Shown here: positions 1 through 64,000 of the stretch, piece by piece
Position numbering within the stretch: position 1 is the first letter of the stretch
Layout: the number at the start of each line of letters is the position of its first letter
Origin: Desulforapulum autotrophicum
GTDB taxonomy: Bacteria; Desulfobacterota; Desulfobacteria; Desulfobacterales; Desulfolunaceae
Length of the DNA stretch: 64,000 bases
Direction of reading: 5' to 3'
Assembly (NCBI GenBank): GCA_020723285.1
Contig: DYJE01000006.1
Coordinates: forward strand, 62,001 to 126,000
The notes under the pieces: model-generated
The model's input: only the letters and a program-made list of their open reading frames with translations
Told to the model about the DNA's origin: nothing
Databases searched by the model: none
Made by a program: the position numbers and the translations under genes

Positions 1-65
1 GGGCCTTCCCCCAGACAGGCGATGATCGCCTGTCTGACGGACAGACTCCGGTCTTTCGGCACCAT
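1..65 (-). CDS. 5' end of an unidentified gene, cut by window edge
   Basis: On the minus strand an ATG at 65 follows a good ribosome binding site (AAGGAG, about 8 bases before it) and opens a frame that stays open to the window edge. The visible peptide starts MVPKDRSLSVRQAIIACLGE, which looks like the start of a helical cytoplasmic protein. It begins 47 bases after the TolC-like gene in the same direction, so it may be the last gene of the export operon or a separate gene. Too little is visible to name a family. Confidence 0.55.
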   Translation of the reverse strand, partial: MVPKDRSLSVRQAIIACLGEG

Positions 66-112
66 GGCGTTCTCCTTGGATCCATTGGAAGTTTCCTTAT
101 ATTGATTCAATA

Positions 113-1411
113 TTACCGGCCCACCGCTCTGTCAAGCCGCGCCCGTGCGATCAGGTAACCGTAAACCGACTTATGGTAGTCGGTCTCGGCCCGGGCCAGG
201 AATGTTTGAGCTTCAAGCACCTCTGTTGCGGTGGTCACGTTCTGGAGATACCGGCTCCGGGTGATTCGGAAATTCTCTTTGGCCTGCTCCAGGGCTTCTT
301 CGGCGGTTTTGATGTTCTTTTCCCGGACCTTGACGTTCAGATATTCCTGCTGGGTTTCCAGACGGACCTGATCCTCGGCGGCTTTGACTTTTTCGCTAAA
401 GGCCCTTTTTTCATAGCGGATGGCTTGGATATCCGCCCGGGTTTTTCCCCACTCGAAAAAGGTCCACCTTGCCTGCACCGAAACACTGGCGTTGTGGTCG
501 TTGGAATAATCGTTTTCATCTGCGGCGGCGTCATTGCCGTTCCTTTCATACCGGCCCACCAGATTGATTTCAGGATAGCAGGCGCTCCTTGCCCCCGTGA
601 TTCCCGCATCGTAGATCTCCATAGTCTTTTCCATGACCTGGAGTTCCGGCCTGTTTTTCACTGCATGTGCCATAAGTACCGCCAGCTCCCCCGCATCAGA
701 GACCGTGGCGTCAACCGGCGTGAGTTCGTAATCCGCATCAAAGTTCCCGCCCATGACAAGGTTCAGCCGGGACAGCGCCAGACGGGCGTCGGCCTTCGCC
801 TTTTCAAGATCCTGAACCGTCGAGGCTTTGGCGATTTTCGACTTCAGAAGATCGTTCCGGGGAATGACGCCGTGATCGTAAAAACCCTGGGCGTCCCGTT
901 CCTGGGCATCCAGTGTTTTCACCTGGTCTTCGGCTACTTTTTCCATGCTCCGGGCAAGAAGCGCCTCGTAATACGCCGTTTTCACATCCCGCACCACATC
1001 CTGGGCCGCCTTTTTCCTTTCCAGCGCACGGATATCAGATTCAGACCGGGCCGACTGATAACGTGACACAAGGCCGAACCCTTTGAACAGGGGCTGAACC
1101 ACTATCAGATCCCAATGCGCGCTCTCCGTATCCCCCACCTGACGCGGCACCCCGCCCACCACCTGGTACGGGGCGTCGTCAAGATACATCAGGCTGTAGT
1201 TTGCCGAAGCCTTGGGAAGAAAGTCGGCCCTCCGGCTTTTCAGATTTTCATCGGCACTCAGCCCACGGTTTTCAGCTTCCCTCACCGACGGATTGTTTCT
1301 CAGGGCGTTCTCGACAGCCTGATCAAGATTCAGGTTGCCTGCGGTGGCCGCCGAGGCCCAGGCCATGATCAGACAACCGATCGCGGCACGTTTCATGTGA
1401 TGATACATCAT
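113..1411 (-). CDS. TolC-family outer membrane efflux protein
   Basis: Trimeric outer-membrane channel that gives the adjacent HlyD/ABC exporter an exit through the outer membrane. The N-terminus is a signal peptide ending near ATAG, followed by NLNLDQAVENALRNNPSVRE, the usual start of a mature outer-membrane efflux protein. Two long helical, Ala/Glu/Lys-rich halves follow, matching the duplicated OEP domain; about 432 residues is normal for the family. I chose the ATG at 1411 because AAGGAG sits six bases before it; an in-frame ATG at 1432 lies upstream of that site. It is the last gene of the tetR-hlyD-ABC-permease-permease-tolC run, 41 bases after the permease. E. coli ybhGFSR uses the unlinked chromosomal TolC, so a dedicated channel here is a difference. 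Family assignment is firm; the substrate is unknown. Confidence 0.9.
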   Translation of the reverse strand: MMYHHMKRAAIGCLIMAWASAATAGNLNLDQAVENALRNNPSVREAENRGLSADENLKSRRADFLPKASANYSLMYLDDAPYQVVGGVPRQVGDTESAHWDLIVVQPLFKGFGLVSRYQSARSESDIRALERKKAAQDVVRDVKTAYYEALLARSMEKVAEDQVKTLDAQERDAQGFYDHGVIPRNDLLKSKIAKASTVQDLEKAKADARLALSRLNLVMGGNFDADYELTPVDATVSDAGELAVLMAHAVKNRPELQVMEKTMEIYDAGITGARSACYPEINLVGRYERNGNDAAADENDYSNDHNASVSVQARWTFFEWGKTRADIQAIRYEKRAFSEKVKAAEDQVRLETQQEYLNVKVREKNIKTAEEALEQAKENFRITRSRYLQNVTTATEVLEAQTFLARAETDYHKSVYGYLIARARLDRAVGR

Positions 1412-1452
1412 ACATCGCTCCTTCATTTTCATTCAGTTACAGACCATGGTCT

Positions 1453-2580
1453 TCAGCTCAGGGTCTTTCGAAACCGCTTCGCCGCCAGCCAGATGAACAC
1501 CACCGCCAGTACGCTCTGCCACAGCACGAAGGGCCACAGGGTTTCAAGGCCGACGCCCTTCATAACGATGCCCCGCAAAATCTGGAGATACCAGCGGATG
1601 GGATTCACATGCGTAATAAGCTGGATGATGTCCGGCATGTTCTTCACCGGAAACATGAACCCGCTGAGCATGACGCCGGGCATGATGCAGAGAAAACTGG
1701 TCAACAGGGCCTGCTGCTGGGTTTCGGCGCTGGCGCTGATCACCAGGGCGATGCCCAGGTTTCCGCAAAGATAGATCCCTGTCAGCAGATAAAGAAGCAG
1801 ATAATCCCCCTTCACCACCACGCCGAAAACAGCGCGGGCGATGATGATCATGACGGTCATGGTGAAGTAGCCGGTGATCATGTAGGGAATGGTTTTCCCG
1901 AAGATGAACTCCATTTTCCGGATGGGTGTCACCATCACCTGCTCGATGGTCCCGATTTCCTTCTCCTTGACGATGCCGATGCTGGTGAGCATGATGCTGA
2001 AAATAAACAGCATCACGGCGATCAGGGCCGGCACGTAATAGTACCGGCTTTCCTGGTTGGTGTTGAACCAGGCCCTCGACGCGGTCTCCACGGTCACCTG
2101 GGAGAAGGTCCGGCCCTGACTGTTCAGACGCTCCCGGCCAAGGACCGCCGAGTATTCCCTGACGATCCTTTCCGAATAACCGTTCACGATGGCCGAGGTG
2201 TTGCTGTCCGTTCCGTCGGTGATCATCTGGGCCCTGGCCGTGTTTCCGCCTTTCACATCGTCGGCGAATCCGGCCGGAATATAAAGAACGGCCCGTGCTG
2301 TGCCCTGATCCAGACAGGCCTGGAGTTCATTAAAACTTCCCGCATCGTGAATAATCCTGAAATAGCCGCCTGACGTGAATGCCTCGGTCAGAGCCCTTGA
2401 TTCCGGGGTCCTGTCCATGTCCAAAACGGCGGTCCTGATGTTCATGACATCGGTGTTCAGGGCAAAGGCCATGACCATCATCTGGATGACGGGCAAGCCG
2501 AACACCACCATCCGCATCCGGGGATCCCGGAACATCTGGAGGAATTCCTTGATCAGCATCTGTCTAAGTCGGCCAAACAT
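1453..2580 (-). CDS. ABC-2 type permease (YbhR-like)
   Basis: Inner-membrane subunit of an ABC-2 exporter, 375 residues. There is one N-terminal membrane segment (about residues 25-45), a large extracytoplasmic region with the family's IRTAVLDMDRTPESRAL stretch, then about five hydrophobic segments in the C-terminal half, where KEKEIGTIEQVMVTPI is the conserved coupling region before the membrane bundle. It starts four bases after the preceding permease stop. By gene order it matches E. coli YbhR and presumably forms a heterodimer with the neighbouring permease, powered by the fused ATPase. Known substrates of YbhFSR-type pumps include cations and some drugs; nothing here fixes the substrate. 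Confidence 0.9.
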   Translation of the reverse strand: MFGRLRQMLIKEFLQMFRDPRMRMVVFGLPVIQMMVMAFALNTDVMNIRTAVLDMDRTPESRALTEAFTSGGYFRIIHDAGSFNELQACLDQGTARAVLYIPAGFADDVKGGNTARAQMITDGTDSNTSAIVNGYSERIVREYSAVLGRERLNSQGRTFSQVTVETASRAWFNTNQESRYYYVPALIAVMLFIFSIMLTSIGIVKEKEIGTIEQVMVTPIRKMEFIFGKTIPYMITGYFTMTVMIIIARAVFGVVVKGDYLLLYLLTGIYLCGNLGIALVISASAETQQQALLTSFLCIMPGVMLSGFMFPVKNMPDIIQLITHVNPIRWYLQILRGIVMKGVGLETLWPFVLWQSVLAVVFIWLAAKRFRKTLS

Positions 2581-2584
2581 CGTT

Positions 2585-3721
2585 TTACTCCAGTTTGAAT
2601 TTGAATTTGCGGTTGGCCAGGGTCATGGTGAGCCCGGCGTAAATCACCAGAAACACGGCGTCCATGTACAAAATCTCCAGCCCGATCCCTTTCATGTAGA
2701 TCCCCCGCATGAGGGAGATGAAATACTTGGCCGGAACGATGGTGGTAAGCCCCCGGATCACCACGGGCATGTTGTCGATGGCAAACACGAACCCGCTTAA
2801 AATCAGGGTGGGCAGAAAACCCGACACAATGGCGATCTGGTTGGCCAGAACCTGGGATTTAAGGACGATACTGAGGGTCATGCCGAAAAACAGGGCCCCT
2901 GTAAGAAACAGGGATGACATGGCAAACAGCAGCCCGGCGTTGCCCACGATATGCACCTGAAACAGCACCTTGCCCATAACCACGGCAATGATCACGTCGG
3001 TCATGCCGATAACGAAATAGGGAACCACTTTCCCGAAAATCAGCTCTGGCCCCCGAAGCGGCGTGCTGATGAGCTGCTCCATGGTGCCCGTCTCCCACTC
3101 CCTGGCCACGGTGACGCTGGTGAGCATGGCGGCGATGACGATCATGACGATGGCGATGATCCCTGGAATGATTACGTTCTGGCTCCTTAATCCCGGATTG
3201 TAGAACGAGCGGGGCACCAGCTCAACGGCCTGTCCGGGGTTCATGCCGGGAACGAGCCTGGCCTGTTCGGCCCTGACGTTCATGCTGTAGATCATGCCCA
3301 CGCTTTCCGCGTAGCCCATGGCCAGTCGCGAGGTGTTGGCGTCACTGCCGTCCACGATGATCTGTACGGAAACGTTCCGTCCGCCGTGGATTTTTTCCGA
3401 GAAGTCACCGGGAATCACCAGGGCGATCATGGCTTCTCCGCTGTCAAGGGCCGATTGAAGGCGTGCGTAGGTCTCTTCGAACCGAAGAATGGAAAAATAG
3501 GGAGAACCCTGGTACAGACTCAACAGTTCCCTGCTTTCGGCAGTCCGGGACTGGTCCCACACCACCGTGGGTACTTTTTTTAGGTCCAGTGTCAGAGCGT
3601 AGCCGAACAGCAAAATCAGGATGACGGGAATGGCGATGGCGAGAAAAAGGCTCCGCCAGTCCCTTATAACGTGAATGAATTCCTTGCGCGCCACCGCGAG
3701 CAGCCTTTCGGGTTTGATCAT
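2585..3721 (-). CDS. ABC-2 type permease (YbhS-like)
   Basis: Second inner-membrane permease of the exporter, 378 residues and paralogous to the next gene. It has an N-terminal amphipathic start and membrane segment (residues about 22-45, ending FGYALTLDLKKVP), an extracytoplasmic domain with VVWDQSRTAESRELL, and a C-terminal bundle preceded by REWETGTMEQLISTPL. Its ATG overlaps the stop of the ATPase gene by four bases, so translation is probably coupled. Position directly after the ATPase corresponds to E. coli YbhS. Confidence 0.9.
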   Translation of the reverse strand: MIKPERLLAVARKEFIHVIRDWRSLFLAIAIPVILILLFGYALTLDLKKVPTVVWDQSRTAESRELLSLYQGSPYFSILRFEETYARLQSALDSGEAMIALVIPGDFSEKIHGGRNVSVQIIVDGSDANTSRLAMGYAESVGMIYSMNVRAEQARLVPGMNPGQAVELVPRSFYNPGLRSQNVIIPGIIAIVMIVIAAMLTSVTVAREWETGTMEQLISTPLRGPELIFGKVVPYFVIGMTDVIIAVVMGKVLFQVHIVGNAGLLFAMSSLFLTGALFFGMTLSIVLKSQVLANQIAIVSGFLPTLILSGFVFAIDNMPVVIRGLTTIVPAKYFISLMRGIYMKGIGLEILYMDAVFLVIYAGLTMTLANRKFKFKLE

Positions 3722-5691
3722 GACGGTCCCCCTTCCGACGCTTTCCGGTCCACGTCCTCGATAAGGGAGATGAAAACGTCCTCCATGGACGGACTCACCA
3801 CCTCCAGCCGTTCAAAAGACGTCCCCAGGTCTTCAAGCTTACGTCTCACCGATGCCTCGGCTTTTTCCGCGTCGCTGACCACGATATGAAGTCCCGCCCC
3901 GAACAGCGCGGCATCCAGGACTTCAGGAAGTTTCGCGATGTCATCCACCACATCCTGGGGCCGGGCACAGGTGAGAGACAGGATCTTTTGTTTCATATGC
4001 CGCGTTTTCAGCTCCTGGGGCGTTCCCATGGCGATCATGTTGCCGCCGTAGATCAGGGCCACCCGGTCGCAGTACTCGGCCTCCTCCATATAATGGGTGG
4101 TGACGAACACCGTGATACCCCTCCCCGCCATGCCGTAGATCAGTTCCCAGAAGCGCCGACGACTGATGGGGTCCACACCGCTGGTGGGTTCGTCCAGAAA
4201 AATGATCGGCGGTTCGTGGAGAAGGGCGCAGGCCAGAGCCAGACGCTGTTTCACGCCCCCGCTCAATATGGCGGTGAGGCTCTTTTCATGCCCTGCGAGT
4301 CCCGCCATGGACATGGCCCAGGCTTTCCTTCCTTTGAGAAGCTGACCGGACAACCCGTATATCCCTCCGTAAAAATTAAGGTTCTCATCCACAGTCAAGT
4401 CTTCGTACAGTGAAAATTTCTGGCTCATGTAACCGATGTGCTGCTTGATGGCTTCCGGCTGGGTTTCAATGTCGAACCCGGCCACCGTCCCCTGCCCTTC
4501 CGTGGGTTCGAGAAGCCCGCAGAGCATGCGGATGGTGGTGCTTTTCCCGGCTCCGTTGGGACCCAGGAAACCGAAGATCTCGCCTTTGGGTACATCAAAG
4601 GTCACAGCGTTCACCGCGGTGAAATTCCCGAAACGCCGGGTCAGATTTTTCACCGTCACAGCCCTTTCACTGCTTTCCACAGGTTTTTCGTCGAAGGATT
4701 CCTTTTTTTCTGTTTCAAATCCTTTTGCACTGCGTACCTCACCCTTTTTTTTCATGCCCGGATTTCCGGACAGAACACTCACAAAGACGTCTTCCAGGGT
4801 GGGCTGAATCACACCTGCACTCTCAAACTCCAATCCGGCGGACCGGATGAGATCCGTGGCCGACCGGGCAGTTTCTTCAGCATCCTCGCACACCACATGG
4901 ACCGTATCCCCGAACACGTTGACGCTCTCGGCATCCATCCCAGCGCGGACCAGCCGGGTGATGTCCCAGGCATGGTCGGAACTCCGGATGGCCAGCACCT
5001 GACCTTTCATGAGCTGTTTGATTTCAGAGGGGGTTCCCGTGGCCAGAAGATTTCCGTGATCCAGAAGCCCCACACGGTTGCAGCGTTCCGCCTCGTCCAG
5101 ATAGGCGGTGGTGACGAGAATGGCCACGTCTTTTTTCAGCAACTGATAAAGAATCCTCCAGAAATCCCTGCGGCTTACCGGGTCCACGCCGTTGGTGGGT
5201 TCATCCAGAAGCAACACTTTGGGCGTGTGAACCAGGGCGCAGACCAGCTGGAGTTTCTGTTTCATACCGCCTGAAAGGGCACCCGCTCTCCGCTTCTTGA
5301 ACGGAAGCATGTGGCTGAAGTTGAGAAGCTCGTCCACTTTTTCCGCCCGGCCTTTTCGAGGAACACCGTAAAGATCGGCGTAAAACGCGATGTTTTCCAT
5401 CACCGTGAGATCCTGGTACAGACTGAATTTCTGGCTCATGTACGCCATGTGGTCCTTGACGTTTGCCGCTTCCGTGGCCACGTCGTACCCGGCCACCGTC
5501 GCCGCTCCCGAACTGGGGTCCATGATGCTCGACAGCATCCTGAGCGTGGTGGTCTTCCCCGCCCCGTCCGGCCCCACCAGTCCGAAAATCTCGCCGGGAT
5601 ACACAGTGAGACTGACGCCGGAAACCGCCGTCAGATCCCCGAACGTCTTGGTGAGCCGGGTTGCGGAGATGGCTGGATTTGTGATTGTCAT
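3718..5691 (-). CDS. Fused double ABC-transporter ATPase (YbhF-like)
   Basis: A 657-residue protein with two complete nucleotide-binding domains that energises the paired permeases. Domain 1 (about residues 8-310) shows Walker A GPDGAGKTT, signature LSGGMKQ and Walker B VLLLDEPT. Domain 2 (about 340-650) shows GPNGAGKST, LSGGVKQ and IIFLDEPT. A charged linker rich in Lys and Glu joins them. All catalytic motifs are intact in both halves, so both sites could hydrolyse ATP. Two ATPase domains in one chain facing two separate permeases is the YbhF/YhiH arrangement. It is separated from the upstream hlyD gene by 278 bases that hold a palindromic repeat, so it may be expressed at a different level from hlyD. 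Confidence 0.93.
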   Translation of the reverse strand: MTITNPAISATRLTKTFGDLTAVSGVSLTVYPGEIFGLVGPDGAGKTTTLRMLSSIMDPSSGAATVAGYDVATEAANVKDHMAYMSQKFSLYQDLTVMENIAFYADLYGVPRKGRAEKVDELLNFSHMLPFKKRRAGALSGGMKQKLQLVCALVHTPKVLLLDEPTNGVDPVSRRDFWRILYQLLKKDVAILVTTAYLDEAERCNRVGLLDHGNLLATGTPSEIKQLMKGQVLAIRSSDHAWDITRLVRAGMDAESVNVFGDTVHVVCEDAEETARSATDLIRSAGLEFESAGVIQPTLEDVFVSVLSGNPGMKKKGEVRSAKGFETEKKESFDEKPVESSERAVTVKNLTRRFGNFTAVNAVTFDVPKGEIFGFLGPNGAGKSTTIRMLCGLLEPTEGQGTVAGFDIETQPEAIKQHIGYMSQKFSLYEDLTVDENLNFYGGIYGLSGQLLKGRKAWAMSMAGLAGHEKSLTAILSGGVKQRLALACALLHEPPIIFLDEPTSGVDPISRRRFWELIYGMAGRGITVFVTTHYMEEAEYCDRVALIYGGNMIAMGTPQELKTRHMKQKILSLTCARPQDVVDDIAKLPEVLDAALFGAGLHIVVSDAEKAEASVRRKLEDLGTSFERLEVVSPSMEDVFISLIEDVDRKASEGGPS

Positions 5692-5779
5692 GGAATGGAC
5701 CTTGTTGTTTTATAAAATATTAACATCGAATGGTGAATGCGTTTCAACATCTAAATATCCCATACGGAATCCACCCCAT

Positions 5780-5946
5780 CGTAGGTCGGCTTTTCGGCAC
5801 GAAAGCCGACAAATGACCCCATCCTTAAAATGCGACACACGCCCATTTAACACTCAAGGTCCGCAACACATCCTCATCGTGATGAAACGACCGGCGGATT
5901 ATTCCATGGATCGTGCCAGTTGTCGGGTTTTTGAACCCGACCTACG
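5780..5946. repeat. REP/BIME-like inverted repeat pair
   Basis: Two hairpins lie inside the gap between the ATPase and hlyD genes. The left one (5785-5810) has 9-bp arms GTCGGCTTT/AAAGCCGAC; the right one (5922-5941) has 8-bp arms GTCGGGTT/AACCCGAC. The outer sequence CGTAGGTCGG at 5780-5789 is repeated in exact inverted orientation at 5937-5946, so the 167-bp unit is itself an inverted repeat. The GTAGG box next to a GC-rich hairpin is the usual look of REP elements mobilised by RAYT transposases. No such transposase is in the window. Within the operon it could act as an mRNA stabiliser or attenuator. Confidence 0.75.
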
Positions 5947-5969
5947 ACAGAGTGTCTCTCGCCCATTGC

Positions 5970-7160
5970 TCATTGTTGGAACACCCCGTCCGCCGGCATC
6001 CCCGGTTTCAGCTCACCTTCAGGATTCTCAAGCTCCACTTTGATCCGGTACATCAGCTTCACCCGTTCCTCGAAGGTCTGAACCGATTTGGGCGTGAATT
6101 CGGCCTGACTGCTGATGTACGTCACTTTCCCCTGATACGCCTTGTCCCTGAATGCATCGGTGGTCACCTTAACCCGGTCACCCAGCTTCACCCGGCCGAG
6201 ATGTTTCTCATGGATATAACCTCTGAGCCATGGGCGGGCCAGATCACCTGTCACAAGCACCGTGGTTCCCGGATTCACATACTCACCGGTTTCTGCGCCC
6301 TTGGTGAGGACCACGCCATCCATGGGTGCCTTGATGGCTGTGTATTCCAGTTGAAGCCGTGCCTGGTCCCTTGCCGCTTCCGAAGACTTCAGCTGGGCCC
6401 TGGCCTGTTCCAGGGTTTCCGATCTCGGACCTTTCTTCGCCAATGCGTAGTCCGCCTCGGCCTGTTTCAATGAGGCTTCGGCGCGTTTGATCTCTTCAAT
6501 CCGGGGGCCTTCCTTAGCGAGACTCAGGGTTTCCCGGGCCGATGTCACTTTGGCTGCGGCTTCACGTTTCTGGCTTTCCGCCGTGTCGAAACGGGTTTTG
6601 TACATTTCGTATTCACGTTTGCTGACACCCTGGTCTTTGTACAGCGCTTCATAACGTTCCACGTCGGATTTCGCCTGAACCAGCTGGGCGTCTGCGCTGG
6701 CCAGCACCGCCTCGGAACGGGTCAGTTCGGATCGCGCCCGTTCGATATCCTGGCTTCGGGAGCCTTTTCTCAGTTCAGCAAGGGCGTACCGGGCCTGCTG
6801 AACCCTGGCTTGCGCCTTGTCCACATCCTCCGGCCGGGTTCCGTTCACAAGTTCCCGAACCACGGCAGCGCTGTAACTCACTCCGGCTTCGGCTCTGGCC
6901 AGGGCCGCCCTCTGATCGGAGGCGTCAAGCACAGCAAGGACATCCCCTTTTTTCACACGATCCCCTTCATCCACCCGACGTTCGTCGATCCGGCCCTGAA
7001 CACGAAACGAAAGGCGGGATTCGGTGACTTCAATGTTCCCGGCAACACGGACCACCCCATCGTCACGGCCGTTACGAACCTTGACGGCCACAGTGACCCC
7101 AAGAGCCACAACCAGAACAGGAACCACGATTCGCAGGCGTTTTTTCACAGTTTCTTTCAT
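5970..7160 (-). CDS. HlyD-family periplasmic adaptor (YbhG-like)
   Basis: Membrane fusion protein that bridges the ABC permeases and the TolC-like channel. It has an N-terminal membrane anchor (about residues 9-27) and a biotinyl-lipoyl-like half motif (VAGNIEVTESRLSFRVQGRI). A long Ala/Lys/Glu coiled-coil hairpin (about residues 75-270) contains near-repeats such as QAEADYALAKKGPRSETLEQ. The second lipoyl half and beta-barrel follow (TAIKAPMDGVVLTKGAETGE). At 396 residues its hairpin is longer than in many YbhG proteins. The ATG overlaps the tetR stop by four bases, giving co-transcription and translational coupling with the regulator. Confidence 0.92.
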   Translation of the reverse strand: MKETVKKRLRIVVPVLVVALGVTVAVKVRNGRDDGVVRVAGNIEVTESRLSFRVQGRIDERRVDEGDRVKKGDVLAVLDASDQRAALARAEAGVSYSAAVVRELVNGTRPEDVDKAQARVQQARYALAELRKGSRSQDIERARSELTRSEAVLASADAQLVQAKSDVERYEALYKDQGVSKREYEMYKTRFDTAESQKREAAAKVTSARETLSLAKEGPRIEEIKRAEASLKQAEADYALAKKGPRSETLEQARAQLKSSEAARDQARLQLEYTAIKAPMDGVVLTKGAETGEYVNPGTTVLVTGDLARPWLRGYIHEKHLGRVKLGDRVKVTTDAFRDKAYQGKVTYISSQAEFTPKSVQTFEERVKLMYRIKVELENPEGELKPGMPADGVFQQ

Positions 7161-7828
7161 AATTTCTCCCTTGCGGCCGTGCCGCCGCTTTCCAGTTTAA
7201 TCCTCGCAAGTCCGCCCAGTGAAAACCGGAACACATGATCCACGATAACGTCGATGTTCTTGTCTACGGGAAGGTATTCAGGGGCAATACGCGCGATGAT
7301 GTTCGTACCCGATGCATAATAGATGCATTGTCCCAGAATGCTCACCGCCGAAAGCAGTAGCCTCTGTTCCGGAACGTCTCCTCCCATCATCTCGCTCAGT
7401 ATGGAAACAAGGACGGTCTTGTGCGGCCGGATGTATTTGTCGATCACATGGTTGAAAGCCTCTGTAGGCTCAATCATTTCTTTGACGATCAGTCGCCCTC
7501 TTCCCGAAATGCCCCCCCAGCCTTCAGGACTGACCAGACGATAGATGGTTCCCCGGATAAACGTGAACAGGCGTTCATCCGCGGTCATTTCTGTTTCCCC
7601 ATCGGGCTGAACCGAAGGAAAGCGGCTGAACCCCTTGGAAAAAATCGTTTCGATCACCTCGGCATACAACCCTTCCTTGCCTCCGAAATAATAGTTGACC
7701 GCAGCCACATTCACCCCGGCCTCGGCTGCGATCATCCGGATGGTGGTGGCCTTGAACCCGTTCCGGCCGAAAATGTCCGTCGCTGTTTCGATGATCCGTT
7801 CACGCGCCGATATCTGATTCTGTTCCAT
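7157..7828 (-). CDS. TetR-family regulator (CecR/YbiH-like)
   Basis: A 223-residue repressor-type protein. Residues about 8-55 form the TetR helix-turn-helix (RERIIETATDIFGRNGF, then TTIRMIAAEAGVNVAAVNYY). The rest is the helical ligand domain with the length of the DUF1956 group that includes E. coli CecR. It is the first gene of the export operon, and three direct repeats lie 20-58 bases upstream of its ATG, so it probably represses itself and the pump genes. The start is supported by GAGGGG just before ATG. The inducer is unknown; in E. coli CecR controls ybhGFSR and rhlE. Confidence 0.9.
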   Translation of the reverse strand: MEQNQISARERIIETATDIFGRNGFKATTIRMIAAEAGVNVAAVNYYFGGKEGLYAEVIETIFSKGFSRFPSVQPDGETEMTADERLFTFIRGTIYRLVSPEGWGGISGRGRLIVKEMIEPTEAFNHVIDKYIRPHKTVLVSILSEMMGGDVPEQRLLLSAVSILGQCIYYASGTNIIARIAPEYLPVDKNIDVIVDHVFRFSLGGLARIKLESGGTAAREKL

Positions 7829-7847
7829 GATCCCCTCGATTCACTTT

Positions 7848-7886
7848 AAACATTTGTTTTAAACATTTGAATAAAACATTTGTTTA
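7848..7886. promoter_or_regulatory. Three 13-bp direct repeats, candidate TetR operator
   Basis: The 9-mer AAACATTTG occurs at 7848, 7861 and 7874, exactly 13 bp apart; copies 1 and 3 extend to AAACATTTGTTT. That 12-mer is itself a small palindrome (AAACA, TT, TGTTT). The array ends 20 bases before the tetR start codon, where the operon promoter should be, so bound repressor would block transcription. Tandem sites rather than one long palindrome suggest several dimers bind. The sequence pattern is seen directly; TetR binding is inferred. Confidence 0.7.
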
Positions 7887-8318
7887 AGACGGTCAACTGT
7901 TTTTTTTATAACCTTAACGCCCCCCGTGCCAGGGAGTGCAACCATTCCAGACTTGCGCTGTCATTCCTCAAGGCCCCCCTTACAGGCCTGATTTTCTACA
8001 TTTATTTTACCGGCCGTAATATTATAAATTTTAATCCTGTTGTAAAAAACGCTTTACAAAACAACCGTACAAAAGTATGGATAAGACCGCTAAAGGAACT
8101 TTAATCAATCCATGTTCCCATTACAGCCAAATGATTCCGTTCAACGCTCTTATAAAACTGTGCCCTGATTCATCCAAGGGAAACGTGTGTTCAAAATAGA
8201 CGAACACATTAATTATATCATTTATTTCAGTTGGTTATTTTCATTTCACGCGATCCGTCGACTCAGAATGGAATCTGAAACCTTCGGATCTCAACAAACA
8301 AGAAAAACGGAGGAGAAC
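7887..8318. other. AT-rich divergent intergenic region
   Basis: This 432-bp region lies between the operator repeats of the export operon and the duplicated lipoprotein gene. I see no credible coding frame. A weak promoter-like pair for rightward transcription is TTTACA at about 8052 followed 17 bases later by TATGGA. The start of the lipoprotein gene has AGGAG five bases ahead of its ATG. Nothing else was recognised. Confidence 0.4.
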
Positions 8319-9629
8319 ATGAAATCAAAAATTGCATTTTTAGTCACACTGGCGTCAGTCTGTTTCCTGACCGCATGCGGTTCAGTCAACAAGCCTGAGA
8401 CACCCGCACCCGCAACATCCGACTCAACCGCTCAGACCACGGATTCAACCGCGCAGAGCAAAGAAGCCTTTGCCGCCGGTTTCGTGGACGGAATCATCAA
8501 CTCCACGCTGAAAACGTCCGTGGAAGCTTCAGACGCTGAAACCATCGCTTCGGTCAAAGCCAGACAGGCGGCGTCAAAAGGTAAAGTATCCAGCGATGGC
8601 TTCACCATTCACAACGATCCGGAAAAAGGCCTGAAAATCAATATGGGCATCGGTTTTACAGCCATGAAACCCCAGATTTTCTACAAATTCTTTTTCACCG
8701 ATTATTGCGTGGCCCCCCCTGCGTCATCCGGAGATGAAACCCAGGAGGACTGCGCCTCCACCGTCACCGGCGCTTTGAAAATAGCCATCGCCTACAACGG
8801 CAGCACCAAAGATCCCCAGCTGGGACTTATCCTGAACACCGACGACAGCCTGGTATTCACCGATGCCAACGGCGGCATGATGGATGGCACCACGCTTGAT
8901 TTCAAACAGTTCACTCTGTGGTTCAGCCTTACAGACAAGAATGACCCCTTGAAATCCATGAGCGGAACCGTGGCTGTCAACGGCATGGTTATAGACCTTG
9001 CCATGTTTGAAGGCCTCGATCTTGAAGGACTCATGTCCGGCGACATCAGCGGTCTTCTTTCCAAACTCACGGCATCCCAATACCTGCCCGAACTGATGGA
9101 TTCCCTTCTGGGGTCTTTCGTGACTTCTTCCGGACAGGCCAGCGCCATTTCAACTTATGTGAAATCCCCAGCTGGCAAAGCCAAAGCCGTTCCTTCGACC
9201 ATCAAAATATTCTCCGACAGCGAAAAAGGCATCGATGTCACCATGGGATACAGCACCAAACCCCTTGGAGCGTATTTCCTGTTTGCCTTTGACGATTACA
9301 GCGCCCCCATGCCCGGTTCGGAAGAACCGTCCACCGTGGCCGTCACCGGCGATCTGAGAATCTCCATCGTATACCGCATCAAAAACCTTCAGTCGCAAAT
9401 GGGCCTGATCATCAACACCGATGAACCCCTGGTCCTCACGGACAGCGAAGGCGGATTGCTGGATGGATCCACCATGGAATTTGAAAATATGACGATGTGG
9501 TTCAGCCTGAAGGATAAAAACGATCCTTTGAAAGAAATGAGCGGAAAAGCCATTCTGAACGGCATGGAACTTGATCTGGCCATGTTCGAGTCGCTGGACA
9601 TTCTGTCCCTGCTCTCACAGTTCAAATAA
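8319..9629 (+). CDS. Lipoprotein with an internal tandem duplication
   Basis: A 436-residue predicted lipoprotein of no family I recognise. The ATG at 8319 follows GGAGGAG and gives MKSKIAFLVTLASVCFLTAC, a signal peptide ending in a lipobox (LTAC, Cys at 20). A Thr/Ser/Pro/Ala-rich spacer follows. The body consists of two related units of roughly 170-190 residues. Each opens with a variant of DPEKGLKINMGIGF or SEKGIDVTMGYS and later has SLTDKNDPLKSMSGTVAVNG or SLKDKNDPLKEMSGKAILNG, ending with a Leu-rich DLAMFE segment. The duplication suggests a two-lobed beta-rich envelope protein. It stands alone between two regulatory regions. An in-frame upstream start at 8187 would bury the signal peptide and is less likely. 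Confidence 0.8.
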   Translation: MKSKIAFLVTLASVCFLTACGSVNKPETPAPATSDSTAQTTDSTAQSKEAFAAGFVDGIINSTLKTSVEASDAETIASVKARQAASKGKVSSDGFTIHNDPEKGLKINMGIGFTAMKPQIFYKFFFTDYCVAPPASSGDETQEDCASTVTGALKIAIAYNGSTKDPQLGLILNTDDSLVFTDANGGMMDGTTLDFKQFTLWFSLTDKNDPLKSMSGTVAVNGMVIDLAMFEGLDLEGLMSGDISGLLSKLTASQYLPELMDSLLGSFVTSSGQASAISTYVKSPAGKAKAVPSTIKIFSDSEKGIDVTMGYSTKPLGAYFLFAFDDYSAPMPGSEEPSTVAVTGDLRISIVYRIKNLQSQMGLIINTDEPLVLTDSEGGLLDGSTMEFENMTMWFSLKDKNDPLKEMSGKAILNGMELDLAMFESLDILSLLSQFK

Positions 9630-9726
9630 CGACCACGGCACCCTTCTGACGAGGGCGCCTTCAACGAATCATGAAAGCTGACGATCATCACGACACGTCT
9701 CTTTCATCAAAATCTGACAGAACACC

Positions 9727-9750
9727 GCAGGACAGGGAATCCTGTCCTGC
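9727..9750 (+). terminator. Perfect 10-bp hairpin after the lipoprotein gene
   Basis: GCAGGACAGG, a four-base loop, then CCTGTCCTGC, about 100 bases after the lipoprotein stop. There is no clear T-run after it, so it may be a weak terminator or an mRNA 3'-end protecting stem rather than a strong intrinsic terminator. Confidence 0.45.
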
Positions 9751-9889
9751 ACCTGTCGTGGGTCATATCACCGAACATCTCTTCCACAAGGGATCTCTCC
9801 CGCACCCGGTTCACGTCACACAAATGCCTTGAATTTCTTGGAAAATTCCATTATTCTGGTTGCATCATTCACTTGGCACATTCATCCCT

Positions 9890-12601
9890 ATGGACATTAA
9901 ATTCAGAGACAGACTGTCATTCCGTCAGGCCAAACAGACGGTTCTCATCGCTTTTGCCCTGGGATTTGTCTTGAGTTTCATTCAAATCCTCTTTGACCTT
10001 GTTAAGGAAGAACGCCGGATAGACGATACCGTGTATCAGGTTGTGGGCATGCTGAAAGAACCGGCAGGCATGTCGGTGTATTATCTGGACAAAATCCAGG
10101 CCCAGAGCGTCACACGGTCTTTGCTCGTCTACGCTCCGGTGAACAGCGCCGTCATTACCGACGATACAGGAGCCATCCTTGCGAAATCGGAACGGCCCGC
10201 ATCAGAAAATAGAAGCAGCCGGTTGAAAAGCCTCCTGTTTGAAAATAAAAACTACCAGATCGACGTGGGTTTTCAGGAACTCCCCTATGTGGGCGTCCTC
10301 AAGGTCAACATCGATCGGTATCTTGTTGTCCAGGACTTCATCGGCCGTTCAGGCCTGATCCTTATCAGCGGTTTCGTGCGCAACATCGTCCTCTCCATCA
10401 TTTTAACCCTGGCTTTTTACTCCGGCCTCACCCTGCCCCTGTTAAAAGTGATAAAACAACTATCCGTGGCCGATCCCGCAAGACCGGGTGAAACTGTCAT
10501 TGAAAAACCCCGAAGCCATGAAAAAAATGAAATGGGACTTTTAGTGGACACCATCAATCAATTGCTTTCAGGTCTTGAAGAAAGTCTCATGAACCGGTTC
10601 AAGGCTGAAACAGCCTTTGCGGAATCGGAGCGAAAATTCAGCAATATCATTGAAAACGCAACGGAAGGCATTTTTCAATGCACAAACAAGGACCTCATTC
10701 TGGCTAACCCGGCCTTGGCCCTCATCCTGGGTTATGATACCGTTGACGACCTGATGCAGCATTCGATTCAGATGGAAAACCACTTTGTAGATCCACAATC
10801 ACTTCGGAACTTCATTGAAACCATACGGAAAAAGGGTACCGTCACCCACTTTGAAATCCAGTCCTGTCGAAGGGACGGAACCATCGCCGACCTTTCAATC
10901 AACGCCCATACCGTTTACGATGAAAACATGAAATTCCAGTATTATGAAGGCATGGTCGTTGACGTAACCCCGCTGAAACAAGCCGAACAGATGAAAATCG
11001 AAAAGGAAGCGGCCGTTGCCGCCAACTCAGCCAAAAGCGAATTCCTGGCCAACATGAGTCATGAAATCAGAACACCCATGAACGGCATCATCGGAATGAG
11101 CTACCTGCTTCGCGAAACGGAACTGAACCCGGAGCAGAAAGGGTACATCGACGCAGTGGTCTACAGTGCAGACTGCCTTCTTGGCATCATCAACGACATC
11201 CTCGATTTTTCAAAAATCGAAGCCGGAAAAATGGAACTGGACATCACCGAATTCAACCTGAAAAAATGCATCGAAGCCATGACAGATCTCCTGTCCGTCA
11301 AGGCCCATGAAAAAGGCCTGGAATTCGCGTGTTTCATCCATGACGATGTCCCCGATTACATTCGCACGGACGAAGGACGGCTGCGCCAGATCCTGATCAA
11401 CCTCACCGGAAACGCCATCAAATTCACGGAACACGGCGAAGTTTCGATCCGCGTCTTCCATGTTTCCGGCGAACATGGACAAGATCGCGTTCGGTTCGAA
11501 ATTCACGACACAGGCATCGGAATCCCTGCGGATCGACTTGACCGTCTCTTTAAATCCTTTTCCCAGGTTGAAGAGTCAACCACCCGGAAATTCGGAGGTA
11601 CCGGTCTTGGCCTTGCCATTTCCAAAAACCTGGTGGAACTCATGAACGGAGAAATCGGAATTGAAAGCGAACCGGGCAAAGGCTCTGTTTTCTGGTTTAC
11701 CCTTGGTTCCGATGCCGCCCTCGGACAACGAAGCGAAAAAGCGCCCGTGCCCCCTCTGGCCCTTAAAGGCAAACGGGTTCTTGCCGTGGACGACAGCCGC
11801 ATCAATCTTGACATCATCAGCGCCCACCTGAAATCCTGGGGCTGCGAGGTCATGACCTCGACACAACCTGAAGAAGCCTACCGCCTGATGGAGCAGGCCA
11901 CACAACATGGAAAACCCTTTGATCTGGCCATTCTGGATTACATGATGCCGGACATCGACGGGGCGACCCTCGGACGCGTGATCAAGACCGACCCGGTTCT
12001 TCAAAACACCATTCTTGTCATGCTCACATCGAGAGGAATACGGGGTGACATGGAGCTGATGAAACAGATCGGTTTTGCGGCATATCTGACCAAACCCTTG
12101 AAAAAAATCGCCCTGTACGATTGCCTTCGAAAAATTGTCGGGGGTGAAGACGGCGAAATCCAGGACATCGAACAACCAAAGGCCTTCAAGCTTTTCAACC
12201 TTGATGGAATCAAATACGATAAACGCATTCTCCTGGTGGAAGACAACCGCGTCAACCAGAAACTGGCGCTGCGTTTTCTGGAGAAAGCGGGGTTTGACGC
12301 CGATGTGGCATCCAACGGAATGGAAGCTGTCGAAATTTTGGGGAAAAAAGATTACGACCTGGTTTTTATGGACATTCAGATGCCCGAAATGGATGGGTAT
12401 GAAGTGGCGAGAATCATTCGTGACCCTGACTCACAGATTCGCAACCATCAGGTGACCATCATCGCCATGACCGCATACGCGAGAAAAGAAGACCAGGAAA
12501 AATGCTTCCGCGCCGGAATGACCGACTATATCTCCAAACCCATCAAACCTCGGGAACTCATCGACAAACTGGCCCTGCACCTGGGCATAAAGCAGACATG
12601 A
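9890..12601 (+). CDS. Hybrid sensor histidine kinase with two receivers
   Basis: Inner-membrane sensor kinase of about 903 residues. A first membrane segment (about 18-37) and a second (about 160-190) flank a small periplasmic sensor domain. A linker and a PAS domain follow (SERKFSNIIENATEGIFQ). The HisKA domain carries phospho-acceptor His391 in MSHEIRTPMNG. The HATPase domain has N, G1 (DTGIGIP) and G2 (GGTGLGLAIS) boxes. Receiver 1 has Asp683 in LDYMMPD and receiver 2 has Asp828 in FMDIQMPEMDG. There is no HPt domain, so a separate phosphotransferase would be needed if it works as a BarA-like relay. No response regulator is adjacent. I prefer the ATG at 9890; a TTG at 9860 is also in frame, and neither has a strong ribosome site. 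Confidence 0.93.
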   Translation: MDIKFRDRLSFRQAKQTVLIAFALGFVLSFIQILFDLVKEERRIDDTVYQVVGMLKEPAGMSVYYLDKIQAQSVTRSLLVYAPVNSAVITDDTGAILAKSERPASENRSSRLKSLLFENKNYQIDVGFQELPYVGVLKVNIDRYLVVQDFIGRSGLILISGFVRNIVLSIILTLAFYSGLTLPLLKVIKQLSVADPARPGETVIEKPRSHEKNEMGLLVDTINQLLSGLEESLMNRFKAETAFAESERKFSNIIENATEGIFQCTNKDLILANPALALILGYDTVDDLMQHSIQMENHFVDPQSLRNFIETIRKKGTVTHFEIQSCRRDGTIADLSINAHTVYDENMKFQYYEGMVVDVTPLKQAEQMKIEKEAAVAANSAKSEFLANMSHEIRTPMNGIIGMSYLLRETELNPEQKGYIDAVVYSADCLLGIINDILDFSKIEAGKMELDITEFNLKKCIEAMTDLLSVKAHEKGLEFACFIHDDVPDYIRTDEGRLRQILINLTGNAIKFTEHGEVSIRVFHVSGEHGQDRVRFEIHDTGIGIPADRLDRLFKSFSQVEESTTRKFGGTGLGLAISKNLVELMNGEIGIESEPGKGSVFWFTLGSDAALGQRSEKAPVPPLALKGKRVLAVDDSRINLDIISAHLKSWGCEVMTSTQPEEAYRLMEQATQHGKPFDLAILDYMMPDIDGATLGRVIKTDPVLQNTILVMLTSRGIRGDMELMKQIGFAAYLTKPLKKIALYDCLRKIVGGEDGEIQDIEQPKAFKLFNLDGIKYDKRILLVEDNRVNQKLALRFLEKAGFDADVASNGMEAVEILGKKDYDLVFMDIQMPEMDGYEVARIIRDPDSQIRNHQVTIIAMTAYARKEDQEKCFRAGMTDYISKPIKPRELIDKLALHLGIKQT

Positions 12602-12846
12602 TTTGACGAAAACATTTCGGTTAATTATTTCTGAAACTCTAACATCAGTTTTCGTTTCATTATTTAATCAACATTCAAACAAATTTATTTATTGAATTAT
12701 TCAATGGTTAGTAATACGTTCTTAATATTTTCACACAGTAAATAATACACATATAAAATAACATAAGAAACTCTATGACAGCTTGATAGTTTTTTAAGTG
12801 GCTTTTTTTATTATTAAAATATTATTTAAACAAGGAGAGGGATGAT

Positions 12847-15519
12847 ATGAGGTTGAGGTTCCAAGGCGGCTGTATCCGTGCAATTCTGATTGTTTTATCC
12901 CTGTTGTTCATTACACCTGTCAATGCAACGGAAACCAGAGGGCTTAGAGTTATCGCCAAAGAAGTGACCACTGGCGAATCCAAAGAGGTTAAACTATACA
13001 ACAAAAGCTATGCTGTCATTATCGGGATTGACTCGTATTCACAGCTATCCATGACGGAGCAGTTGACCTATGCGGTCAGGGACGCTAAAGGGGTCGAAAG
13101 CGTTCTGCGAAGCAATTATAAATTTGACAAAATCATCACCCTATACAACCAAGGGGCGACCAAAGACAGCATCCTTAAGGTTCTGATGGAAGATCTCCCC
13201 AATGAAATGACCGAAGAAGACTCCCTTTTCGTATTCTGGGCCGGTCATGGAAACCAGGAAACAACCCGCACAGGCGACCTTGGATATCTGGTCCCCCATG
13301 ACGGAAATCCCAGTAAACTCCAGAGCAACATCTCCATGACCGCTCTCAAGGAAGACATTTCAAAAAAACTTCCGGCAAAACATGTATTTTACGTCATGGA
13401 TGCCTGTTACAGTGGCCTTCTCACCGTAACCCGCGGTTTGGAGCAAGAAACGAAACGTGATGTGGCATACCTTCAGGAAATAACCAAAGAGCCGGTTCGT
13501 CAGGTTCTTACAGCCGGTGGAAAAAACCAGAAAGTATTGGATGGGGGTCCAAAAGGTCATTCGGTATTTACAGGACGCCTGATCGAACAACTCGAAAATG
13601 CAGAAGATTTTGTCACTGCCAACGAATTGCAAGCCAAAGTATCCGAAAAAGTCTTTTCAGATGCCAGTTCCATGAGCGCCACACAGACACCGAGTTACGG
13701 GAAGCTTTACGGCTTGGGGGATTTCGTGTTTGTTCCATCTCTTGAAAAGAAAGTGGAGGATATTCAGGAAAAAATCGACGCTTTTCAGGCAGAAATGAAC
13801 AAACTCAACAAAATGGAACAGGACGCAGCCAACGCCATGAACGAGGAATTACGTCGTCAGGCTGAGATCGAAAAAAACCAGATTCTGGCAAAAATCGCTG
13901 CCGAAAAACTCCGCCAGCAGACCCTGGATGAGCAGAAAAAGAAGCGTGAAGCGGAACAAAAAGAGGAGGAACGACGACTTCTTGAAGCAACCGCCCAGAA
14001 AAAAAAAAACGAAGAACGCATCGCCAGACTCTCAAGGGAAGTGGAAGAAAAACGTAAAGCCATGGGAGACACGAGCCTTTCAAGCCTTTCCCCCCAGAGC
14101 ACCCTTGACGAAATGCAGTCCATCGACCGAAAAATCAAGCAGATTAAGCAGCAGTTCAGAACTGAACTGAAGGACGGCATCCTTCAGGTGATCAACCGTT
14201 TCAACCCCCGCTATCTGAAACTGGCTGACGCCGTCAAAGATGAATTCGAAACGGAAAAAGAATTCCTGTTACGTCGGGATAAGGAAAGATTTGCCCTTGA
14301 CAAAGAGCAGGCAGATGAATTCGACGCCATACAGACCCGTTTAGAAGATGAATACAAGAAACAGATCACACCCTTTATTGAAACTTTAAAAAAACTGTCC
14401 GGTAAGGAATTTCATATCGCTTCAGATAATCTGTTGATTGAACTGGGGACCTATGACAGCACATTCAACGTCTATCCCATAACCATCAAATCAAAAAACC
14501 CTCTTGACATCTATCCAGAAGAAACGGCATCTATTCAACCTGCCGGGTATTCTGAAACCCAGAATAATGCCGGATCACCTTCTTTACGTGAACCGACAAG
14601 ACGTATCCTGCTGGCCGCCAACGGCCGAATCCCCATTCCAAGAGACGAGGCACGGGAGTTCAAGCAGCATTTTCTTAACAACATGCTGAGAGCAGAACTC
14701 CGTGGAAATTTTGAAACACCTGAAAATTTCACCATCGCCGAAGCGAAAATTATAGATGACGCCACGGTGAAATCTTACGATCTGTTTACATCCACATTTG
14801 TGGATCTCGGCAATGGCACGATTTACGACACCACCACGAAACTAATATGGTGTAAAAATGCAAATCCAAAAGGAGAACGCTTAAACATTTCAGCAACCAT
14901 AAAATATATCAACTACCTGAATAAAACAGCATACCTTGGTTTCAGAGACTGGAGGTTGCCCAACAGCAGGGAATTACTCTCACTGTATCAGCACGGCAAA
15001 CAAGCAGGATTTGGTGGCGACAAATCCATCATTAAATTTTTAGAGCATGCCGGATTCGAAAATTTGAAAGAAGACAGACAGGATTACATATCAAGTTTGA
15101 CTGGACGCGATTTTTTCATAGATGTCAAAATTAATGAAGGGAAAAAAGACGACTTAGATTCTGGCGATAGCAGCAATATATGGCCCGTTCGATCAGGAAG
15201 GTTGAGTAAGGATAAAAAAAACTATGACCCTGAACTGAATGGCATATGGTTTGGCCCTGATATAAAACTATCAATTGATAGTGGAACATATGTATTTGAA
15301 TCCCCTTCGTATAATTGCATGGGTGAATTTATCATTAAAAGTATTAAAAACGGTAAAATTATATTTCAAGAAAATTTATCTGGTCGAATTGGTAATGGAA
15401 GATATGCTGAAGATGTTGGCGAATTGATAAAAATAGGACCTGATAAAATAAAGATTGTCTGGTTTGATGAAAAAGGGGGGCAGAAAGATTTGAAAGAATT
15501 AACAAAAGAAAAAAAATAG
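12847..15519 (+). CDS. Secreted caspase-fold (C14) protein with coiled coil and Lcl-like domain
   Basis: An 890-residue exported protein. It has a signal peptide (about 1-27, ending VNAT) and a caspase-fold domain from about 50 to 290 with catalytic His134 in FWAGHGNQE and Cys187 in VMDACYSGL. A long charged coiled coil (about 295-420, many Glu/Lys/Arg) follows. A conserved-looking stalk comes next, then an Lcl/DUF1566-like domain from about 650 (GNGTIYDTTTKLIWCKNA, later FRDWRLPNSREL). A final segment of about 90 residues is visibly AT-richer in codon use. The dyad is intact, so it may be an active protease with Lys/Arg or Asp specificity unknown. AAGGAGAGGG precedes the ATG. The gene stands alone between AT-rich flanks and ends near a toxin-antitoxin remnant, which suggests an acquired block. 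Confidence 0.87.
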   Translation: MRLRFQGGCIRAILIVLSLLFITPVNATETRGLRVIAKEVTTGESKEVKLYNKSYAVIIGIDSYSQLSMTEQLTYAVRDAKGVESVLRSNYKFDKIITLYNQGATKDSILKVLMEDLPNEMTEEDSLFVFWAGHGNQETTRTGDLGYLVPHDGNPSKLQSNISMTALKEDISKKLPAKHVFYVMDACYSGLLTVTRGLEQETKRDVAYLQEITKEPVRQVLTAGGKNQKVLDGGPKGHSVFTGRLIEQLENAEDFVTANELQAKVSEKVFSDASSMSATQTPSYGKLYGLGDFVFVPSLEKKVEDIQEKIDAFQAEMNKLNKMEQDAANAMNEELRRQAEIEKNQILAKIAAEKLRQQTLDEQKKKREAEQKEEERRLLEATAQKKKNEERIARLSREVEEKRKAMGDTSLSSLSPQSTLDEMQSIDRKIKQIKQQFRTELKDGILQVINRFNPRYLKLADAVKDEFETEKEFLLRRDKERFALDKEQADEFDAIQTRLEDEYKKQITPFIETLKKLSGKEFHIASDNLLIELGTYDSTFNVYPITIKSKNPLDIYPEETASIQPAGYSETQNNAGSPSLREPTRRILLAANGRIPIPRDEAREFKQHFLNNMLRAELRGNFETPENFTIAEAKIIDDATVKSYDLFTSTFVDLGNGTIYDTTTKLIWCKNANPKGERLNISATIKYINYLNKTAYLGFRDWRLPNSRELLSLYQHGKQAGFGGDKSIIKFLEHAGFENLKEDRQDYISSLTGRDFFIDVKINEGKKDDLDSGDSSNIWPVRSGRLSKDKKNYDPELNGIWFGPDIKLSIDSGTYVFESPSYNCMGEFIIKSIKNGKIIFQENLSGRIGNGRYAEDVGELIKIGPDKIKIVWFDEKGGQKDLKELTKEKK

Positions 15520-15580
15520 AGGGTTCGATTCGCACAAAACCGAAACTCTCCCGATCAGCTGATAAAATTGAGAGGAAAAA

Positions 15581-15615
15581 GTCACAAGCTACCGTTTGAA
15601 TCGGTAGCTTGTGAC
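15581..15615 (-). terminator. Perfect 14-bp stem intrinsic terminator
   Basis: GTCACAAGCTACCG and its exact reverse complement flank a seven-base loop. Read on the minus strand the stem is followed by TTTTTCC, so it should stop leftward transcription coming from the ligase/toxin-remnant side. The stem lies about 60 bases after the caspase gene stop and may also cap that mRNA. Confidence 0.8.
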
Positions 15616-15625
15616 CCTGCGTCGT

Positions 15626-15853
15626 TTATGGGAAATAACGGTAAATCTCATTTCGATGTAAAAGCCTCACAAAACAGACCGTTTCATTTTCCACAATCAA
15701 TCCAAGGCGATAATCTCCCGTTCGAATTCTGAACGCGTTGTCATTGGCTTTGAGTTTTTTGAAATGCGCGATATCCTGCAAAGTCTTGGCAGCTTGACTA
15801 TTAGAAATCTCATTTTCGGCATCTATGGCACGACCACTGCCGATATCTTCAAG
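15626..15853 (-). pseudogene. RelE/ParE-type toxin remnant lacking its N-terminus
   Basis: A minus-strand frame with no start codon begins just after a stop at 15854-15856 and reads about 75 residues. It contains QAAKTLQDIAHFKKLK, RIRTGDYRLGLIVENE and RLLHRNEIYRYFP before TAA. The sequence RTGDYRLG followed by HRNEIYRYFP is the conserved core and C-terminus of RelE-superfamily toxins. Intact members are about 85-95 residues with a start such as MYKV or MSWKI; that part is absent. The break lies next to a short antitoxin-like frame, so the module is probably dead. Confidence 0.75.
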
Positions 15854-15857
15854 TTAT

Positions 15858-15962
15858 TCAATAGGATAGGTGGTGGCAGAATATATTCTTCTCCGATATC
15901 ATTTCCATAATCAAGGACGCGACGACTTGTTTCAAAACATTCTCATTGACTTCGATCTTCAT
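15858..15962 (-). CDS. 34-aa ORF, probable antitoxin remnant
   Basis: A short frame with a good ribosome site (AAGAGGAAAGACG before ATG) encodes MKIEVNENVLKQVVASLIME and ends after 34 residues. Position directly before the broken RelE-type toxin, in the same direction, suggests the antitoxin gene of that module. The C-terminal residues (FCHHLSY) look like an out-of-frame tail, so a deletion or frameshift may have joined it to lost sequence. It could still be translated. Confidence 0.5.
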   Translation of the reverse strand: MKIEVNENVLKQVVASLIMEMISEKNIFCHHLSY

Positions 15963-16026
15963 CGTCTTTCCTCTTAAATAAGAAACCTGCTTTGAAATGA
16001 ATAATTCAAAGCGTTGTTCGACCGTT

Positions 16027-17868
16027 TTATACCTGTGCCTCACCGATCAGCCCATAAAACTCCTGTTCGCTGATCACCTGCGTTCCTGTTTTTTTCGCCT
16101 TTTCGATTTTCACGGCCCCGACATTTTCCCCGCAGACGAGGATGTGGGTTTTTCCGGTGACCGAGGTCTGGACGTTGGCCCCCAGGCTTCGGGCCAGGGC
16201 CTGCATGTCCTCACGGCTGCCCCGCTGCATTTTTCCGGTGAACACGATGCCTTTTCCGGAAATGGGGCTTTCGACGTTTGACATTTCAGATAAAAGGGGC
16301 GTGCGTTCCAGATTGAAACCCAGATCCAGCATGTGGGAGAGGGTTGTCCCGATCTGGGCCAGATGGGTGACGATGGCGCTGCTGGTCACATCACCGAAAC
16401 CGTGAATGGCTTTCACCTCGTCTTCGGTCATGTGCGCCAGCGTTTCCATGGGAACATGGGCCAGAAGTTTTCGGCTGTCGCCCTTGCCCAGGTTGGGGAT
16501 GCCGAAGGCCGAGAGAAACCGCCAGTCTTCCACGGATTTGCTGCGGCTGATCCCCAGGGCGTCGAACAGATTTTTCGACTGAACCGGCCCGAAGCCTAAG
16601 TCTACAAAGTTCTGCTCGGTCATGGCGTAGACTTTTTCAAGGCTGTCGTAACCTTTGTCCACCATCTTTTTAACAGTCTTGATACCGAACCAGTCGGCGT
16701 TGCCCAGACTTTTGAACCAGTGAACGAGGCGCTGCTCCATCTGGGCCGGGCATAAGGGGTTGGTGCATTTCAGAAAATCGTTCTGCCAGGAGAGGGCCGT
16801 GGCGCAGGCCGGACAGACTTCGGGAAGCTCCACGCCGTCGGAGGGTTTGATCACGTCGACCAGCTTGGGAATCACTTCGCCGCTCCTTATGATCTCGATA
16901 TCCGCCCCTTTCCCGATGCGACTTTTCTTCACCAGCCCCGCGTTGTGGGCCGTGACCCTTCGGATGGTGGCCCCGGACAGCTTCACCGGAGAGACTTCCA
17001 TCACCGGTGTGACGTTGCCGGTGCGGCCCACCTGCCACACCACACCTTCCACGGTGGTCATGGCCGTTTCCCCCCGGGTCTTGATGGCGATCTGCCAGCG
17101 GTAATGGTGGGCTGTTGCCCCCATGTGCTGCCGGAGTTCATCGCCCAGAACTTCGCAGACCAGGCCGTCCACAGGGTAGTCGATGCCGGTCAAAAGATCG
17201 CTCTGAATGGTGTCCAGGTTTTTTAGAAGTTCGCTGCCGGAACCGGTCCAGGCGGGCATGGTCGAGTAAGGCACGAAGCGAACGGCCTGATCGGCCAGGG
17301 CCTTTTCCGCGTATTCGTTCAGCACGTCGGAGGACACGATGCCCACCACCATGTTCCGGGGATGCTCGAAAACGCCCGACAGGTTTTCTTCAAAATAAGA
17401 TAGGCTCATCACGATCTCGCCCAGTCCATTTCCCCTTCCGTCCACCGGAACCACACCTTTCTTGAACGCGCTGGTGATCTCGTAGCCCACTGTGCCGTTA
17501 CCCCGGGTTGCGAACACGGTACCGTCGTCACGCCCGGCCAGCCCGTCCAGCTTTGCCGTGACCCTGAACATCACATGGGTTTCCCCAATCTCTTCAGCCG
17601 CCTTCATCACCCGCTGGACATAGCGCTCCACATCGGCTTTCCCGTAGGCTTTTTCCGTGGACAACATGGGAGAGGGATGCCGCACTTCCGTCTTGCCCGT
17701 AAAAGATTCGGGTTCCACGGTCTGAAGGTAGGGATTATCCGGGTCCAGGCTTTTCAGCTTTTCCACCAGACTGTCGTACACGTCGTCGGAAACCAGGGGG
17801 GCCCCGTTCCTGTATGCCTCGTTATACCGGTGAAGGGTCTCCACCAGTTCCTTGGGATCATATTCCAT
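16027..17868 (-). CDS. ligA: NAD-dependent DNA ligase, short form
   Basis: Seals 5'-phosphate/3'-OH nicks using NAD+. Visible parts are an N-terminal Ia-like helical segment, the adenylation domain with KLDG (nucleotidyl-lysine at about K106) and an OB-fold region (VEGVVWQVGRTGNVTPV). A Cys4 zinc finger (CPAC...CTNPLC), helix-hairpin-helix repeats (FGIPNLGKGDSRKLL) and a C-terminal BRCT domain (GKGIVFTGKMQRGSRE) complete it. At 613 residues it is shorter than the usual 660-680. The catalytic motif is followed by GLAGRDDGTVFATRGNG rather than the common LxYxxGxLxxAxTRGDG, so it may be a second, divergent ligase rather than the housekeeping one. Its start overlaps the end of the nucleosidase gene by 11 bases, so the two are translated together. 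Confidence 0.88.
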   Translation of the reverse strand: MEYDPKELVETLHRYNEAYRNGAPLVSDDVYDSLVEKLKSLDPDNPYLQTVEPESFTGKTEVRHPSPMLSTEKAYGKADVERYVQRVMKAAEEIGETHVMFRVTAKLDGLAGRDDGTVFATRGNGTVGYEITSAFKKGVVPVDGRGNGLGEIVMSLSYFEENLSGVFEHPRNMVVGIVSSDVLNEYAEKALADQAVRFVPYSTMPAWTGSGSELLKNLDTIQSDLLTGIDYPVDGLVCEVLGDELRQHMGATAHHYRWQIAIKTRGETAMTTVEGVVWQVGRTGNVTPVMEVSPVKLSGATIRRVTAHNAGLVKKSRIGKGADIEIIRSGEVIPKLVDVIKPSDGVELPEVCPACATALSWQNDFLKCTNPLCPAQMEQRLVHWFKSLGNADWFGIKTVKKMVDKGYDSLEKVYAMTEQNFVDLGFGPVQSKNLFDALGISRSKSVEDWRFLSAFGIPNLGKGDSRKLLAHVPMETLAHMTEDEVKAIHGFGDVTSSAIVTHLAQIGTTLSHMLDLGFNLERTPLLSEMSNVESPISGKGIVFTGKMQRGSREDMQALARSLGANVQTSVTGKTHILVCGENVGAVKIEKAKKTGTQVISEQEFYGLIGEAQV

Positions 17869-18610
17869 GGCCTGTCCTTTCCATGTTGTCCAGAAAATCT
17901 TTCACAAGAACCGCGAGATGTTTCCGGCCCTGTTTGAAACGGATGTCCTTGAAACCCGCCTGCCATAAGGCTCCGCTCACATCGTCGGACACAATCTGAA
18001 GGCTTGAAAGTCCGACGCCCCGGAATTTGGCCACAGCCAGAAGGGCCGAAAGTTCCATCTCCACCACACAGGCTCCTTTTTCACGGAACAGGCCGATTTT
18101 TTCCGGTGTTTCCCGGTACAGGGCGTCGGTGGTCCACACATCGGCGGTTTTCACGGGGATGCCAAGCTCCGTCATGGACTTTGTCAGAATGCCATTCAGA
18201 TGCTGCGAGGTTTCAAGGCGTACCGAGGAATCGGGGATGCCGTAATGCCGGGACGTGCCTTCGTCTGCAACAGCTCCAGACGCGATGACCACGTCACCCA
18301 CAGCAGGGTCTCCGGTAAGGGTTCCGCACCATCCGGCGAAGAGGATGTTCCGGACGCCCCTAACGATGAGGTTTTCGAGAAGAATGGCCGCGTGGGGCGC
18401 GCCGATGAACGGCCCTGCCAGAAAAAAACCGCGATTCCCCTCCCCCTTCCTGTACAAACGGGCGGAAAAGAAATCACGGAAATGGTCTTTGGGTATATCC
18501 AGAATTCCGGCAAACGACTGGAGATCGGGAAGGGTGGCGGCCATGACGGCAAGCGCCGGGCCGTGTTTCGACTTTTCCCCGCATTCGGGCCGGATCAGCG
18601 CGTCGTCCAT
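17858..18610 (-). CDS. Nucleoside phosphorylase/nucleosidase family protein
   Basis: A 250-residue enzyme of the PNP/UDP phosphorylase fold, which cleaves purine or related nucleosides. Diagnostic stretches are ILFAGWCGTLTGDPAVGDVV (the glycine-rich phosphate/base pocket) and VVEMELSALLAVAKFRGV, where the Glu-Met-Glu motif binds the ribose. The Asp in QIVSDDVSG is the usual catalytic acid. It could be an MTA/SAH nucleosidase, a futalosine hydrolase or a uridine phosphorylase; the sequence alone does not decide. It lies between a small conserved-looking gene and the ligase in one operon. GGGGGTGAG precedes its ATG. Confidence 0.8.
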   Translation of the reverse strand: MDDALIRPECGEKSKHGPALAVMAATLPDLQSFAGILDIPKDHFRDFFSARLYRKGEGNRGFFLAGPFIGAPHAAILLENLIVRGVRNILFAGWCGTLTGDPAVGDVVIASGAVADEGTSRHYGIPDSSVRLETSQHLNGILTKSMTELGIPVKTADVWTTDALYRETPEKIGLFREKGACVVEMELSALLAVAKFRGVGLSSLQIVSDDVSGALWQAGFKDIRFKQGRKHLAVLVKDFLDNMERTGHGI

Positions 18611-18633
18611 GGTCTCACCCCCGGCTCACATCA

Positions 18634-18894
18634 TCAGGCCATGGGATCCAGATGCTTTTCAAGCTCGTCCTTGATCTCGTCGATGTTGTCGTAAAGAAAA
18701 GCCAGATCCTCCACGGACAGGCGTCCCGCCTTGGCCGGAGCCCGTTCGGTCCCGTCTTTCTTCATCAGGATTCGGGGTCCGATCTGGAGTTTGGGTTCGC
18801 CTCCGTCATAGGAATGAATGGCGAAAATCAGTCCTGTTTCCTCACATTTCCAGCGTTTGATGACTTTATCCTTATCAGGGTCAAAACCGGCCAT
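18634..18894 (-). CDS. Small acidic/basic protein of unknown function
   Basis: An 86-residue soluble protein with a strong ribosome site (AGGAGG seven bases before ATG). It begins MAGFDPDKDKVIKRWKCEET, has a central segment with GPRILMKKDGTERAPAKAGR, and ends in an acidic helix (VEDLAFLYDNIDEIKDELEK). It carries one cysteine and no membrane segment. I do not recognise a family. The codon pattern and the start site make it a real gene, co-directional with and 23 bases ahead of the nucleosidase gene. Confidence 0.75.
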   Translation of the reverse strand: MAGFDPDKDKVIKRWKCEETGLIFAIHSYDGGEPKLQIGPRILMKKDGTERAPAKAGRLSVEDLAFLYDNIDEIKDELEKHLDPMA

Positions 18895-18965
18895 GGTGTC
18901 CTCCTGTATCGTTCTCTATTGTTTATGGTTAATATAAAATTTGTAGCAATGTTAAAAACTTATGT

Positions 18966-19129
18966 CTCCGGCGGGGCCAATGGTGTTGGTTTAAGCCTGT
19001 TTGTTTCTGATGGGCACGCTGACGCTTTGCCCATCCTGCAGGATTCCGGTCTGTTGACCGTAGGATGGGCAAAGGCGAAGCCGTGCCCATCTCTTAAGCC
19101 AACAGCATTGCCCGACAGGGCCGCCGGAG
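18966..19129. repeat. Nested REP/MITE-like inverted repeat
   Basis: A 164-bp imperfect palindrome between glyS and the small gene. Outer ends CTCCGGCGG (18966) and CCGCCGGAG (19121) are inverted copies. Inside are GATGGGCACG (19009) with CGTGCCCATC (19082), and inside those CTTTGCCCATCCT (19025) with AGGATGGGCAAAG (19062). The core GTAGGATGGGCAAAG resembles RAYT-associated REP sequences. It is almost the same size as the 167-bp element at 5780 and also carries a GTAGG box, so both may belong to one family of non-autonomous elements. It follows the glyS stop and could act as its transcription end. Confidence 0.75.
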
Positions 19130-19146
19130 GCCATTATTATCTTATA

Positions 19147-21222
19147 TCAGGTCGAAATCTTAGAAAAATCCGCAATTCCGGCAAACAATCCGGCGATCTT
19201 CGACAACAGGGCCAGACGGTTGTTCCGGATTTTCTCGTCGTCGGCCATGACCATCACGTCGTCGAAGAAGGTGTCCACCGGTCCGCGCAAGGTGGCGATT
19301 TCAAGAAGGGCCTGATGGAAATCCGACGCGGCCAGAAGACCGTCGACCTTGTCAGACACCGCGTTCACAGCGGAAAGAAGGCTGTTTTCACAGGGTTTTT
19401 CGAAAAACGCGGCATCCACGTCCGCCACACCGGCCATCTCGGTTTTTTTGATGAGGTTCACCACCCGCTTGAACGCCACGGCCAGAGGCTCGAAACCATC
19501 CTGCTTTTTGAGGTTTTCAAGGGCGGCGACCCGCCGTTTCACGTCGGGCACGTTGTCGATGGACACCGAGGTCACCGAGGCGGTGACATCTTTGGAGAAT
19601 CCCTCTTCGGTGAGGATGTGTTCCATGCGGTTCCGGATGAATTCCACCACATCCCGGATTACCTCGTCCTTTTTCGCTACGGCCTTGTCACCATAAAGGG
19701 CAAGGCTCTGTCCGATGAGGGCGGTCAGGGAAAAACGAAAGTTCCGCTGGGTAAGAATCTGGATGATGCCGATGGTCTGACGCCTCAGGGCGTAAGGATC
19801 GGAAGCGCCGGTGGGAATAAGACCCGCCGAGAAGCAGCCCGTAAGGGTGTCCACCTTGTCGGCCAGCGCCACCAGAGCGCCGGAAACCGTCTCGGGAAGG
19901 GCAGCACCCGAAGCTACCGGGCGGTAATGTTCTTCAACAGCCCTTGCGGTTTCTTCGCTTTCCCCGGCTTTCATGGCGTAGATCCGGCCCATGAGTCCCT
20001 GGAGTTTGGGGAATTCCACCACCACCTGACTGACCAGATCGGATTTGGCCAGCTTTGCGGCTTTCACGGCATGGTCCTTTATCCCAGGAACCCCGGCCAC
20101 ATCGGCCATCCACGCGGTAAGGGCTTCTATACGCTGAGTCTTGTCGTACATCGTTCCAAGGCTCGCCTGGAACAGAACGCCTTTCAGTTTTTCAATACGG
20201 TCTTCGGCCTTATCCTTGAGGTCGCCTTTGTAGAAAAACCGGGCGTCGGCCAGTCTGGCCCTCAGGACTTTTTCATGACCCTTGGTCACCACGGCCATGT
20301 CTTTGGTTTTCGTGTTGTTCACCACCACGAAATGGGGCAGGAGTTTTCCGTCTTTGTCCACCACGGCGAAGTATTTCTGGTGCTCACGCATGGCGGTGAT
20401 CAGCACTTCGGAAGGGAGTTCGAGAAACACATCGTCAAAGGTTCCAGCCACCACCACCGGGTATTCGATGAGGTTGCCCACGATGTTCACCAGCTCTTCG
20501 TCCGGAAGGATCACACCGTTCACGGATGCCGCGGTTTTTTCGATTTCCACACGGACCGCCGCCTTTCGGGTCTCGATATCGGCCATGACCGAGGCCTGGC
20601 CAAGAATATCAGCATAGTCCGAAGGGTTTGAAACCACGAGGTCTGAAGGGTTCATGAACCGGTGTCCCCGGGTGGTGTTGCCGCTCGCGACATCGCCCAC
20701 GGTGAAGGGGATCACTTCACTGCCGTATACAGCCAGGATCGACGTGATGGGACGGGCGAAATGGATGTCCAGATCCGCCCAGCGCATGGTTTTGGGAAAA
20801 GGGATCCGCGCCACAGTTTCAGGAAGGAGTTTTTCAAGCACCTTGACCGTGGAAACGGCGTCTTCGGTTTTCATGGCGGTAAGATAGCGGCCCTTGCCCG
20901 TGTCTTTTACCTCAACCTGATCCATGGTGATACCCAGTTTTTCGGCGAACTTCAGGGCCGGAACCGTGGGTTTGCCGTCAGCGTCGAAGGCCACTTTTTC
21001 CGGGGGGCCCACCACTTCGGTGGTCAGGGACTGCTGGTGGTCCGCCACATCCTTCACCAGCACAGCCAGCCGTTTGGGCGTTCCGTATGTTTTGACCTCG
21101 CCGAATCCGATCCGGGCCTCGGTGAGCTTCGCCGTCATGTCGGCGGCAAGGGCCGAAAGGGCAGGTTCGATGTAACCTGCCGGGATCTCTTCGGAACCAA
21201 TTTCAAATAGTAAATCGTTCAT
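19147..21222 (-). CDS. glyS: Glycine-tRNA ligase beta subunit
   Basis: Beta subunit of the alpha2-beta2 glycyl-tRNA synthetase, which binds tRNA-Gly. The start MNDLLFEIGSEEIPAGYIEP is the classic GlyS N-terminus. Further family sequence includes RGHRFMNPSDLVV and the HD-like region with DPYALRRQTIGIIQIL. The length (about 691 residues) is normal. I chose the ATG at 21222, preceded by GAGGAAT and nine bases after the glyQ stop, over an in-frame ATG at 21234. Confidence 0.96.
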   Translation of the reverse strand: MNDLLFEIGSEEIPAGYIEPALSALAADMTAKLTEARIGFGEVKTYGTPKRLAVLVKDVADHQQSLTTEVVGPPEKVAFDADGKPTVPALKFAEKLGITMDQVEVKDTGKGRYLTAMKTEDAVSTVKVLEKLLPETVARIPFPKTMRWADLDIHFARPITSILAVYGSEVIPFTVGDVASGNTTRGHRFMNPSDLVVSNPSDYADILGQASVMADIETRKAAVRVEIEKTAASVNGVILPDEELVNIVGNLIEYPVVVAGTFDDVFLELPSEVLITAMREHQKYFAVVDKDGKLLPHFVVVNNTKTKDMAVVTKGHEKVLRARLADARFFYKGDLKDKAEDRIEKLKGVLFQASLGTMYDKTQRIEALTAWMADVAGVPGIKDHAVKAAKLAKSDLVSQVVVEFPKLQGLMGRIYAMKAGESEETARAVEEHYRPVASGAALPETVSGALVALADKVDTLTGCFSAGLIPTGASDPYALRRQTIGIIQILTQRNFRFSLTALIGQSLALYGDKAVAKKDEVIRDVVEFIRNRMEHILTEEGFSKDVTASVTSVSIDNVPDVKRRVAALENLKKQDGFEPLAVAFKRVVNLIKKTEMAGVADVDAAFFEKPCENSLLSAVNAVSDKVDGLLAASDFHQALLEIATLRGPVDTFFDDVMVMADDEKIRNNRLALLSKIAGLFAGIADFSKIST

Positions 21223-21230
21223 GGTATTCC

Positions 21231-22100
21231 TCATTTCCTCAGCAGGGGAAAGCCCATGGCTTCCCGCTGTTCGATATAAGCCTGTGAGCAGAGACGGGCC
21301 AGATTCCTGATCCTTCCGATATAACCGGTGCGTTCCGTGACGCTGATGGCCCCCCGTGCATCCAGAAGATTGAAAAGATGGGAGCATTTGATGCAGCATT
21401 CGTAAGCGGGGATCACCAGTTTTTCATCCACGATGCGCCTGGCTTCGGCCTCGTAACTGGTGAACAGGGACAGAAGCATGGACACATCGGCTTTTTCGAA
21501 GTTGTAGGTGCTCTGTTCCACCTCGTTCTGGTGAAACATGTCCCTGTAGGTCACGGTGTCGTTCCACTTAAGATCGAACACATTGTCAACACCCTGGAGG
21601 TACATGCAGATGCGTTCAAGGCCGTAGGTGATTTCCACGGACACCGGCTTCACCTCGATGCTACCAGCCATCTGGAAATAGGTGAACTGGGTGACTTCCA
21701 TGCCGTCCAGCCACACTTCCCAGCCAAGACCCGAAGCGCCCAGAGTCGGGCTTTCCCAGTCGTCCTCCACAAAACGGATATCATGATCCAGAGGATCGAT
21801 ACCCAGGACCTTGAGGCTTTCAAGGTAAAGGGCCTGCACATCGGCGGGCGAGGGTTTCAGTATCACCTGGAACTGGTAGTAATGCTGGAGACGCATGGGG
21901 TTGTCCCCGTAACGGCCGTCCGTGGGTCGCCGTGAAGGCTGGACATAGGCCACCTTCCAGGGCTCGGGTCCCAGGGATTTCAACAGTGTGGTGGGATGAA
22001 AGGTGCCTGCCCCCACCTCCAGGTCAAGAGGCTGGCTGATCACACAGCCTTTTTTCGCCCAGTAGGTCTGTAACGCCAGAATGACATCCTGAAAATTCAT
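21231..22100 (-). CDS. glyQ: Glycine-tRNA ligase alpha subunit
   Basis: Catalytic alpha subunit of glycyl-tRNA synthetase, 289 residues. [20 protein letters not shown] is the family N-terminus; class II motifs are visible as [21 protein letters not shown] and the C-terminal [18 protein letters not shown]. The ATG at 22100 follows AAAGGAAAAAAAC. It is the first gene of the glyQ-glyS operon; a separate, two-gene synthetase is typical of most Gram-negative bacteria. Confidence 0.96.
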
Positions 22101-22207
22101 GTTTTTTTCCTTTATTAGAGCCGGGCGCAAAGCCGCGGCAGCGGTATTTTTCAAATGGTGGAAATTACATTATATAAAGCGGTTCGTCAACCCTGGTCCT
22201 TAAAAAT

Positions 22208-22227
22208 AAGGCGTTTCAATACGCCTT
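22208..22227 (-). terminator. Intrinsic terminator after the ParE-type toxin
   Basis: AAGGCGT, a six-base loop, ACGCCTT. Read on the minus strand the stem is followed by a T-rich run (ATTTTTA), so it should end the toxin-antitoxin transcript before glyQ. Confidence 0.65.
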
Positions 22228-22276
22228 GGTTTTCAGTCGGGTAATGGATGTTTTTTGATTTGGGACAGACTATCGA

Positions 22277-22603
22277 TCAGTCGTCGTTTTTTTGAATTCT
22301 CCGGGCAGATAGGTGTGATTCAACTTTTTCAGGACTTCGTGCACAGTGAAAAAGGCCTAAAACGACAATCATATTTTCTAACACCCAAAAATAGATCGCA
22401 TACGGGAAGCGGCGGAGAATGCGCCTTCGGATATGGCCATGAACCTTCGGATAAATCAGAGCGTTTCCGGCCAGTTCATTAACACAGCCGTAAAACACCC
22501 TCAAAAACTCTTCGCCAAGCCCGAAAGATTTCATCTCATACCAGGAATAGCTCTGCAATACATCTTCTTCAACCTCGGGGACAAACCGGATAGCCCATTT
22601 CAT
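22277..22603 (-). CDS. ParE/RelE-type toxin
   Basis: A 108-residue toxin of the ParE group. The visible family features are the start KWAIRFVPEVEEDVLQSYSW, a helical hairpin, RRFPYAIYFWVLENMIVVLG and the terminal FHCARSPEKVESHLSARR, close to the HxxRDP-type ending. ParE toxins poison gyrase, RelE-type ones cleave mRNA; the spacing here fits ParE better. Its ATG overlaps the antitoxin stop by four bases, the normal antitoxin-first arrangement. Confidence 0.87.
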   Translation of the reverse strand: MKWAIRFVPEVEEDVLQSYSWYEMKSFGLGEEFLRVFYGCVNELAGNALIYPKVHGHIRRRILRRFPYAIYFWVLENMIVVLGLFHCARSPEKVESHLSARRIQKNDD

Positions 22604-22821
22604 TTTCTTCGGTTGATCCGCTTCTGAAGCTCTTCCAACGATAACAGCGCGTCAGTATGAGCCATGTAATGTTCCATCCTTCTGTCCAGTTCTTCCTTGT
22701 GACTCGCCGGGACAGGCACCGTCGATTCATCTTCGGAAATGCTGTCCCAAAGATCCTCCACCAGCAGAATCTTTTCTGATGTGCTCAGGCTGTCAAGCCC
22801 TGGAATATCGGCAATACGCAT
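22600..22821 (-). CDS. Antitoxin of the addiction-module family (PF09720-like)
   Basis: A 73-residue acidic protein: LDSLSTSEKILLVEDLWDSI, then a Lys/Glu/Arg tail ending RINRRK. The pattern LSxxEKLxLVEDLWDSI is characteristic of putative addiction-module antitoxins that neutralise ParE/RelE toxins. It precedes and overlaps the toxin gene. AGAGGG lies before its ATG. The complex probably represses its own promoter in the AT-rich region just upstream. Confidence 0.87.
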   Translation of the reverse strand: MRIADIPGLDSLSTSEKILLVEDLWDSISEDESTVPVPASHKEELDRRMEHYMAHTDALLSLEELQKRINRRK

Positions 22822-22962
22822 ACTGAAGCCCTCTATAAACTAAAGATTACACGTTGATTATCTTTTCACCATTTAACGTCTGCATGATTTTATTGTCAAT
22901 GGGTAATATGCCGATATCGCATCAACGGAACGTGGCGGGATTTAACTTCAACTGAGCACAAT

Positions 22963-23004
22963 AAAAAAAGGGGGCATCCCCGGATCATCCGGTTCCGCCC
23001 CCTT
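22963..23004 (-). terminator. Strong intrinsic terminator after satP
   Basis: On the minus strand AAGGGGGC pairs with GCCCCCTT around a GC-rich interior that can itself pair (CCGGATGATCCGG), followed directly by TTTTTTT. It lies about 50 bases after the satP stop and separates that gene from the toxin-antitoxin operon. Confidence 0.85.
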
Positions 23005-23054
23005 CGTCTATCCCCCCCGGATTAGACGTTTACAGTGCTGCTAAAAAATTCAGG

Positions 23055-23618
23055 TCAATGCTGACCGATGGGCAGCACGGATTTGTCATACTGTTCGTTG
23101 AGCACCTCGGCCATAGCCAGGTAAATGGCGCTGAGACCGCAGACGATGCCTTCGAAGCCGGCAATTTTCCCGATCAGCACTGAACCGGTCCAGTCCCTTG
23201 CGGCCAGAAGGAAAAAAAGAACGGTAAGGCTGGCAAAAACAAACTGAAGCCCTTTGTTGGATTTCAGCGTTCCAAAAAACATGAACATCGTGAAAACACC
23301 CCACAGGAAAAGATACCAGCCCATGAACGTTTCGGGCGTGGCCTCGATCCAGCCCATTTTGGGCATGACGATCAGGGCCACCAGGGTCAGCCAGAAATGG
23401 CCGTATGAAATGAACGCGGTCATTCCAAATGTGTTTCCCTTCCGGAATTCAAGAATTCCGGCGATGATCTGGGCAAGGCCTCCGTAAAAAAGACCCATGG
23501 CCAGAATCATGGAACTGATGGGAAAAAAACCGGCGTTATGGATGTTCAGTAAAACCGTGGTCATTCCAAAACCCATCAGGCCTAAGGGGCCGGGGTTCGC
23601 CAACGTGTCGCTCTTCAT
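23055..23618 (-). CDS. satP: SatP/GPR1/FUN34 family carboxylate transporter
   Basis: Inner-membrane uptake system for acetate, succinate or similar short carboxylates. The 187-residue protein starts MKSDTLANPGPLGLMGFGMT; NPxPLGLxGF is the family signature (Pro-Leu in the first segment). Six hydrophobic segments follow, matching the family's six-helix fold. AGGAAGGAG precedes the ATG at 23618, which gives the usual length; a further 27-residue extension is open but has no ribosome site. It lies downstream of a sigma-54 regulator gene and of a -24/-12 promoter, so its use is probably tied to a specific signal. Confidence 0.92.
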   Translation of the reverse strand: MKSDTLANPGPLGLMGFGMTTVLLNIHNAGFFPISSMILAMGLFYGGLAQIIAGILEFRKGNTFGMTAFISYGHFWLTLVALIVMPKMGWIEATPETFMGWYLFLWGVFTMFMFFGTLKSNKGLQFVFASLTVLFFLLAARDWTGSVLIGKIAGFEGIVCGLSAIYLAMAEVLNEQYDKSVLPIGQH

Positions 23619-23740
23619 GGTCAAACGCTCCTTCCTGCATATAATACTATTCCAGTTATCGCACCCGTGACGGACCCAATCCTGTCGGTATGCATTCAAG
23701 GCATCATCATGCCCGGCAGAGACAAAAAAATGGATGACGC

Positions 23741-23758
23741 TTGCAAAGGACGGTCCAA
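23741..23758 (-). promoter_or_regulatory. Sigma-54 (-24/-12) promoter for satP
   Basis: On the minus strand the sequence is TTGGACCGTCCTTTGCAA: a GG doublet and a GC doublet with ten bases between them, and flanking TTGG and TTGCA as in the sigma-54 consensus TTGGCACN5TTGCA. Start of transcription would be near 23729, leaving about 110 bases of leader before the satP ATG. The sigma-54 activator gene immediately upstream supports the assignment. Confidence 0.7.
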
Positions 23759-23856
23759 CATATCAGGGGATTCAGTATATATGCAAAAAATCATGAAATA
23801 ACAGAATCATAGCATGGTCAGCTCTCGATCATGCCGCACAAGCCCCAGCCAATGAA

Positions 23857-23876
23857 GTGGGCCGATAATGGCCCAC
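23857..23876. promoter_or_regulatory. Palindromic candidate activator site (UAS)
   Basis: GTGGGCC, six bases, GGCCCAC: a perfect 7-bp inverted repeat about 100-115 bp upstream of the sigma-54 promoter and about 60 bp after the activator gene stop. Distance and symmetry fit a Fis-type helix-turn-helix dimer of the adjacent activator. It could alternatively be a weak transcription end for the activator gene. Confidence 0.5.
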
Positions 23877-23934
23877 AAATATTTGAATAATGATTGATGG
23901 GTTTGTTTTTATTGACGATAGAGACATGAGTCAC

Positions 23935-25365
23935 TTATGACACATCATGAGACTTTTCAAAACCATACCGCTCCATTTTCCGAAACAGCGTCCGCCTGGA
24001 AATATTCAGCGCCCTGGCCGCCTTGATCCGGTGCCACCGATGCCTTTCAAGCGTCTTGGCGATATAATTTTTTTCAAAGGATTCAAGGGCGTCCCCAAGA
24101 GATACCGGCAAGTCCTCCTTCTCAGTATCGCTCACGGCCCCTTTTGATTCCAAAAGCATGCCGCCCCCGGTAAAATCCACACGCCTCAATGTGACATAAC
24201 GGCGCAGGACATTCTGAAGTTCACGGACATTACCCGGCCAGCTGTAATTGTAAAGGGCCTCGATATCCCTGCCGGCCATTGAATCGATATTCAGAGCAGG
24301 CCCCAGCTTCTGAAGAAAGTGATCCACAAGGAGGACCAGATCTTCTTTTCGATCTCGCAGGGCCGGAATGTTCACCGGGATCACGTAGATCCGGTAAAAA
24401 AAATCCTCCCGGAACCGACCGGCTCTGACTTCCTCGTAAAGATTGCGGTTTGTGGCGGCTACGACCCTGAAATCCGAATGCCTGACCGTATGGCTTCCCA
24501 CCGGAGAGTATCCGCCCCCCTCGATGGCCCGAAGGAGTTTCACCTGCATGGCAAGTGACAACTCCCCCACTTCGTCGAGAAAAAGAGTCCCGCCTTCGGC
24601 CTTGTCAAGATACCCGTGCTTGTCGGCATGTGCGCCTGTGAAGGCCCCACGGATATGACCGAAAAACTCCGTTTCAACGAGGGTTTCCGGAATTGCGCCG
24701 CAGTTGACCGGAACAAAGGGCCTGGCCTTTCGCCCGCTCATATCATGGATGGCCCGAGCCACAAGCTCTTTTCCAACCCCCGACTCGCCGACGATAATCA
24801 CATGATCCTCAGAAGACGCGGCCTTAAGAATCAGATCGTAGATATCCTGCATTTTCCGGCTTTTTCCGATGATACCGCAGAACATGAACCGTTCTTTAAG
24901 CGACGAGCGAAGAAGGGTGTTTTGTCGCATGAGCTGCTCAGATTCATTCTGCATTTCAATTTCACGGAGCTTTTGGGACGTGATGTCCTGGAGTGTGGTC
25001 ACCGCACCGCTGACATTGCCGTCCCTGTCAAACACCGGGGCGGCGAGGAAATAGATGTACCTGGATTTTCCATTGATATTTTCGAAATAATCCGTGGCTT
25101 CCCAGGCATGGGGGACAATCTCGGATGTGGCCGGATTTTTTCCTTCGTACATTTCCGGAATTTTTCCAAAATCACGGTCGATGATCAGGTCCGCCAGAAC
25201 CGGTCTTTTATGTTCATAGAAAGGCTCCCACTGACGGTCGGTACCGATCATGACGTCAGCCCGGATCCCGGTGAGAAGCTCACAGGCCTTGTTCCACACC
25301 ACCACCCTGTGATCCAGCCCGATGGCGAACTGGGCGATTGGCGTACATTCCAGCAGGTTCAGCAT
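23935..25365 (-). CDS. PAS-containing sigma-54-dependent activator
   Basis: A 476-residue enhancer-binding protein. An N-terminal PAS domain (about 1-130; [20 protein letters not shown]) senses a signal. The AAA+ domain (about 165-390) has Walker A GESGVGKE, the sigma-54 contact loop GAFTGA and Walker [13 protein letters not shown]-terminal Fis-like helix-turn-helix ([20 protein letters not shown]) binds DNA. All activation motifs are intact. There is no receiver domain, so control is by a PAS ligand, by redox or by protein contact. Position just before satP and its -24/-12 promoter suggests local control. Confidence 0.93.
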
Positions 25366-25669
25366 AGGTCAATCCTTCAGTAAGTTATGGCCCAGCATAT
25401 CAAAGGGATTTCACAGGTGCAAGCCGCCGCCGGTGCCCCCCCCCAACCTGATTCTGAAAAACGTCACCCCGACATCCATTTTTCTCCACATTCACAAAGC
25501 CCTTTCGCATGTTTCCAAAGGACAAAACACAACCGATTGATTTTTTATCTACCATAAGCACAATATCCTGACCCACCCCAATTCCTGACATGAATTATAA
25601 CCACTTTACATCCACTTCTTTTAACATCAATGAATCATTAAAAATATTTTCAATGGGACCATTTTTGTC

Positions 25670-25734
25670 TTGACTCTTTTTGTGGATTCTGTAGTTTATT
25701 ACCCTATCTGTGGAGTAAAGTGGATTAAAAGAGG
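25670..25734 (+). promoter_or_regulatory. dcw cluster promoter with MraZ-type repeats
   Basis: A -35-like TTGACT at 25670 lies 16 bases before a weak -10 (TAGTTT at 25692). GTGGA occurs at 25682, 25710 and 25720. The last two are in exact 10-bp register (GTGGAGTAAA, GTGGATTAAA), with a degenerate third (AGAGG) at 25730. Direct repeats of TGGGN/GTGGN at 10-bp spacing are how MraZ recognises its own promoter in other bacteria. The rest of the 386-bp gap upstream (25366-25669) is AT-rich, and I recognise nothing more there. Confidence 0.65.
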
Positions 25735-25751
25735 CAGAAGGAATCGGACCC

Positions 25752-26195
25752 ATGTTTCGAGGCAGCTCGTCCCATAGTTGTGACCCGAAAGGGAGGTTGA
25801 TCGTCCCCTCCCGTTTTCGTGACGTCATACAAGCGGGCGGTGGTGACGGATTGATCATCACCAAGGGGGACTCCCCCTGCCTCATCGCATACAGCTACGA
25901 CGAATGGCAGAAATTCGAGCTTCTGGTGAAAAGCCTTAAAAGTCCCAACAGCGGGAAACTCAGACGCCATTTCATCGGCAACGCACAGGATTGCCCCTGT
26001 GACAAACAGGGACGGATTCTCATCCCGAAAAACCTGAGGGACCACGCCAGGATCGACAAGGACCTGATGCTCATCGGCCTTCTCGATCATTTTGAAATCT
26101 GGTCCATGGAAAACTGGGAACTGGAAGACCAGAAAACCATCGAAAGCATCAACAACGGCGATTACAAAGACGAACTGGCCGTTCTGGGGCTCTGA
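25752..26195 (+). CDS. mraZ: Transcriptional regulator MraZ
   Basis: First gene of the dcw cluster, encoding a ring-forming AbrB-like DNA-binding protein that represses the cluster. The 147 residues contain two SpoVT/AbrB-like halves: FRGSSSHSCDPKGRLIVPSRFRD near the start, and the second with CPCDKQGRILIPKNLRDHAR. The DxKGRxxxPxxxR pattern in each half is the family hallmark. AGAAGGA precedes the ATG. The first half carries an unusual SSHSCD in place of the common NxxxxxLD. Confidence 0.94.
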   Translation: MFRGSSSHSCDPKGRLIVPSRFRDVIQAGGGDGLIITKGDSPCLIAYSYDEWQKFELLVKSLKSPNSGKLRRHFIGNAQDCPCDKQGRILIPKNLRDHARIDKDLMLIGLLDHFEIWSMENWELEDQKTIESINNGDYKDELAVLGL

Positions 26196-26198
26196 TCC

Positions 26199-27137
26199 AT
26201 GGTTTTCACCCATATCCCGGCCATGCTGGACGAAGTGTTGCATTATCTTGATCCGAAAGTGGGCGGCGTGTACGCGGACGGCACCCTGGGGGGAGCCGGA
26301 CATGCCGCAGCCATTGTTGATAGAATCGGTCCTTCTGGCGTTCTGGTCGGCACAGACCAGGACATCAACGCCATAAGGAACGCCCGTGAAAAATTCAAAG
26401 ACACAAAGACCGGCGTCCGCCTGTACCACGACAATTTCTCGGCCCTTTTGCGGATCATGTCCGAAGAAGGCATCGATGGATTTGACGGAGTCCTTGTGGA
26501 TATCGGTCTTTCACAGCACCAGCTGACCGAAAGCGGCAGAGGGTTTTCATTCATGAAAGACGAGCCCCTGGACATGAGGATGGACCAGAGAACGCCTGAA
26601 ACGGCGGCGGATCTTGTCAACTCCATGGGGGAAAAGGAACTGGCGGATCTTTTTTTCACGCTGGGCGAAGAAAAATTTTCAAGACAGGTGGCGCGGGCCA
26701 TTGTCCGTTCCCGAACGGCAAAACCCGTTGAAACAAGCCGGGAATTATCAGAAATCGTGGTTAACGCCATCCCCAGAAAAGCGGCCATGACCCAGAAAAT
26801 TCACCCGGCCACCCGTGTTTTTCAGGCGTTGCGAATCAGGGTCAACGACGAGCTGGGGCATCTTAAGTCATTTTTAGACGATGTCGAGTCTCTGCTGAAA
26901 CCCGGCGGAAGACTGTGCGTCCTGTCCTTCCACTCCCTGGAAGACAGGATGGTGAAAGAAAAAATCAGAGATCTCGAAGGCCGCTGCACCTGCCCCTCGG
27001 GTTTCCCTGTCTGTGTTTGCGGAAGAAAACCCAGGGTCCGGTCCCTTTCACGGAAAGCGGTCCGTCCTTCGGAAGCTGAAATCACCAGAAACCCCATGGC
27101 TCGGAGCACCCGTTTACGGGCGTGTGAAAAACTATGA
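26199..27137 (+). CDS. rsmH: 16S rRNA m4C1402 methyltransferase
   Basis: SAM-dependent N4-methylation of C1402 in 16S rRNA. The start VFTHIPAMLDEVLHYLDPK, the SAM motif YADGTLGGAGHA, DGVLVDIGLSQHQL and the C-terminal LSFHSLEDRMVKEKIRDL are the MraW/RsmH signatures. Four cysteines near the end (CTCPSGFPVCVCG) form the small zinc-ribbon-like insert seen in many homologues. At 312 residues the length is typical. The start is three bases after mraZ; the end overlaps ftsL by four. Confidence 0.96.
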   Translation: MVFTHIPAMLDEVLHYLDPKVGGVYADGTLGGAGHAAAIVDRIGPSGVLVGTDQDINAIRNAREKFKDTKTGVRLYHDNFSALLRIMSEEGIDGFDGVLVDIGLSQHQLTESGRGFSFMKDEPLDMRMDQRTPETAADLVNSMGEKELADLFFTLGEEKFSRQVARAIVRSRTAKPVETSRELSEIVVNAIPRKAAMTQKIHPATRVFQALRIRVNDELGHLKSFLDDVESLLKPGGRLCVLSFHSLEDRMVKEKIRDLEGRCTCPSGFPVCVCGRKPRVRSLSRKAVRPSEAEITRNPMARSTRLRACEKL

Positions 27138-27424
27138 ACAAAACGTCGAATGAAAAAATGGGTAGCGAAACCGTCGTGTGGATCGTGGTGCTGGTCATGA
27201 TGATCCTCGAACTGTTCGCCTTCACCTGGAGCCGGGTCCAGTGCACCACCGTGGGTTACTCGCTCAGCCAGCAGCAGGATGAACACAACCGACTGATGTC
27301 GTTGAAGAAAAAACTGATTATCGAACGGGCCCATCTCAGGGCTCCGGACCGTATCGCGGCCATCGCCCAGGAACGCATGGGGCTCAACATTCCTGAACAA
27401 AACCAGATTTTAACGCTCAGGTGA
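27134..27424 (+). CDS. ftsL: Cell division protein FtsL
   Basis: A 96-residue bitopic membrane protein of the divisome: a short cytoplasmic head, one membrane segment (about residues 13-30, VVWIVVLVMMILELFAF) and a periplasmic leucine-zipper-like helix ending RIAAIAQERMGLNIPEQNQI. The ERMGL motif near the end is typical of FtsL/FtsB proteins. No separate ftsB is in this cluster. Sequence conservation is low in this family, so the name rests mainly on topology, size and position between rsmH and ftsI. Confidence 0.88.
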   Translation: MNKTSNEKMGSETVVWIVVLVMMILELFAFTWSRVQCTTVGYSLSQQQDEHNRLMSLKKKLIIERAHLRAPDRIAAIAQERMGLNIPEQNQILTLR

Positions 27425-27426
27425 CT

Positions 27427-29214
27427 ATGAATACCTTCAAGAACAAAAAAATGCTTCAGGCCCGGACATCGGAAAACAAAATGCCGGTCAGGGAATCCGT
27501 GGTGGGTGTTTTTTTCTGCGTTCTCTTTCTTGCCATCGCGGGGCGGGCGATCTATCTCCAGACGTTCAAAAGCCAGTGGCTTGCAGATCAGGCCAGATCC
27601 CAGTACAACAAGTACATGGTGACCTGTGGCAAACGGGGAACCATTTACGATGCAAAAAACCAGGAACTGGCCGTCAGCCTCGAAGTCACATCCCTGGGTG
27701 CCTATCCCAAGCGGATCAAGGACAAAAAAGACGCGGCGAACAAGCTGGCCAAGATCCTTAACGTCAACGCCTGGGACCTTCAGAAAAAGCTGGATAACTC
27801 CACATCGTTCTTCTGGATCAAACGGAAAGTCAACCCGAGAGCCGTCGCTGAAATCAAGAAACTTGGCATCGAAGGACTTGATTTCGTTGCGGAGCACAAC
27901 CGGTTTTACCCCAACAGGGGCCTTGCGGCCCACGTGATCGGCTTCACCGACACCGACGGCAAAGGTATCGAAGGTGTGGAGTTCCAGTACAACAAAGATC
28001 TCTACGCCGCACCGGACAAACTGCTGGTCACCCGCGACGCCAGGGGCAAACGTTTCGGAACCACGGACGTGTACGGTGCCTTTGCCCAGGGCAATAACGT
28101 GGTTCTGACCATCGACCGTCAGATCCAGTATCTGGCCGAAAAAGCGTTGAACGACGCGGCCACGGAATTCAAGGCCCGATACGGCACGGCCCTGGTGATG
28201 AACCCCAACACCGGGGCGATTCTGGCCATGGCCCAGTATCCGGGATTCAACCCCAACTCTTTCGGGAAATACAACAAAGATCTCTGGCGGAACCGCGCCA
28301 TCACCGACCCCTACGAACCGGGTTCAACCCTCAAGGTCATCCTTGCAGCCGCAGCACTTGAAGCCCATCTCCTCACCCCCAATTCTTCGTTCTACTGCGA
28401 AAACGGTTCATACCGCGTCGGCGGCAACAGGGTGGGCGACACCCATCCCTACCAATGGCTCACGGTGGAGCAGATCATCAAGTACTCCAGCAACATCGGA
28501 GCCGTCAAAATTTCGGAAATCACAGGCAAGACCCTGCTTTACGAAACCCTGGTGGATTTCGGGTTCGGCAAAGTGACCGGCGTCGACTGTCCCGGTGAAA
28601 CGCCGGGCATCCTGTCCAACTGCAAACGCTGGCGGCCCATCGACACCGGAGCCATCTCCTTCGGACAGGGCGTTTCCGTGTCGGCGGTCCAGCTTCTCAC
28701 CGCCATCAGCGCCATCGCCAACGGCGGCAACCTGATGAAACCCCACATTGTGAAATCCGTGGTCTCACCGGACGGAACCCTGATCCGCAACTGCGAAGCC
28801 GAACCGCCCAAGCGGGTGATTTCCCCAGAAACCGCCGAAAAAGTGAAAACCATCATGGCATCCGTGGTCGCTGAGGGCGGAACCGGGGTGAACGCGGCAC
28901 TGTCCAAGTACACGGTCTGCGGAAAAACAGGAACAGCCCAGAAAATCGAGCCCGGCGGTGGCTATTCCCAGGACAAGTACAATTCCTCTTTTGTGGGTTT
29001 CGCTCCCAAACGCAATCCCCAGGTGGCGGTGCTGGTCGTTCTGGATGAACCGAAAGACGCCCATTACGGCGGTACGGTGGCGGCTCCGGCCTTCCGGAAA
29101 ATCATCCATGAAACATTGAACTACATGAACGTAGAACCGGAAAACGACAACAACGACGACACCATTCTTCTGGCCCAGCGGTTCGAAACCCATGGAAGCG
29201 AGGTCAAACGGTGA
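27427..29214 (+). CDS. ftsI: Penicillin-binding protein, septal transpeptidase (FtsI/PBP3)
   Basis: Cross-links septal peptidoglycan with FtsW. A single N-terminal membrane segment (about 30-48), a dimerisation/pedestal domain, then the transpeptidase domain with S300-T-L-K, S354-S-N and K500-T-G in the expected order. No PASTA domains follow; the 595 residues end in a charged tail (ETHGSEVKR). I chose ATG 27427; a GTG at 27421 overlapping the ftsL stop is also possible. The stop overlaps murE by four bases. Confidence 0.95.
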   Translation: MNTFKNKKMLQARTSENKMPVRESVVGVFFCVLFLAIAGRAIYLQTFKSQWLADQARSQYNKYMVTCGKRGTIYDAKNQELAVSLEVTSLGAYPKRIKDKKDAANKLAKILNVNAWDLQKKLDNSTSFFWIKRKVNPRAVAEIKKLGIEGLDFVAEHNRFYPNRGLAAHVIGFTDTDGKGIEGVEFQYNKDLYAAPDKLLVTRDARGKRFGTTDVYGAFAQGNNVVLTIDRQIQYLAEKALNDAATEFKARYGTALVMNPNTGAILAMAQYPGFNPNSFGKYNKDLWRNRAITDPYEPGSTLKVILAAAALEAHLLTPNSSFYCENGSYRVGGNRVGDTHPYQWLTVEQIIKYSSNIGAVKISEITGKTLLYETLVDFGFGKVTGVDCPGETPGILSNCKRWRPIDTGAISFGQGVSVSAVQLLTAISAIANGGNLMKPHIVKSVVSPDGTLIRNCEAEPPKRVISPETAEKVKTIMASVVAEGGTGVNAALSKYTVCGKTGTAQKIEPGGGYSQDKYNSSFVGFAPKRNPQVAVLVVLDEPKDAHYGGTVAAPAFRKIIHETLNYMNVEPENDNNDDTILLAQRFETHGSEVKR

Positions 29215-30731
29215 AACTGTCAGCTTTGAAAACCTTTCTTGAACTTCAGCTGGGCAAATCCACCCTGCTCAACCCCACGTCCGAAGACCCGGATATCCTT
29301 TCGGTGCATTACGATTCAAGATCCGTCATTCCCGGAGCTCTGTTCGTCGCTGTAAAAGGACTTTCGTCCGACGGGCACCGGTTTGTCCGGGACGCAGTGA
29401 AGAAAGGTGCCTTGGCCGTTGTCGCAAATCAGGATCTGTTTGAAGGTGACGTGGACGTTCCCGTGATCACCGTAAACGATTCACGGAAAGCCCTGGCATT
29501 ATGCGCAGCTGCATTCTACGGCCACCCGTCCGAAAAACTCCACCTCACCGGCATCACAGGAACGAACGGCAAAACCAGCACCACGTACCTGTTGGAATCC
29601 ATATACAACGCCGCGGGATTCAAGACCGGCGTCATAGGAACCATCAACTACCGGTTCGGAGACCGTGTTTTCCCCAATCCCATGACCACCCCCGAATCCC
29701 TGGATCTCCAGAAAATCCTGTTCGAGATGGTGGACGAAGGAGTCACCCATGCGGTGATGGAAGTCTCATCCCACGCCATCGACCTTCACCGGATCATGGG
29801 TCTTTCCTTTGACACGGCGGTGTTCACAAACCTCAGCCAGGACCACCTGGATTACCACGCCACCATGGATGAGTACTGGGCCTGCAAAAAACGGCTGTTC
29901 ACCGAGTACCTGGAAAACACCAGTGCCCCCAAAAAACCGTCGGCGGTGATCAACATCACGGACAGGGAAGGAGCGGAACTCTCTGCCCTTTTGTCCGTTC
30001 CTGTCCTGACCACGGGAACGGCGGATGCGTTCGTCCGCATGGAAAACACGACCATCGACATTCACGGCATCACGGGTGAACTCGTCACACCTAAGGGCCG
30101 CACTCGGATCACGTCCACCGGCATCGGCCAGCACAACCTGGAAAACATCCTCTGCGCCGCAGGTGCCGCCCTGGCCGCCGGAGCTTCCCTTTCGGACATC
30201 GAAACAGGACTTTCCCGGTTCAACGTTCCCGGGCGTCTGGAACGTGTGGACAACACCCAAGGTTTCCATGTGTTCGTGGATTACGCCCACACGCCGGACG
30301 GCCTTCTCAACGTGCTTGAAACCCTCAGACCCCTGACACGGGGACGCCTGATCACAGTTTTCGGATGCGGCGGAGACCGGGACAAAACCAAACGCCCCAA
30401 AATGGCGGCCATCGCGGAAACGTACAGCGACCTCGTGGTGGTGACTTCGGACAACCCCCGGACCGAAGATCCTTCGACCATCATCGGCCACATCATGGAA
30501 GGGTTTTCCGGAACGCGGATTGAAGAAGGCGGATCCTTACAGAACATCAAAGGATACGCCGTCGAGCCCGACCGCCGCACAGCCATCGCCCTGGCCATCG
30601 GTTGCGCAAAAGCGGACGACACGGTGCTCATCGCCGGCAAAGGCCATGAAACCTATCAGATCCTGAACACCGGGACCATCGATTTCGATGACCGGATCGA
30701 AGCGAAAAAGGCGCTTGAAAACCATGACTGA
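29211..30731 (+). CDS. murE: UDP-MurNAc-tripeptide synthetase, meso-DAP adding
   Basis: Adds meso-diaminopimelate to UDP-MurNAc-L-Ala-D-Glu in the cytoplasm. It shows the ATP site GTNGKTSTT, the carbamylated-lysine region, and the DNPRTEDP motif. The DNPR tetrad selects meso-DAP rather than lysine, so the wall is the usual Gram-negative A1gamma type. The start is GTG, overlapping the ftsI stop. Length of 506 residues is normal. Confidence 0.96.
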   Translation: MKLSALKTFLELQLGKSTLLNPTSEDPDILSVHYDSRSVIPGALFVAVKGLSSDGHRFVRDAVKKGALAVVANQDLFEGDVDVPVITVNDSRKALALCAAAFYGHPSEKLHLTGITGTNGKTSTTYLLESIYNAAGFKTGVIGTINYRFGDRVFPNPMTTPESLDLQKILFEMVDEGVTHAVMEVSSHAIDLHRIMGLSFDTAVFTNLSQDHLDYHATMDEYWACKKRLFTEYLENTSAPKKPSAVINITDREGAELSALLSVPVLTTGTADAFVRMENTTIDIHGITGELVTPKGRTRITSTGIGQHNLENILCAAGAALAAGASLSDIETGLSRFNVPGRLERVDNTQGFHVFVDYAHTPDGLLNVLETLRPLTRGRLITVFGCGGDRDKTKRPKMAAIAETYSDLVVVTSDNPRTEDPSTIIGHIMEGFSGTRIEEGGSLQNIKGYAVEPDRRTAIALAIGCAKADDTVLIAGKGHETYQILNTGTIDFDDRIEAKKALENHD

Positions 30732-32175
30732 AGCCAGAAAAGATACGACGCCCCTGCCCTTCTCCGCGGACCGGATCATCGCGTCCACCTGCGGGAAAGC
30801 CTATGGCTCAACGGACGGGCTTCTTTTCAAAGGTGTTTCCATCGACTCCAGGGCCATCACCGAAGGAGACCTGTTCGTGGCCATCCAAGGGGCCAGCCAT
30901 GACGGACACCGGTTCATCGCCGATGTTGTAAAAAAAGGCGTCAAGGGCATTCTGGTGCATTCCGGCAAGCTGGCGGAGTTTTCGGACATCGTCCGGACAT
31001 CGGGCATTCTGGCTGTGGCCGTGGACGACACGGTCAAGGCTCTGGGCGCTCTGGCTTCATCCCAGAAACAAGAATCGGGCGTCAAGCTCGTGGCCGTCAC
31101 CGGTTCCAACGGAAAAACATCCACCCGTGCCATGACCGCCTCGGTTCTTGAAACCGGCTTCCGGGTTCTTGCCACAAAAGGCAACTTCAACAACGAAATC
31201 GGACTGCCCCTCACCCTTCTCCGGCTGGGTGAAAACCTGGACTGGGCCGTGGCCGAAATGGGCATGAACGCTCCCGGTGAAATCGCCCGTCTTGCCGCCA
31301 TTGCCGGACCGGACGTGGGCATCGTCACCAATGTGGCGGAAGCTCACCTGGAAGGTCTTGGCTCCCTTGAAAACGTGGCCAGGGCCAAGGCGGAGCTTCT
31401 GGACGCCCTGTCGCCGGATAAAACCGCCATCCTCAACGCCGACGACCGCATGTATTCCGAGCTTGCAAAACACTGCCGGTGTGCTGTCCTCACCTTCGGG
31501 GCATCAGACAGGGCCGATATCCGCGCCGAATCCATCGTCCTTGACAAGGGCCGCGTGACATTCACGCTGAACGTAGAGGGACGATCGGTCCCGGTGACCT
31601 TGAACACGCCGGGCCCCTTCATGGTGATGAACGCCCTGGCCGCCGCCGGTGCCGGACTTGTGGCCGGATTATCCCTCGACCATATAAAAAGAGGGCTTGA
31701 AGATTTTGTCCCTGTATACGGCAGGGTTCAGATCACGAAAAGCCCCCGTGGCTTTCATGTGATCGACGACACTTACAACGCCAACCCTCAGAGCATGATG
31801 GCGGCCATAGACACCCTCTGCGGTCTCAAGGGCGGGTGTTCCGCCTACGCCGTTCTGGGTGACATGAAAGAACTGGGGGATTTTTCCGACGACCTTCACC
31901 GGAAAATCGGGGCCTATCTGGCCGAAAAAAACATCAGCGGAATTTTTACGTTCGGCGAGAAAGCTAGTCTCATCGGCGATGAAGCTGTCCAAAGAGGTTT
32001 TGACAAAAAATCGGTCTTTACAGGAACAAAAAAAGAGATCATAGAAACGCTTTCCCAAAAACTGGCTTGGGCGAAAACAACAAACAAGGGACCCTGGATT
32101 CTTGTCAAAGGTTCCAGGTCCATGGCTATGGAAGAGATTGTCAAAGACCTGTTAGCATTGAACGGAGATTTTTAA
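30724..32175 (+). CDS. murF: UDP-MurNAc-pentapeptide synthetase
   Basis: Joins D-Ala-D-Ala to the tripeptide precursor. Motifs seen: GSNGKTSTR for ATP, NFNNEIGLPLTLLRL, MGMNAPGEIARLA and DDTYNANPQSM, all MurF signatures. I chose the ATG at 30724 (MTEARKDTTP), which overlaps murE by eight bases; an upstream in-frame ATG at 30688 would overlap by 44. The last codons show a run of lysines and glycines (KTTNKGPWILVKGSRSMAME) as in other MurF proteins. Confidence 0.95.
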   Translation: MTEARKDTTPLPFSADRIIASTCGKAYGSTDGLLFKGVSIDSRAITEGDLFVAIQGASHDGHRFIADVVKKGVKGILVHSGKLAEFSDIVRTSGILAVAVDDTVKALGALASSQKQESGVKLVAVTGSNGKTSTRAMTASVLETGFRVLATKGNFNNEIGLPLTLLRLGENLDWAVAEMGMNAPGEIARLAAIAGPDVGIVTNVAEAHLEGLGSLENVARAKAELLDALSPDKTAILNADDRMYSELAKHCRCAVLTFGASDRADIRAESIVLDKGRVTFTLNVEGRSVPVTLNTPGPFMVMNALAAAGAGLVAGLSLDHIKRGLEDFVPVYGRVQITKSPRGFHVIDDTYNANPQSMMAAIDTLCGLKGGCSAYAVLGDMKELGDFSDDLHRKIGAYLAEKNISGIFTFGEKASLIGDEAVQRGFDKKSVFTGTKKEIIETLSQKLAWAKTTNKGPWILVKGSRSMAMEEIVKDLLALNGDF

Positions 32176-32181
32176 AACACC

Positions 32182-33261
32182 ATGCTGTACCATTTACTGT
32201 TCTCACTGCACACGGACATATCCGCGTTCAACATATTCCGATACATCACATTCCGGACCATCTGCGCCATGGTCACGGCGTTCCTCATCTGTTTTTTCAC
32301 CGGTCCCTGGCTGATCCGGACCCTCAGACGGATCAAGATCGGTCAGTTCATCCGTGAGGAAGGGCCCCAGAGCCATTTCGACAAAGCCGGAACCCCCACC
32401 ATGGGCGGCGTGATGATCATGGGTTCCATTCTCATCACCACCCTCTGCTGGGCCAATCTCACCAACCGCTACGTGTGGATCAGCATTCTGGCCATGGTGG
32501 GTTTCACCCTGGCCGGTTTTACCGACGACTACAAGAAACTGGTCAAAAAACAGAACCAGGGTCTTTCCGCCAGAGCCAAAATGATCATGCTCATCGTGTT
32601 CGCCGTGCTGGTGGGCTGGCTGACCTACACAACACCGGGCTTCACCGGCAAAATCACCATCCCCTTCGTCAAAAGCCTGGCCCCGGACCTGGGACTGTTC
32701 TACATCGTTTTTGCCGCCTTTGTCATCGTGGGCACATCCAACGCCGTGAACCTCACCGACGGCCTGGACGGTCTGGCCATCGGCCCCATCATTGTCAGCG
32801 CCGTGACTTACATGCTGTTCGCTTACGTGGCCGGACATTTCAAGATCGCCCAGTACCTTCAGTTCACCCATGTGCCGGGCAGCGGAGAAATCTCCATCGT
32901 CTGCGGAGCCATGGCCGGTGCCGGTGTGGGTTTTCTCTGGTTCAACGCCTATCCGGCCCAGATATTCATGGGCGACACCGGGTCACTGCCCTTGGGCGGT
33001 CTTCTGGGAACCATCGCCGTGATCACCAAACAGGAAATCCTTCTGGTGATCGTGGGCGGACTTTTCGTCATCGAAGCGATGAGCGTGATTCTCCAGGTGG
33101 GCTATTTCAAACTCACCAAGGGCCAGCGGATTTTCCGCATGGCACCTTTGCATCACCATTTTGAACTGAAAGGCTGGCCGGAACCGAAAGTCATCGTCAG
33201 GTTCTGGATTATTTCGATCATACTTGCCCTTGCGGCGGTGAGCACTCTTAAGATCAGGTAG
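32182..33261 (+). CDS. mraY: Phospho-MurNAc-pentapeptide transferase
   Basis: Integral membrane enzyme that transfers phospho-MurNAc-pentapeptide to undecaprenyl phosphate, making lipid I. The 359 residues form about ten membrane segments. Catalytic motifs FTDDYKKL (DD pair) and [12 protein letters not shown] are present, as are the metal/substrate residues in [15 protein letters not shown] and the HHHFELKGW loop. It begins six bases after murF and ends five before murD. Confidence 0.97.
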
Positions 33262-33266
33262 ATGTC

Positions 33267-34628
33267 ATGATGAAACTGAACGGTAAACGTGTTCTTGTTG
33301 TGGGTCTCGCCAAATCCGGCGCGGCCATGGCCCGGTTCCTGAAACGGAAAGGAGCCACGGTCACGGTGACGGACATGGCCCCTGCTGAAAAGCTCAAGGA
33401 TCTGGCCCTTGAAATGGACGCTCTGGGCATCGGAAAAGAACTGGGCAGCCACAGTACGGAAACCTTCGTCAACCAGGACCTCATCGTCCTGAGCCCCGGC
33501 GTTCCCCACACCATCGCTCCGGTCCGGCAGGCGTCGGATTTCGGGGTTCCCGTCATCGGGGAAATCGAACTGGCCGCGTCGTTCATCAAAGAACCCATGG
33601 TGGCCATCACCGGAACCAACGGAAAAACGACGACCACCACCCTGGTCTCCCTGATGCTGGAAGCTTCCGGGCTGAGCGTGTTCACCGGCGGCAACATCGG
33701 CGATCCCCTCACGGGCTATGTGGATGAAGACATGAAGCGGGACGTGGTGGTGGTGGAAGTGAGCAGCTTCCAACTGGACACCATCAAAACCTTCCGGCCC
33801 AAAGTGGCCGTCCTTCTCAACATCACCGACGACCACCTGGACCGTTACGCCGATTTCAACGCTTACGCCCGTTCCAAGGGCCGGATATTCGAAAACCAGG
33901 AGCGGGACGACATCGCCATCATCAACGGAGACGACAGCCCCTCCCATGCCATCGGCAAGGTACTCCGGAACAAACTGTGCCTTTTCGGATCGAAAGATCC
34001 GGGATACAGCGCCGTGATCAGCCGAAACGCCATCACGCTGAACCTTCCCGACTCCGATGAAACAAAGACCCTCGATCTTTCAAGCACCCGGCTCATCGGC
34101 AGCCACAACCGGGAGAACATCGCGGCGGCGGCCCTTGCGACCCTTGCCGCCGGGGGCACCCTCGAAGGTGTCCAGACTGTGATCAACACCTTCCCCGGCC
34201 TGCCCCACCGCATCGAATACATCGACACCGTGGACGGCGTCGAGTTTTACGACGATTCCAAAGCCACCAACATGGACGCTGTTTTACGGGCATTGGACGC
34301 ATTCGACAAGAAGCTGGTCCTGATTCTGGGCGGCCGGAACAAGGGGGGCGATTACCTCCAGCTCAAGGACGCCGTTTTAAAATCGGCGCGGTCGATCATA
34401 TCCATCGGGGAATCCTCACGGGAAGTGAAAACTGTTTTAGGCCCCTATATCAGGGTCACGGAAATGCCCAGCCTTGAAGAGGCTGTTAAAAAAGGGCTGG
34501 AAGAAGCGAAACCCGGTGAATGCGTTCTCCTGTCACCGGCCTGTTCCAGTTTTGACATGTTCAGAAATTACGAGCACCGCAGCCAGGTGTTCGTCGACGC
34601 GGTCCGTCAGCTGAAGAATCGGAAATAA
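33267..34628 (+). CDS. murD: UDP-MurNAc-L-Ala D-glutamate ligase
   Basis: Adds D-Glu to UDP-MurNAc-L-Ala. N-terminal Rossmann-like UDP-binding domain (GKRVLVVGLAKSGAAMARFL), ATP site GTNGKTTT, NITDDHLDRY and the C-terminal LSPACSSFDMFRNYEHRS, all diagnostic of MurD. Length 453. Two adjacent ATGs (33267, 33270) are possible starts. Confidence 0.96.
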   Translation: MMKLNGKRVLVVGLAKSGAAMARFLKRKGATVTVTDMAPAEKLKDLALEMDALGIGKELGSHSTETFVNQDLIVLSPGVPHTIAPVRQASDFGVPVIGEIELAASFIKEPMVAITGTNGKTTTTTLVSLMLEASGLSVFTGGNIGDPLTGYVDEDMKRDVVVVEVSSFQLDTIKTFRPKVAVLLNITDDHLDRYADFNAYARSKGRIFENQERDDIAIINGDDSPSHAIGKVLRNKLCLFGSKDPGYSAVISRNAITLNLPDSDETKTLDLSSTRLIGSHNRENIAAAALATLAAGGTLEGVQTVINTFPGLPHRIEYIDTVDGVEFYDDSKATNMDAVLRALDAFDKKLVLILGGRNKGGDYLQLKDAVLKSARSIISIGESSREVKTVLGPYIRVTEMPSLEEAVKKGLEEAKPGECVLLSPACSSFDMFRNYEHRSQVFVDAVRQLKNRK

Positions 34629-34645
34629 CACGGAAAGGACCTGAT

Positions 34646-35770
34646 ATGGCGGTGGCCAGACACAAAGTTGAGACGTACCAGCAGGGATTCGACACCACCC
34701 TTCTCCTTTCCGTCCTCCTGCTGACGGGCATGGGAATCGTGATGGTTTACAGCGCCAGCTCCGTCATTGCCAACAACACCTGCGGCAACAGCTATTTCTT
34801 TATCCGTAAACAGGCGGTTTCCGCCGTCATGGGATGCATGCTGATGATCGGCACGGCCATGACACCCTACAGGGTTTACCGCCGGATCGCCTACCTGCTT
34901 CTGGCCCTCTCCGCCATCCTCATCGTCTTGACCAAAATTCCCGGAATCGGACATTCCGCAGGCGGCGCGGCCCGCTGGATTAAGATCGGCGCGTTCACCA
35001 TGCAGCCCTCGGAAGTGGCGAGACTGGCCATGATCATCTACCTGGCCTATTCCATCACCAAGAAGCAGGATTATATCAAAGACTTTTCCATCGGGTTCCT
35101 GCCCCATGTGATTTTTTTCCTGATCTTCGCCATCCTGATCATGCTTCAGCCGGATTTCGGATCGGTGGCCATCCTCGCCATGATCACCTGGATCATGATG
35201 TTCGTGGGCGGCGTCTCCCTGCTTCACCTGACCCTTTCCCTCCTGCCCATGGTGCCGGTGGGAATTTTCGTCATGATCAGCGCAAGTTATCGCATGGACC
35301 GCCTGATAAGCTTCCTCGACCCCTGGAAACACCGGAGCGATGAAGGCTACCAGATCGTCAATTCCCTCATGGCCTTCGGCTCCGGCGGCGTCTGGGGCAA
35401 AGGCCTTGGAAACGGATACCAGAAACTGTACTACCTGCCCGAGCCCCATACGGATTTCATTTTTTCCGTCATCGGCGAAGAACTGGGCCTCTGGGGCGTT
35501 CTCGCCATTCTCGCGGTGTTCGCCCTTGTGATTTTCCGGGGTATTGTCATCGCCCGGAACACCAAGGACATGTTCGGCTCGCTTCTGGCCACAGGGATCG
35601 TCACAGGCCTGGGGCTCCAGACATGCATCAACATGGGTGTGGCCATGGGGCTTCTGCCCACCAAGGGCCTGGCCCTTCCTTTTTTAAGTTACGGCGGAAG
35701 TTCGCTGATCATCAACATGGCCGCCATCGGCATTCTCATCAACATCGCACGAACGGGGAACCATGGCTGA
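34646..35770 (+). CDS. ftsW: Septal peptidoglycan glycosyltransferase FtsW
   Basis: SEDS-family polymerase acting with FtsI at the septum. About ten membrane segments; GIVMVYSASSVIA at the start, GGAARWIKIGAFTMQPSEVA and PLLPTKGLALPFLSYGGSS-type ending (here GLLPTKGLALPFLSYGGSSL) are family signatures. The catalytic Asp lies in the large periplasmic loop. Length 374 is normal. Its end overlaps murG by eight bases. Confidence 0.96.
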   Translation: MAVARHKVETYQQGFDTTLLLSVLLLTGMGIVMVYSASSVIANNTCGNSYFFIRKQAVSAVMGCMLMIGTAMTPYRVYRRIAYLLLALSAILIVLTKIPGIGHSAGGAARWIKIGAFTMQPSEVARLAMIIYLAYSITKKQDYIKDFSIGFLPHVIFFLIFAILIMLQPDFGSVAILAMITWIMMFVGGVSLLHLTLSLLPMVPVGIFVMISASYRMDRLISFLDPWKHRSDEGYQIVNSLMAFGSGGVWGKGLGNGYQKLYYLPEPHTDFIFSVIGEELGLWGVLAILAVFALVIFRGIVIARNTKDMFGSLLATGIVTGLGLQTCINMGVAMGLLPTKGLALPFLSYGGSSLIINMAAIGILINIARTGNHG

Positions 35771-36896
35771 CGGACATGTCCATATCATCATCGCAGGCGG
35801 AGGGACGGGAGGACACCTGTTTCCCGGAATCGCACTGGCCCGGTGTTTCATGGAACGAAATCCTGAAAACCGGGTTCTTTTCGTCGGAACGGACCGGGAA
35901 TTCGAGCGCAGTACCCTTATGCGTGAAGGTTTCGACCATCGGGTTATCCGGGCCTCGGGCATCAAGGGACTGGGAATTTTCAGCAAGCTGAAGGCCGTGT
36001 TCAAAATTCCCGGAGCCCTCCGTCAGGCGTCCGCCATCATCGATGATTTCAAACCGGACTTGATCATCGGGGTCGGCGGCTATTCCTCGGGCCCTGTGGC
36101 TTTTGCCGCGTACCTCAAGGGAATCCCCGTGGTGGTTCAGGAGCAGAACATCCTTCCGGGCATCACGAATAAAATCATGGGCGTTTTCGCCCGGCGGATT
36201 CACGTGTCCTTTGAAGAGACACGGGCCTGTTTCAAAAGAAAAAAGACGGTTTTCAGCGGTAATCCTGTGCGCCAGAGCATCCTCGACGCACGCAAGAGGC
36301 GTGAAGCAGCCCGGGCCGGTGAACCCACATGCCTGTTCACCCTGCTTGTAGCCGGTGGCAGCCAGGGGGCCCGAGGCGTCAACCGGAACATGATGGACGC
36401 CCTGTCCTCGCTTACGGACAAGGAAAACCTTACCGTGATTCACCAGACCGGTGAAACGGATTTAGAAATGGTCCGGGACGCATACCTGAGTGCAGGAATA
36501 ACAGCGGACGTCAGCGCATTTTACACCGACATGGACGCCCGGTATGAACAGGCGGATCTGGTGATCTGCAGGGCCGGGGCCACCACACTGTCTGAAATCA
36601 CGGTGATGGGCCTGCCCGCCATTCTGATTCCCTTTCCCCATGCGGCGGACAATCATCAGGTGAAAAACGCGCTGTCCCTTGCAGACAAAGGTGCGGCGGA
36701 GATGATCGAAGAAAAGGACTTATCAGGTGAGTTGCTTGCGGCGCGACTGAGATATTACAGGGAAAACCCGGATGATCTGTGGCGGATGGAAAAAGCGTCT
36801 CTGGCCTACGGCAGACCCGATGCGGCAGAGCATATCGTCAATGACTGTTATACAATTCTTCAAGGGGGGGGCGGGTATGACTTCATGGTTGAATGA
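35763..36896 (+). CDS. murG: UDP-GlcNAc:lipid I GlcNAc transferase
   Basis: Makes lipid II at the inner face of the cytoplasmic membrane. Glycine-rich loops IAGGGTGGHLFPGIALA and VVAGGSQGARG-type (here LLVAGGSQGARGVN) and the UDP-GlcNAc site CRAGATTLSEI plus PHAADNHQ are all present. Length 377. Its final 20 bases overlap the 64-residue frame that follows. Confidence 0.96.
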   Translation: MADGHVHIIIAGGGTGGHLFPGIALARCFMERNPENRVLFVGTDREFERSTLMREGFDHRVIRASGIKGLGIFSKLKAVFKIPGALRQASAIIDDFKPDLIIGVGGYSSGPVAFAAYLKGIPVVVQEQNILPGITNKIMGVFARRIHVSFEETRACFKRKKTVFSGNPVRQSILDARKRREAARAGEPTCLFTLLVAGGSQGARGVNRNMMDALSSLTDKENLTVIHQTGETDLEMVRDAYLSAGITADVSAFYTDMDARYEQADLVICRAGATTLSEITVMGLPAILIPFPHAADNHQVKNALSLADKGAAEMIEEKDLSGELLAARLRYYRENPDDLWRMEKASLAYGRPDAAEHIVNDCYTILQGGGGYDFMVE

Positions 36897-37071
36897 CCAG
36901 ATTCAAGGCGGCGGAAACAGCCGCATGATCGAACAGCAGATTTCAAATGACCCGTGCCAGAAAGTCATGGACGGAGCGGGGCCGATTTTCGGTGACAGCC
37001 TTCACTGGATGATGTGCCTTGACCATCAGCTTGGCCGGGATGACCTGGCGGCCCAGTTAAGGGTTTGTTGA
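36877..37071 (+). CDS. 64-aa protein encoded between murG and murC
   Basis: A small frame starting ATG at 36877 inside the end of murG, with a G-rich purine stretch (AAGGGGGGG) ahead of it. It encodes MTSWLNDQIQGGGNSRMIEQ, then a Cys-containing middle (NDPCQKVMDGAGPIFG) and ends LAAQLRVC. No signal peptide or clear membrane segment. Third-codon positions are mostly G or C as in the neighbouring mur genes, which supports translation. I do not know a family. It sits where many genomes have no gene, so it may be lineage-specific. Confidence 0.6.
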   Translation: MTSWLNDQIQGGGNSRMIEQQISNDPCQKVMDGAGPIFGDSLHWMMCLDHQLGRDDLAAQLRVC

Positions 37072-37115
37072 GCGTTGAACGTACACAGATAATTTAACAG
37101 CCAAGAAAGTTTCTT

Positions 37116-38492
37116 ATGTATCAGAAAGAATATCACATTCACTTCGTCGGTATCGGCGGCATCGGCATGAGCGGTATCGCCGAAATCCTTCTTAAACTGG
37201 GTTACCGGGTTTCCGGTTCCGACGCCAAACAGACCGACATCACCCGGCGTCTGGAAAGCCTGGGTGCCACCATTTTCGAAGGCCACTCCGCAGAACAGGT
37301 GGAAGGGGTCAACGTGGTGGTGACATCCACCGCCATCAAAAAAGACAATCCCGAAGTCCAGGCCGCCAAAAAGGCGTATATCCCCATCATTCCCAGAGCG
37401 GAAATGCTGGCGGAACTGATGCGTCTCAAATACAGCATCGCGGTGGCCGGAGCCCACGGCAAAACCTCCACCACGTCCATGACGGCGGCCGTACTTGAAA
37501 AAGGCGGCCTGGATCCCACGGTGGTCATCGGCGGTGTTCTCAAAAGCGTGGGCACCAACGCCATGCACGGCCTGGGCGATTTCATCGTGGCCGAGGCCGA
37601 CGAAAGCGACGGTTCGTTCCTGAAATTCTCACCCTCCATCGCCATCGTGACCAACATCGACCGGGAGCACCTGGACTACTACGACAGCCTGAACTCCATC
37701 AAAAAGGCGTTCGTGAGTTTCATCGCACGGGTTCCGTTTTACGGCCTGTCCATTCTCTGTCTCGACAGTGAATCGGTGCAGGACATCCTTCCGGAAATCA
37801 AGGGCCGGTACGTGACCTACGGTCTGAACACCCGGGCCGACTACCAGGCCAGAAACATCAGTTTTGAAGGGACCACCAGCCGCTTTTCCGTGTATTACAT
37901 GGAAGAGCTTCTGGGTGAAATCACCCTGAACCTTCCGGGTGTTCACAACGTGACCAACTGCCTGGCCAGCATCGCCGTGGGCATGGAACTTGAGGTTCCC
38001 TTCGCCACCATCAAATGCGCCCTTGAAACCATCCAGGGCGTGAAACGGCGTCTTGAAATGAAAGGCGAGGCGGACGGAGTCATCGTGGTGGATGATTACG
38101 GTCATCACCCTACGGAAATCAAGGCCACCCTTCTGGCCGCCCGGGAAAGCTGGCCGGAAAAACGGATTGTTGCGGTTTTTCAGCCCCACCGTTACACGCG
38201 GACCCAGGCCTTGTTCGACGAGTTCACCCGTGCGTTCTACAACACGGACAAGCTTTATGTCCTGCCCATATATCCTGCGGGTGAAAGCCCCATCGAAGGC
38301 GTGGACAGCGAAAGCCTGTGCCGGAAAATCACCGAACGGGGCCACAAGAACACCACGTATGCGGACAGCCACGAAGGTGTCCTCACCACCCTGCTCAAGG
38401 AGCTGAAAAAAGACGACCTGTTCCTCACGTTGGGTGCGGGCAACGTGGTCCGGGTGGGTGAGAACTACCTCAAACTGAAGCACGGCGAGTAA
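37116..38492 (+). CDS. murC: UDP-MurNAc L-alanine ligase
   Basis: First amino-acid adding step of the stem peptide. IHFVGIGGIGMSGIAEIL is the MurC start; GAHGKTSTTSM binds ATP; EADESDGSFL, TNIDREHLDYY and the DDYGHHPTEIKATL histidine motif are diagnostic. Length 458 is normal. It starts 44 bases after the small gene, the widest gap within the mur part of the cluster. Confidence 0.97.
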   Translation: MYQKEYHIHFVGIGGIGMSGIAEILLKLGYRVSGSDAKQTDITRRLESLGATIFEGHSAEQVEGVNVVVTSTAIKKDNPEVQAAKKAYIPIIPRAEMLAELMRLKYSIAVAGAHGKTSTTSMTAAVLEKGGLDPTVVIGGVLKSVGTNAMHGLGDFIVAEADESDGSFLKFSPSIAIVTNIDREHLDYYDSLNSIKKAFVSFIARVPFYGLSILCLDSESVQDILPEIKGRYVTYGLNTRADYQARNISFEGTTSRFSVYYMEELLGEITLNLPGVHNVTNCLASIAVGMELEVPFATIKCALETIQGVKRRLEMKGEADGVIVVDDYGHHPTEIKATLLAARESWPEKRIVAVFQPHRYTRTQALFDEFTRAFYNTDKLYVLPIYPAGESPIEGVDSESLCRKITERGHKNTTYADSHEGVLTTLLKELKKDDLFLTLGAGNVVRVGENYLKLKHGE

Positions 38493-38503
38493 AAAGGGAA
38501 ACC

Positions 38504-39457
38504 ATGAAAGACACGGCGGACACACAGAACTTCAGACTCTGGCTCAAAGACCGATGCGGCAGTCTCGTATCCTTTGACGAGCCCATGAGCCGCCACACCT
38601 CCTTCAAGGTGGGCGGACCTGCAGACATCTTCGTCCGCCCGGACAGCAGGGATCTTGCCGTTACCATCCTCATGCGTGCAAAAGAATCCGGTGTTCCGGT
38701 TTTCATGGCCGGAGACGGCACCAATCTGGTGATTCACGATGAAGGAATCCGGGGCCTTGTGATGATCCTCTCCAACGTTCCGCCTGATATCGCCTTTGAA
38801 GAGTTTCCGGATGGAAACGTGCTGGTGACGGCCCACGCCGGAGTCCGAACAAAAACCCTGTGCCGTATCGCCATCGAACGGGGCTATGACGGCATGAATT
38901 TCGCTCTGGGCATTCCGGGAACCTTAGGGGGCAATATCGCCATGAACGCCGGAACCCATCTGGGTGCCATGGAGCAGGTGGTTCACAGCATCCGAATTTT
39001 GAGCGGAAACGGGACGCTCAAAAACCTGGACCGAAAGGACCTGAATTTCCATTACAGGCGGCTGCATTACCCCACCCTCACCGACACCACCCCTTTGCCG
39101 GTGATTTTTGAAGCTTCCTTCCTCCTTCGGAAAGGAGACAAAAAAACCATCGGCGACGAGGCCAGGGCCATCGTCAGTGCACGGACCAAAAAACAACCCG
39201 TCACCCTGCCCAACGCCGGATGCATTTTCAAGAACCCCGAAGGAAAAGATCCGGCGGGCAAACTCATCGACATGGCCGGGCTCAAAGGACGTGTTCAGGG
39301 AGGGGCCATGATCTCTGAAAAACACGGCAATTTTATCGTCAACACAGGAAACGCCAGGGCAGAGGATATTCTCTACCTTATCGAACTGGCAAAAAAAGAA
39401 GTCCATGAGCGTTTCTGCGTGGAGCTGGAAACAGAGGTGAAAATTGTTGGATTATAA
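38504..39457 (+). CDS. murB: UDP-N-acetylenolpyruvoylglucosamine reductase
   Basis: FAD/NADPH enzyme that completes UDP-MurNAc. FAD-binding loop (HTSFKVGGPADIFV, then GDGTNLVIHDEGIRGLV), the GIPGTLGGNIAMNAGTHLG region and NAGCIFKNPEGKDPAGKLID near the end, with the catalytic Glu in the final VELETEV segment. The sequence is type II-like in length (317). Order murC-murB-ftsQ is the classical one, but no ddl lies between murB and ftsQ. Confidence 0.96.
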   Translation: MKDTADTQNFRLWLKDRCGSLVSFDEPMSRHTSFKVGGPADIFVRPDSRDLAVTILMRAKESGVPVFMAGDGTNLVIHDEGIRGLVMILSNVPPDIAFEEFPDGNVLVTAHAGVRTKTLCRIAIERGYDGMNFALGIPGTLGGNIAMNAGTHLGAMEQVVHSIRILSGNGTLKNLDRKDLNFHYRRLHYPTLTDTTPLPVIFEASFLLRKGDKKTIGDEARAIVSARTKKQPVTLPNAGCIFKNPEGKDPAGKLIDMAGLKGRVQGGAMISEKHGNFIVNTGNARAEDILYLIELAKKEVHERFCVELETEVKIVGL

Positions 39458-40409
39458 AAACACGCGACCCGCACCCAAAAAAAATGTCAAGCGGCCGGCC
39501 AAGCGGCGATCCACGGAACCGCTGATCAGGCTCCGTCATGTTTTCGCGTTCCTTGCGGCGCTGTCTGTCTGCGGCCTTCTGCTTTTGGCGTTCACCGCCA
39601 CTTATGCCGTCGTCACCCATTACCGGGGGTTTTCCGCGAAGCGTGTGGTGGTTTTCGGCGCGAGCCGCCTGTCCGACAATGACGTTCTCAACCAGGCCGA
39701 CGTCCACGTCGGTGACAATATTTTCCACGTGAACCTGTCCGTGGTGAGGCAACGGCTTCTCGCTCATTCCTGGATTCAAAGCGCCGAAGTGACACGGGAA
39801 ATCCCGGACGCCATCCTGATCAAAATCAAGGAGCACGAGCCTCAGGCCATTGTTGAAATGAACGCGCGTTATCTTATGAACACTGAAGGAGATATTTTCA
39901 AACATTATTCAGACGAAACCGACATCCGCCCGGTGCCTCCGGCCGTTGAAAGCCAGACTGCCGAAACGGATGCGGACGAGGCCGGGCAAGCCCCAGGCGA
40001 AGATCCGAAAGACACCCTTTCTGACGCCGCGCCCGCCCTGCCCCTGATCACCGGTTTCACACCTGAAGACATCCACGTTGCCGGGAGAGAGAACATGAAG
40101 CATGAAACCAGTCCCCACAAAGCCGTCATGAACATCATTCAGATCGCCAAAGTGCCAGACAGCAGCCTTCCCCTTTCCCAGATCAAGCAGATCCTTGTGG
40201 ACCGTGAAATCGGCCTCACGCTGCTCACCAGCGGACACATCCGGACCGTCAAACTCGGCTATGGGGATTACACGGAAAAAATGCGGCGGCTCCGTGAGGT
40301 ATCCCGGTTTCTGAAAGAAAAGGCCCGGCTCGAAGACATCGACACCGTGGATCTTCTCAACCTTGAACGCATCGTGATCAAACCGGCTTCAGGCCGGAGA
40401 ACCGTATAG
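39444..40409 (+). CDS. ftsQ: Cell division protein FtsQ/DivIB
   Basis: Bitopic divisome protein, 321 residues. A basic cytoplasmic tail (KNTRPAPKKNVKRPAKRR), one membrane segment (about 30-54, FAFLAALSVCGLLLLAFTATY) and a periplasmic POTRA domain (VVVFGASRLSDNDVLNQADV and following) precede the beta domain. An unusual acidic, Glu/Ala/Asp/Pro-rich insert (about residues 155-200) interrupts the beta domain. The start is probably TTG at 39444, preceded by GAGGTG, overlapping murB by 14 bases. Confidence 0.9.
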   Translation: MLDYKNTRPAPKKNVKRPAKRRSTEPLIRLRHVFAFLAALSVCGLLLLAFTATYAVVTHYRGFSAKRVVVFGASRLSDNDVLNQADVHVGDNIFHVNLSVVRQRLLAHSWIQSAEVTREIPDAILIKIKEHEPQAIVEMNARYLMNTEGDIFKHYSDETDIRPVPPAVESQTAETDADEAGQAPGEDPKDTLSDAAPALPLITGFTPEDIHVAGRENMKHETSPHKAVMNIIQIAKVPDSSLPLSQIKQILVDREIGLTLLTSGHIRTVKLGYGDYTEKMRRLREVSRFLKEKARLEDIDTVDLLNLERIVIKPASGRRTV

Positions 40410-40437
40410 TGTTTCCTGACAGAAAAGGAGGTTTTTA

Positions 40438-41664
40438 ATGGTAGCCCAGGAAGACATCATCGTAGGACTTGACATCGGAACAACGAAAATCTGTGCGGTG
40501 GTCGGAGAACGTCAAGGAAACAGAATCAACATCATCGGCACAGGAACCCATCCGTCCATCGGCCTTAAAAAAGGCGTGGTGATCGACATCGATTCCACCG
40601 TGGATTCCATCAAGAAAGCCATCGAAGAAGCGGAGCTCATGGCAGGCTGCGAAATATCCACCGTTTACGCAGGAATCGCCGGCGGGCACATCATGGGTTT
40701 CAACAGTCACGGCATCATCGCCATCAAAGGCCGTGAAGTGACCCAGAGCGACGTGGACCGCGTCATCGAGGCCGCCCGGGCCGTGGCCATTCCCATGGAC
40801 CGCGAAGTCATTCACGTCCTTCCCCAGGAATTCATCGTGGACGACCAGCGGGGCATACAGAACCCCATCGGCATGGCCGGTGTCCGCCTGGAAGCCAACA
40901 TTCACATCGTCACCGGCGCGGTGGCTTCGGCCCACAACATCATCAAATGCGCCAACAAAGCCGGGCTTGACGTGGCGGACGTGGTCCTGGAATCTCTGGC
41001 CTCCGGGGAAGCGGTTCTGACTCCCGAGGAAAAAGAGCTGGGGGCGGCCCTCATCGACATCGGCGGCGGCACCACGGACCTCGCCATCTTCGCCAACAAC
41101 AACATCCGCCACACTTTTGTCCTGGCCATCGGCGGCCATCAGCTGACCAACGATGTCAGCGTGGGCTTGAGAGCCACCAAGATCGACGCGGAGAAAATCA
41201 AGATCAAATACGGAAGCTGCCTGTCCGAAGGCATCTCATCCGGTGAAACCATCGAAGTACCCGGCATGGCCGGACGGGAAGCCCGAACCATGCCCCGCCA
41301 GGTGCTGGGGGAAATTCTGGAACCCAGAGTGGAGGAAATCTTCGCCCTGATCAAACGCGAGATTTTCAAGATCGGCCTTGAAAACTCCATCAATGCCGGC
41401 ATCGTGGTCACCGGCGGGTCGTCACTTTTGGAAGGTCTGACGGATCTGGCGGAATCCGTGTTCAACCAGCCCACACGCCTTGGCAAACCCCAGGGCATCG
41501 GCGGCCTCGTGGACGTGGTGAACAACCCCATGTACGCCACCGGCGTTGGCCTTGTCCTGTTCGGAGCCAAGCACCAGTCGGACAACAAGTTCAGAATCCG
41601 GGATGAAAACATTTTCAACCGGGTGATCAAGCGAATGAAAAAGTGGTTCAGCGACGTGGTATAG
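40438..41664 (+). CDS. ftsA: Cell division protein FtsA
   Basis: Actin-like ATPase that tethers FtsZ to the membrane. VGLDIGTTKICAVVGE is the phosphate-1 motif, ALIDIGGGTTDLAIF the phosphate-2 motif, and VVTGGSSLLEGL the adenosine motif. SHMA-type 1C domain between about 85 and 165. The C-terminus (NRVIKRMKKWFSDVV) is the amphipathic membrane-targeting helix. A near-ideal AAAGGAGG sits before the ATG. Confidence 0.97.
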   Translation: MVAQEDIIVGLDIGTTKICAVVGERQGNRINIIGTGTHPSIGLKKGVVIDIDSTVDSIKKAIEEAELMAGCEISTVYAGIAGGHIMGFNSHGIIAIKGREVTQSDVDRVIEAARAVAIPMDREVIHVLPQEFIVDDQRGIQNPIGMAGVRLEANIHIVTGAVASAHNIIKCANKAGLDVADVVLESLASGEAVLTPEEKELGAALIDIGGGTTDLAIFANNNIRHTFVLAIGGHQLTNDVSVGLRATKIDAEKIKIKYGSCLSEGISSGETIEVPGMAGREARTMPRQVLGEILEPRVEEIFALIKREIFKIGLENSINAGIVVTGGSSLLEGLTDLAESVFNQPTRLGKPQGIGGLVDVVNNPMYATGVGLVLFGAKHQSDNKFRIRDENIFNRVIKRMKKWFSDVV

Positions 41665-41811
41665 CTTGCGGGGTCGGCTATTAAGAAGCCGTTTTCCCTT
41701 TCGTCGTACCCTTTGGGAACCCGCTTTTTGAACTTTGTTCATGGTTCCTACGCTCTAACACATTCGTATGTTTAGGTTTTTAACTTTTTACACTAAATTG
41801 TGATTTTATAC

Positions 41812-41840
41812 TTGATTAACCACAAAATATTGTGCATAGT
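41812..41840 (+). promoter_or_regulatory. Candidate ftsZ promoter with internal palindrome
   Basis: In the 397-base gap between ftsA and ftsZ, TTGATT (41812) and CATAGT (41835) are 17 bases apart, a fair sigma-70 match. The spacer contains CACAAAATATTGTG (41821-41834), with 5-bp arms CACAA/TTGTG, a possible operator. A short hairpin (CGGCT/AGCCG, about 41675-41692) followed by TTTT just after ftsA may end part of the upstream transcript. Nothing else was recognised in the gap. Assignments are by eye. Confidence 0.4.
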
Positions 41841-42061
41841 TGCGTTGACAAAATCAAACGAAACCGAAAAAAACCTTCGGGTTCCAGGCGAAAATGCCGT
41901 GTCGACGTGACGTTCATGTCTGGAATCATACGCTACTTTTACGCAAAAATTCATACAGGTTTAACATATTCACCGTCCAGGCGTGGGCGGTTTGTATAAG
42001 GCATCGGAAGACACGATGCGGTATCAGGCGTTCATCAAAAATTATTTCTTGGAGGTGGGGA

Positions 42062-43357
42062 ATGACTTTTTCATTCATGGAAGCTGAAAAAACAGCTAAA
42101 ATCAAGGTTATCGGCGTGGGCGGCGCAGGCGGAAACGCCATCAACAACATGATCGACGCCAAACTCGTGGGCGTCAAATTCATCGCGGCCAACACCGACG
42201 CACAGGCTCTGGACCAGTCCAAAGCCGAAACACGCATTCAGATCGGAGCCAAAATCACCGAAGGCCTTGGCGCGGGAGCCAACCCCAATGTGGGCAAGGA
42301 CGCCGCCATCGAAAGCATCCAGGCCATCCGTGAAGCCATTGAAGGCAGCCACATGGTGTTCATCACCGCGGGCCTCGGCGGTGGAACCGGAACAGGCGCG
42401 GCCCCTGTCGTGGCAGAGATCTGCAAGGAAATGGGCATCCTCACCGTGGCGGTTGTTTCCAAACCTTTTTCCTTTGAAGGTAAAAAACGCATGGCCCAGG
42501 CTGAAGTGGGTCTCCAGGCTCTCCGGTCCTTCACCGACACGGTCATCACCATTCCCAACGACCGGCTAAGAAGCCTGGCCCAGAAAAAAGCCACCATGAT
42601 CGATATGTTCAGAAAAGCCGATGAGATCCTTCATCATTCCGTCAAAGGCATCACCGACCTCATCATGGTCCCCGGTATGGTCAACCTGGACTTCGCCGAT
42701 GTGAGGACCACCATGAGCAAAGCCGGCATGGCCATCATGGGCATCGGCATCGCCTCCGGTGAAAACCGGGCCAAGGAAGCTGCCGAAAAAGCCATTTCCC
42801 ATCCGCTGCTGGAAGACATCTCCATTGCCGGAGCCAAGGGCGTTCTCATCAACATCACCAGCGGCAGCGACCTCACCCTGGAAGAAATGACCGAAGCTGC
42901 CGACCTGATTTACAAGGAAGTGGGCGAAGATGCCGAAATCATCTGGGGTCAGGCCATTGACGACACCATTGGTGACGAAATGCGCGTGACGGTCATCGCC
43001 ACCGGCATCGGCGACAAATTCAAAGCCGCCACCGTGTCCAACTTTGCGTCATCGGCCTCTTCGTCCCAGTCCATGAACCACTCCCAGACCCATGCCCATG
43101 TTCATGCCCATGTTGCAGCCGCGTCCAGTTCGTCAAGTGCCACGGTCAACCGCATGCCGGACCGTAATCTGCGCGGCGTGGTCCGTGATCTGACCCTAGC
43201 TGAAATCAACTCGGGAGCCATGGACGAGCCCACCTACGTGCGCCGCAACATCGCCGTGGGCGAATCGGGACACAGCACCCACCGGGGCATCAAAGGCGTC
43301 TCGTTCAACAACGATGACCTTGAGATTCCGACGTTTTTAAGAAAAAAGGCTGATTGA
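42062..43357 (+). CDS. ftsZ: Cell division GTPase FtsZ
   Basis: Tubulin-like Z-ring protein, 431 residues from the ATG at 42062, which follows TTGGAGGTGGGG. GTP-binding loops: GVGGAGGNAINNM, GLGGGTGTGAAPV (the tubulin signature) and the T7 synergy loop NLDFADVRTTM. The C-terminal linker is Ser-rich and carries five histidines (residues 340-350, HSQTHAHVHAH). The conserved tail DLEIPTFLRKK binds FtsA. Longer reading to 41894 is open but lacks a ribosome site and family similarity. Confidence 0.97.
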   Translation: MTFSFMEAEKTAKIKVIGVGGAGGNAINNMIDAKLVGVKFIAANTDAQALDQSKAETRIQIGAKITEGLGAGANPNVGKDAAIESIQAIREAIEGSHMVFITAGLGGGTGTGAAPVVAEICKEMGILTVAVVSKPFSFEGKKRMAQAEVGLQALRSFTDTVITIPNDRLRSLAQKKATMIDMFRKADEILHHSVKGITDLIMVPGMVNLDFADVRTTMSKAGMAIMGIGIASGENRAKEAAEKAISHPLLEDISIAGAKGVLINITSGSDLTLEEMTEAADLIYKEVGEDAEIIWGQAIDDTIGDEMRVTVIATGIGDKFKAATVSNFASSASSSQSMNHSQTHAHVHAHVAAASSSSSATVNRMPDRNLRGVVRDLTLAEINSGAMDEPTYVRRNIAVGESGHSTHRGIKGVSFNNDDLEIPTFLRKKAD

Positions 43358-43494
43358 TCCTTTGACATCCGCCCTCCTTTGTTTCTGCGAAGGGAGGGAC
43401 TCTGGAACAAGGGATCCCACGAAGCGCGCGCAGAGGCGGGGTCATCCCGCCCGGCTTGACACCGTGTGAACCGCAACGTGGAGCAGACAAAAGC

Positions 43495-45222
43495 ATGATC
43501 AAGAAAAAAGCGGTTAAAACGCCTTGGGATTCTGAATCAGGGGCCATCCGGAAAAACTGGTCCGGAAAAACAAGCATCGCGCTTGTTTATCCCAGCAGCT
43601 ACAGTGTGGGCATGGCCAACCTGGGTTTTCAGAGCGTTTACCGCCTGCTGAACGATGACGACAGGGTCGTCTGTGAGCGTGTGTTCGTTCCGGACAGCAC
43701 GAGCCGGGACAAACAGGGCAAGCCCCCAAAGCTTGTCAGCATCGAATCCGGACGGCCTTTGAAGGATTTTCAGATTGTCGCGTTTAGTCTGTCGTTTGAA
43801 AACGACTATCTGAATGTCCTTGACATCATCCATCTTGCGGGCCTCCCCCTGCGATCGAACGCCAGAGGAGATTCCCACCCCCTTCTGATTGCAGGGGGGG
43901 TCGCCTGCCTTTTAAACCCTGAGCCTCTGGCCTCGTTTATCGATTGTTTCCTGATCGGCGAGGCCGAGGCTCTTGTCTTTTCCCTGATCGGCATCCTCCA
44001 TGAGAACCAGGGCCGCGAAACCCTCTTAATCCGTCTATCCGAAGAAGTCCCCGGAGCTTACGTCCCTGAATTTTACGACGCCCGTTACCATCCGGACGGC
44101 ACCCTTTTGTCCTTTTCACCGAACAGAATCCATGCGCCCTTTCCGGTCAAACGGGTCTATCCGCCGGACATTTCAAACAGTCCCACATCCACCGCCGTGA
44201 TGTCCGAAGCCGCGGCCTTTGAAAGCGCCTTCCTCACGGAGGTGAGCCGGGGCTGCCCCCACGGCTGCCGTTTCTGCAGCGCTGGCTTTATTTACCGGCC
44301 ACCGCGCTACCGTTCCAAAGATTGTCTCATTGCCGAATGCAAAAAAGCCGCCGCATTCACGGACAGTGTGGGACTGGTGGGTACCGCCATATCCGATCAC
44401 CCGGACATCACGGACGTCTGCCGCCATCCCGACCTCCAGGCTTTGCGTTTCGCCTACTCCTCATTGCGGGCCGACGCCATAAACCCCGCCCATCTTTCCG
44501 TGCTCAACGCAAGCGGGACAAGAACCGCCACCATCGCCCCCGAAGCCGGTTCCGAGCGCATGCGCTCCGTCATCAACAAAGGCATCACCGAAGATGAGAT
44601 TCTCTCCGCCACCCATTCCCTGGTGAACGCGGGTATCATGAATCTCAAGCTGTATTTCATGATCGGGCTTCCCGGTGAAACCCCTGACGACGTTCTGGCC
44701 ATCGCCTTGCTGTGCCGGAAAATCAGGGCTGTCTTCCTCGAAACAAGCCGTGAAAAAGGCCGTATGGGCCAGATCACCGTAGGCGTCGGCAGCTTTGTTC
44801 CCAAAGCCGCAACCCCGTTTGAGTGGGCCGCCATGGACAGCCCCGACACCCTGAAAAAAAAGATCAAGACCCTGAAATCCGAACTCAACCCCATCGCCAA
44901 CATCACCGTCACCGCCGACAGCCCAAGGGGTGCCGTGATCCAGGCCCTTCTGGCCCGGGGTGACCGCACCGTGGCCGACCTCCTTGAAACAGCCTTCAAA
45001 AACCAGGGCAACTGGGCCACCACCCTCAAATCCGCCGCCCACGCCCCCGGCCTTTTCATCACCCGCGAGCGGGACAAAGACGAACTCTTCCCCTGGGACT
45101 TCATCGACCACGGCATCCGCAAAACCTACCTGCGCTCCGAATACGAACGCGCCCTCAAGGCTCTCTCAACGCCCCCCTGCCCGCCCTCCGGTTGCAGCCG
45201 GTGCGGGGTGTGCGGGGGATAA
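43495..45222 (+). CDS. Radical SAM protein with B12-binding-like N-terminus
   Basis: A 575-residue iron-sulfur enzyme. The first part (about 20-180) resembles the B12-binding-like domain of fused radical SAM proteins of the TIGR03960 type (YPSSYSVGMANLGFQSVYRL). The SAM-binding cluster motif is SRGCPHGCRFC (Cys254, Cys258, Cys261). A central barrel follows (KLYFMIGLPGETPDDVLAIA). The C-terminus ends in a Cys-rich tail, SGCSRCGVCGG, as in related proteins, possibly an extra Fe-S site. Substrate unknown. It lies 137 bases after ftsZ. A decayed second copy of its last 240 bases lies at 61059-61161. I chose the ATG at 43495 with GTGGAG upstream. Confidence 0.87.
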   Translation: MIKKKAVKTPWDSESGAIRKNWSGKTSIALVYPSSYSVGMANLGFQSVYRLLNDDDRVVCERVFVPDSTSRDKQGKPPKLVSIESGRPLKDFQIVAFSLSFENDYLNVLDIIHLAGLPLRSNARGDSHPLLIAGGVACLLNPEPLASFIDCFLIGEAEALVFSLIGILHENQGRETLLIRLSEEVPGAYVPEFYDARYHPDGTLLSFSPNRIHAPFPVKRVYPPDISNSPTSTAVMSEAAAFESAFLTEVSRGCPHGCRFCSAGFIYRPPRYRSKDCLIAECKKAAAFTDSVGLVGTAISDHPDITDVCRHPDLQALRFAYSSLRADAINPAHLSVLNASGTRTATIAPEAGSERMRSVINKGITEDEILSATHSLVNAGIMNLKLYFMIGLPGETPDDVLAIALLCRKIRAVFLETSREKGRMGQITVGVGSFVPKAATPFEWAAMDSPDTLKKKIKTLKSELNPIANITVTADSPRGAVIQALLARGDRTVADLLETAFKNQGNWATTLKSAAHAPGLFITRERDKDELFPWDFIDHGIRKTYLRSEYERALKALSTPPCPPSGCSRCGVCGG

Positions 45223-45337
45223 CACTTACTTTTTCGTAATGTTGTCTGGGCGCACACTGCAGACCATATATTTTATCTTAAAATTTATTGCTCCTGTTAG
45301 AGTCGGTGCAATATTAATTAAGTTAATGGTTCAATAA

Positions 45338-46732
45338 CTATTCCTGATGAATATTAGCCAGGTTATTTGAAAAAGTAATTGTATACGATCCTGTTGCAAC
45401 ATTTGCTTCATTAGCAACAACTGCATATTGTCGCCCTTGATTAACAGTGAATGATACCAAAGCATTATTACCACCCCCGCTATCGTCGTCTTGAGCCACC
45501 CCATTCCCCTGATTATCTATAACCATAAGATATGAATCCAAATTCGAAGATTCCATTCTAATGTTAGCAATCCCTGAACTCAATGCTGTAAAACGATAGA
45601 TATCGTAGTATGTTCTATCAGATGAGAAAACATAATCATTTGAAGTTAAGGTACCGCGAATTTGAGTTTGGTTTCCTGGAATGTCCTCACAACTTAGCTT
45701 ATCGACTCCGTTGATTTCTCCAGTACAAATTTCATCACCCCTAACAATTTTTATTTTTATTTCATCTACTTCTGGATCATTTGTTTCTAATATACTAGCA
45801 TACTTTGCAAGCGATTTCTTTTCTTTGAGTGTTTCCTGTGTTTCTTGTTCAGTAATAACCAATGGAATTGAGGCGAGTTCAACTATTAAATCTCCAGGCT
45901 GAATGCCAATATCATGTGCTTTCCCACCAGATTGAACAGCCTTAACAAAAACGCCACGCGGATCATCTTTAGAGTCATAAATAACTTCTATTGTCGCACC
46001 AATCGACTTAATATTTCGTCCTTGTTGCATTGTAGCAACAAGTTGCTGAGCTTCTTCGTTGGTAATAGCTAAATTTCGATCTTGTGTGCCAGCGAAATTT
46101 ATTCCAGCGATTTTCCCCGTTGATGTTTCCAGCAAAGGACCACCTGAACAACCAGGCCTTATCAGAGCGCTATGTATAACCGCTTCAACAGAAACCCAAT
46201 ACGTATCTTCTCTGTAGGCTGTTGTATTAATAATTCCATTTGTGATTGAAAACATTGGTTCACCAACTAATGAGTATATATCGCCAGGAAAACCAGCTGC
46301 TACCACTGCCAAACCTTGATTAAGACTTTTTTCATACCAATCTAGAGAACTGAACTCATTACCTTTTGTTACTTTTATGACCGCAAGGTCATGGCATTCA
46401 GCAACCCCAACCACTTCTGCATTATAAGGTTTCGATTCCCCATTGACCCACACCTTCAATTCACCTGCTCCTGTAACAACATGGTTATTTGTAACAATGT
46501 ACCCCTCTTTTGAAATAAAGAACCCACTACCCCACCAATTTTCATGGTGACTGCCATTGCTATCTAAGGAATATCCTGATGCTGAAATTCTAACTGTAGC
46601 TTTTTTCGCCATTTCTTTTATTTCCTGATCCGACAAAGAAGTATCAATTTCATCTTTACCACTATCACTCCCGCATCCAACAAAAGAAACCAAGAAAAAA
46701 ACAATAAATATAAACAAATGACTTTTTTTCAT
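45338..46732 (-). CDS. Trypsin-like PDZ serine protease lipoprotein (DegP/HtrA-like)
   Basis: A 464-residue lipoprotein: MKKSHLFIFIVFFLVSFVGC gives a lipobox (SFVGC). The protease domain (about 50-235) has the triad His84 (NNHVV), Asp115 (CHDLAVIKV) and Ser196 (PGCSGGPLL); Cys replaces the usual Asn before the GSGG-like loop. A PDZ-like region follows (about 245-330; GVFVKAVQSGG), then a PPC-type beta domain (YDIYRFTALSSGIANIRM to the end). It is much richer in A and T than its neighbours, a sign of transfer. It lies at the distal end of the island run and could mature or trim secreted proteins. Confidence 0.87.
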   Translation of the reverse strand: MKKSHLFIFIVFFLVSFVGCGSDSGKDEIDTSLSDQEIKEMAKKATVRISASGYSLDSNGSHHENWWGSGFFISKEGYIVTNNHVVTGAGELKVWVNGESKPYNAEVVGVAECHDLAVIKVTKGNEFSSLDWYEKSLNQGLAVVAAGFPGDIYSLVGEPMFSITNGIINTTAYREDTYWVSVEAVIHSALIRPGCSGGPLLETSTGKIAGINFAGTQDRNLAITNEEAQQLVATMQQGRNIKSIGATIEVIYDSKDDPRGVFVKAVQSGGKAHDIGIQPGDLIVELASIPLVITEQETQETLKEKKSLAKYASILETNDPEVDEIKIKIVRGDEICTGEINGVDKLSCEDIPGNQTQIRGTLTSNDYVFSSDRTYYDIYRFTALSSGIANIRMESSNLDSYLMVIDNQGNGVAQDDDSGGGNNALVSFTVNQGRQYAVVANEANVATGSYTITFSNNLANIHQE

Positions 46733-46857
46733 ATTTTTTCTCCATATCAACTTTTTTATTATAGTTTTTTGAAAGTTTTCAGGCGTTATATCTTGCTATC
46801 CGGCACATTTATTTAAATCTCTAAGACAATTTGGTTTTCAACGTCATTTTTAATCTT

Positions 46858-47283
46858 TTAGTTGCGCCGACCAACCCGTCCCTGCCGTTGCATATCGCCA
46901 CAGCCGCAGTCCGGCGTCAGATTGTAATCTGTCTGGGCAGCCTTGTGGATGGCTCCTGTGGCCCCCAAATCAACGACAAGCATGGAAACAAGTCCCCAAT
47001 CGATCAGAAGCCCGAGAAGAGACATGCTGTCAAACTTCGTTTCAATGGGGATAGATTTTGGGGTACATCCATCTTTTTCAGCCCGAAGCATTTTTCTGCT
47101 CAAGCCTTTTTTGGGCAAAGAAACCACTGCATTCGTGCCGATACCAATTTCCCGGTTATCAACATAAAATTTTGTGTTTTTTTCATCACTTCTCACATAG
47201 AGCGTTTCACTGGTTCCACTGAACATCGAAGCACAACTTGAACAAAAAAAGGTAACAGCTAAAATTACGGCAAAAAATTTCAT
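46858..47283 (-). CDS. Small lipoprotein with PEGA-like beta region
   Basis: A 141-residue protein starting MKFFAVILAVTFFCSSC, a lipoprotein signal peptide with lipobox SSC. The short beta-rich segment (SETLYVRSDEKNTKFYVDNR) resembles the PEGA fold of surface proteins, followed by LPKKGLSRKMLRAEKDG, a hydrophobic stretch (LLGLLIDWGLVSMLVVDLGA) and a short Cys-Gly tail. The function is unknown; the hydrophobic segment and PEGA-like part resemble small envelope lipoproteins. It is co-directional with the protease gene and separated by 125 bases. Confidence 0.7.
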   Translation of the reverse strand: MKFFAVILAVTFFCSSCASMFSGTSETLYVRSDEKNTKFYVDNREIGIGTNAVVSLPKKGLSRKMLRAEKDGCTPKSIPIETKFDSMSLLGLLIDWGLVSMLVVDLGATGAIHKAAQTDYNLTPDCGCGDMQRQGRVGRRN

Positions 47284-47551
47284 AGCTCTCTTTCTTTCCT
47301 CCATTGTTAATTGGTTATCGAACACTGTTGATTGGAATTGACGGAAGAAAAAATATGTTTTGTCCAAAAAATTTTATTTTTTTATGAAGAAGTCAGACTT
47401 GAGGATTTGATGCGACACTTAAGGTCGGCCGCACTTCAATGTTCAGCTTTGTTGTGGGCCACCGTGTATCAATGTAGGTAAGGGGTATTAAGACGGGTCA
47501 TTCAAAACACTATATCCATACAACTTTACCATCCGAATAACAGATCGATTA

Positions 47552-48463
47552 TTATAAGCTTGTTTCTTTGAGACTGTTTTCCATCGTTCCAATGGCTAAC
47601 GAAATATCCTCACAACCATCCACTTTGGCATCTTCTTTTAAAATGTGGTTTATTGCTTCGGAAATAGCCCCGTTCATTTCGTTCAAGGCCAGAATATCTT
47701 TCGTAGGCTTTTCAGTTCGGGTGATTTCTTTATGAATCTTTTTTGATATGGCTTTTTGAGCTGACCAGAAATCCGGCATGCCCACGTTGTCTTTTCCCGT
47801 GCAGGCACATTGGAGAGAGACGACCCACTGACCTGTGGAATAAAGAAGTGAAAGTTGCGGATTATTGAAAGGTTTACCCTGAATGATGACTGAGCTGTTT
47901 TTCAATCCGGCCATTCCTGTTTCAAGACCTTGTCGGTAAGCCGAATACGCTTCGGATTGTTTTTCGTCTGTGGGTGTCTCTCCTCTGGACGAGAATGAAG
48001 AGAATCTTTCTGCATCTTTCTGGGGAATAAAAGCATATGTATTTGAAATCATGCGGTTTAAATCGTCGCTTAAGGAAATGAACCATACAAACCAAAGACA
48101 AGCGGCAAGGGCCATGCTTATCCCGGCTGTTGACTTCATATGCCGAGCCATGAACTTCACAATTTTTCGTGGTACCGGATCAAGATTTTCATGGCCGGGA
48201 ACACCGTGTTCGCACTCGTCTGCCGCAGAACAGACATGATGAACAACTTTGCGGCATGTGTCACATTCGTTCAGATGGGAATAAATAAGATTCCGTTTTT
48301 CTCCGGAAAGCAATCCGTCGGCAAATGCTGCGAGGTCGTTGTCATCCGGACAGATTCCGGCCTGATTGTTTTTCATGGACAACAACGCTAAAACAGGCCG
48401 CAGATCATCATCAGATTGTTTTCTTTTTACACGCCATTGGTTATCAGGTTTTTTATTCTGCAT
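47552..48463 (-). CDS. Zinc-finger transmembrane anti-sigma factor candidate
   Basis: A 303-residue protein. The cytoplasmic N-terminal domain has the ZAS pattern (FADGLLSGEKRNLIYSHLNE, then CDTCRKVVHHVC) with His-x3-Cys-x2-Cys. A single membrane segment follows (about 113-132, GISMALAACLWFVWFIS). The periplasmic part has no recognised domain but carries a Ser-rich stretch and CACTGKDNVG. It follows the sigma factor gene by 73 bases in the same direction, the normal sigma/anti-sigma arrangement. The extracytoplasmic part may sense the secretion state. Confidence 0.8.
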   Translation of the reverse strand: MQNKKPDNQWRVKRKQSDDDLRPVLALLSMKNNQAGICPDDNDLAAFADGLLSGEKRNLIYSHLNECDTCRKVVHHVCSAADECEHGVPGHENLDPVPRKIVKFMARHMKSTAGISMALAACLWFVWFISLSDDLNRMISNTYAFIPQKDAERFSSFSSRGETPTDEKQSEAYSAYRQGLETGMAGLKNSSVIIQGKPFNNPQLSLLYSTGQWVVSLQCACTGKDNVGMPDFWSAQKAISKKIHKEITRTEKPTKDILALNEMNGAISEAINHILKEDAKVDGCEDISLAIGTMENSLKETSL

Positions 48464-48536
48464 AAGTTGAAGTCTCTATGAACATAGACGGACATCTCAA
48501 CATTTTTTGTTGTAGCATTTCAGTCTTTTTCATCGT

Positions 48537-49355
48537 TCAATTAATATAGGGCACCAGCAAACCGGCGATGGAATCGTTAATTTTTTGAATGAGCCGCCTG
48601 AACTTCCCGCTGATCTGGTTTGAATTCAATCCCAGGCACCTCCCGATCATCGTTACGGGTTTTCCATCGACAAAATGGGTGATAAGCATGAATCGTTCTT
48701 CATCGTTCAGCTGAACCCTTTTTCGTATTTCCATGATCAGCGATACGTATTTCTTCGAACCGGATAATTCTTCCTGATCTTCATGATGATTCAAAAAAAC
48801 GTTCGCGAGAGCCTGAAGGGCGATCATCTTTTCCCGTGATATCGTCTCTTCTTCAGGTACCGGCCTTGCGTCTTCCAGCAGCGACTCGTCTGCCAGGCCG
48901 TTGTCCCCATCATCCAGAGAAGCGGCAACCCCTTTCTTTTTTCCACACTCCGGAATCCGGCTAACGATTTCAGCCGCGATAGCTTCCAGCTCATCGATGT
49001 TTTTAGAAAACCGCCTTTCCACGATCACTTTTTCAATGGCATCACGGGAAGTCAGGTTTCTGCAGCACAGAAGCCTGAAAAGCTCTTCCCATATCACGCC
49101 AAGCTGCTGAATCCATCTTGGCGTGGTGATTCGCCCGAACGTCCTGACCGAATAATCTTCAAGCAGCCTTGACCAAACAACTCCGATATATGTACGAAAA
49201 GAAGATCCTCCATTGAAAGCCCGGATACGTCTCCAGTCATCTTCGGCAAGTTTTTCAAATGCGTAGGTGTAAGCCTCGTCGGCCATAAATGCATCAGGAA
49301 AACGCCTGCTCGCAAGAAGTTTGAGATAATCGTAATGTTCGTACACCTCATTCAC
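48537..49355 (-). CDS. Sigma-70-family (ECF-like) sigma factor
   Basis: A 272-residue protein with a region 2-like N-terminal part (YDYLKLLASRRFPDAFMADE, FRTYIGVVWSRLLEDYSVR) and a region 4-like helix-turn-helix (LNDEERFMLITHFVDGKPVT, then IGRCLGLNSNQISGKFRRL). A long, variable linker lies between. I prefer a GTG start at 49355, just after AGGAAGGGGGG; an in-frame start at 49469 is also open. It pairs with the anti-sigma candidate downstream and lies between it and the CHAT gene, so it may drive the whole secretion block. Confidence 0.78.
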   Translation of the reverse strand: MNEVYEHYDYLKLLASRRFPDAFMADEAYTYAFEKLAEDDWRRIRAFNGGSSFRTYIGVVWSRLLEDYSVRTFGRITTPRWIQQLGVIWEELFRLLCCRNLTSRDAIEKVIVERRFSKNIDELEAIAAEIVSRIPECGKKKGVAASLDDGDNGLADESLLEDARPVPEEETISREKMIALQALANVFLNHHEDQEELSGSKKYVSLIMEIRKRVQLNDEERFMLITHFVDGKPVTMIGRCLGLNSNQISGKFRRLIQKINDSIAGLLVPYIN

Positions 49356-49511
49356 GCCCGAATTCCCCCCCTTCCTAAAGGATTCCCATCGAGTGTGACC
49401 GAATCGATAATGCCATCGAACCGAATTTCCGACAAGGCCTATCATGGTCCCCATAAGCGTACAAGTCATTTAAACTGTCGGAAGGATAGCCCCATTTCAT
49501 ACGTCCACCTG

Positions 49512-52061
49512 TTATAACCAGTTATTGATAAGGATGAATGGAGACCAGTAACCCGGATGGCTGTATTCCGTATCTTCGATAAGGGTTGTTTCAGCTCTTT
49601 TCAAAGCGACTGATCGAGACACGCCTTTTTTCCCTAACTCGGTGTAAAACTTCGACACAAGCTTCGACGCGGCCTGGTCATCCACGGCCCAGAGGGTTGC
49701 CAAAGCGCTCCGCGCACCGATTTTAACTGCGATCCCGGCCAGACCCAGGGCTGCCTGTTCGTTGCCCGTGGCTGTTTCGCATGCACTCAATGTCAGAAGT
49801 TCCAGGGGTTTATCGCGAAACCTGTAAAGCCCGACGCAACGGGTCAGATCGTTTAATGTCATTTTTTTGTCAGAGGCAAGTATGAAACTATCTTCGATAC
49901 GGTCAAAAAATTTCCCGTGTGAAGCGATATGCACCACATTGTATGATTCATCTCTGAGCGCTTTTTCAAAGTTGTCAGTGGAGAAGGAATCGTCTAACAG
50001 CACCTTTCCCTTAAAAAGATCTGAAATGGCTTTTACCTCGGATTGAACACCGGGAAGCGGCTCATATCCTTCGCGGGGCTTGGAAATACCCACGGCAAGG
50101 ACATGAACGCCGTCAGGATCGATGGGCTTGGGTTTGGTCATTTTAAGACCGGGCGTCACTGCAACGGCGTAAGAAGATATCAGAAAAGATACTCCATCAT
50201 GAAGAGCCGCTATCGGAATGGTGTTCAGCACACCGTCAGGGACAAAAACCAGGGTTTCCGGTTTGAAAAATTTCAATTCGTTTTCAAGAGGCCTAATCAG
50301 ATAATTGTAAAGCTTCTGTGAAGGTCCAAGATAAAGATCGCCTCCCCTTTGACCGACCCTAAGCCTGAATTCTTCAGCGGTTTGAATGATTTCATCTGCT
50401 TTAACCGGAACAACATAGTGTTTAAATACAACATTTCCGTCATTTGATTTGTTTTTATCATCATAGCTTCCTTTCTGTGAAAAGGTCGCTATGATCTCAA
50501 GCCTTTCGGGCAGTATGACAGGATAGATCACAACGGCATTATCCAGTATTTCATCCACGTCAGTCATTTCAACGTTCGCCGCTCCCAGGCAATCGTCGTT
50601 GAAATATTCACGGAGTTCAAAAACCTTCCTTTTTTCAACGGCATCCCTTGCTGCCCTTAAAATATTCTGGTCCTTATCACCGTCTGTATGTTCGTAAAAA
50701 CTCAAAAGGGCATCCACATAACCGGAATAAATCTCCGCCTCTTTTCTTCGGAGTTCTGCGCGAGATCTCCCATAACAGTTTTCAAATTCAGCTCTTACTG
50801 ACTCCAGTGTGGAAATGGCGTTTTTGTAGGATATGACGGCGTCTGAAAATCGGCCCTGTTTTTTTAAAATGTCTGCGTCTTGACCTTGCCAACGGTAAAG
50901 CGATTCAGGAGCGTTCCCATTTTCTGATAGCATGATCGCTTCATAGGTATGATCACCCGCCTGTTTCAAATTTCCGGAACGAAATTCAAATAACCCGAGA
51001 TATCCATTGGCGTAAGATCCAAGGAGCGGGTTTTTCAGTTCTACAGACATGTCCGAAGCTGCTTTGAGCAAATCTGACGCCTGTCCATGAAGGCTATCGG
51101 CTTTGTCCGGAAGATTGACGGAAAGTTCCATCAAACCAGCTGCCATGTTGATATATGCCGTGCAAGCATGCCGAGACGTGCCGATGAATTTCAGTCTTGA
51201 TCCTGCTTCGTTCAGTTCATCATCCGCACTTTTAAAAAACTGCCTGGCTTTCTGCCTGGCTTCCGCAGACGGGGTTCCCTTGCTTTTATGAACAAGAACC
51301 GTTGCACGATTGATCGATGCAAACCGCGACCCTCTTTGTTCTTCTTCAACATTTACAAGACCGTCTTCAATATGGGTAACGCCCTGAGAGTCTGGAGCAT
51401 ACCCATTCTTCATCATAATCATTTTGCCCTGACGGATCTGAACGAGTGCCAAGTTAATTCTGGCGATGACTGCTTGAACCGCCGATTTATCCAAAGATAC
51501 AGAAGATCGATAAGCATCAACGGCTTTTTCATAGTCTCCGGATGTTCCGTAAAGGTTTCCAAGATTGTTATATATCGATGCCATCCGTCCATGGTTTTCA
51601 TTTATTTTTGCCATATCCAGAGCTTTTTCGAGGTTTTTTCTTGCCTCTTCGAATTTACCGGAACTGTGTAAAAGATTTCCTTTCAATTCAAGCATTCTTG
51701 TCTCAAGATCTCCATCGCCTGTTTCCTTTAACTGATTTTCAGCTTCCCCAAGCCGTGAGAAGGCCATTTCAATTCTTCCCATGGAAAGGCAGACTTGTGC
51801 TGAACGCACCAAGGCATCGGACAGACCTTTTACATTATTTTTAAGTTTATGTTCAGCCACGACTTTTTCAAACATATCGAACGCTTCTTTGTCCTTGCCC
51901 CTTTCATATGCAAGAATTCCTTCATTCATTAAAGCCGAAGGGTCAGCGGTTGAAACAACCGTTATGGACTCTTTATCAGGATGAAAGGATATGCAGGAAA
52001 CAACAGTACATAGAAATGCACAAACCACTAACAAACCGGTATATTTTCCATTTGATTTCAT
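49512..52061 (-). CDS. TPR-CHAT protease lipoprotein
   Basis: An 849-residue lipoprotein: YTGLLVVCAFLCTVVSC gives lipobox VVSC. Tetratricopeptide repeats occupy about 40-480 (KAVDAYRSSVSLDKS, RWQGQDADILKKQGRFSDAV and others). The C-terminal CHAT domain (about 580-849) is a caspase-fold protease with His715 in VHIASHGKFF and Cys761 in LTLSACETATGNEQ, plus the closing ATLWAVDDQAASKLVSKFY and SHPGYWSPFILINNWL. The dyad is intact. TPR-CHAT proteins near TpsA/TpsB are common in cyanobacteria and some deltaproteobacteria; a function has not been shown as far as I know. It lies 60 bases after TpsB, so it is likely co-translated with the secretion pair. Confidence 0.9.
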   Translation of the reverse strand: MKSNGKYTGLLVVCAFLCTVVSCISFHPDKESITVVSTADPSALMNEGILAYERGKDKEAFDMFEKVVAEHKLKNNVKGLSDALVRSAQVCLSMGRIEMAFSRLGEAENQLKETGDGDLETRMLELKGNLLHSSGKFEEARKNLEKALDMAKINENHGRMASIYNNLGNLYGTSGDYEKAVDAYRSSVSLDKSAVQAVIARINLALVQIRQGKMIMMKNGYAPDSQGVTHIEDGLVNVEEEQRGSRFASINRATVLVHKSKGTPSAEARQKARQFFKSADDELNEAGSRLKFIGTSRHACTAYINMAAGLMELSVNLPDKADSLHGQASDLLKAASDMSVELKNPLLGSYANGYLGLFEFRSGNLKQAGDHTYEAIMLSENGNAPESLYRWQGQDADILKKQGRFSDAVISYKNAISTLESVRAEFENCYGRSRAELRRKEAEIYSGYVDALLSFYEHTDGDKDQNILRAARDAVEKRKVFELREYFNDDCLGAANVEMTDVDEILDNAVVIYPVILPERLEIIATFSQKGSYDDKNKSNDGNVVFKHYVVPVKADEIIQTAEEFRLRVGQRGGDLYLGPSQKLYNYLIRPLENELKFFKPETLVFVPDGVLNTIPIAALHDGVSFLISSYAVAVTPGLKMTKPKPIDPDGVHVLAVGISKPREGYEPLPGVQSEVKAISDLFKGKVLLDDSFSTDNFEKALRDESYNVVHIASHGKFFDRIEDSFILASDKKMTLNDLTRCVGLYRFRDKPLELLTLSACETATGNEQAALGLAGIAVKIGARSALATLWAVDDQAASKLVSKFYTELGKKGVSRSVALKRAETTLIEDTEYSHPGYWSPFILINNWL

Positions 52062-52121
52062 GACGACCTGTTCCACCTCGACCGGTATGAACCGGAATAT
52101 CTGTATATAACGTTATTCATG

Positions 52122-53891
52122 TCAGAATGCGGAAACCGATAATTGAAAATGGAACCCGTCATCCTGGAGATCGCTTCCATCCGTATCCACATCTTTCAGA
52201 GGATGACCCCAGTAGAATTCAAGTTCCGTTGTCACCGGAAATGGTTCCGACATCATGGTCAGCGCCCATCTCAACCCGAGACCTATGCTGTAAATGGCCT
52301 TTGGGTCGGGATCGTTATCTTTTCTGTTCCATCCCCTTCCAAAATCAAAGAAAGGTGCCAGCTGAAAATAATCGGCCCATACCCTTTTTCGTACAAGGGG
52401 AATCCGTGTTTCCATCGAAGCGATTACTCCGTTATCGCTTACAAGCTGGTTTTCACGGTAACCTCGGACCGAATAGCGTCCGCCAATGGGGATCTGTTCA
52501 AGGGAGAGAAGCCTGTCATCGGCAATCTGAATGTCCGTTTTAAGCATATTCTGAATTTCCAAAGATGAAAAAATCCCCACCCATTGAGCCTGACCCAGCC
52601 ATGAGAAAAAACGGGCGTCCGGTTCTTTGCCACCGTTCATGGTCGCATCGAAAGCGTCGATACCCCAGGAAAAACGTGACTGAAGGGCTGCGACATTCTC
52701 ACGAGTTCTGTAAATGTACTCCTGAAAAAAACGAATGGCGTCCACCTCCGACACACCGTTCACGGAGCCCTTTGAAAATGAATAGGGTTCACCGAGAAGT
52801 GTTGTTTTATTTCTCAGGCGCTCCCCAGAAATTCCCAAAGCGCATTCCCTGTTCGGCGTTCTAAAGAAAGGCTGCCTGACCTTCACTTCATAAACGGACG
52901 ATGTGCTCGTGATGTCAAGGCTCTGGAACGGTTCTTCAACAATGTCGAAATCGTTGTTTCTGTAACGGAATCCAAGTTCGGTATCCCAGGTTGTGACAGG
53001 CATGAGAAAAGAGGCGTCAACAAGGGGGTCAAGCCCATCAGAACGGCCGTATGTCAAACTGACCACGTCGCCGAAGCCTGTGGCGCTTTTATGCGTCAGA
53101 GTCACAAGCCCCCTTTCGGAGCCGACGGACGGTGACTGATAGTTGTTGAAGGAAGCCCAGACATTCCATGGCGAACGTTCTTCCACCTTGATATCCAGTT
53201 CGCTTTTACCGGGATCCATTCCGGGTTTCAGCTCGGCATGAATCCTTTTCACCAGGTCGTTTTGTTGGAGCATCTGCAGGCATTGCCCCAGCACGTTGAC
53301 GTTCAAAGGTTTTTCTGCGGCTTTTTCGATTCGGTTTATATAATACCGATCCCTCAACCGCTCGTTTCCTGATACCGTGACATTGGACAGCGCGCCTTCA
53401 ACCACCATGTATGTCACTTTACCGTCAGACACAGCCTGATCCGGCAGAACTGCTCCGGAGTTGACGTATCCGTTCTGAATATAGTGGACTGTGATTTTCC
53501 TTCGAATTTCTTCAAGATCGACATGGGACAGTTTTTTATTTTCGTATGGTTTTGTTATTTCAGAAAGTTTTTCTTTCGAAAAAACTGTACTGCCAATAAT
53601 TTCAATTTTTTTCACAAAAACCGAGATTCCGTTTTTTATATCTTCACCCTTGTTACCATCATTCATCTCGACTGCAGGCGAGGGACTGACGATTTCAGGC
53701 TTCGGAATCATTTCATCTTTATCTTTCATAAGAGATTCCTGCCTGTCGCCCGATCTCAAAGTCGGATCGATGGAGACCGGGTTGTCAAGACAGTAAACAC
53801 CCGAGGTGAAAGAAAAAAAGAACAGAAGAACCGCATGGAACCACACCGCTATACGAAAAAAACGAGCTCGATAAACCACGACCAACTCCAT
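52122..53891 (-). CDS. TpsB outer-membrane transporter (FhaC/ShlB family)
   Basis: Sixteen-strand beta-barrel that exports the adjacent TpsA. 589 residues with signal peptide (VLLFFFSFTSGVYC), two POTRA domains (from about 90; VKKIEIIGSTVFSKEKLSEI and VVEGALSNVTVSGNERLRDR) and the ShlB barrel. The VRGY motif in GGRYSVRGYRENQLVSDNGV is the conserved L6 loop needed for secretion. It ends in ...LSVSAF, the usual aromatic C-terminus recognised by BAM. Order TpsA-TpsB-CHAT suggests one operon. Confidence 0.95.
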   Translation of the reverse strand: MELVVVYRARFFRIAVWFHAVLLFFFSFTSGVYCLDNPVSIDPTLRSGDRQESLMKDKDEMIPKPEIVSPSPAVEMNDGNKGEDIKNGISVFVKKIEIIGSTVFSKEKLSEITKPYENKKLSHVDLEEIRRKITVHYIQNGYVNSGAVLPDQAVSDGKVTYMVVEGALSNVTVSGNERLRDRYYINRIEKAAEKPLNVNVLGQCLQMLQQNDLVKRIHAELKPGMDPGKSELDIKVEERSPWNVWASFNNYQSPSVGSERGLVTLTHKSATGFGDVVSLTYGRSDGLDPLVDASFLMPVTTWDTELGFRYRNNDFDIVEEPFQSLDITSTSSVYEVKVRQPFFRTPNRECALGISGERLRNKTTLLGEPYSFSKGSVNGVSEVDAIRFFQEYIYRTRENVAALQSRFSWGIDAFDATMNGGKEPDARFFSWLGQAQWVGIFSSLEIQNMLKTDIQIADDRLLSLEQIPIGGRYSVRGYRENQLVSDNGVIASMETRIPLVRKRVWADYFQLAPFFDFGRGWNRKDNDPDPKAIYSIGLGLRWALTMMSEPFPVTTELEFYWGHPLKDVDTDGSDLQDDGFHFQLSVSAF

Positions 53892-54038
53892 CTAATCTTT
53901 CATCATCTGGCCGGTTTCATTCACTGACCGGCTTAGCCCCATTCCCCAATCGTTCAAACACCGTACGTCAATCTGTTTGACTCAAAGCTGTTTCCATAAC
54001 GTTTCAGCAGGACCTCCACGCTCTATTTGGATCATATC

Positions 54039-57000
54039 TTATGGACTCATCTGAAGAGCTCCGGGTTCCATAGGCAGGGAATCCCTCCCTTTCACGATGA
54101 AACTTCCGTAATCCCCACCTTTGACCCGTGCTTCACAGGGCTCTTTCAACAAATTTCCTGCGTCCTGAAATTCATTTGAAAGCGGTTTCAAACCGCCGTC
54201 AAGGTCACTGAAAGACGCCTGAATCAGTACCTCACCGTCAATGCCCATATCCGATGATGCATCGAGCACACTTGACGGATCGGCAAGAAAGACTTCCGAT
54301 AAAACACTGATGCGGCCTCCGTCCCCTTGAACGGCCCGTGCCGCAATGTCTGTTCTTTCAAGAACGATGAATCCGGATTCAAGTTCCAGATTCCCTCCCT
54401 GGGTCCCCTGGCCGCCACCGACACTTGCGAGTATTTCACTGTCGATCAGCCGCATAAGATTCTTCGAGATAATGCGAACATTTCCACCGTCCGCCTGATC
54501 TGCGTCAGCTGTAATTTTTGAACCGACACTGAAAATATCAGACAACGAAACGATTGAAATCTCTCCGCCATTCCCGGCACCCGTACTTTTAGCCGATATT
54601 TCCGAACCATTTCCAAGGGAAAGGTACCCGGCTGTCAGATCAATATCACCGCCCTTTCCCGAACCTTCAGCACTTGTGGATATGGCGGAATGATTGGCAA
54701 GAAAAAGATTGCCTATGATCTCCAGCCGTATGGAACCCGAGTCTCCATCTCCGCCGCTTCCGGCGAAAACCCCGGTTTTATCCACGGCTTTCGTTGTTCC
54801 GTCGGAGAAGCTTCCATCGATTGTAAATTCATCCGCCGTAATAAAAATATCTCCACCTTTTCCCGAACTTGTCGCTTTTGTGGAAATCTCGGCATGGTTA
54901 TACAGACCAAGCTTACCGATATTCAATTCGATGGTTCCCGCGTCACCGGATCCCGTGGAAGTCGCAAAAAGGCCGGTCAGCCCGGCATCAGCACCGTCGA
55001 TGGTGAGGATGTCCGCCGTGATGGTTAGATTTCCGCCTTGGCCACTCCCAGTGGTTTCACAGGTTACGCCACCACCGCCTTCAATGGTGACCGTTTCAGC
55101 CTCAATCGTGATATCACCAGCGATACCGTCCCCGCCTGAAATACTCTCCATGGTGCAACCATTCATGACAACACTACCGGCCATGACATTCACAGTTCCG
55201 GCATTGGCATAACCGTACGTTGAAGCTGCGATGAACGCATTTCCTTCCATCAGAACCGATTCAACGTCATGCAGCTTGATGTTTCCGCCATGTGCGGAAA
55301 CCGTCGTTTTATCACCGCACATACTGCTTATCGCGGCAGGTTTGGCGGGATCGTCATTTGTTCCATTCAGAACAACGCGAGTTGCGGTGATGTCCATATC
55401 ACCGGCCACACCGGAACCGTAGGCGTTAGCGTTAATGGAGGCATCCCCCGTCAATGTCAAAGTGCCTGATAATTGAACAGCAATATTCCCCGAATCACCC
55501 TCATGGTTGCTTCCGGAAGAAATTTTGGTAGAACGTCCATCGGCAGCTCCTTCGATTGTCATATCATCAGCGGTAATTGCAATATCTCCACCCTTCCCCG
55601 ATCCATTGGATAACGCCATGATATTTGCCTGGTTTTTCATTACAATTTGTCCACCTTCTATGGTTATATTGCCACCATTTCCAGTTCCCCTGGATGCTGA
55701 ATCAATCATGGAATTGTCAAGAACAAGAGATCCGGTCATGATTTCGATATTTCCGGAATTCCCCGTATCCAGGGTGCTTGCAGAAACAACCGACTCATTC
55801 ACGGCTTCAATGGATTCCGCATGAATGATGATACCAGCTGAATCGCCTGAAAAAGCTGAAGAATCAATCATTCCCTTATCCATAAAGACAGAACCTGCGG
55901 TCAATGAGATGAGGCCTGTTAAGCCGCTGCCTTTCGAACCGTTTGTGATGTTTCCACCATCATTGATTGTGGCGGTTCCACAGGTTATGGAAATATCTCC
56001 GGCCGCAGACGAACCGGTTGTCAGTGAAAAAATCCGTGCTCTGTCCTCGATATCCGATAAGCCATGAACATACAAAGCGTCATCGATGGTGAGATGAATC
56101 GATCCGCAAGCACCGGAACCTGTGGTCGATGTGTTGATGGAAGCTCCGTTCTCAATCTCCAAGGAATGGGCATCGACATTTATATCCCCTCCTTTTCCGG
56201 ACTGTTGAGATTCAGCCGCAATCATTGCTGAATCGCTTATCAACAGATCATTTGTAGAAATACTTATGTCAGCGCCGTCTCCTGTACCCATGGCGTAGCT
56301 TAAAATGGAGCTTCGATTTGTAACCGCAATGTGATCCGCTCCGATATGTAACCCCCCTGAATGTTCAGAACCCGCTGACTGACTGAATATAAATCCTCCC
56401 GAATCAAATACAAAATCAGACGTTGTCAGACTGATTTCACCTGCTGCGGCCGCGTTATTGGTTATTGAAAAAATTTCTGGGCCTATGTTCAAAGCGCCCG
56501 ATCCATCCAGTGTGATGGAATCTTCCGCCTTAACCGTGATATTCCCGCAATCTCCCGCTCCTGTCCCGGAAGATGAAACCCTTATCACTGAATCATTTTC
56601 AAGCTTCAATGTCTTTGAATCCAAGTTGATATCACCGCATGTTCCCTGGCCAAGGGTATACGCCCTGATCGTGGAAGAATTTTTCATCGATAGGCCATTA
56701 TCGGACTCAATGAAGATGGAACCGCCGTTTCCACCCGTGTAAGTCAGTGCCTCCACAGTTGACAATGTGTTTAATGACATGTCACCCGTTAAATCGATCC
56801 CAATATCCCCTCCATTTCCCGCTGACCAGGAAACGCTTCGGATTTTCGAAGAATCATTCAATGTCAGTTCTCCGGCATTAATGGTGACGCTGCCCCCCTT
56901 GCCGGTATTCCATGATTCAGCCACGATTGACGCCGTGTTGCTCAGAGACAGAGTCCCCGTGCTATGAATCGCTATATTTCCGCCAGAACCGGAACCATTT

Positions 57001-58655
57001 GTTTTTGAAGTCAGTTTTGAACTGTCTTTCAGCGACATATCCCCGGATTCAATAACAATGTCTCCACCCGCGCAGGTGTCATTGGCGGTTGTAGAAATAT
57101 ACGATGATCCTGAAAGATCCACGTCACCGTTCCCCGTAATGGTGATATCACCGCCTGTATCGGAAGTGTAAGCCGTTGAAGATATAAAAGACGTAGCACC
57201 AAGAATCAGAGAATCATAACAGGTGATAGCCAGATCACCACCGTTCCCGTCATTAATGGATGAACTACTGCACCGTGAACCATTATTAAGCAGCATGGTG
57301 CCTGCCTTGATTGATACATCTCCACCATTTCCGGAATAATTTGCAATGGAAGAAATATAGGATGATCCATCAAGATTGATGGATTCCTTTCCTGTTATTG
57401 AAAGATATCCTCCGTTTCCTTCCGCTAGTGTCGACGTTGTTATTCTCGAACTGCCATTGAGCGAAATATTATTCGAACAAATGATTAGAGACCCGGCATC
57501 CCCAGTGCCGGACACCGAAGTGGAGATATAGGACCCCCCGGCCAAAGAAACGCCGTCAGTTCCCGTGACACTCAGATCTCCTCCCCAACCGGACGAATAG
57601 CTTGCCGTCCTGATATATGAAGCACCCGTGAGATCAATAGTGTCCGCATGAATGCGTCCACCACCGCAACGACCCTGTTCATAGGCGTAGGTTTCGACTG
57701 CACTTCCGTTTGAGAGCTGAATCAAGGAAGCGGCTTCCATGTCCAGAGAAAGTCCGGAGGCATCGGAAGAAGAATAGCCCCCTGTGTATACTGCTGTTTT
57801 ATCTATTTCAATTTTACCACCACGGATAATCACCGAACCATCGGGATAAGAACCTGAATAATCCTCGGATGAGACATAGGCGTTAGACAAAGTGACGACA
57901 CCTGTTTCACCGGCAGCATCCGTGAGGACGGAAGGAGACTGGAGAGAAATATCACCAGCGTTACCAACACTCACGATCTGGACTTTGCCCCCATCAACCC
58001 AGACCTGAGCCTGCCGGTAGTTCCCTGTGACATCAATATCACCCCCGACAAAGGACAGTGTTTCGCCTGAAGAGCCAAATATATGGGCGCTCTCAATGGA
58101 TATGGGGCCCGGATTGTCCGTAAGGAATCCAAATGCCTCGGGTTTGGCGATACTCAGTACGCTTGCCTGAACCGGATTGGCGAAAAAGACTGAGCCGTCC
58201 TCGAATTTCAGACTGTCCCCCGTGCTCACATGGAACGAACCGGGGATATTGAGGGTGGCGTATGGACCGAACATCACGCCATATGGATTCAGCAGAAACA
58301 CGTTCGCCCCGTTGATAGTCGAAGCCAGTTCACCGTTGATCGTGGAGGGTAAACCGCCTGTCACCCGCCCAATGATGTTTTCAATAGAAGCCGCTCCGCT
58401 GAACGTTGCACTCTCGCCCACATTGACGTTAAACTCTTTAAAACTATGAAAGAGGTTCGTCCCCCGGACCTGGCCGAGATCATCGGTAATGGAATAAGCA
58501 GGACCTGTGATGTTGACTTCCGAACCCAGGGTGCCGTCTGTGGAAATCTGAGCAGAGCATGTTAAAACCGAAATCAGATAACACACAAGAAACCGGGTTG
58601 CCGCAGACAATACTCGACAACAGCGATAACGCTTTTTTACACTTAAATTTTTCAT
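54039..58655 (-). CDS. TpsA filamentous haemagglutinin-like exoprotein
   Basis: A 1538-residue secreted protein from the ATG at 58655, preceded by GGGGAGAG. A signal peptide (to about residue 36) is followed by the TPS secretion domain (about 37-300) with LLNPYGVMFGPYATLNIPGS; NPYG is the family's NPNG/NPYG motif. The rest is a long right-handed beta-helix with about 40 repeats around G-x-G-G-D-I-x-I. There is no polymorphic toxin domain at the end. Instead the last 35 residues hold a single Cys and GSFIVKGRDSLPMEPGALQ, like the closing S-F-x-V-x-G-R-x-x-L-P-x-x-P motif of cyanobacterial TpsA proteins. That motif may serve for anchoring or processing, and the neighbouring proteases are candidates for acting there. 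Probable role: adhesin or surface fibre. Confidence 0.93.
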   Translation of the reverse strand: MKNLSVKKRYRCCRVLSAATRFLVCYLISVLTCSAQISTDGTLGSEVNITGPAYSITDDLGQVRGTNLFHSFKEFNVNVGESATFSGAASIENIIGRVTGGLPSTINGELASTINGANVFLLNPYGVMFGPYATLNIPGSFHVSTGDSLKFEDGSVFFANPVQASVLSIAKPEAFGFLTDNPGPISIESAHIFGSSGETLSFVGGDIDVTGNYRQAQVWVDGGKVQIVSVGNAGDISLQSPSVLTDAAGETGVVTLSNAYVSSEDYSGSYPDGSVIIRGGKIEIDKTAVYTGGYSSSDASGLSLDMEAASLIQLSNGSAVETYAYEQGRCGGGRIHADTIDLTGASYIRTASYSSGWGGDLSVTGTDGVSLAGGSYISTSVSGTGDAGSLIICSNNISLNGSSRITTSTLAEGNGGYLSITGKESINLDGSSYISSIANYSGNGGDVSIKAGTMLLNNGSRCSSSSINDGNGGDLAITCYDSLILGATSFISSTAYTSDTGGDITITGNGDVDLSGSSYISTTANDTCAGGDIVIESGDMSLKDSSKLTSKTNGSGSGGNIAIHSTGTLSLSNTASIVAESWNTGKGGSVTINAGELTLNDSSKIRSVSWSAGNGGDIGIDLTGDMSLNTLSTVEALTYTGGNGGSIFIESDNGLSMKNSSTIRAYTLGQGTCGDINLDSKTLKLENDSVIRVSSSGTGAGDCGNITVKAEDSITLDGSGALNIGPEIFSITNNAAAAGEISLTTSDFVFDSGGFIFSQSAGSEHSGGLHIGADHIAVTNRSSILSYAMGTGDGADISISTNDLLISDSAMIAAESQQSGKGGDINVDAHSLEIENGASINTSTTGSGACGSIHLTIDDALYVHGLSDIEDRARIFSLTTGSSAAGDISITCGTATINDGGNITNGSKGSGLTGLISLTAGSVFMDKGMIDSSAFSGDSAGIIIHAESIEAVNESVVSASTLDTGNSGNIEIMTGSLVLDNSMIDSASRGTGNGGNITIEGGQIVMKNQANIMALSNGSGKGGDIAITADDMTIEGAADGRSTKISSGSNHEGDSGNIAVQLSGTLTLTGDASINANAYGSGVAGDMDITATRVVLNGTNDDPAKPAAISSMCGDKTTVSAHGGNIKLHDVESVLMEGNAFIAASTYGYANAGTVNVMAGSVVMNGCTMESISGGDGIAGDITIEAETVTIEGGGGVTCETTGSGQGGNLTITADILTIDGADAGLTGLFATSTGSGDAGTIELNIGKLGLYNHAEISTKATSSGKGGDIFITADEFTIDGSFSDGTTKAVDKTGVFAGSGGDGDSGSIRLEIIGNLFLANHSAISTSAEGSGKGGDIDLTAGYLSLGNGSEISAKSTGAGNGGEISIVSLSDIFSVGSKITADADQADGGNVRIISKNLMRLIDSEILASVGGGQGTQGGNLELESGFIVLERTDIAARAVQGDGGRISVLSEVFLADPSSVLDASSDMGIDGEVLIQASFSDLDGGLKPLSNEFQDAGNLLKEPCEARVKGGDYGSFIVKGRDSLPMEPGALQMSP

Positions 58656-58921
58656 TATTCTCTCCCCACCGGACAAAATTTTACTTTATATATAAAAAAA
58701 ATTTATCTTTGCAAATGAGTTTTTTCGTATTATCAAAGAACCATCAGGAAATTGTCAGAACATATTTTAACAAACTGTATTTATTGATAAATTAAAACAA
58801 TCCGTTTCGAACATGGTTGATTATGTGTTGTTTTAAATACTTATTATTCTATCGATGGGTATGATTGTATGAAACATAAACCGGTATCGATCACCGCCGT
58901 TTTTTTATCTCCGGTAGTACT

Positions 58922-61030
58922 ATGAAGCGACTGCATTTGATTCTTCTTTTCACTGTATTGTCCGTTCAGGCTCAATCCGGTCTGGCTTCTGAAAAACACG
59001 CCCTTCTCATCGGGGTTGGAGATTACACACTTTCATCCGGATTCAGTGATCTTAAAGGTTCATTGAACGATGTGGATATCATGCATAAAACGTTGAAAAG
59101 CCGCCGTTTCGGTTTTGACCGTGTCACTGTTCTTCTCAACACGGAGGCTACACACAGCCGAATTGCAAAAGCGTTCACGAACCTCGCGTCAGAAGTCAGA
59201 AAAGATAAGGAGAGCTATGTTTACATTTATTATTCCGGCCACGGTTCACTGACAAGGGATCTGAACGGTGACGAAGGTAAACGATACGACATTCATGGCC
59301 AAATCCTCCCAAGCTACGATCAAACCTGGGTGACTTACGGTTCCAGACTAAAAAATAGCGCAACTATTCCTAACGGATTCAAAACCGTCGACCGTTACGA
59401 TATCCTTGACGATGAAATCAACGAATGGATTAACGACATTGCTGAGCACGTCAGTCAGCTGGTGTTCGTATCGGATTCCTGCCATTCTGGAAGCGTTTCC
59501 AGGGAAGGTATTTTTGCCGGTGTAAAAAAAGGTCCCGTAGACACCCGGGAACATCCGTTGGGAAGAAAAAATTACAGACGGAACAGTTCTTTGAACAACA
59601 TCGTCCGGGTGGGGGCCTGTACCGACTCGCAAATCGCGCGGGAATTCATCCCTTACGGAATGTCGGAAGAATACGGTATTTTCACGTGGTACTGGATTAA
59701 ATCCCTGAATGCCTGCCTTCCTCGCGATACCTGGAATCAGGTATTCAGCCGGGTTTCACGAATGGTCATGCAGGAGACTCCGAACAGGCAAAGCCCGCAG
59801 ATTGCGGGTGCCGTTTCGATGATGGTTTTTAATGACCGTTTTTCAGCAGACCGAAGAACCGTCCCTGTATACCAGGTTTGCCGGATTCCCGAAGGTTATC
59901 GGGTTTACATGGCTGCTGGAAGATTATCTGGCGTGACAAGAGGTTCCGTTTATACCCTGGAAAAACAACACGAACAATCAGCCCCCCCAAAAATTGTTGT
60001 TTCACATGTCGAACCCTTATCAAGCACTGCGATGAGTGAAACCCCGATTGCCGTGAACGATCAGCTCGTTGAAATGACACACCACTACGAAAGCTCGCCC
60101 ATACGACTGATGATAACGTCCACGCTTCAGAACAGCGGTAATAATATTAAAAAAATCAGAGATGTAATACAAAAAATCTCTCAATACCGGGTTACCGAAA
60201 GCGTAAAAGCATGCGATCTCATCGTTTGCTTGACTTCCATATCCACTCATTCATCATCAAGCCAAACATTTAGAGTCTCCAAGAGCCAAGATAACTGGTC
60301 TCCCGTGATCAAGATTATGGATAAAAACGGAGAATTTTATCAGGAGAATCTGATTCATCCATTCTCAGACAAAGGTCTTTTGGAATTTAAAAAAAATCTC
60401 GAAAAAATCGCGCGAATCAAAGATTTCATGAAAATCAACAGTGACGGGAATCCATGTCCATTGCTTGTCTCCGTCACCCCCATGGTGCCCTGCACCGGAA
60501 ACGGTTGCACAACGCCAGAATGGTTTGAGGAAAACTGGGATACGCCTCTATGTCCATCGAAAAAGCTAAAGACATTAACTCCTTTAAGCATCAATGACTT
60601 CGTTTCAAAAAAATGGGATCTATGCACAATGATACGGTTTAACGCAACGAACCCTGGAAAGATTCCATATTATTTCTATGTTGTCCAAGTGGGAAGCGAC
60701 GGCGAAATCACACCTGTTTTTCCAAGTTACGACGAAAGTGGTCAAATTGCTGAAGTAAAGCCCGGAATGAAAACCAGTGAAGGAAACGCTGTGATTCGGC
60801 TGGATTCACGTTCTGCTGATCATTTCAAAATTATTGCATGCAGGAAGGCCATCGATCACCGCCTGTTTTATCAGACGGGTTTTAGGGCGAACATGAGAAC
60901 CAAAGGCGCTGCAGATGAGCCAAACCCCCTTGAACAAATTCTGCTCAATGCCATATCCGGAACCCGCAATAGTGTAACGGCCGAAACAGGTAGTTGGTAC
61001 GCCGAAACCATTACGGTTGACATGAGGTAG
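58922..61030 (+). CDS. Exported caspase-fold (C14) protein, divergent from tpsA
   Basis: A 702-residue exported protein. A signal peptide (about 1-22, ending GLAS) precedes a caspase-fold domain (about 24-300) with His107 in YYSGHGS and Cys187 in FVSDSCHSGS. The dyad is intact. The remaining 400 residues resemble the beta-rich C-terminal region of similar caspase family proteins (YYFYVVQVGSDGEITPVFPS), which carries a DUF4384-like segment. It shares the 266-base divergent region (AT-rich) with tpsA, so the two may be switched on together. The ribosome site is weak. Likely acts in the periplasm or on the surface. Confidence 0.87.
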   Translation: MKRLHLILLFTVLSVQAQSGLASEKHALLIGVGDYTLSSGFSDLKGSLNDVDIMHKTLKSRRFGFDRVTVLLNTEATHSRIAKAFTNLASEVRKDKESYVYIYYSGHGSLTRDLNGDEGKRYDIHGQILPSYDQTWVTYGSRLKNSATIPNGFKTVDRYDILDDEINEWINDIAEHVSQLVFVSDSCHSGSVSREGIFAGVKKGPVDTREHPLGRKNYRRNSSLNNIVRVGACTDSQIAREFIPYGMSEEYGIFTWYWIKSLNACLPRDTWNQVFSRVSRMVMQETPNRQSPQIAGAVSMMVFNDRFSADRRTVPVYQVCRIPEGYRVYMAAGRLSGVTRGSVYTLEKQHEQSAPPKIVVSHVEPLSSTAMSETPIAVNDQLVEMTHHYESSPIRLMITSTLQNSGNNIKKIRDVIQKISQYRVTESVKACDLIVCLTSISTHSSSSQTFRVSKSQDNWSPVIKIMDKNGEFYQENLIHPFSDKGLLEFKKNLEKIARIKDFMKINSDGNPCPLLVSVTPMVPCTGNGCTTPEWFEENWDTPLCPSKKLKTLTPLSINDFVSKKWDLCTMIRFNATNPGKIPYYFYVVQVGSDGEITPVFPSYDESGQIAEVKPGMKTSEGNAVIRLDSRSADHFKIIACRKAIDHRLFYQTGFRANMRTKGAADEPNPLEQILLNAISGTRNSVTAETGSWYAETITVDMR

Positions 61031-61058
61031 AGGAAGACCCCATGAGTCGATTCATTCA

Positions 61059-61161
61059 TCCTTGAAACAGCCTTCAGAAACAAGGGAAACTGGGCCACCA
61101 CCCTCTAATCCCCCCCTGCCGCCCTCCGGCTGTTGCCGGTGCGGGGTATGTGGAAAGTAAC
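61059..61161 (+). pseudogene. Decayed copy of the radical SAM gene 3' end
   Basis: Bases 61059-61111 match 44981-45033 of the radical SAM gene with only a few differences; both contain the exact run CTGGGCCACCACCCTC. Bases 61112-61161 match the last 50 bases of that gene, including CCGGTGCGGGGT and the Gly-Cys tail codons. About 138 bases are missing between the two parts. The frame is broken by TAA soon after the first part. It starts 28 bases after the caspase stop and is the right-hand boundary of the putative island. Confidence 0.85.
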
Positions 61162-61279
61162 ATTTCATAAAAAACCCTGTAACAGACGTTCCCTTCAAAC
61201 GTTATTCTCAAACAAACTGATCCCCCATGATCCCCAAATATCATGGACGTCTCCCCACCCCTAATCAAGGAGAAACACA

Positions 61280-62335
61280 ATGAAAAAAATCGTTTTCACC
61301 GTTCTTGTTTCCATGTTTTTTTCCGCCGCCGTTATTTCTGCCGGCCCCCCTTCAGGATTATCACGAATTGAACTCCTGGGCCGGCACATGTTCAAGGACA
61401 AAAATCTGTCGTACAACGGGACCCAGTCCTGCCAGGTCTGCCATCACCCCCTGTCTGGATTTGCCGACCGGCGGAACTCCATAAATCCTGAAACCAGCGT
61501 GGTTTCCGTTGGGGCCGACGGTGTGAGCAAAGGAGGGAGAAACGCCCCCTCAGCCGCATACGCAGGCTACAGCCCCATGCTTTCCATGTACGACGATGAA
61601 TGGGTGGGCGGTTTGTTCTGGGACGGCCGGGCTGACGGAGGAACCCATCTCAGAGATCCCCTGGCAGAACAGGCCCAGGGCCCACCTTTGAATCCCATTG
61701 AAATGGCCATGCCTGACAAGGCATCGATCATCGCTGTCATAGAGTCATCAACTTATGCCGGATTGTTTTTGAATGTTTTCGGGACAAACGCCTTTGACAA
61801 CACGGAAACAGCCTATGACAATTTCGCAAAAGCCGTAGCCGCCTATGAGCGGTCAACGGAAGTGACGGCATTTTCCTCAAAATACGATGTGGCCCGATCA
61901 GCGTTCACCGCCGCCGAAAACCGGGGATTTGGCCTTTTCAAGACCCATTGCGCCTCCTGCCACAGCACCGATGCGAACTTTGGAGCACCTGCGTCGCTGT
62001 TCACCAATTATCATTACAAAAACATCGGTGTGCCTGCCAATCCCCTGGTCCCCCTTGGCGGTCCCGATCTGGGTCTTGGCGTCACCGTTTCCGATGAGGC
62101 TCAGGATGGTAAATTCAAAGTGCCGACTTTAAGAAACATCTCCCAGTCAGCCCCCTACAGCCACAATGGGTCATTCTCAACGTTGAAAGCCATGGTGTCT
62201 TTCGTCAGCGACAGACATGGATTTACACCCGAACTCAACAGAAATCTTGATCAAACCGTGGGTAATCTGTATTTGTCCGACAACGAGGTCAACGATCTCG
62301 TATCATTTCTCCTGACTCTGACCGACGGCTACTGA
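61280..62335 (+). CDS. Dihaem cytochrome c peroxidase/MauG-family protein
   Basis: A 351-residue periplasmic protein with signal peptide (VSMFFSAAVISA). Two haem-binding motifs are present: CQVCH near residue 52 and CASCH near 218. GGRNAPSAAYAGYSP and GLFWDGRADG are typical for the family; KVPTLRNISQSAPYSHNGSF near the end matches its last domain, and the Met/His ligand region follows. Reduces hydrogen peroxide, or oxidises protein residues if MauG-like. Its start follows AAGGAG. It has no obvious tie to the island to its left. Confidence 0.92.
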   Translation: MKKIVFTVLVSMFFSAAVISAGPPSGLSRIELLGRHMFKDKNLSYNGTQSCQVCHHPLSGFADRRNSINPETSVVSVGADGVSKGGRNAPSAAYAGYSPMLSMYDDEWVGGLFWDGRADGGTHLRDPLAEQAQGPPLNPIEMAMPDKASIIAVIESSTYAGLFLNVFGTNAFDNTETAYDNFAKAVAAYERSTEVTAFSSKYDVARSAFTAAENRGFGLFKTHCASCHSTDANFGAPASLFTNYHYKNIGVPANPLVPLGGPDLGLGVTVSDEAQDGKFKVPTLRNISQSAPYSHNGSFSTLKAMVSFVSDRHGFTPELNRNLDQTVGNLYLSDNEVNDLVSFLLTLTDGY

Positions 62336-62348
62336 TATCGCAGCACAA

Positions 62349-62380
62349 GCGAACAGAACCGGAAATCCGGTTCCGTTCGC
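62349..62380 (+). terminator. Hairpin after the peroxidase gene
   Basis: GCGAAC, one mismatch, GAACCGGA, a two-base loop, TCCGGTTC, one mismatch, GTTCGC. Stem of 15 positions 13 bases after the peroxidase stop. No T-run follows, so termination may be weak or Rho-assisted. Confidence 0.5.
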
Positions 62381-62496
62381 AATCATCCTGATTACAACTT
62401 GAAATAATAAATCCCTGTGAGCCATGCAGCGTTGTCACATGTGAGAATGCATAGAGTGGAGTCTGGGGAAGGAAGAACATTGAAACATCGATATGT

Positions 62497-62530
62497 CATA
62501 CCGGCCGGGAATGACATCCCGACCGGTATG
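62497..62530 (-). terminator. Hairpin after the repeat-protein gene
   Basis: CATACCGG-x-CGGGA, five bases, TCCCG-x-CCGGTATG. It lies nine bases after the minus-strand stop at 62540 and is nearly symmetrical, so it may serve transcripts from both sides. The T content after it is modest. Confidence 0.5.
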
Positions 62531-62539
62531 TCGTTAGAC

Positions 62540-62869
62540 CTAAAGCTGGCAGGAATCATCTTTGAGACGGCTCTTCTTCCGGTCGCGTGTTCTTGTCTGG
62601 TCTGCAGCCAGAAGATCCCCGTATGATCCGGGCAGAATGAATTTACAGGAACCGTCTTTTTTCTGATCCTTCAGCTGATCCCTGTCTCGGTCCTGGTCAT
62701 CGGCCAAAAGAACGCTGTCTTTGTCAACCTGAATGATCCGGCAGGAACCGTCTTTTTTCTGGTCTTTCAAACGGTCCTGTTTCTTTGTCTGATCCGCTGC
62801 CATGGCTGCACCAGACGCCATGATCGCCAGAGATACTGCAACAACGCCTGTTTTGATCCACTTGTTCAT
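62540..62869 (-). CDS. Small exported protein with repeated KKDGSC motifs
   Basis: A 109-residue protein with signal peptide MNKWIKTGVVAVSLAIMASG and probable cleavage after AMA. The mature 84 residues are very charged and hold three related units, each ending in one cysteine: RLKDQKKDGSC, QLKDQKKDGSC and a degenerate SRLKDDSC. Hydrophobic stretches IIQVDKDSVLLADD and FILPGSYGDLLAAD separate them. AAGGAG precedes the ATG. No family is known to me. The three Cys could bind metal or cross-link; the Asp/Lys-rich units resemble ion-binding repeats. It is divergent from an ECF sigma factor gene, which might control it. Confidence 0.75.
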   Translation of the reverse strand: MNKWIKTGVVAVSLAIMASGAAMAADQTKKQDRLKDQKKDGSCRIIQVDKDSVLLADDQDRDRDQLKDQKKDGSCKFILPGSYGDLLAADQTRTRDRKKSRLKDDSCQL

Positions 62870-63083
62870 TTTAATCTCCTTTTATCATGTTTTTTATGGA
62901 ATCCTTGAATGGAAACCTGTTATCTTCCGGACCTGATGCCCGGCTTTGATACTTTCAACGGAACAGTATAAAAAACGTTACACGCAGGATCGATTTTTTT
63001 AACTGATTATTCAATTGAACATTTTATGTTATCAATCTGTAACGTTTTCCGGCCTGATCCGTTTTTACACCAAGGTGAAATGT

Positions 63084-63572
63084 GTGGATACTTTCAAAAC
63101 ATTTTATATCGAGAGCCGAGACGGACTTTTCAGTTATCTGATCCGGATGACAGGGGACTATCATCTTTCATCGGATATTCTCCAGGAAAGCTATGCGCGA
63201 CTGCTTTCAAACTACGGAGCCTTAGAAAAAAACAAAGGCCTTTTGTACCGGATCGCCCGGAACGCTCTCATCGACACGCGACGGAGGCTAAAACGTGAAA
63301 TTGACGGTGAACCTCCAGATATCACCGACGAAAATAATCCTGAATCGGATCTGATGATCAAGGAATCCTACCGGAAGGTGATCAAAGCCATGGGTGAACT
63401 CGATGAAACGGAGAGGGATATTCTTTCCCTCAGCGTGAGCGGTGATTTCTCTTACAAGGACATTGCCTCACTCATCGGGATCAGCGAAGTCAATGTCCGG
63501 GTCAAGATCCATCGGGCGAGATTGAAACTGAAGGACTTGCTCCTCAAGAGCGGGAAAGGAGACGTGCCGTGA
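63084..63572 (+). CDS. ECF sigma factor
   Basis: A 162-residue extracytoplasmic function sigma factor. Region 2 is FKTFYIESRDGLFSYLIRMT, with YHLSSDILQESYARLL. Region 4 is DETERDILSLSVSGDFSYKD, then IASLIGISEVNVRVKIHRAR. I chose GTG at 63084, preceded by AAGGTG; an in-frame TTG at 63015 would add 23 residues. The gene end overlaps the next gene by four bases, so the two are coupled. Confidence 0.87.
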   Translation: MDTFKTFYIESRDGLFSYLIRMTGDYHLSSDILQESYARLLSNYGALEKNKGLLYRIARNALIDTRRRLKREIDGEPPDITDENNPESDLMIKESYRKVIKAMGELDETERDILSLSVSGDFSYKDIASLIGISEVNVRVKIHRARLKLKDLLLKSGKGDVP

Positions 63573-64000
63573 AAGAACTGGCGAGCCTTTTTATTGACGA
63601 TGAACTGTCTTTGGATGAAAAATTGAATTTTGTGGATGCCATCCATGACAGCAATGTTTTTTATACAGAAACGAAACAGCTGATCGATCTGGAAATGGTT
63701 CTTTCATCCGATGTGACGGATCATGCCCCTCCGACATGGGTTCCGGCCCAACCCGTCATCCCGGGCCTGATAAACCGGATCATGTCTTTCATCAGACCCG
63801 TAGGCTACGCCCTTACCGGGACCTTCGCGGCTCTCATCTTCGTTTTTGTTTCCCAAAACAATCAAACCGTTACCGAAACCCGTTCGAACCGTTTTGTGAT
63901 ATACAAACCCGATGTATCCAAGGTCGAAATTACCGGAAGCTTTACCCTCTGGGAAAAAGTCCCGCTTCACGAGGCCGGTGACAGCGGATACTGGGAAGTG
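63569..64000 (+). CDS. Anti-sigma-like membrane protein, 3' part beyond window
   Basis: The frame starts with GTG at 63569, overlapping the sigma stop, and stays open to the edge (144 codons visible). It begins MKELASLFIDDELSLDEKLN, typical of the cytoplasmic head of anti-sigma factors without a zinc finger. A membrane segment follows (about 88-105, YALTGTFAALIFVFV), then a beta-rich part (RFVIYKPDVSKVEITGSFTL, then WEKVPL). The last part resembles the start of a CBM48/AMPK glycogen-binding-like fold. It may sense or bind a carbohydrate, but the domain is truncated. The position right after the sigma factor supports an anti-sigma role. Confidence 0.7.
   Translation, partial: MKELASLFIDDELSLDEKLNFVDAIHDSNVFYTETKQLIDLEMVLSSDVTDHAPPTWVPAQPVIPGLINRIMSFIRPVGYALTGTFAALIFVFVSQNNQTVTETRSNRFVIYKPDVSKVEITGSFTLWEKVPLHEAGDSGYWEV

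Follow-up and report, generated by a model that had tools for sequence, protein, structure and literature searches.

The role of bacterial caspases is an open question, usually approached with cytoplasmic proteins of cell death or defence in mind. A gene in the 64,000-nucleotide stretch of Desulforapulum autotrophicum DNA analyzed here (the window) encodes a caspase-fold protein that begins with a predicted export signal and carries an Lcl_C (DUF1566) domain toward its C terminus. This locus raises the question of what a caspase could be doing outside the cytoplasm and whether the domains to which it is joined direct its activity.

Gene, domain organization, and export signal

The open reading frame at 12847-15519 (+) starts with ATG, lies nine bases downstream of an AAGGAG ribosome-binding site (12832-12837), and encodes a protein of 890 amino acids (Table 1). 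Inspection of the sequence and its hydropathy reveals a basic N terminus, a hydrophobic stretch at residues 12 to 23, and a V-N-A cleavage-type site after Ala27, and the protein is therefore predicted to leave the cytoplasm via a signal peptide. Of 13 relatives, 12 have a comparable hydrophobic N terminus, which is of the lipoprotein type in L058a and L058b. No clear signal peptide is evident in the open reading frame of L032. The preliminary description of this DNA was accurate regarding the reading frame, the C14 and Lcl_C domains (Pfam domain search), and the residues His134 and Cys187 (alignment). Its prediction of export is in keeping with the hydrophobic core and the V-N-A site, which are similar in most relatives. 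Two parts of the protein were absent from it, namely, a domain at residues ~411 to 656 and a C-terminal module of ~105 residues (~783 to 890).

The gap preceding the gene contains no open reading frame of 90 or more amino acids, and a promoter-like match at 12730-12759 within it does not rise above chance. On the 3' side, about 500 bases with a RelE-like remnant are followed by a DNA ligase-like gene on the opposite strand. The remnant, of the RelE/ParE toxin type, is decayed and broken over several frames (15600-15990, -).

Table 1 Features of the caspase-Lcl_C gene and its upstream region (positions in the window)
Feature	Position	Strand	Basis
A+T-rich intergenic region, 245 bases, after hybrid histidine kinase gene	12602..12846	+	sequence
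Whole gene, 890 aa: caspase with predicted export signal, charged helix, middle domain, Lcl_C, and C-terminal module	12847..15519	+	ORF, Pfam
Predicted signal peptide, aa 1-27, V-N-A cleavage-type site before Thr28	12847..12927	+	sequence, hydropathy
C14 caspase domain, p20 and p10-like half, aa 50-297	12994..13737	+	Pfam, AlphaFold model, structural matches
Asp79, aligned with metacaspase S1-pocket Asp (TbMCA2 Asp95)	13081..13083	+	invariance, alignment
Catalytic His134	13246..13248	+	invariant
Asp185 (second S1-type Asp) and catalytic Cys187	13399..13407	+	invariant
Arg196, p20/p10 linker, proposed self-cleavage site	13432..13434	+	alignment, model loop
Long charged helix, aa 298-410	13738..14076	+	model helices, moderate confidence
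Middle domain of no described family, aa 411-656, with a helical hairpin followed by beta strands; motif FETxxE[FY]	14077..14814	+	alignment, model
Lcl_C/DUF1566 domain, aa 657-782	14815..15192	+	Pfam; PMC11162425
C-terminal module, aa 783-890, no family	15193..15516	+	weak likeness to last module of L006

Caspase domain

Residues 54 to 284 match Peptidase_C14 (PF00656) in Pfam at 1.7e-17, with 64.3 bits against a cut-off of 21.4. His134 resides in an AGHG motif and Cys187 in DACYSG, and neither these two residues nor Asp79 and Asp185 vary among 13 family members or among 13 divergent p20 domains. Asp79 aligns with the DA of the Yca1 motif GCINDA. By sequence alignment and motif, Asp79 and Asp185 are the equivalents of Asp95 and Asp211 of Trypanosoma brucei metacaspase 2 (TbMCA2), which line its S1 pocket (PMC4357240) and accommodate basic residues (PMC6426788). 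The presence of this acidic pair suggests that the enzyme would cut after Arg or Lys.

The AlphaFold model of residues 49 to 296, built from 13 divergent sequences, has a pLDDT of 87.9 and a pTM of 0.89 and matches caspases, MALT1, and metacaspases at Z scores of 20 to 23. The top match is the paracaspase MALT1 (Z = 23.0, rmsd = 2.6, 203 residues aligned); plant metacaspase 9 and Geobacter GSU0716 (3bij) are matched at 22.8 and 21.0, respectively. As the matches span the entire domain, both the p20 and the p10-like halves are present. Taken together, the Pfam model, the catalytic dyad, and the fold identify the protein as a C14 caspase. Arg196 is located in the linker eight or nine residues past the catalytic cysteine, is itself invariant and followed by glycine, alanine, or serine in all 13 members, and sits in the sole disordered loop of the model (pLDDT <50), a setting that would be consistent with self-cleavage at this residue.

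Comparing the protein with characterized enzymes, MALT1 is the closest solved structure by Z score over the entire caspase domain, but it is an intracellular signalling protein with other partner domains and only 15% identity. The prokaryotic metacaspases (orthocaspases) share the catalytic His/Cys, the acidic S1 pair, the fold, and the habit of C-terminal accessory fusions, whereas the window protein adds an export signal, a long charged helix, an undescribed middle domain, and Lcl_C. A survey of prokaryotic metacaspases noted N-terminal helices that are possibly signal peptides, as well as FGE-sulfatase fusions in 33 of 671 proteins (PMC3501461). DUF1566 is not mentioned in that survey or in a second one (PMC4933709).

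Helix, middle domain, and C-terminal tip

The segment that follows the caspase domain (residues ~298 to 410) consists of 63% E/K/R/Q/D/N and is modelled as helices at residues 299 to 329 and 333 to 407. It had been described as a coiled coil. A long charged helix is indeed present, but the heptad signal of its hydrophobic residues in the window protein does not exceed that of shuffles (z = 1.0), which makes a single helix as likely as a coiled coil.

The middle domain has no relative among Pfam families or PDB sequences and represents a new family to describe. A PDB match to prefoldin (E = 0.054) was dismissed as a coiled-coil coincidence. In the full-length AlphaFold model, the middle domain reaches about 80 pLDDT; the model as a whole, with a mean of 53.8, is too poor outside the caspase domain and the helices to display the spatial relation of tip and protease and was set aside. 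Its list of structural matches is dominated by the caspase domain and is thus uninformative on the fold of the middle domain.

The Lcl_C assignment is secure. The match to PF07603 covers the full profile (1-117) at 2e-15, with 57.5 bits against a cut-off of 34.9, and residues 657 to 782 are a true Lcl_C domain. The Legionella Lcl_C domain adopts a C-type-lectin-like fold, forms a trimer, and binds sulphated glycosaminoglycans, with trimerization and glycosaminoglycan binding known for this one member of the family (PMC11162425). In Legionella pneumophila Lcl, as in the window protein with its predicted signal peptide, a long stalk separates the export signal from a DUF1566 domain toward the C terminus; however, the stalk of Lcl is collagen-like, and it has no protease. 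The last module of the window protein resembles the last module of L006 weakly (E = 0.034), which is suggestive at most. Elsewhere in the same genome, a 1055-aa open frame (G000 contig C75:4236-6905, -) encodes five Lcl_C domains.

Exchange of the tip among relatives

Full-length relatives occur in Deltaproteobacteria, Geobacter, Desulfuromonadales, and one Pseudomonadota metagenome assembly, with more in related genomes, and the architecture recurs in at least 12 relatives. The caspase domain, the charged helix, and a middle domain with the FETxxE[FY] motif are common to all, and the tips vary. A single Lcl_C tip is carried by the window protein, L031, L034, and three tandem copies in L058, and in L030 and L033 the Lcl_C tip is present in two stretches. 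The tip is of the FGE-sulfatase type in L032, L039, and L048 and of the F5/8 type C in L006. The C-type-lectin fold has been described as including FGE domains as one of its subtypes (PMC10907252). In the p20 tree, the FGE-bearing L032 occupies a strongly supported position within the Lcl group, and the FGE label requires three changes. Mean pairwise identity is 58% in the caspase domain, 28% in the helix, and 23% in the middle domain. The protease was thus conserved during evolution while its tip was swapped among Lcl_C, FGE-sulfatase, and F5/8 domains, a pattern that suggests that the protease is steered by the extracytoplasmic ligand of the tip. Moreover, the middle domain and FGE tip also occur together in proteins that lack the caspase (L040, L049, L050-L052, and L054) and have signal-peptide-like N termini, indicating that the pieces have been mixed in both directions.

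These caspase-free proteins also bear on whether the protein is an adhesin whose caspase serves its own maturation or release, either freeing the protein from the envelope or fixing it there. Their existence implies that maturation of the tip needs no protease. In addition, a cut in the p20/p10 linker would not detach the tip from the protease, provided that p20 and p10 remain bound to each other as they do in caspases. Lcl being an adhesin domain in Legionella (PMC11162425), the suitability of Arg196 as a self-cleavage site, and the lipoprotein-type signals of L058a and L058b all fit such a role, which we nevertheless consider very unlikely.

The preliminary description had raised the possibility that this domain order is widespread and already characterized. 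The order does recur in relatives, but the family with its middle domain is rare, being present in 3 of the 395 genomes from the phylum and in 9 of the 291 from the order, with a single copy in the genome of the window, and our literature search found no paper describing it. Viral contigs yielded only two distant caspase relatives, and no plasmid record covers 80% of the protein, the listed ones reaching no more than 37%.

Proposed mechanism

The reading that we favour, tentatively and with a little less than even confidence, is that of an extracytoplasmic Arg/Lys endopeptidase of the metacaspase/paracaspase type, which proximity or self-cleavage would activate and the lectin-fold tip would direct to its target. 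The signal peptide would take the protein to the periplasm or cell surface, where the Lcl_C tip may bind a glycan or protein ligand and thereby position the enzyme. Protease and tip would be kept apart by the charged helix and the middle domain, which might also multimerize the protein, although a multimeric stalk is unsupported by the sequence because the helix has no clear heptad pattern. Ligand binding could crowd several copies together, upon which the caspase domains would cut their own p20/p10 linkers at Arg196. The activated enzyme would then attack envelope or extracellular proteins in its vicinity. A bolder version, in which these proteins constitute a family of "receptor caspases," with a conserved Arg/Lys caspase, a new linker domain, and exchangeable, fast-diverging lectin-fold tips, all switched by ligand outside the cytoplasm, appears unlikely. 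If ligand binding does switch the protease on, it would constitute a new bacterial route from surface recognition to proteolysis.

Predicted export of caspases and the genomic context of the gene

An exported caspase had been regarded as unusual, a view that finds no support in this group. By hydropathy and sequence, each of the four C14 proteins of the genome looks exported, and a simple hydropathy rule predicts export for 23 of the 29 best-matching C14 proteins that were sampled from related genomes. The significance of the window protein is therefore moderate, and the aspects that stand out are the pairing of a conserved protease with swapped tips and the new middle domain. Within an order whose caspases mostly have predicted export signals, the members of this family couple a conserved caspase with lectin-fold tips that can be swapped.

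The Pfam search did bear out the presence of three caspase-fold proteins within 50 kb. Besides the protein described here, these are P0002 (58922-61030; C14 at 2.4e-20 with a weak DUF4384 match), which has a signal peptide by inspection, and P0003 (52076-49512; TPR-CHAT at 6.2e-54), which is the sole CHAT protein of the genome and has a lipoprotein-type signal (VVSC) by inspection. P0003 is part of a two-partner secretion cluster (49512-58676, -) together with a 1545-aa TpsA-type protein and a TpsB with POTRA. Each of the three represents a separate family (caspase-Lcl, caspase with weak DUF4384, and CHAT). With four C14 genes in 5.44 Mb, we estimate that a pair within 46 kb is expected by chance at ~0.1, so that the clustering means little, and a functional island of the three is not supported.

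Across the loci of the family, no conserved neighbour was found except in L030 and L033, where a gene for a lytic transglycosylase (SLT) lies nearby, as does one for a further exported caspase, which in L030 contains CARDB. The window copy stands alone beside a hybrid histidine kinase gene and housekeeping genes. This context, along with predicted export being the norm for C14 proteins in the order, would suit an ordinary periplasmic protease for quality control or cell-wall remodelling, which would trim envelope proteins as the cell grows or is stressed and whose tip would do no more than anchor it to peptidoglycan or glycans. However, the transglycosylase link is confined to those two loci and is absent from the window, L031, L032, and L006. 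A housekeeping role moreover predicts a wide and even spread, in contrast to the scarcity of the middle domain in the phylum. We judge this explanation to be unlikely. Also in the window, the gene at 8187-9629 (+) encodes a predicted lipoprotein that matches nothing in Pfam and contains two internal repeats, each of ~130 aa.

Comparison with conflict systems

An alternative reading is that of an envelope-level receptor for conflict or defence, whose tip would sense a phage, predator, or rival at the surface and whose caspase would trigger damage, in a manner resembling STAND or EACC1 systems but outside the cytoplasm. In the EACC1-associated caspase system ("System 4"), a constant N-terminal caspase is likewise joined to many alternative C termini and is membrane-associated (PMC7159879), and the PADLOC "caspase" model matches the window protein at 4.3e-20. 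However, EACC1 caspases act at the inner membrane from inside, whereas the window protein is predicted to be exported. Membership in that system was rejected, as the NCBIfam model NF047832 scores 65.7 bits against a cut-off of 140 and no EACC1 gene lies immediately upstream. The window locus also has no defence-island neighbours.

Variable proteins of diversity-generating retroelements (DGRs) offer a second parallel. In cyanobacteria, retroelements hypermutate proteins that combine a caspase with a C-terminal domain of C-type-lectin fold (PMC7517822). Those proteins are mostly cytosolic. The window gene is accompanied by neither a nearby reverse transcriptase nor a template repeat; the DNA of its Lcl_C region has no second copy, and the gene was rejected as a DGR target. 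The only reverse transcriptase of the genome is broken, lies on another contig, and is of the group II intron type by inspection. We treat the likeness to the EACC1-caspase and DGR systems as leads only and the role as a conflict receptor as quite improbable.

Tandem arrays of exported caspases in G661 and G015 are the remaining observation in keeping with such a receptor. In G015 (L056:3757-12677 and L057), the arrays encode exported proteins with a caspase and a charged helix; the five array genes of L056 are consecutive, one of them lacking the motif used to flag caspases. Among seven G015 copies, the p20 regions are 87% identical, whereas the last 150 residues share 28% identity.

Follow-up and report, generated by a model that had tools for sequence, protein, structure and literature searches.

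What is a small protein with regularly recurring cysteines doing between the genes of an ECF sigma factor and a di-haem enzyme? This is the question raised by the locus analysed here, located in a 64,000-nucleotide stretch of Desulforapulum autotrophicum DNA (hereafter, the window). An earlier note on this DNA had considered a metal-binding, redox or matrix peptide, or a precursor peptide. Among these possibilities, the data point to a redox role exerted through thiols and linked with both the ECF sigma factor and the MauG-like enzyme.

The repeat gene and its protein

The open reading frame singled out in the earlier note is a real, coding gene (Table 1), and the description of its product as rich in Asp and Lys holds as well; the product is also exported-looking. 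Judged by eye, the N-terminus is signal-peptide-like, with a junction between AMA and ADQ, and leaves a mature part of 85 aa (84 aa if cleavage occurs one residue further on) in which Asp and Lys/Arg are abundant. Trp, His and Met are all missing from the mature protein of the window.

The mature sequence is made up of three tandem units, ADQTKKQDRLKDQKKDGSCRIIQVDKDSVLLA, DDQDRDRDQLKDQKKDGSCKFILPGSYGDLLA and ADQTRTRDRKKSRLKDDSCQL. The repeat is 32 aa long and consists of ADQTKKQDRLKDQKKDGSC, a spacer and LLA; the third unit terminates two residues past its Cys. Three Cys-ending, KKDGSC-like units had been claimed for this protein, and three are present (KKDGSC, KKDGSC and KDDSC), but they span 32, 32 and 21 aa instead of the 8–11 residues first given. 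Comparing the units with each other yielded BLOSUM62 scores of 81, 61 and 52, each of which was matched by none of 5000 shuffles of the mature sequence. AlphaFold, run with a 25-row alignment, gave a mean pLDDT of 51, with values below 50 from residue 31 onward except at residue 62. A folded mature domain was rejected on this low confidence, and the prediction fits a mature chain that would be disordered rather than folded. No Pfam or NCBIfam family matches the protein above cut-off, and no relative of it was found by tblastn in 72,556 plasmid records (E 0.1) or among solved structures (PDB, E 1). The hairpin between the two convergent genes is not followed by a run of T.

Table 1. Position of the features of the locus in the window, counted from its first base.
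Feature	Position	Strand	Basis
ECF-type promoter motif TGTAAC-N16-CGTT ahead of MauG-like gene	61178..61203	+	Motif search
MauG-like di-haem protein, 351 aa, two CxxCH	61280..62335	+	PF03150 124.6 bits; nearest PDB chain MauG, 1.7e-56
Strong hairpin, 14-bp stem, between convergent MauG-like and repeat genes	62497..62530	-	z -4.96
DGSC-repeat exported-looking protein, 109 aa	62540..62869	-	ORF, homologues, pN/pS
Repeat unit 3, 21 aa, terminus KDDSCQL-COOH	62543..62605	-	Unit-unit comparison
Repeat unit 2, 32 aa, Cys within KKDGSC	62606..62701	-	Unit-unit comparison
Repeat unit 1, 32 aa, Cys within KKDGSC	62702..62797	-	Unit-unit comparison
Signal peptide, 24 codons, MNKWIKTGVVAVSLAIMASGAAMA	62798..62869	-	By eye; AxA/ADQ-like junction recurring in homologue alignment
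Ribosome-binding-like GGAG	62876..62879	-	Read in sequence
ECF-type promoter motif TGTAAC-N16-CGTT, first base 113 nt upstream of repeat gene start	62957..62982	-	Motif search
ECF-type promoter motif TGTAAC-N16-CGTT ahead of sigma operon	63038..63063	+	Motif search
ECF sigma factor (putative start)	63084..63572	+	Pfam Sigma70_r2 and r4_2
Anti-sigma-like membrane protein, C-terminal AMPK1_CBM/CBM48 domain	63569..64000, runs beyond window (L002 6569-7138)	+	PF16561 37.1 bits, cut-off 26.8

An unnamed family of exported-looking proteins

The single sequence, used as a query against 58 genomes, matched in 6 of them, with eight rows at E≤1e-9. With a repeat profile, matches were obtained in 29 of the 389 genomes of the order and in 17 of its 150 genera (E≤1e-3); two of the 29 matched genomes (G266 and G326) hold no DGSC unit on reading. 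A sample of the phylum comprising 395 genomes gave 15 profile matches, 12 of them outside the order. By reading, seven of these 12 (L087, L088, L089, L091, L093, L095 and L096) contain RDGSC-like or RSC/KSC units, another one (L100) contains DGSG, and L094, L097, L098 and L099 resemble other proteins.

The earlier note had proposed to search for homologues with different repeat numbers, and had held that a lack of homologues would speak against its reading. Such homologues exist: 25 family rows from 24 genomes contain 68 units, from one to four per row, and the family proteins read are 47–160 aa long. The first repeat copy of genome G004 is a divergent, Asp-rich form, and the array of G001 appears as four units on each of two contig ends, which were left unjoined. 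Of the 76 mature cysteines in the 25 rows, 68 stand in a D[GDR][ST]C or DKEC context; the other eight are all found within four single-unit proteins. The residues ahead of the Cys in the 68 units are G in 94% and S in 97%, conservation of the D, S/T and C columns being partly built in because the pattern used to pick units fixed D and C and permitted S or T. Five homologue pairs gave pN/pS values of 0.06, 0.15, 0.18, 0.33 and 0.39, and the gene is thus a coding one under purifying selection.

The protein of the window has the features that delimit this DGSC-repeat family, i.e., a signal peptide (by eye) and hydrophilic units ending in D-G-S-C, present in other numbers elsewhere. It is almost certain that the repeat gene belongs to an exported family with no Pfam or NCBIfam name. 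Matches of homologues to ExtJ, SDE5640, HdeB, CopK and similar NCBIfam families were discarded (E 0.0035 or weaker, far under the cut-offs), those to ExtJ being confined to the signal peptide; six Pfam matches, each of a single member, were likewise rejected (E 0.00032 or weaker). A search of open-licence papers for the KKDGSC motif found none.

The architecture of the units raises the question of whether the protein might be a polyprotein, cleaved at hydrophobic-x-A/[AD]DQ junctions into Cys-terminal peptides of about 20 aa that act as signals or toxins. The junctions between units recur and resemble a signal-peptidase site, and 18 of the 25 family rows stop within two residues of the last Cys. 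The junction can also be accounted for by tandem duplication of the mature N-terminus, members with one unit exist, and no dedicated protease or transporter was recognised among the neighbours. We consider a precursor role quite improbable.

The sigma/anti-sigma cassette

ECF sigma factors and their membrane anti-sigma factors are encoded by adjacent genes and are expressed from a self-promoting motif, with AAC or GAC at -35 and CGT at -10. The sigma factor of the window contains Sigma70 regions 2 and 4 only, as is proper to the ECF group. Its likely start, chosen by eye from relatives, is the GTG at 63084, the longest ORF beginning at 63015. The adjoining gene codes for a putative anti-sigma factor, as suggested by where it lies, by a stretch that looks hydrophobic to the eye and by the promoter it shares. 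The C-terminal domain of this protein exceeds the Pfam cut-off for CBM48/AMPK-CBM and is CBM-like by sequence. Past the window end (L002) are encoded a lipoprotein with a domain related to this CBM (hhalign probability 99.1, E 1.2e-18) and, by alignment, a secreted protein with a Gly-rich tail. The cassette resembles general ECF/anti-sigma pairs in its adjacent genes and self-promoting motif, and differs from them in that the C-terminal domain of the anti-sigma is probably extracytoplasmic, is CBM48-like and is repeated in the accompanying lipoprotein. A profile of the anti-sigma matches in 199 of the 389 genomes of the order, many of the weaker matches spanning the CBM part alone. Open-licence papers searched for an ECF sigma factor with a CBM48 or AMPK-CBM anti-sigma included nothing related, judged by title; searches for ECF in sulfate reducers and for metal sulfide with extracellular protein led nowhere in the same literature.

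An ECF sigma pair and a peroxidase had been noted beside the repeat gene. Both genes do adjoin it, the "peroxidase" being nearer to MauG than to cytochrome c peroxidases (see below). When genes within 5 kb of 28 repeat loci were clustered, ECF genes were present at six loci, MauG-like genes at five, CBM anti-sigma genes at four and genes for the Gly-rich-tail protein at three, the window's own member joining this last group by alignment. That an ECF gene adjoins every homologue was rejected, as the six loci compared at the outset have none next to their homologues.

A promoter motif shared by the locus genes and by unlinked family genes

The motif TGTAAC-N16-CGTT was first noticed by eye ahead of three genes of the locus. 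It occurs exactly three times in the window, against 0.02 occurrences expected by chance, and the Gly-rich gene of the locus has a one-mismatch site (GGTAAC) upstream. In the whole genome (G000) there are five exact sites, three of which precede the locus genes, against five for the reversed pattern; the corresponding counts are 7 and 10 in G001, 5 and 5 in G002, and 7 and 10 in G004. As genome-wide counts do not exceed the control, the case rests on the position of the sites.

We therefore give the counts by position. The form TGTRAC-N15/16/17-CGTW, which was widened after seeing other families and which the 27 family genes helped to define, is found within 300 nt of 9 of these 27 genes and of 3 of 303 other genes of the same loci (Fisher 8e-9); L024, with no 5′ end, was left out of this count, and L062 entered it with 199 nt upstream only. 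All nine sites are located at -96 to -134 from the start, and the three background genes are the MauG-like gene of the window and two ECF genes. Further ECF/CBM-anti-sigma operons were searched from -350 to +200 of the longest-ORF start, leaving out the four motif-defining genomes, same-genome duplicates and L119, L121 and L130, which have no ECF/anti-sigma pair. TGTRAC-N16/17-CGTW was present at 19 of 27 operons versus 4 of 109 other genes, and scrambled motifs at 0–1 of the 27; eight operons have no motif. Two of the four background genes code for exported low-complexity proteins, one of them a Gly-rich Cys protein. In nine other cassettes, at different loci, the equivalent site of the sigma operon lies at -36 to -38. 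All motif and co-occurrence statistics given here treat related genomes as independent.

The regulon can also be followed in genomes in which its genes are dispersed. Genome G001 has its sigma, Gly-rich, repeat and MauG-like genes distributed over three contigs, and every one of these genes has the motif. Five of the seven exact sites of this genome are those of the sigma operon, of the other three genes and of a gene for a small exported DGSG protein, and two fall in longer ORFs. Of the seven exact sites in G004, one precedes the sigma gene and another a second exported Cys-repeat gene (L080:7968-8420, GCAPKAKQKQKQKDKHKDGPC-type units), the product of which has KDGPC and KDRPC units; five lie before or inside genes of no evident connection. 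The first repeat copy of G004 has a one-mismatch site.

Conservation of the motif at unlinked genes argues against a coincidental neighbourhood. The repeat gene is very probably under the control of the neighbouring ECF sigma factor, and the adjacency of repeat gene and sigma pair is, on the promoter evidence and as far as sequences can tell, functional. This bears on the simplest alternative, i.e., an ordinary low-complexity hydrophilic exported protein with incidental Cys and coincidental neighbours. The composition is indeed biased, and a sigma gene stands beside homologues at only 6 of 28 loci, with none beside those of the six loci compared at the outset; yet the G and S kept ahead of the Cys, pN/pS values well under 1 and a motif retained even at unlinked genes all oppose this view, which is very hard to credit.

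A second element, GTAGGAYAA-N5-GAYA, was found upstream of seven other family genes and of none of the 303 other genes. Five of the seven loci also have, in the vicinity, genes from the same clusters for a binding protein, a histidine kinase and a response regulator; the annotated ones, at L067 and L076, are Phosphonate-bd, HisKA_3/sCache_3 and LuxR-type. Both elements, the motif in its exact form and the second one, are missing from eleven of the 27 family genes; one of these eleven, L028, has a one-mismatch site. The repeat gene of other genera (L067, L073-L076) is preceded by a conserved GTAGGACAA box and is found close to genes for a LuxR-type regulator, a histidine kinase and a binding protein.

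The MauG-like enzyme and its Cys-repeat neighbours

A PF03150 match and two CxxCH motifs place the window enzyme in the CCP_MauG superfamily. MauG (PDB 3l4m and others) is its nearest solved relative (about 1e-56), followed by two other di-haem enzymes (7e-28 and 2e-21) and by cytochrome c peroxidases (3e-18 to 3e-14). Both CxxCH align with those of MauG. Four orthologues are 54–58% identical to the window enzyme. In MauG, Tyr294 is the axial ligand and Trp199 belongs to the relay; both were located through the alignment with the PDB chain. At the position of Tyr294, the five orthologues aligned have V, I, H, H and I, and the window enzyme lacks Trp199. MauG chemistry is hence not to be assumed, these residues differing from those of MauG proper (TTQ maturation). 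The enzyme does not match that of the MbnP/MbnH pair either, scoring 129.8 bits with TIGR04039 against a cut-off of 362.85.

The 389 genomes include 21 with an orthologue at E≤1e-120; 11 of these 21 also match the repeat profile (Fisher 1e-8, kinship uncorrected), so that 18 of the 29 repeat-profile genomes have none. By genus, six of seven are shared with the repeat profile (6e-6), in two of them in different species. The MauG-like gene adjoins the repeat gene in G000, G155, G130, G333, G280 and G292. Nine of the 21 orthologue genes have the promoter motif, either directly within 350 nt (G000, G001, G234, G190 at -316 and G279 at -189) or with a Cys-repeat gene between motif and MauG gene (G130, G155, G333 and G368); twelve have it neither way. 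In G327 a distance of 2.2 kb separates the upstream motif from the MauG gene, and a GPGDCG gene lies in this interval; the MauG gene of G006 is cut near a contig end. No report of a MauG-like enzyme with an ECF sigma factor was found in open-licence papers.

In G368 the order is motif, gene for a two-unit GPGDCG protein, and MauG-like gene. The intervening protein has GPGDGTG...GPGDCG units and an LMLMAA junction; a search with it gave matches in 16 of 311 genomes, and 4 of the 16 carry the ECF motif. Charged and Gly/Asp fillers are mixed inside single proteins at L078 and L090, and DGSC and GPGDC proteins can thus be read as one architecture, i.e., a hydrophobic junction, a hydrophilic filler and a cysteine. 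Exported Gly/Asp-rich proteins with GPGDGTGNGPGDC-like units were also met at L204:4236-4586 and L208-L222, and in G022, G159 and G251 a Gly/Asp-rich protein gene lies on the contig of the CBM anti-sigma, within about 2 kb.

These mixed fillers, as well as the ECF motif upstream of 10 of 24 genes for Gly-rich exported proteins, would suit a structural matrix or coat in which the envelope contains disordered Cys-repeat and Gly-rich proteins joined by cross-links, with oxidising power provided by the di-haem enzyme. The repeat proteins are short for such a task, and no cell-wall anchor or assembly gene was recognised. A matrix or coat is accordingly a minor candidate, and we hold it to be improbable.

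A possible function of the repeated cysteines

According to PMC12452194, repeat bufferins are MNIO-linked exported precursors (oxazolins) of EGKCG type, with two EGKCG per 17 aa, and ECF sigma genes are found in the gene clusters of copper chelators that are exported and have Cys motifs. The window family shares with the EGKCG-type bufferins described there a Sec signal peptide, a variable number of short repeats, a Gly-x-Cys-like motif and the ECF link, and differs from them in its KKDGSC within units of about 32 aa, its CBM48-type anti-sigma and its di-haem enzyme. MNIO (PF05114), the one RiPP enzyme family looked for, was found in none of 12 genomes searched, the control matching in 2 of 14, and membership among bufferins or MNIO-modified RiPPs was therefore rejected. 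As for the DUF2282, Buf_6/12Cys or EGKCG signatures of bufferins, no Pfam or NCBIfam family at all matches above cut-off, and the members read contain no EGKCG. A bufferin-like role could still be played outside the cytoplasm by unmodified thiols that act as chelators of soft metal ions or cover particles of metal sulfide. A chain that is flexible and charged and has a single Cys in each unit would serve this, as would the precedent of the copper chelator clusters. Against it stand the lack of MNIO, cysteines that are single and spaced rather than arranged in CxxC or His clusters, and an annotated subset of neighbours among which no metal-efflux gene was recognised. We regard a metal buffer as unlikely, if the foremost of the alternatives.

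For MbnP/MbnH, CorA/CorB and MopE/SACCP, PMC3621798 describes a di-haem protein resembling MauG that is encoded with a partner, exported in the case of MopE; the window has a similar arrangement of genes, with the repeat protein as the candidate partner. The MopE modification described there converts Trp to kynurenine, and the mature protein of the window, devoid of Trp, has Cys as its recurring oxidisable residue.

The reading that we prefer, by a modest degree of confidence, is that of an ECF regulon that exports disordered thiol-repeat proteins along with a MauG-like partner. An envelope signal would be sensed by the CBM-like domain of the anti-sigma, perhaps together with the CBM-like lipoprotein of the cassette, and would free the sigma factor. 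The targets of the freed sigma factor would be its own operon and the genes of the Gly-rich, DGSC-repeat and MauG-like proteins. Once past the inner membrane, the repeat protein would carry thiols in multivalent form on a flexible chain, with the di-haem enzyme acting on or with these thiols, by oxidation, cross-linking or peroxide removal. The family, its units, the selection on it and the sharing of a promoter are read from the sequences; sigma release by the CBM-bearing anti-sigma, export, thiol function and action with the di-haem enzyme are what we infer. That Cys is the functional group of the units is likely. A direct enzyme-substrate relation between the MauG-like protein and the repeat protein is doubtful. 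Less probable still is that a CBM-gated ECF sigma co-induces exported disordered DGSC/GPGDC scaffolds and a MauG-like enzyme oxidising or cross-linking the unit Cys, which would represent a new extracytoplasmic modification system producing a multivalent redox or metal-binding polymer.

The promoter evidence ties a hitherto unnamed exported family, now delimited, to a sigma/anti-sigma cassette whose anti-sigma profile matches in many genomes of the order. The MauG-like enzyme gains a small and easily made candidate partner, and a single gene cluster lets the substrate of the enzyme and the signal for the CBM-bearing anti-sigma be tested together.

Other genes at the repeat loci

At four loci (L058, L064, L066 and L069), the repeat gene and a transporter gene are divergently oriented; the transporter is PHO4/PhoU by Pfam in L066. 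The gene at L059:2650-3069, which neighbours both the repeat gene and a further ECF gene, encodes an exported small protein that includes the stretches DLNEDGICD and RDGSG. Genome G292 contains a second, apparently broken copy of a multi-unit repeat gene (L077:8598-9125), which adjoins ECF and MauG-like genes. In the window, a caspase-like (Peptidase_C14) protein of 702 aa with a sub-threshold DUF4384 match is encoded upstream of the MauG-like gene (58922-61030), and a repetitive protein of 1545 aa, which presumably resembles secreted proteins of the filamentous haemagglutinin type, is encoded on the minus strand at 54039-58676.
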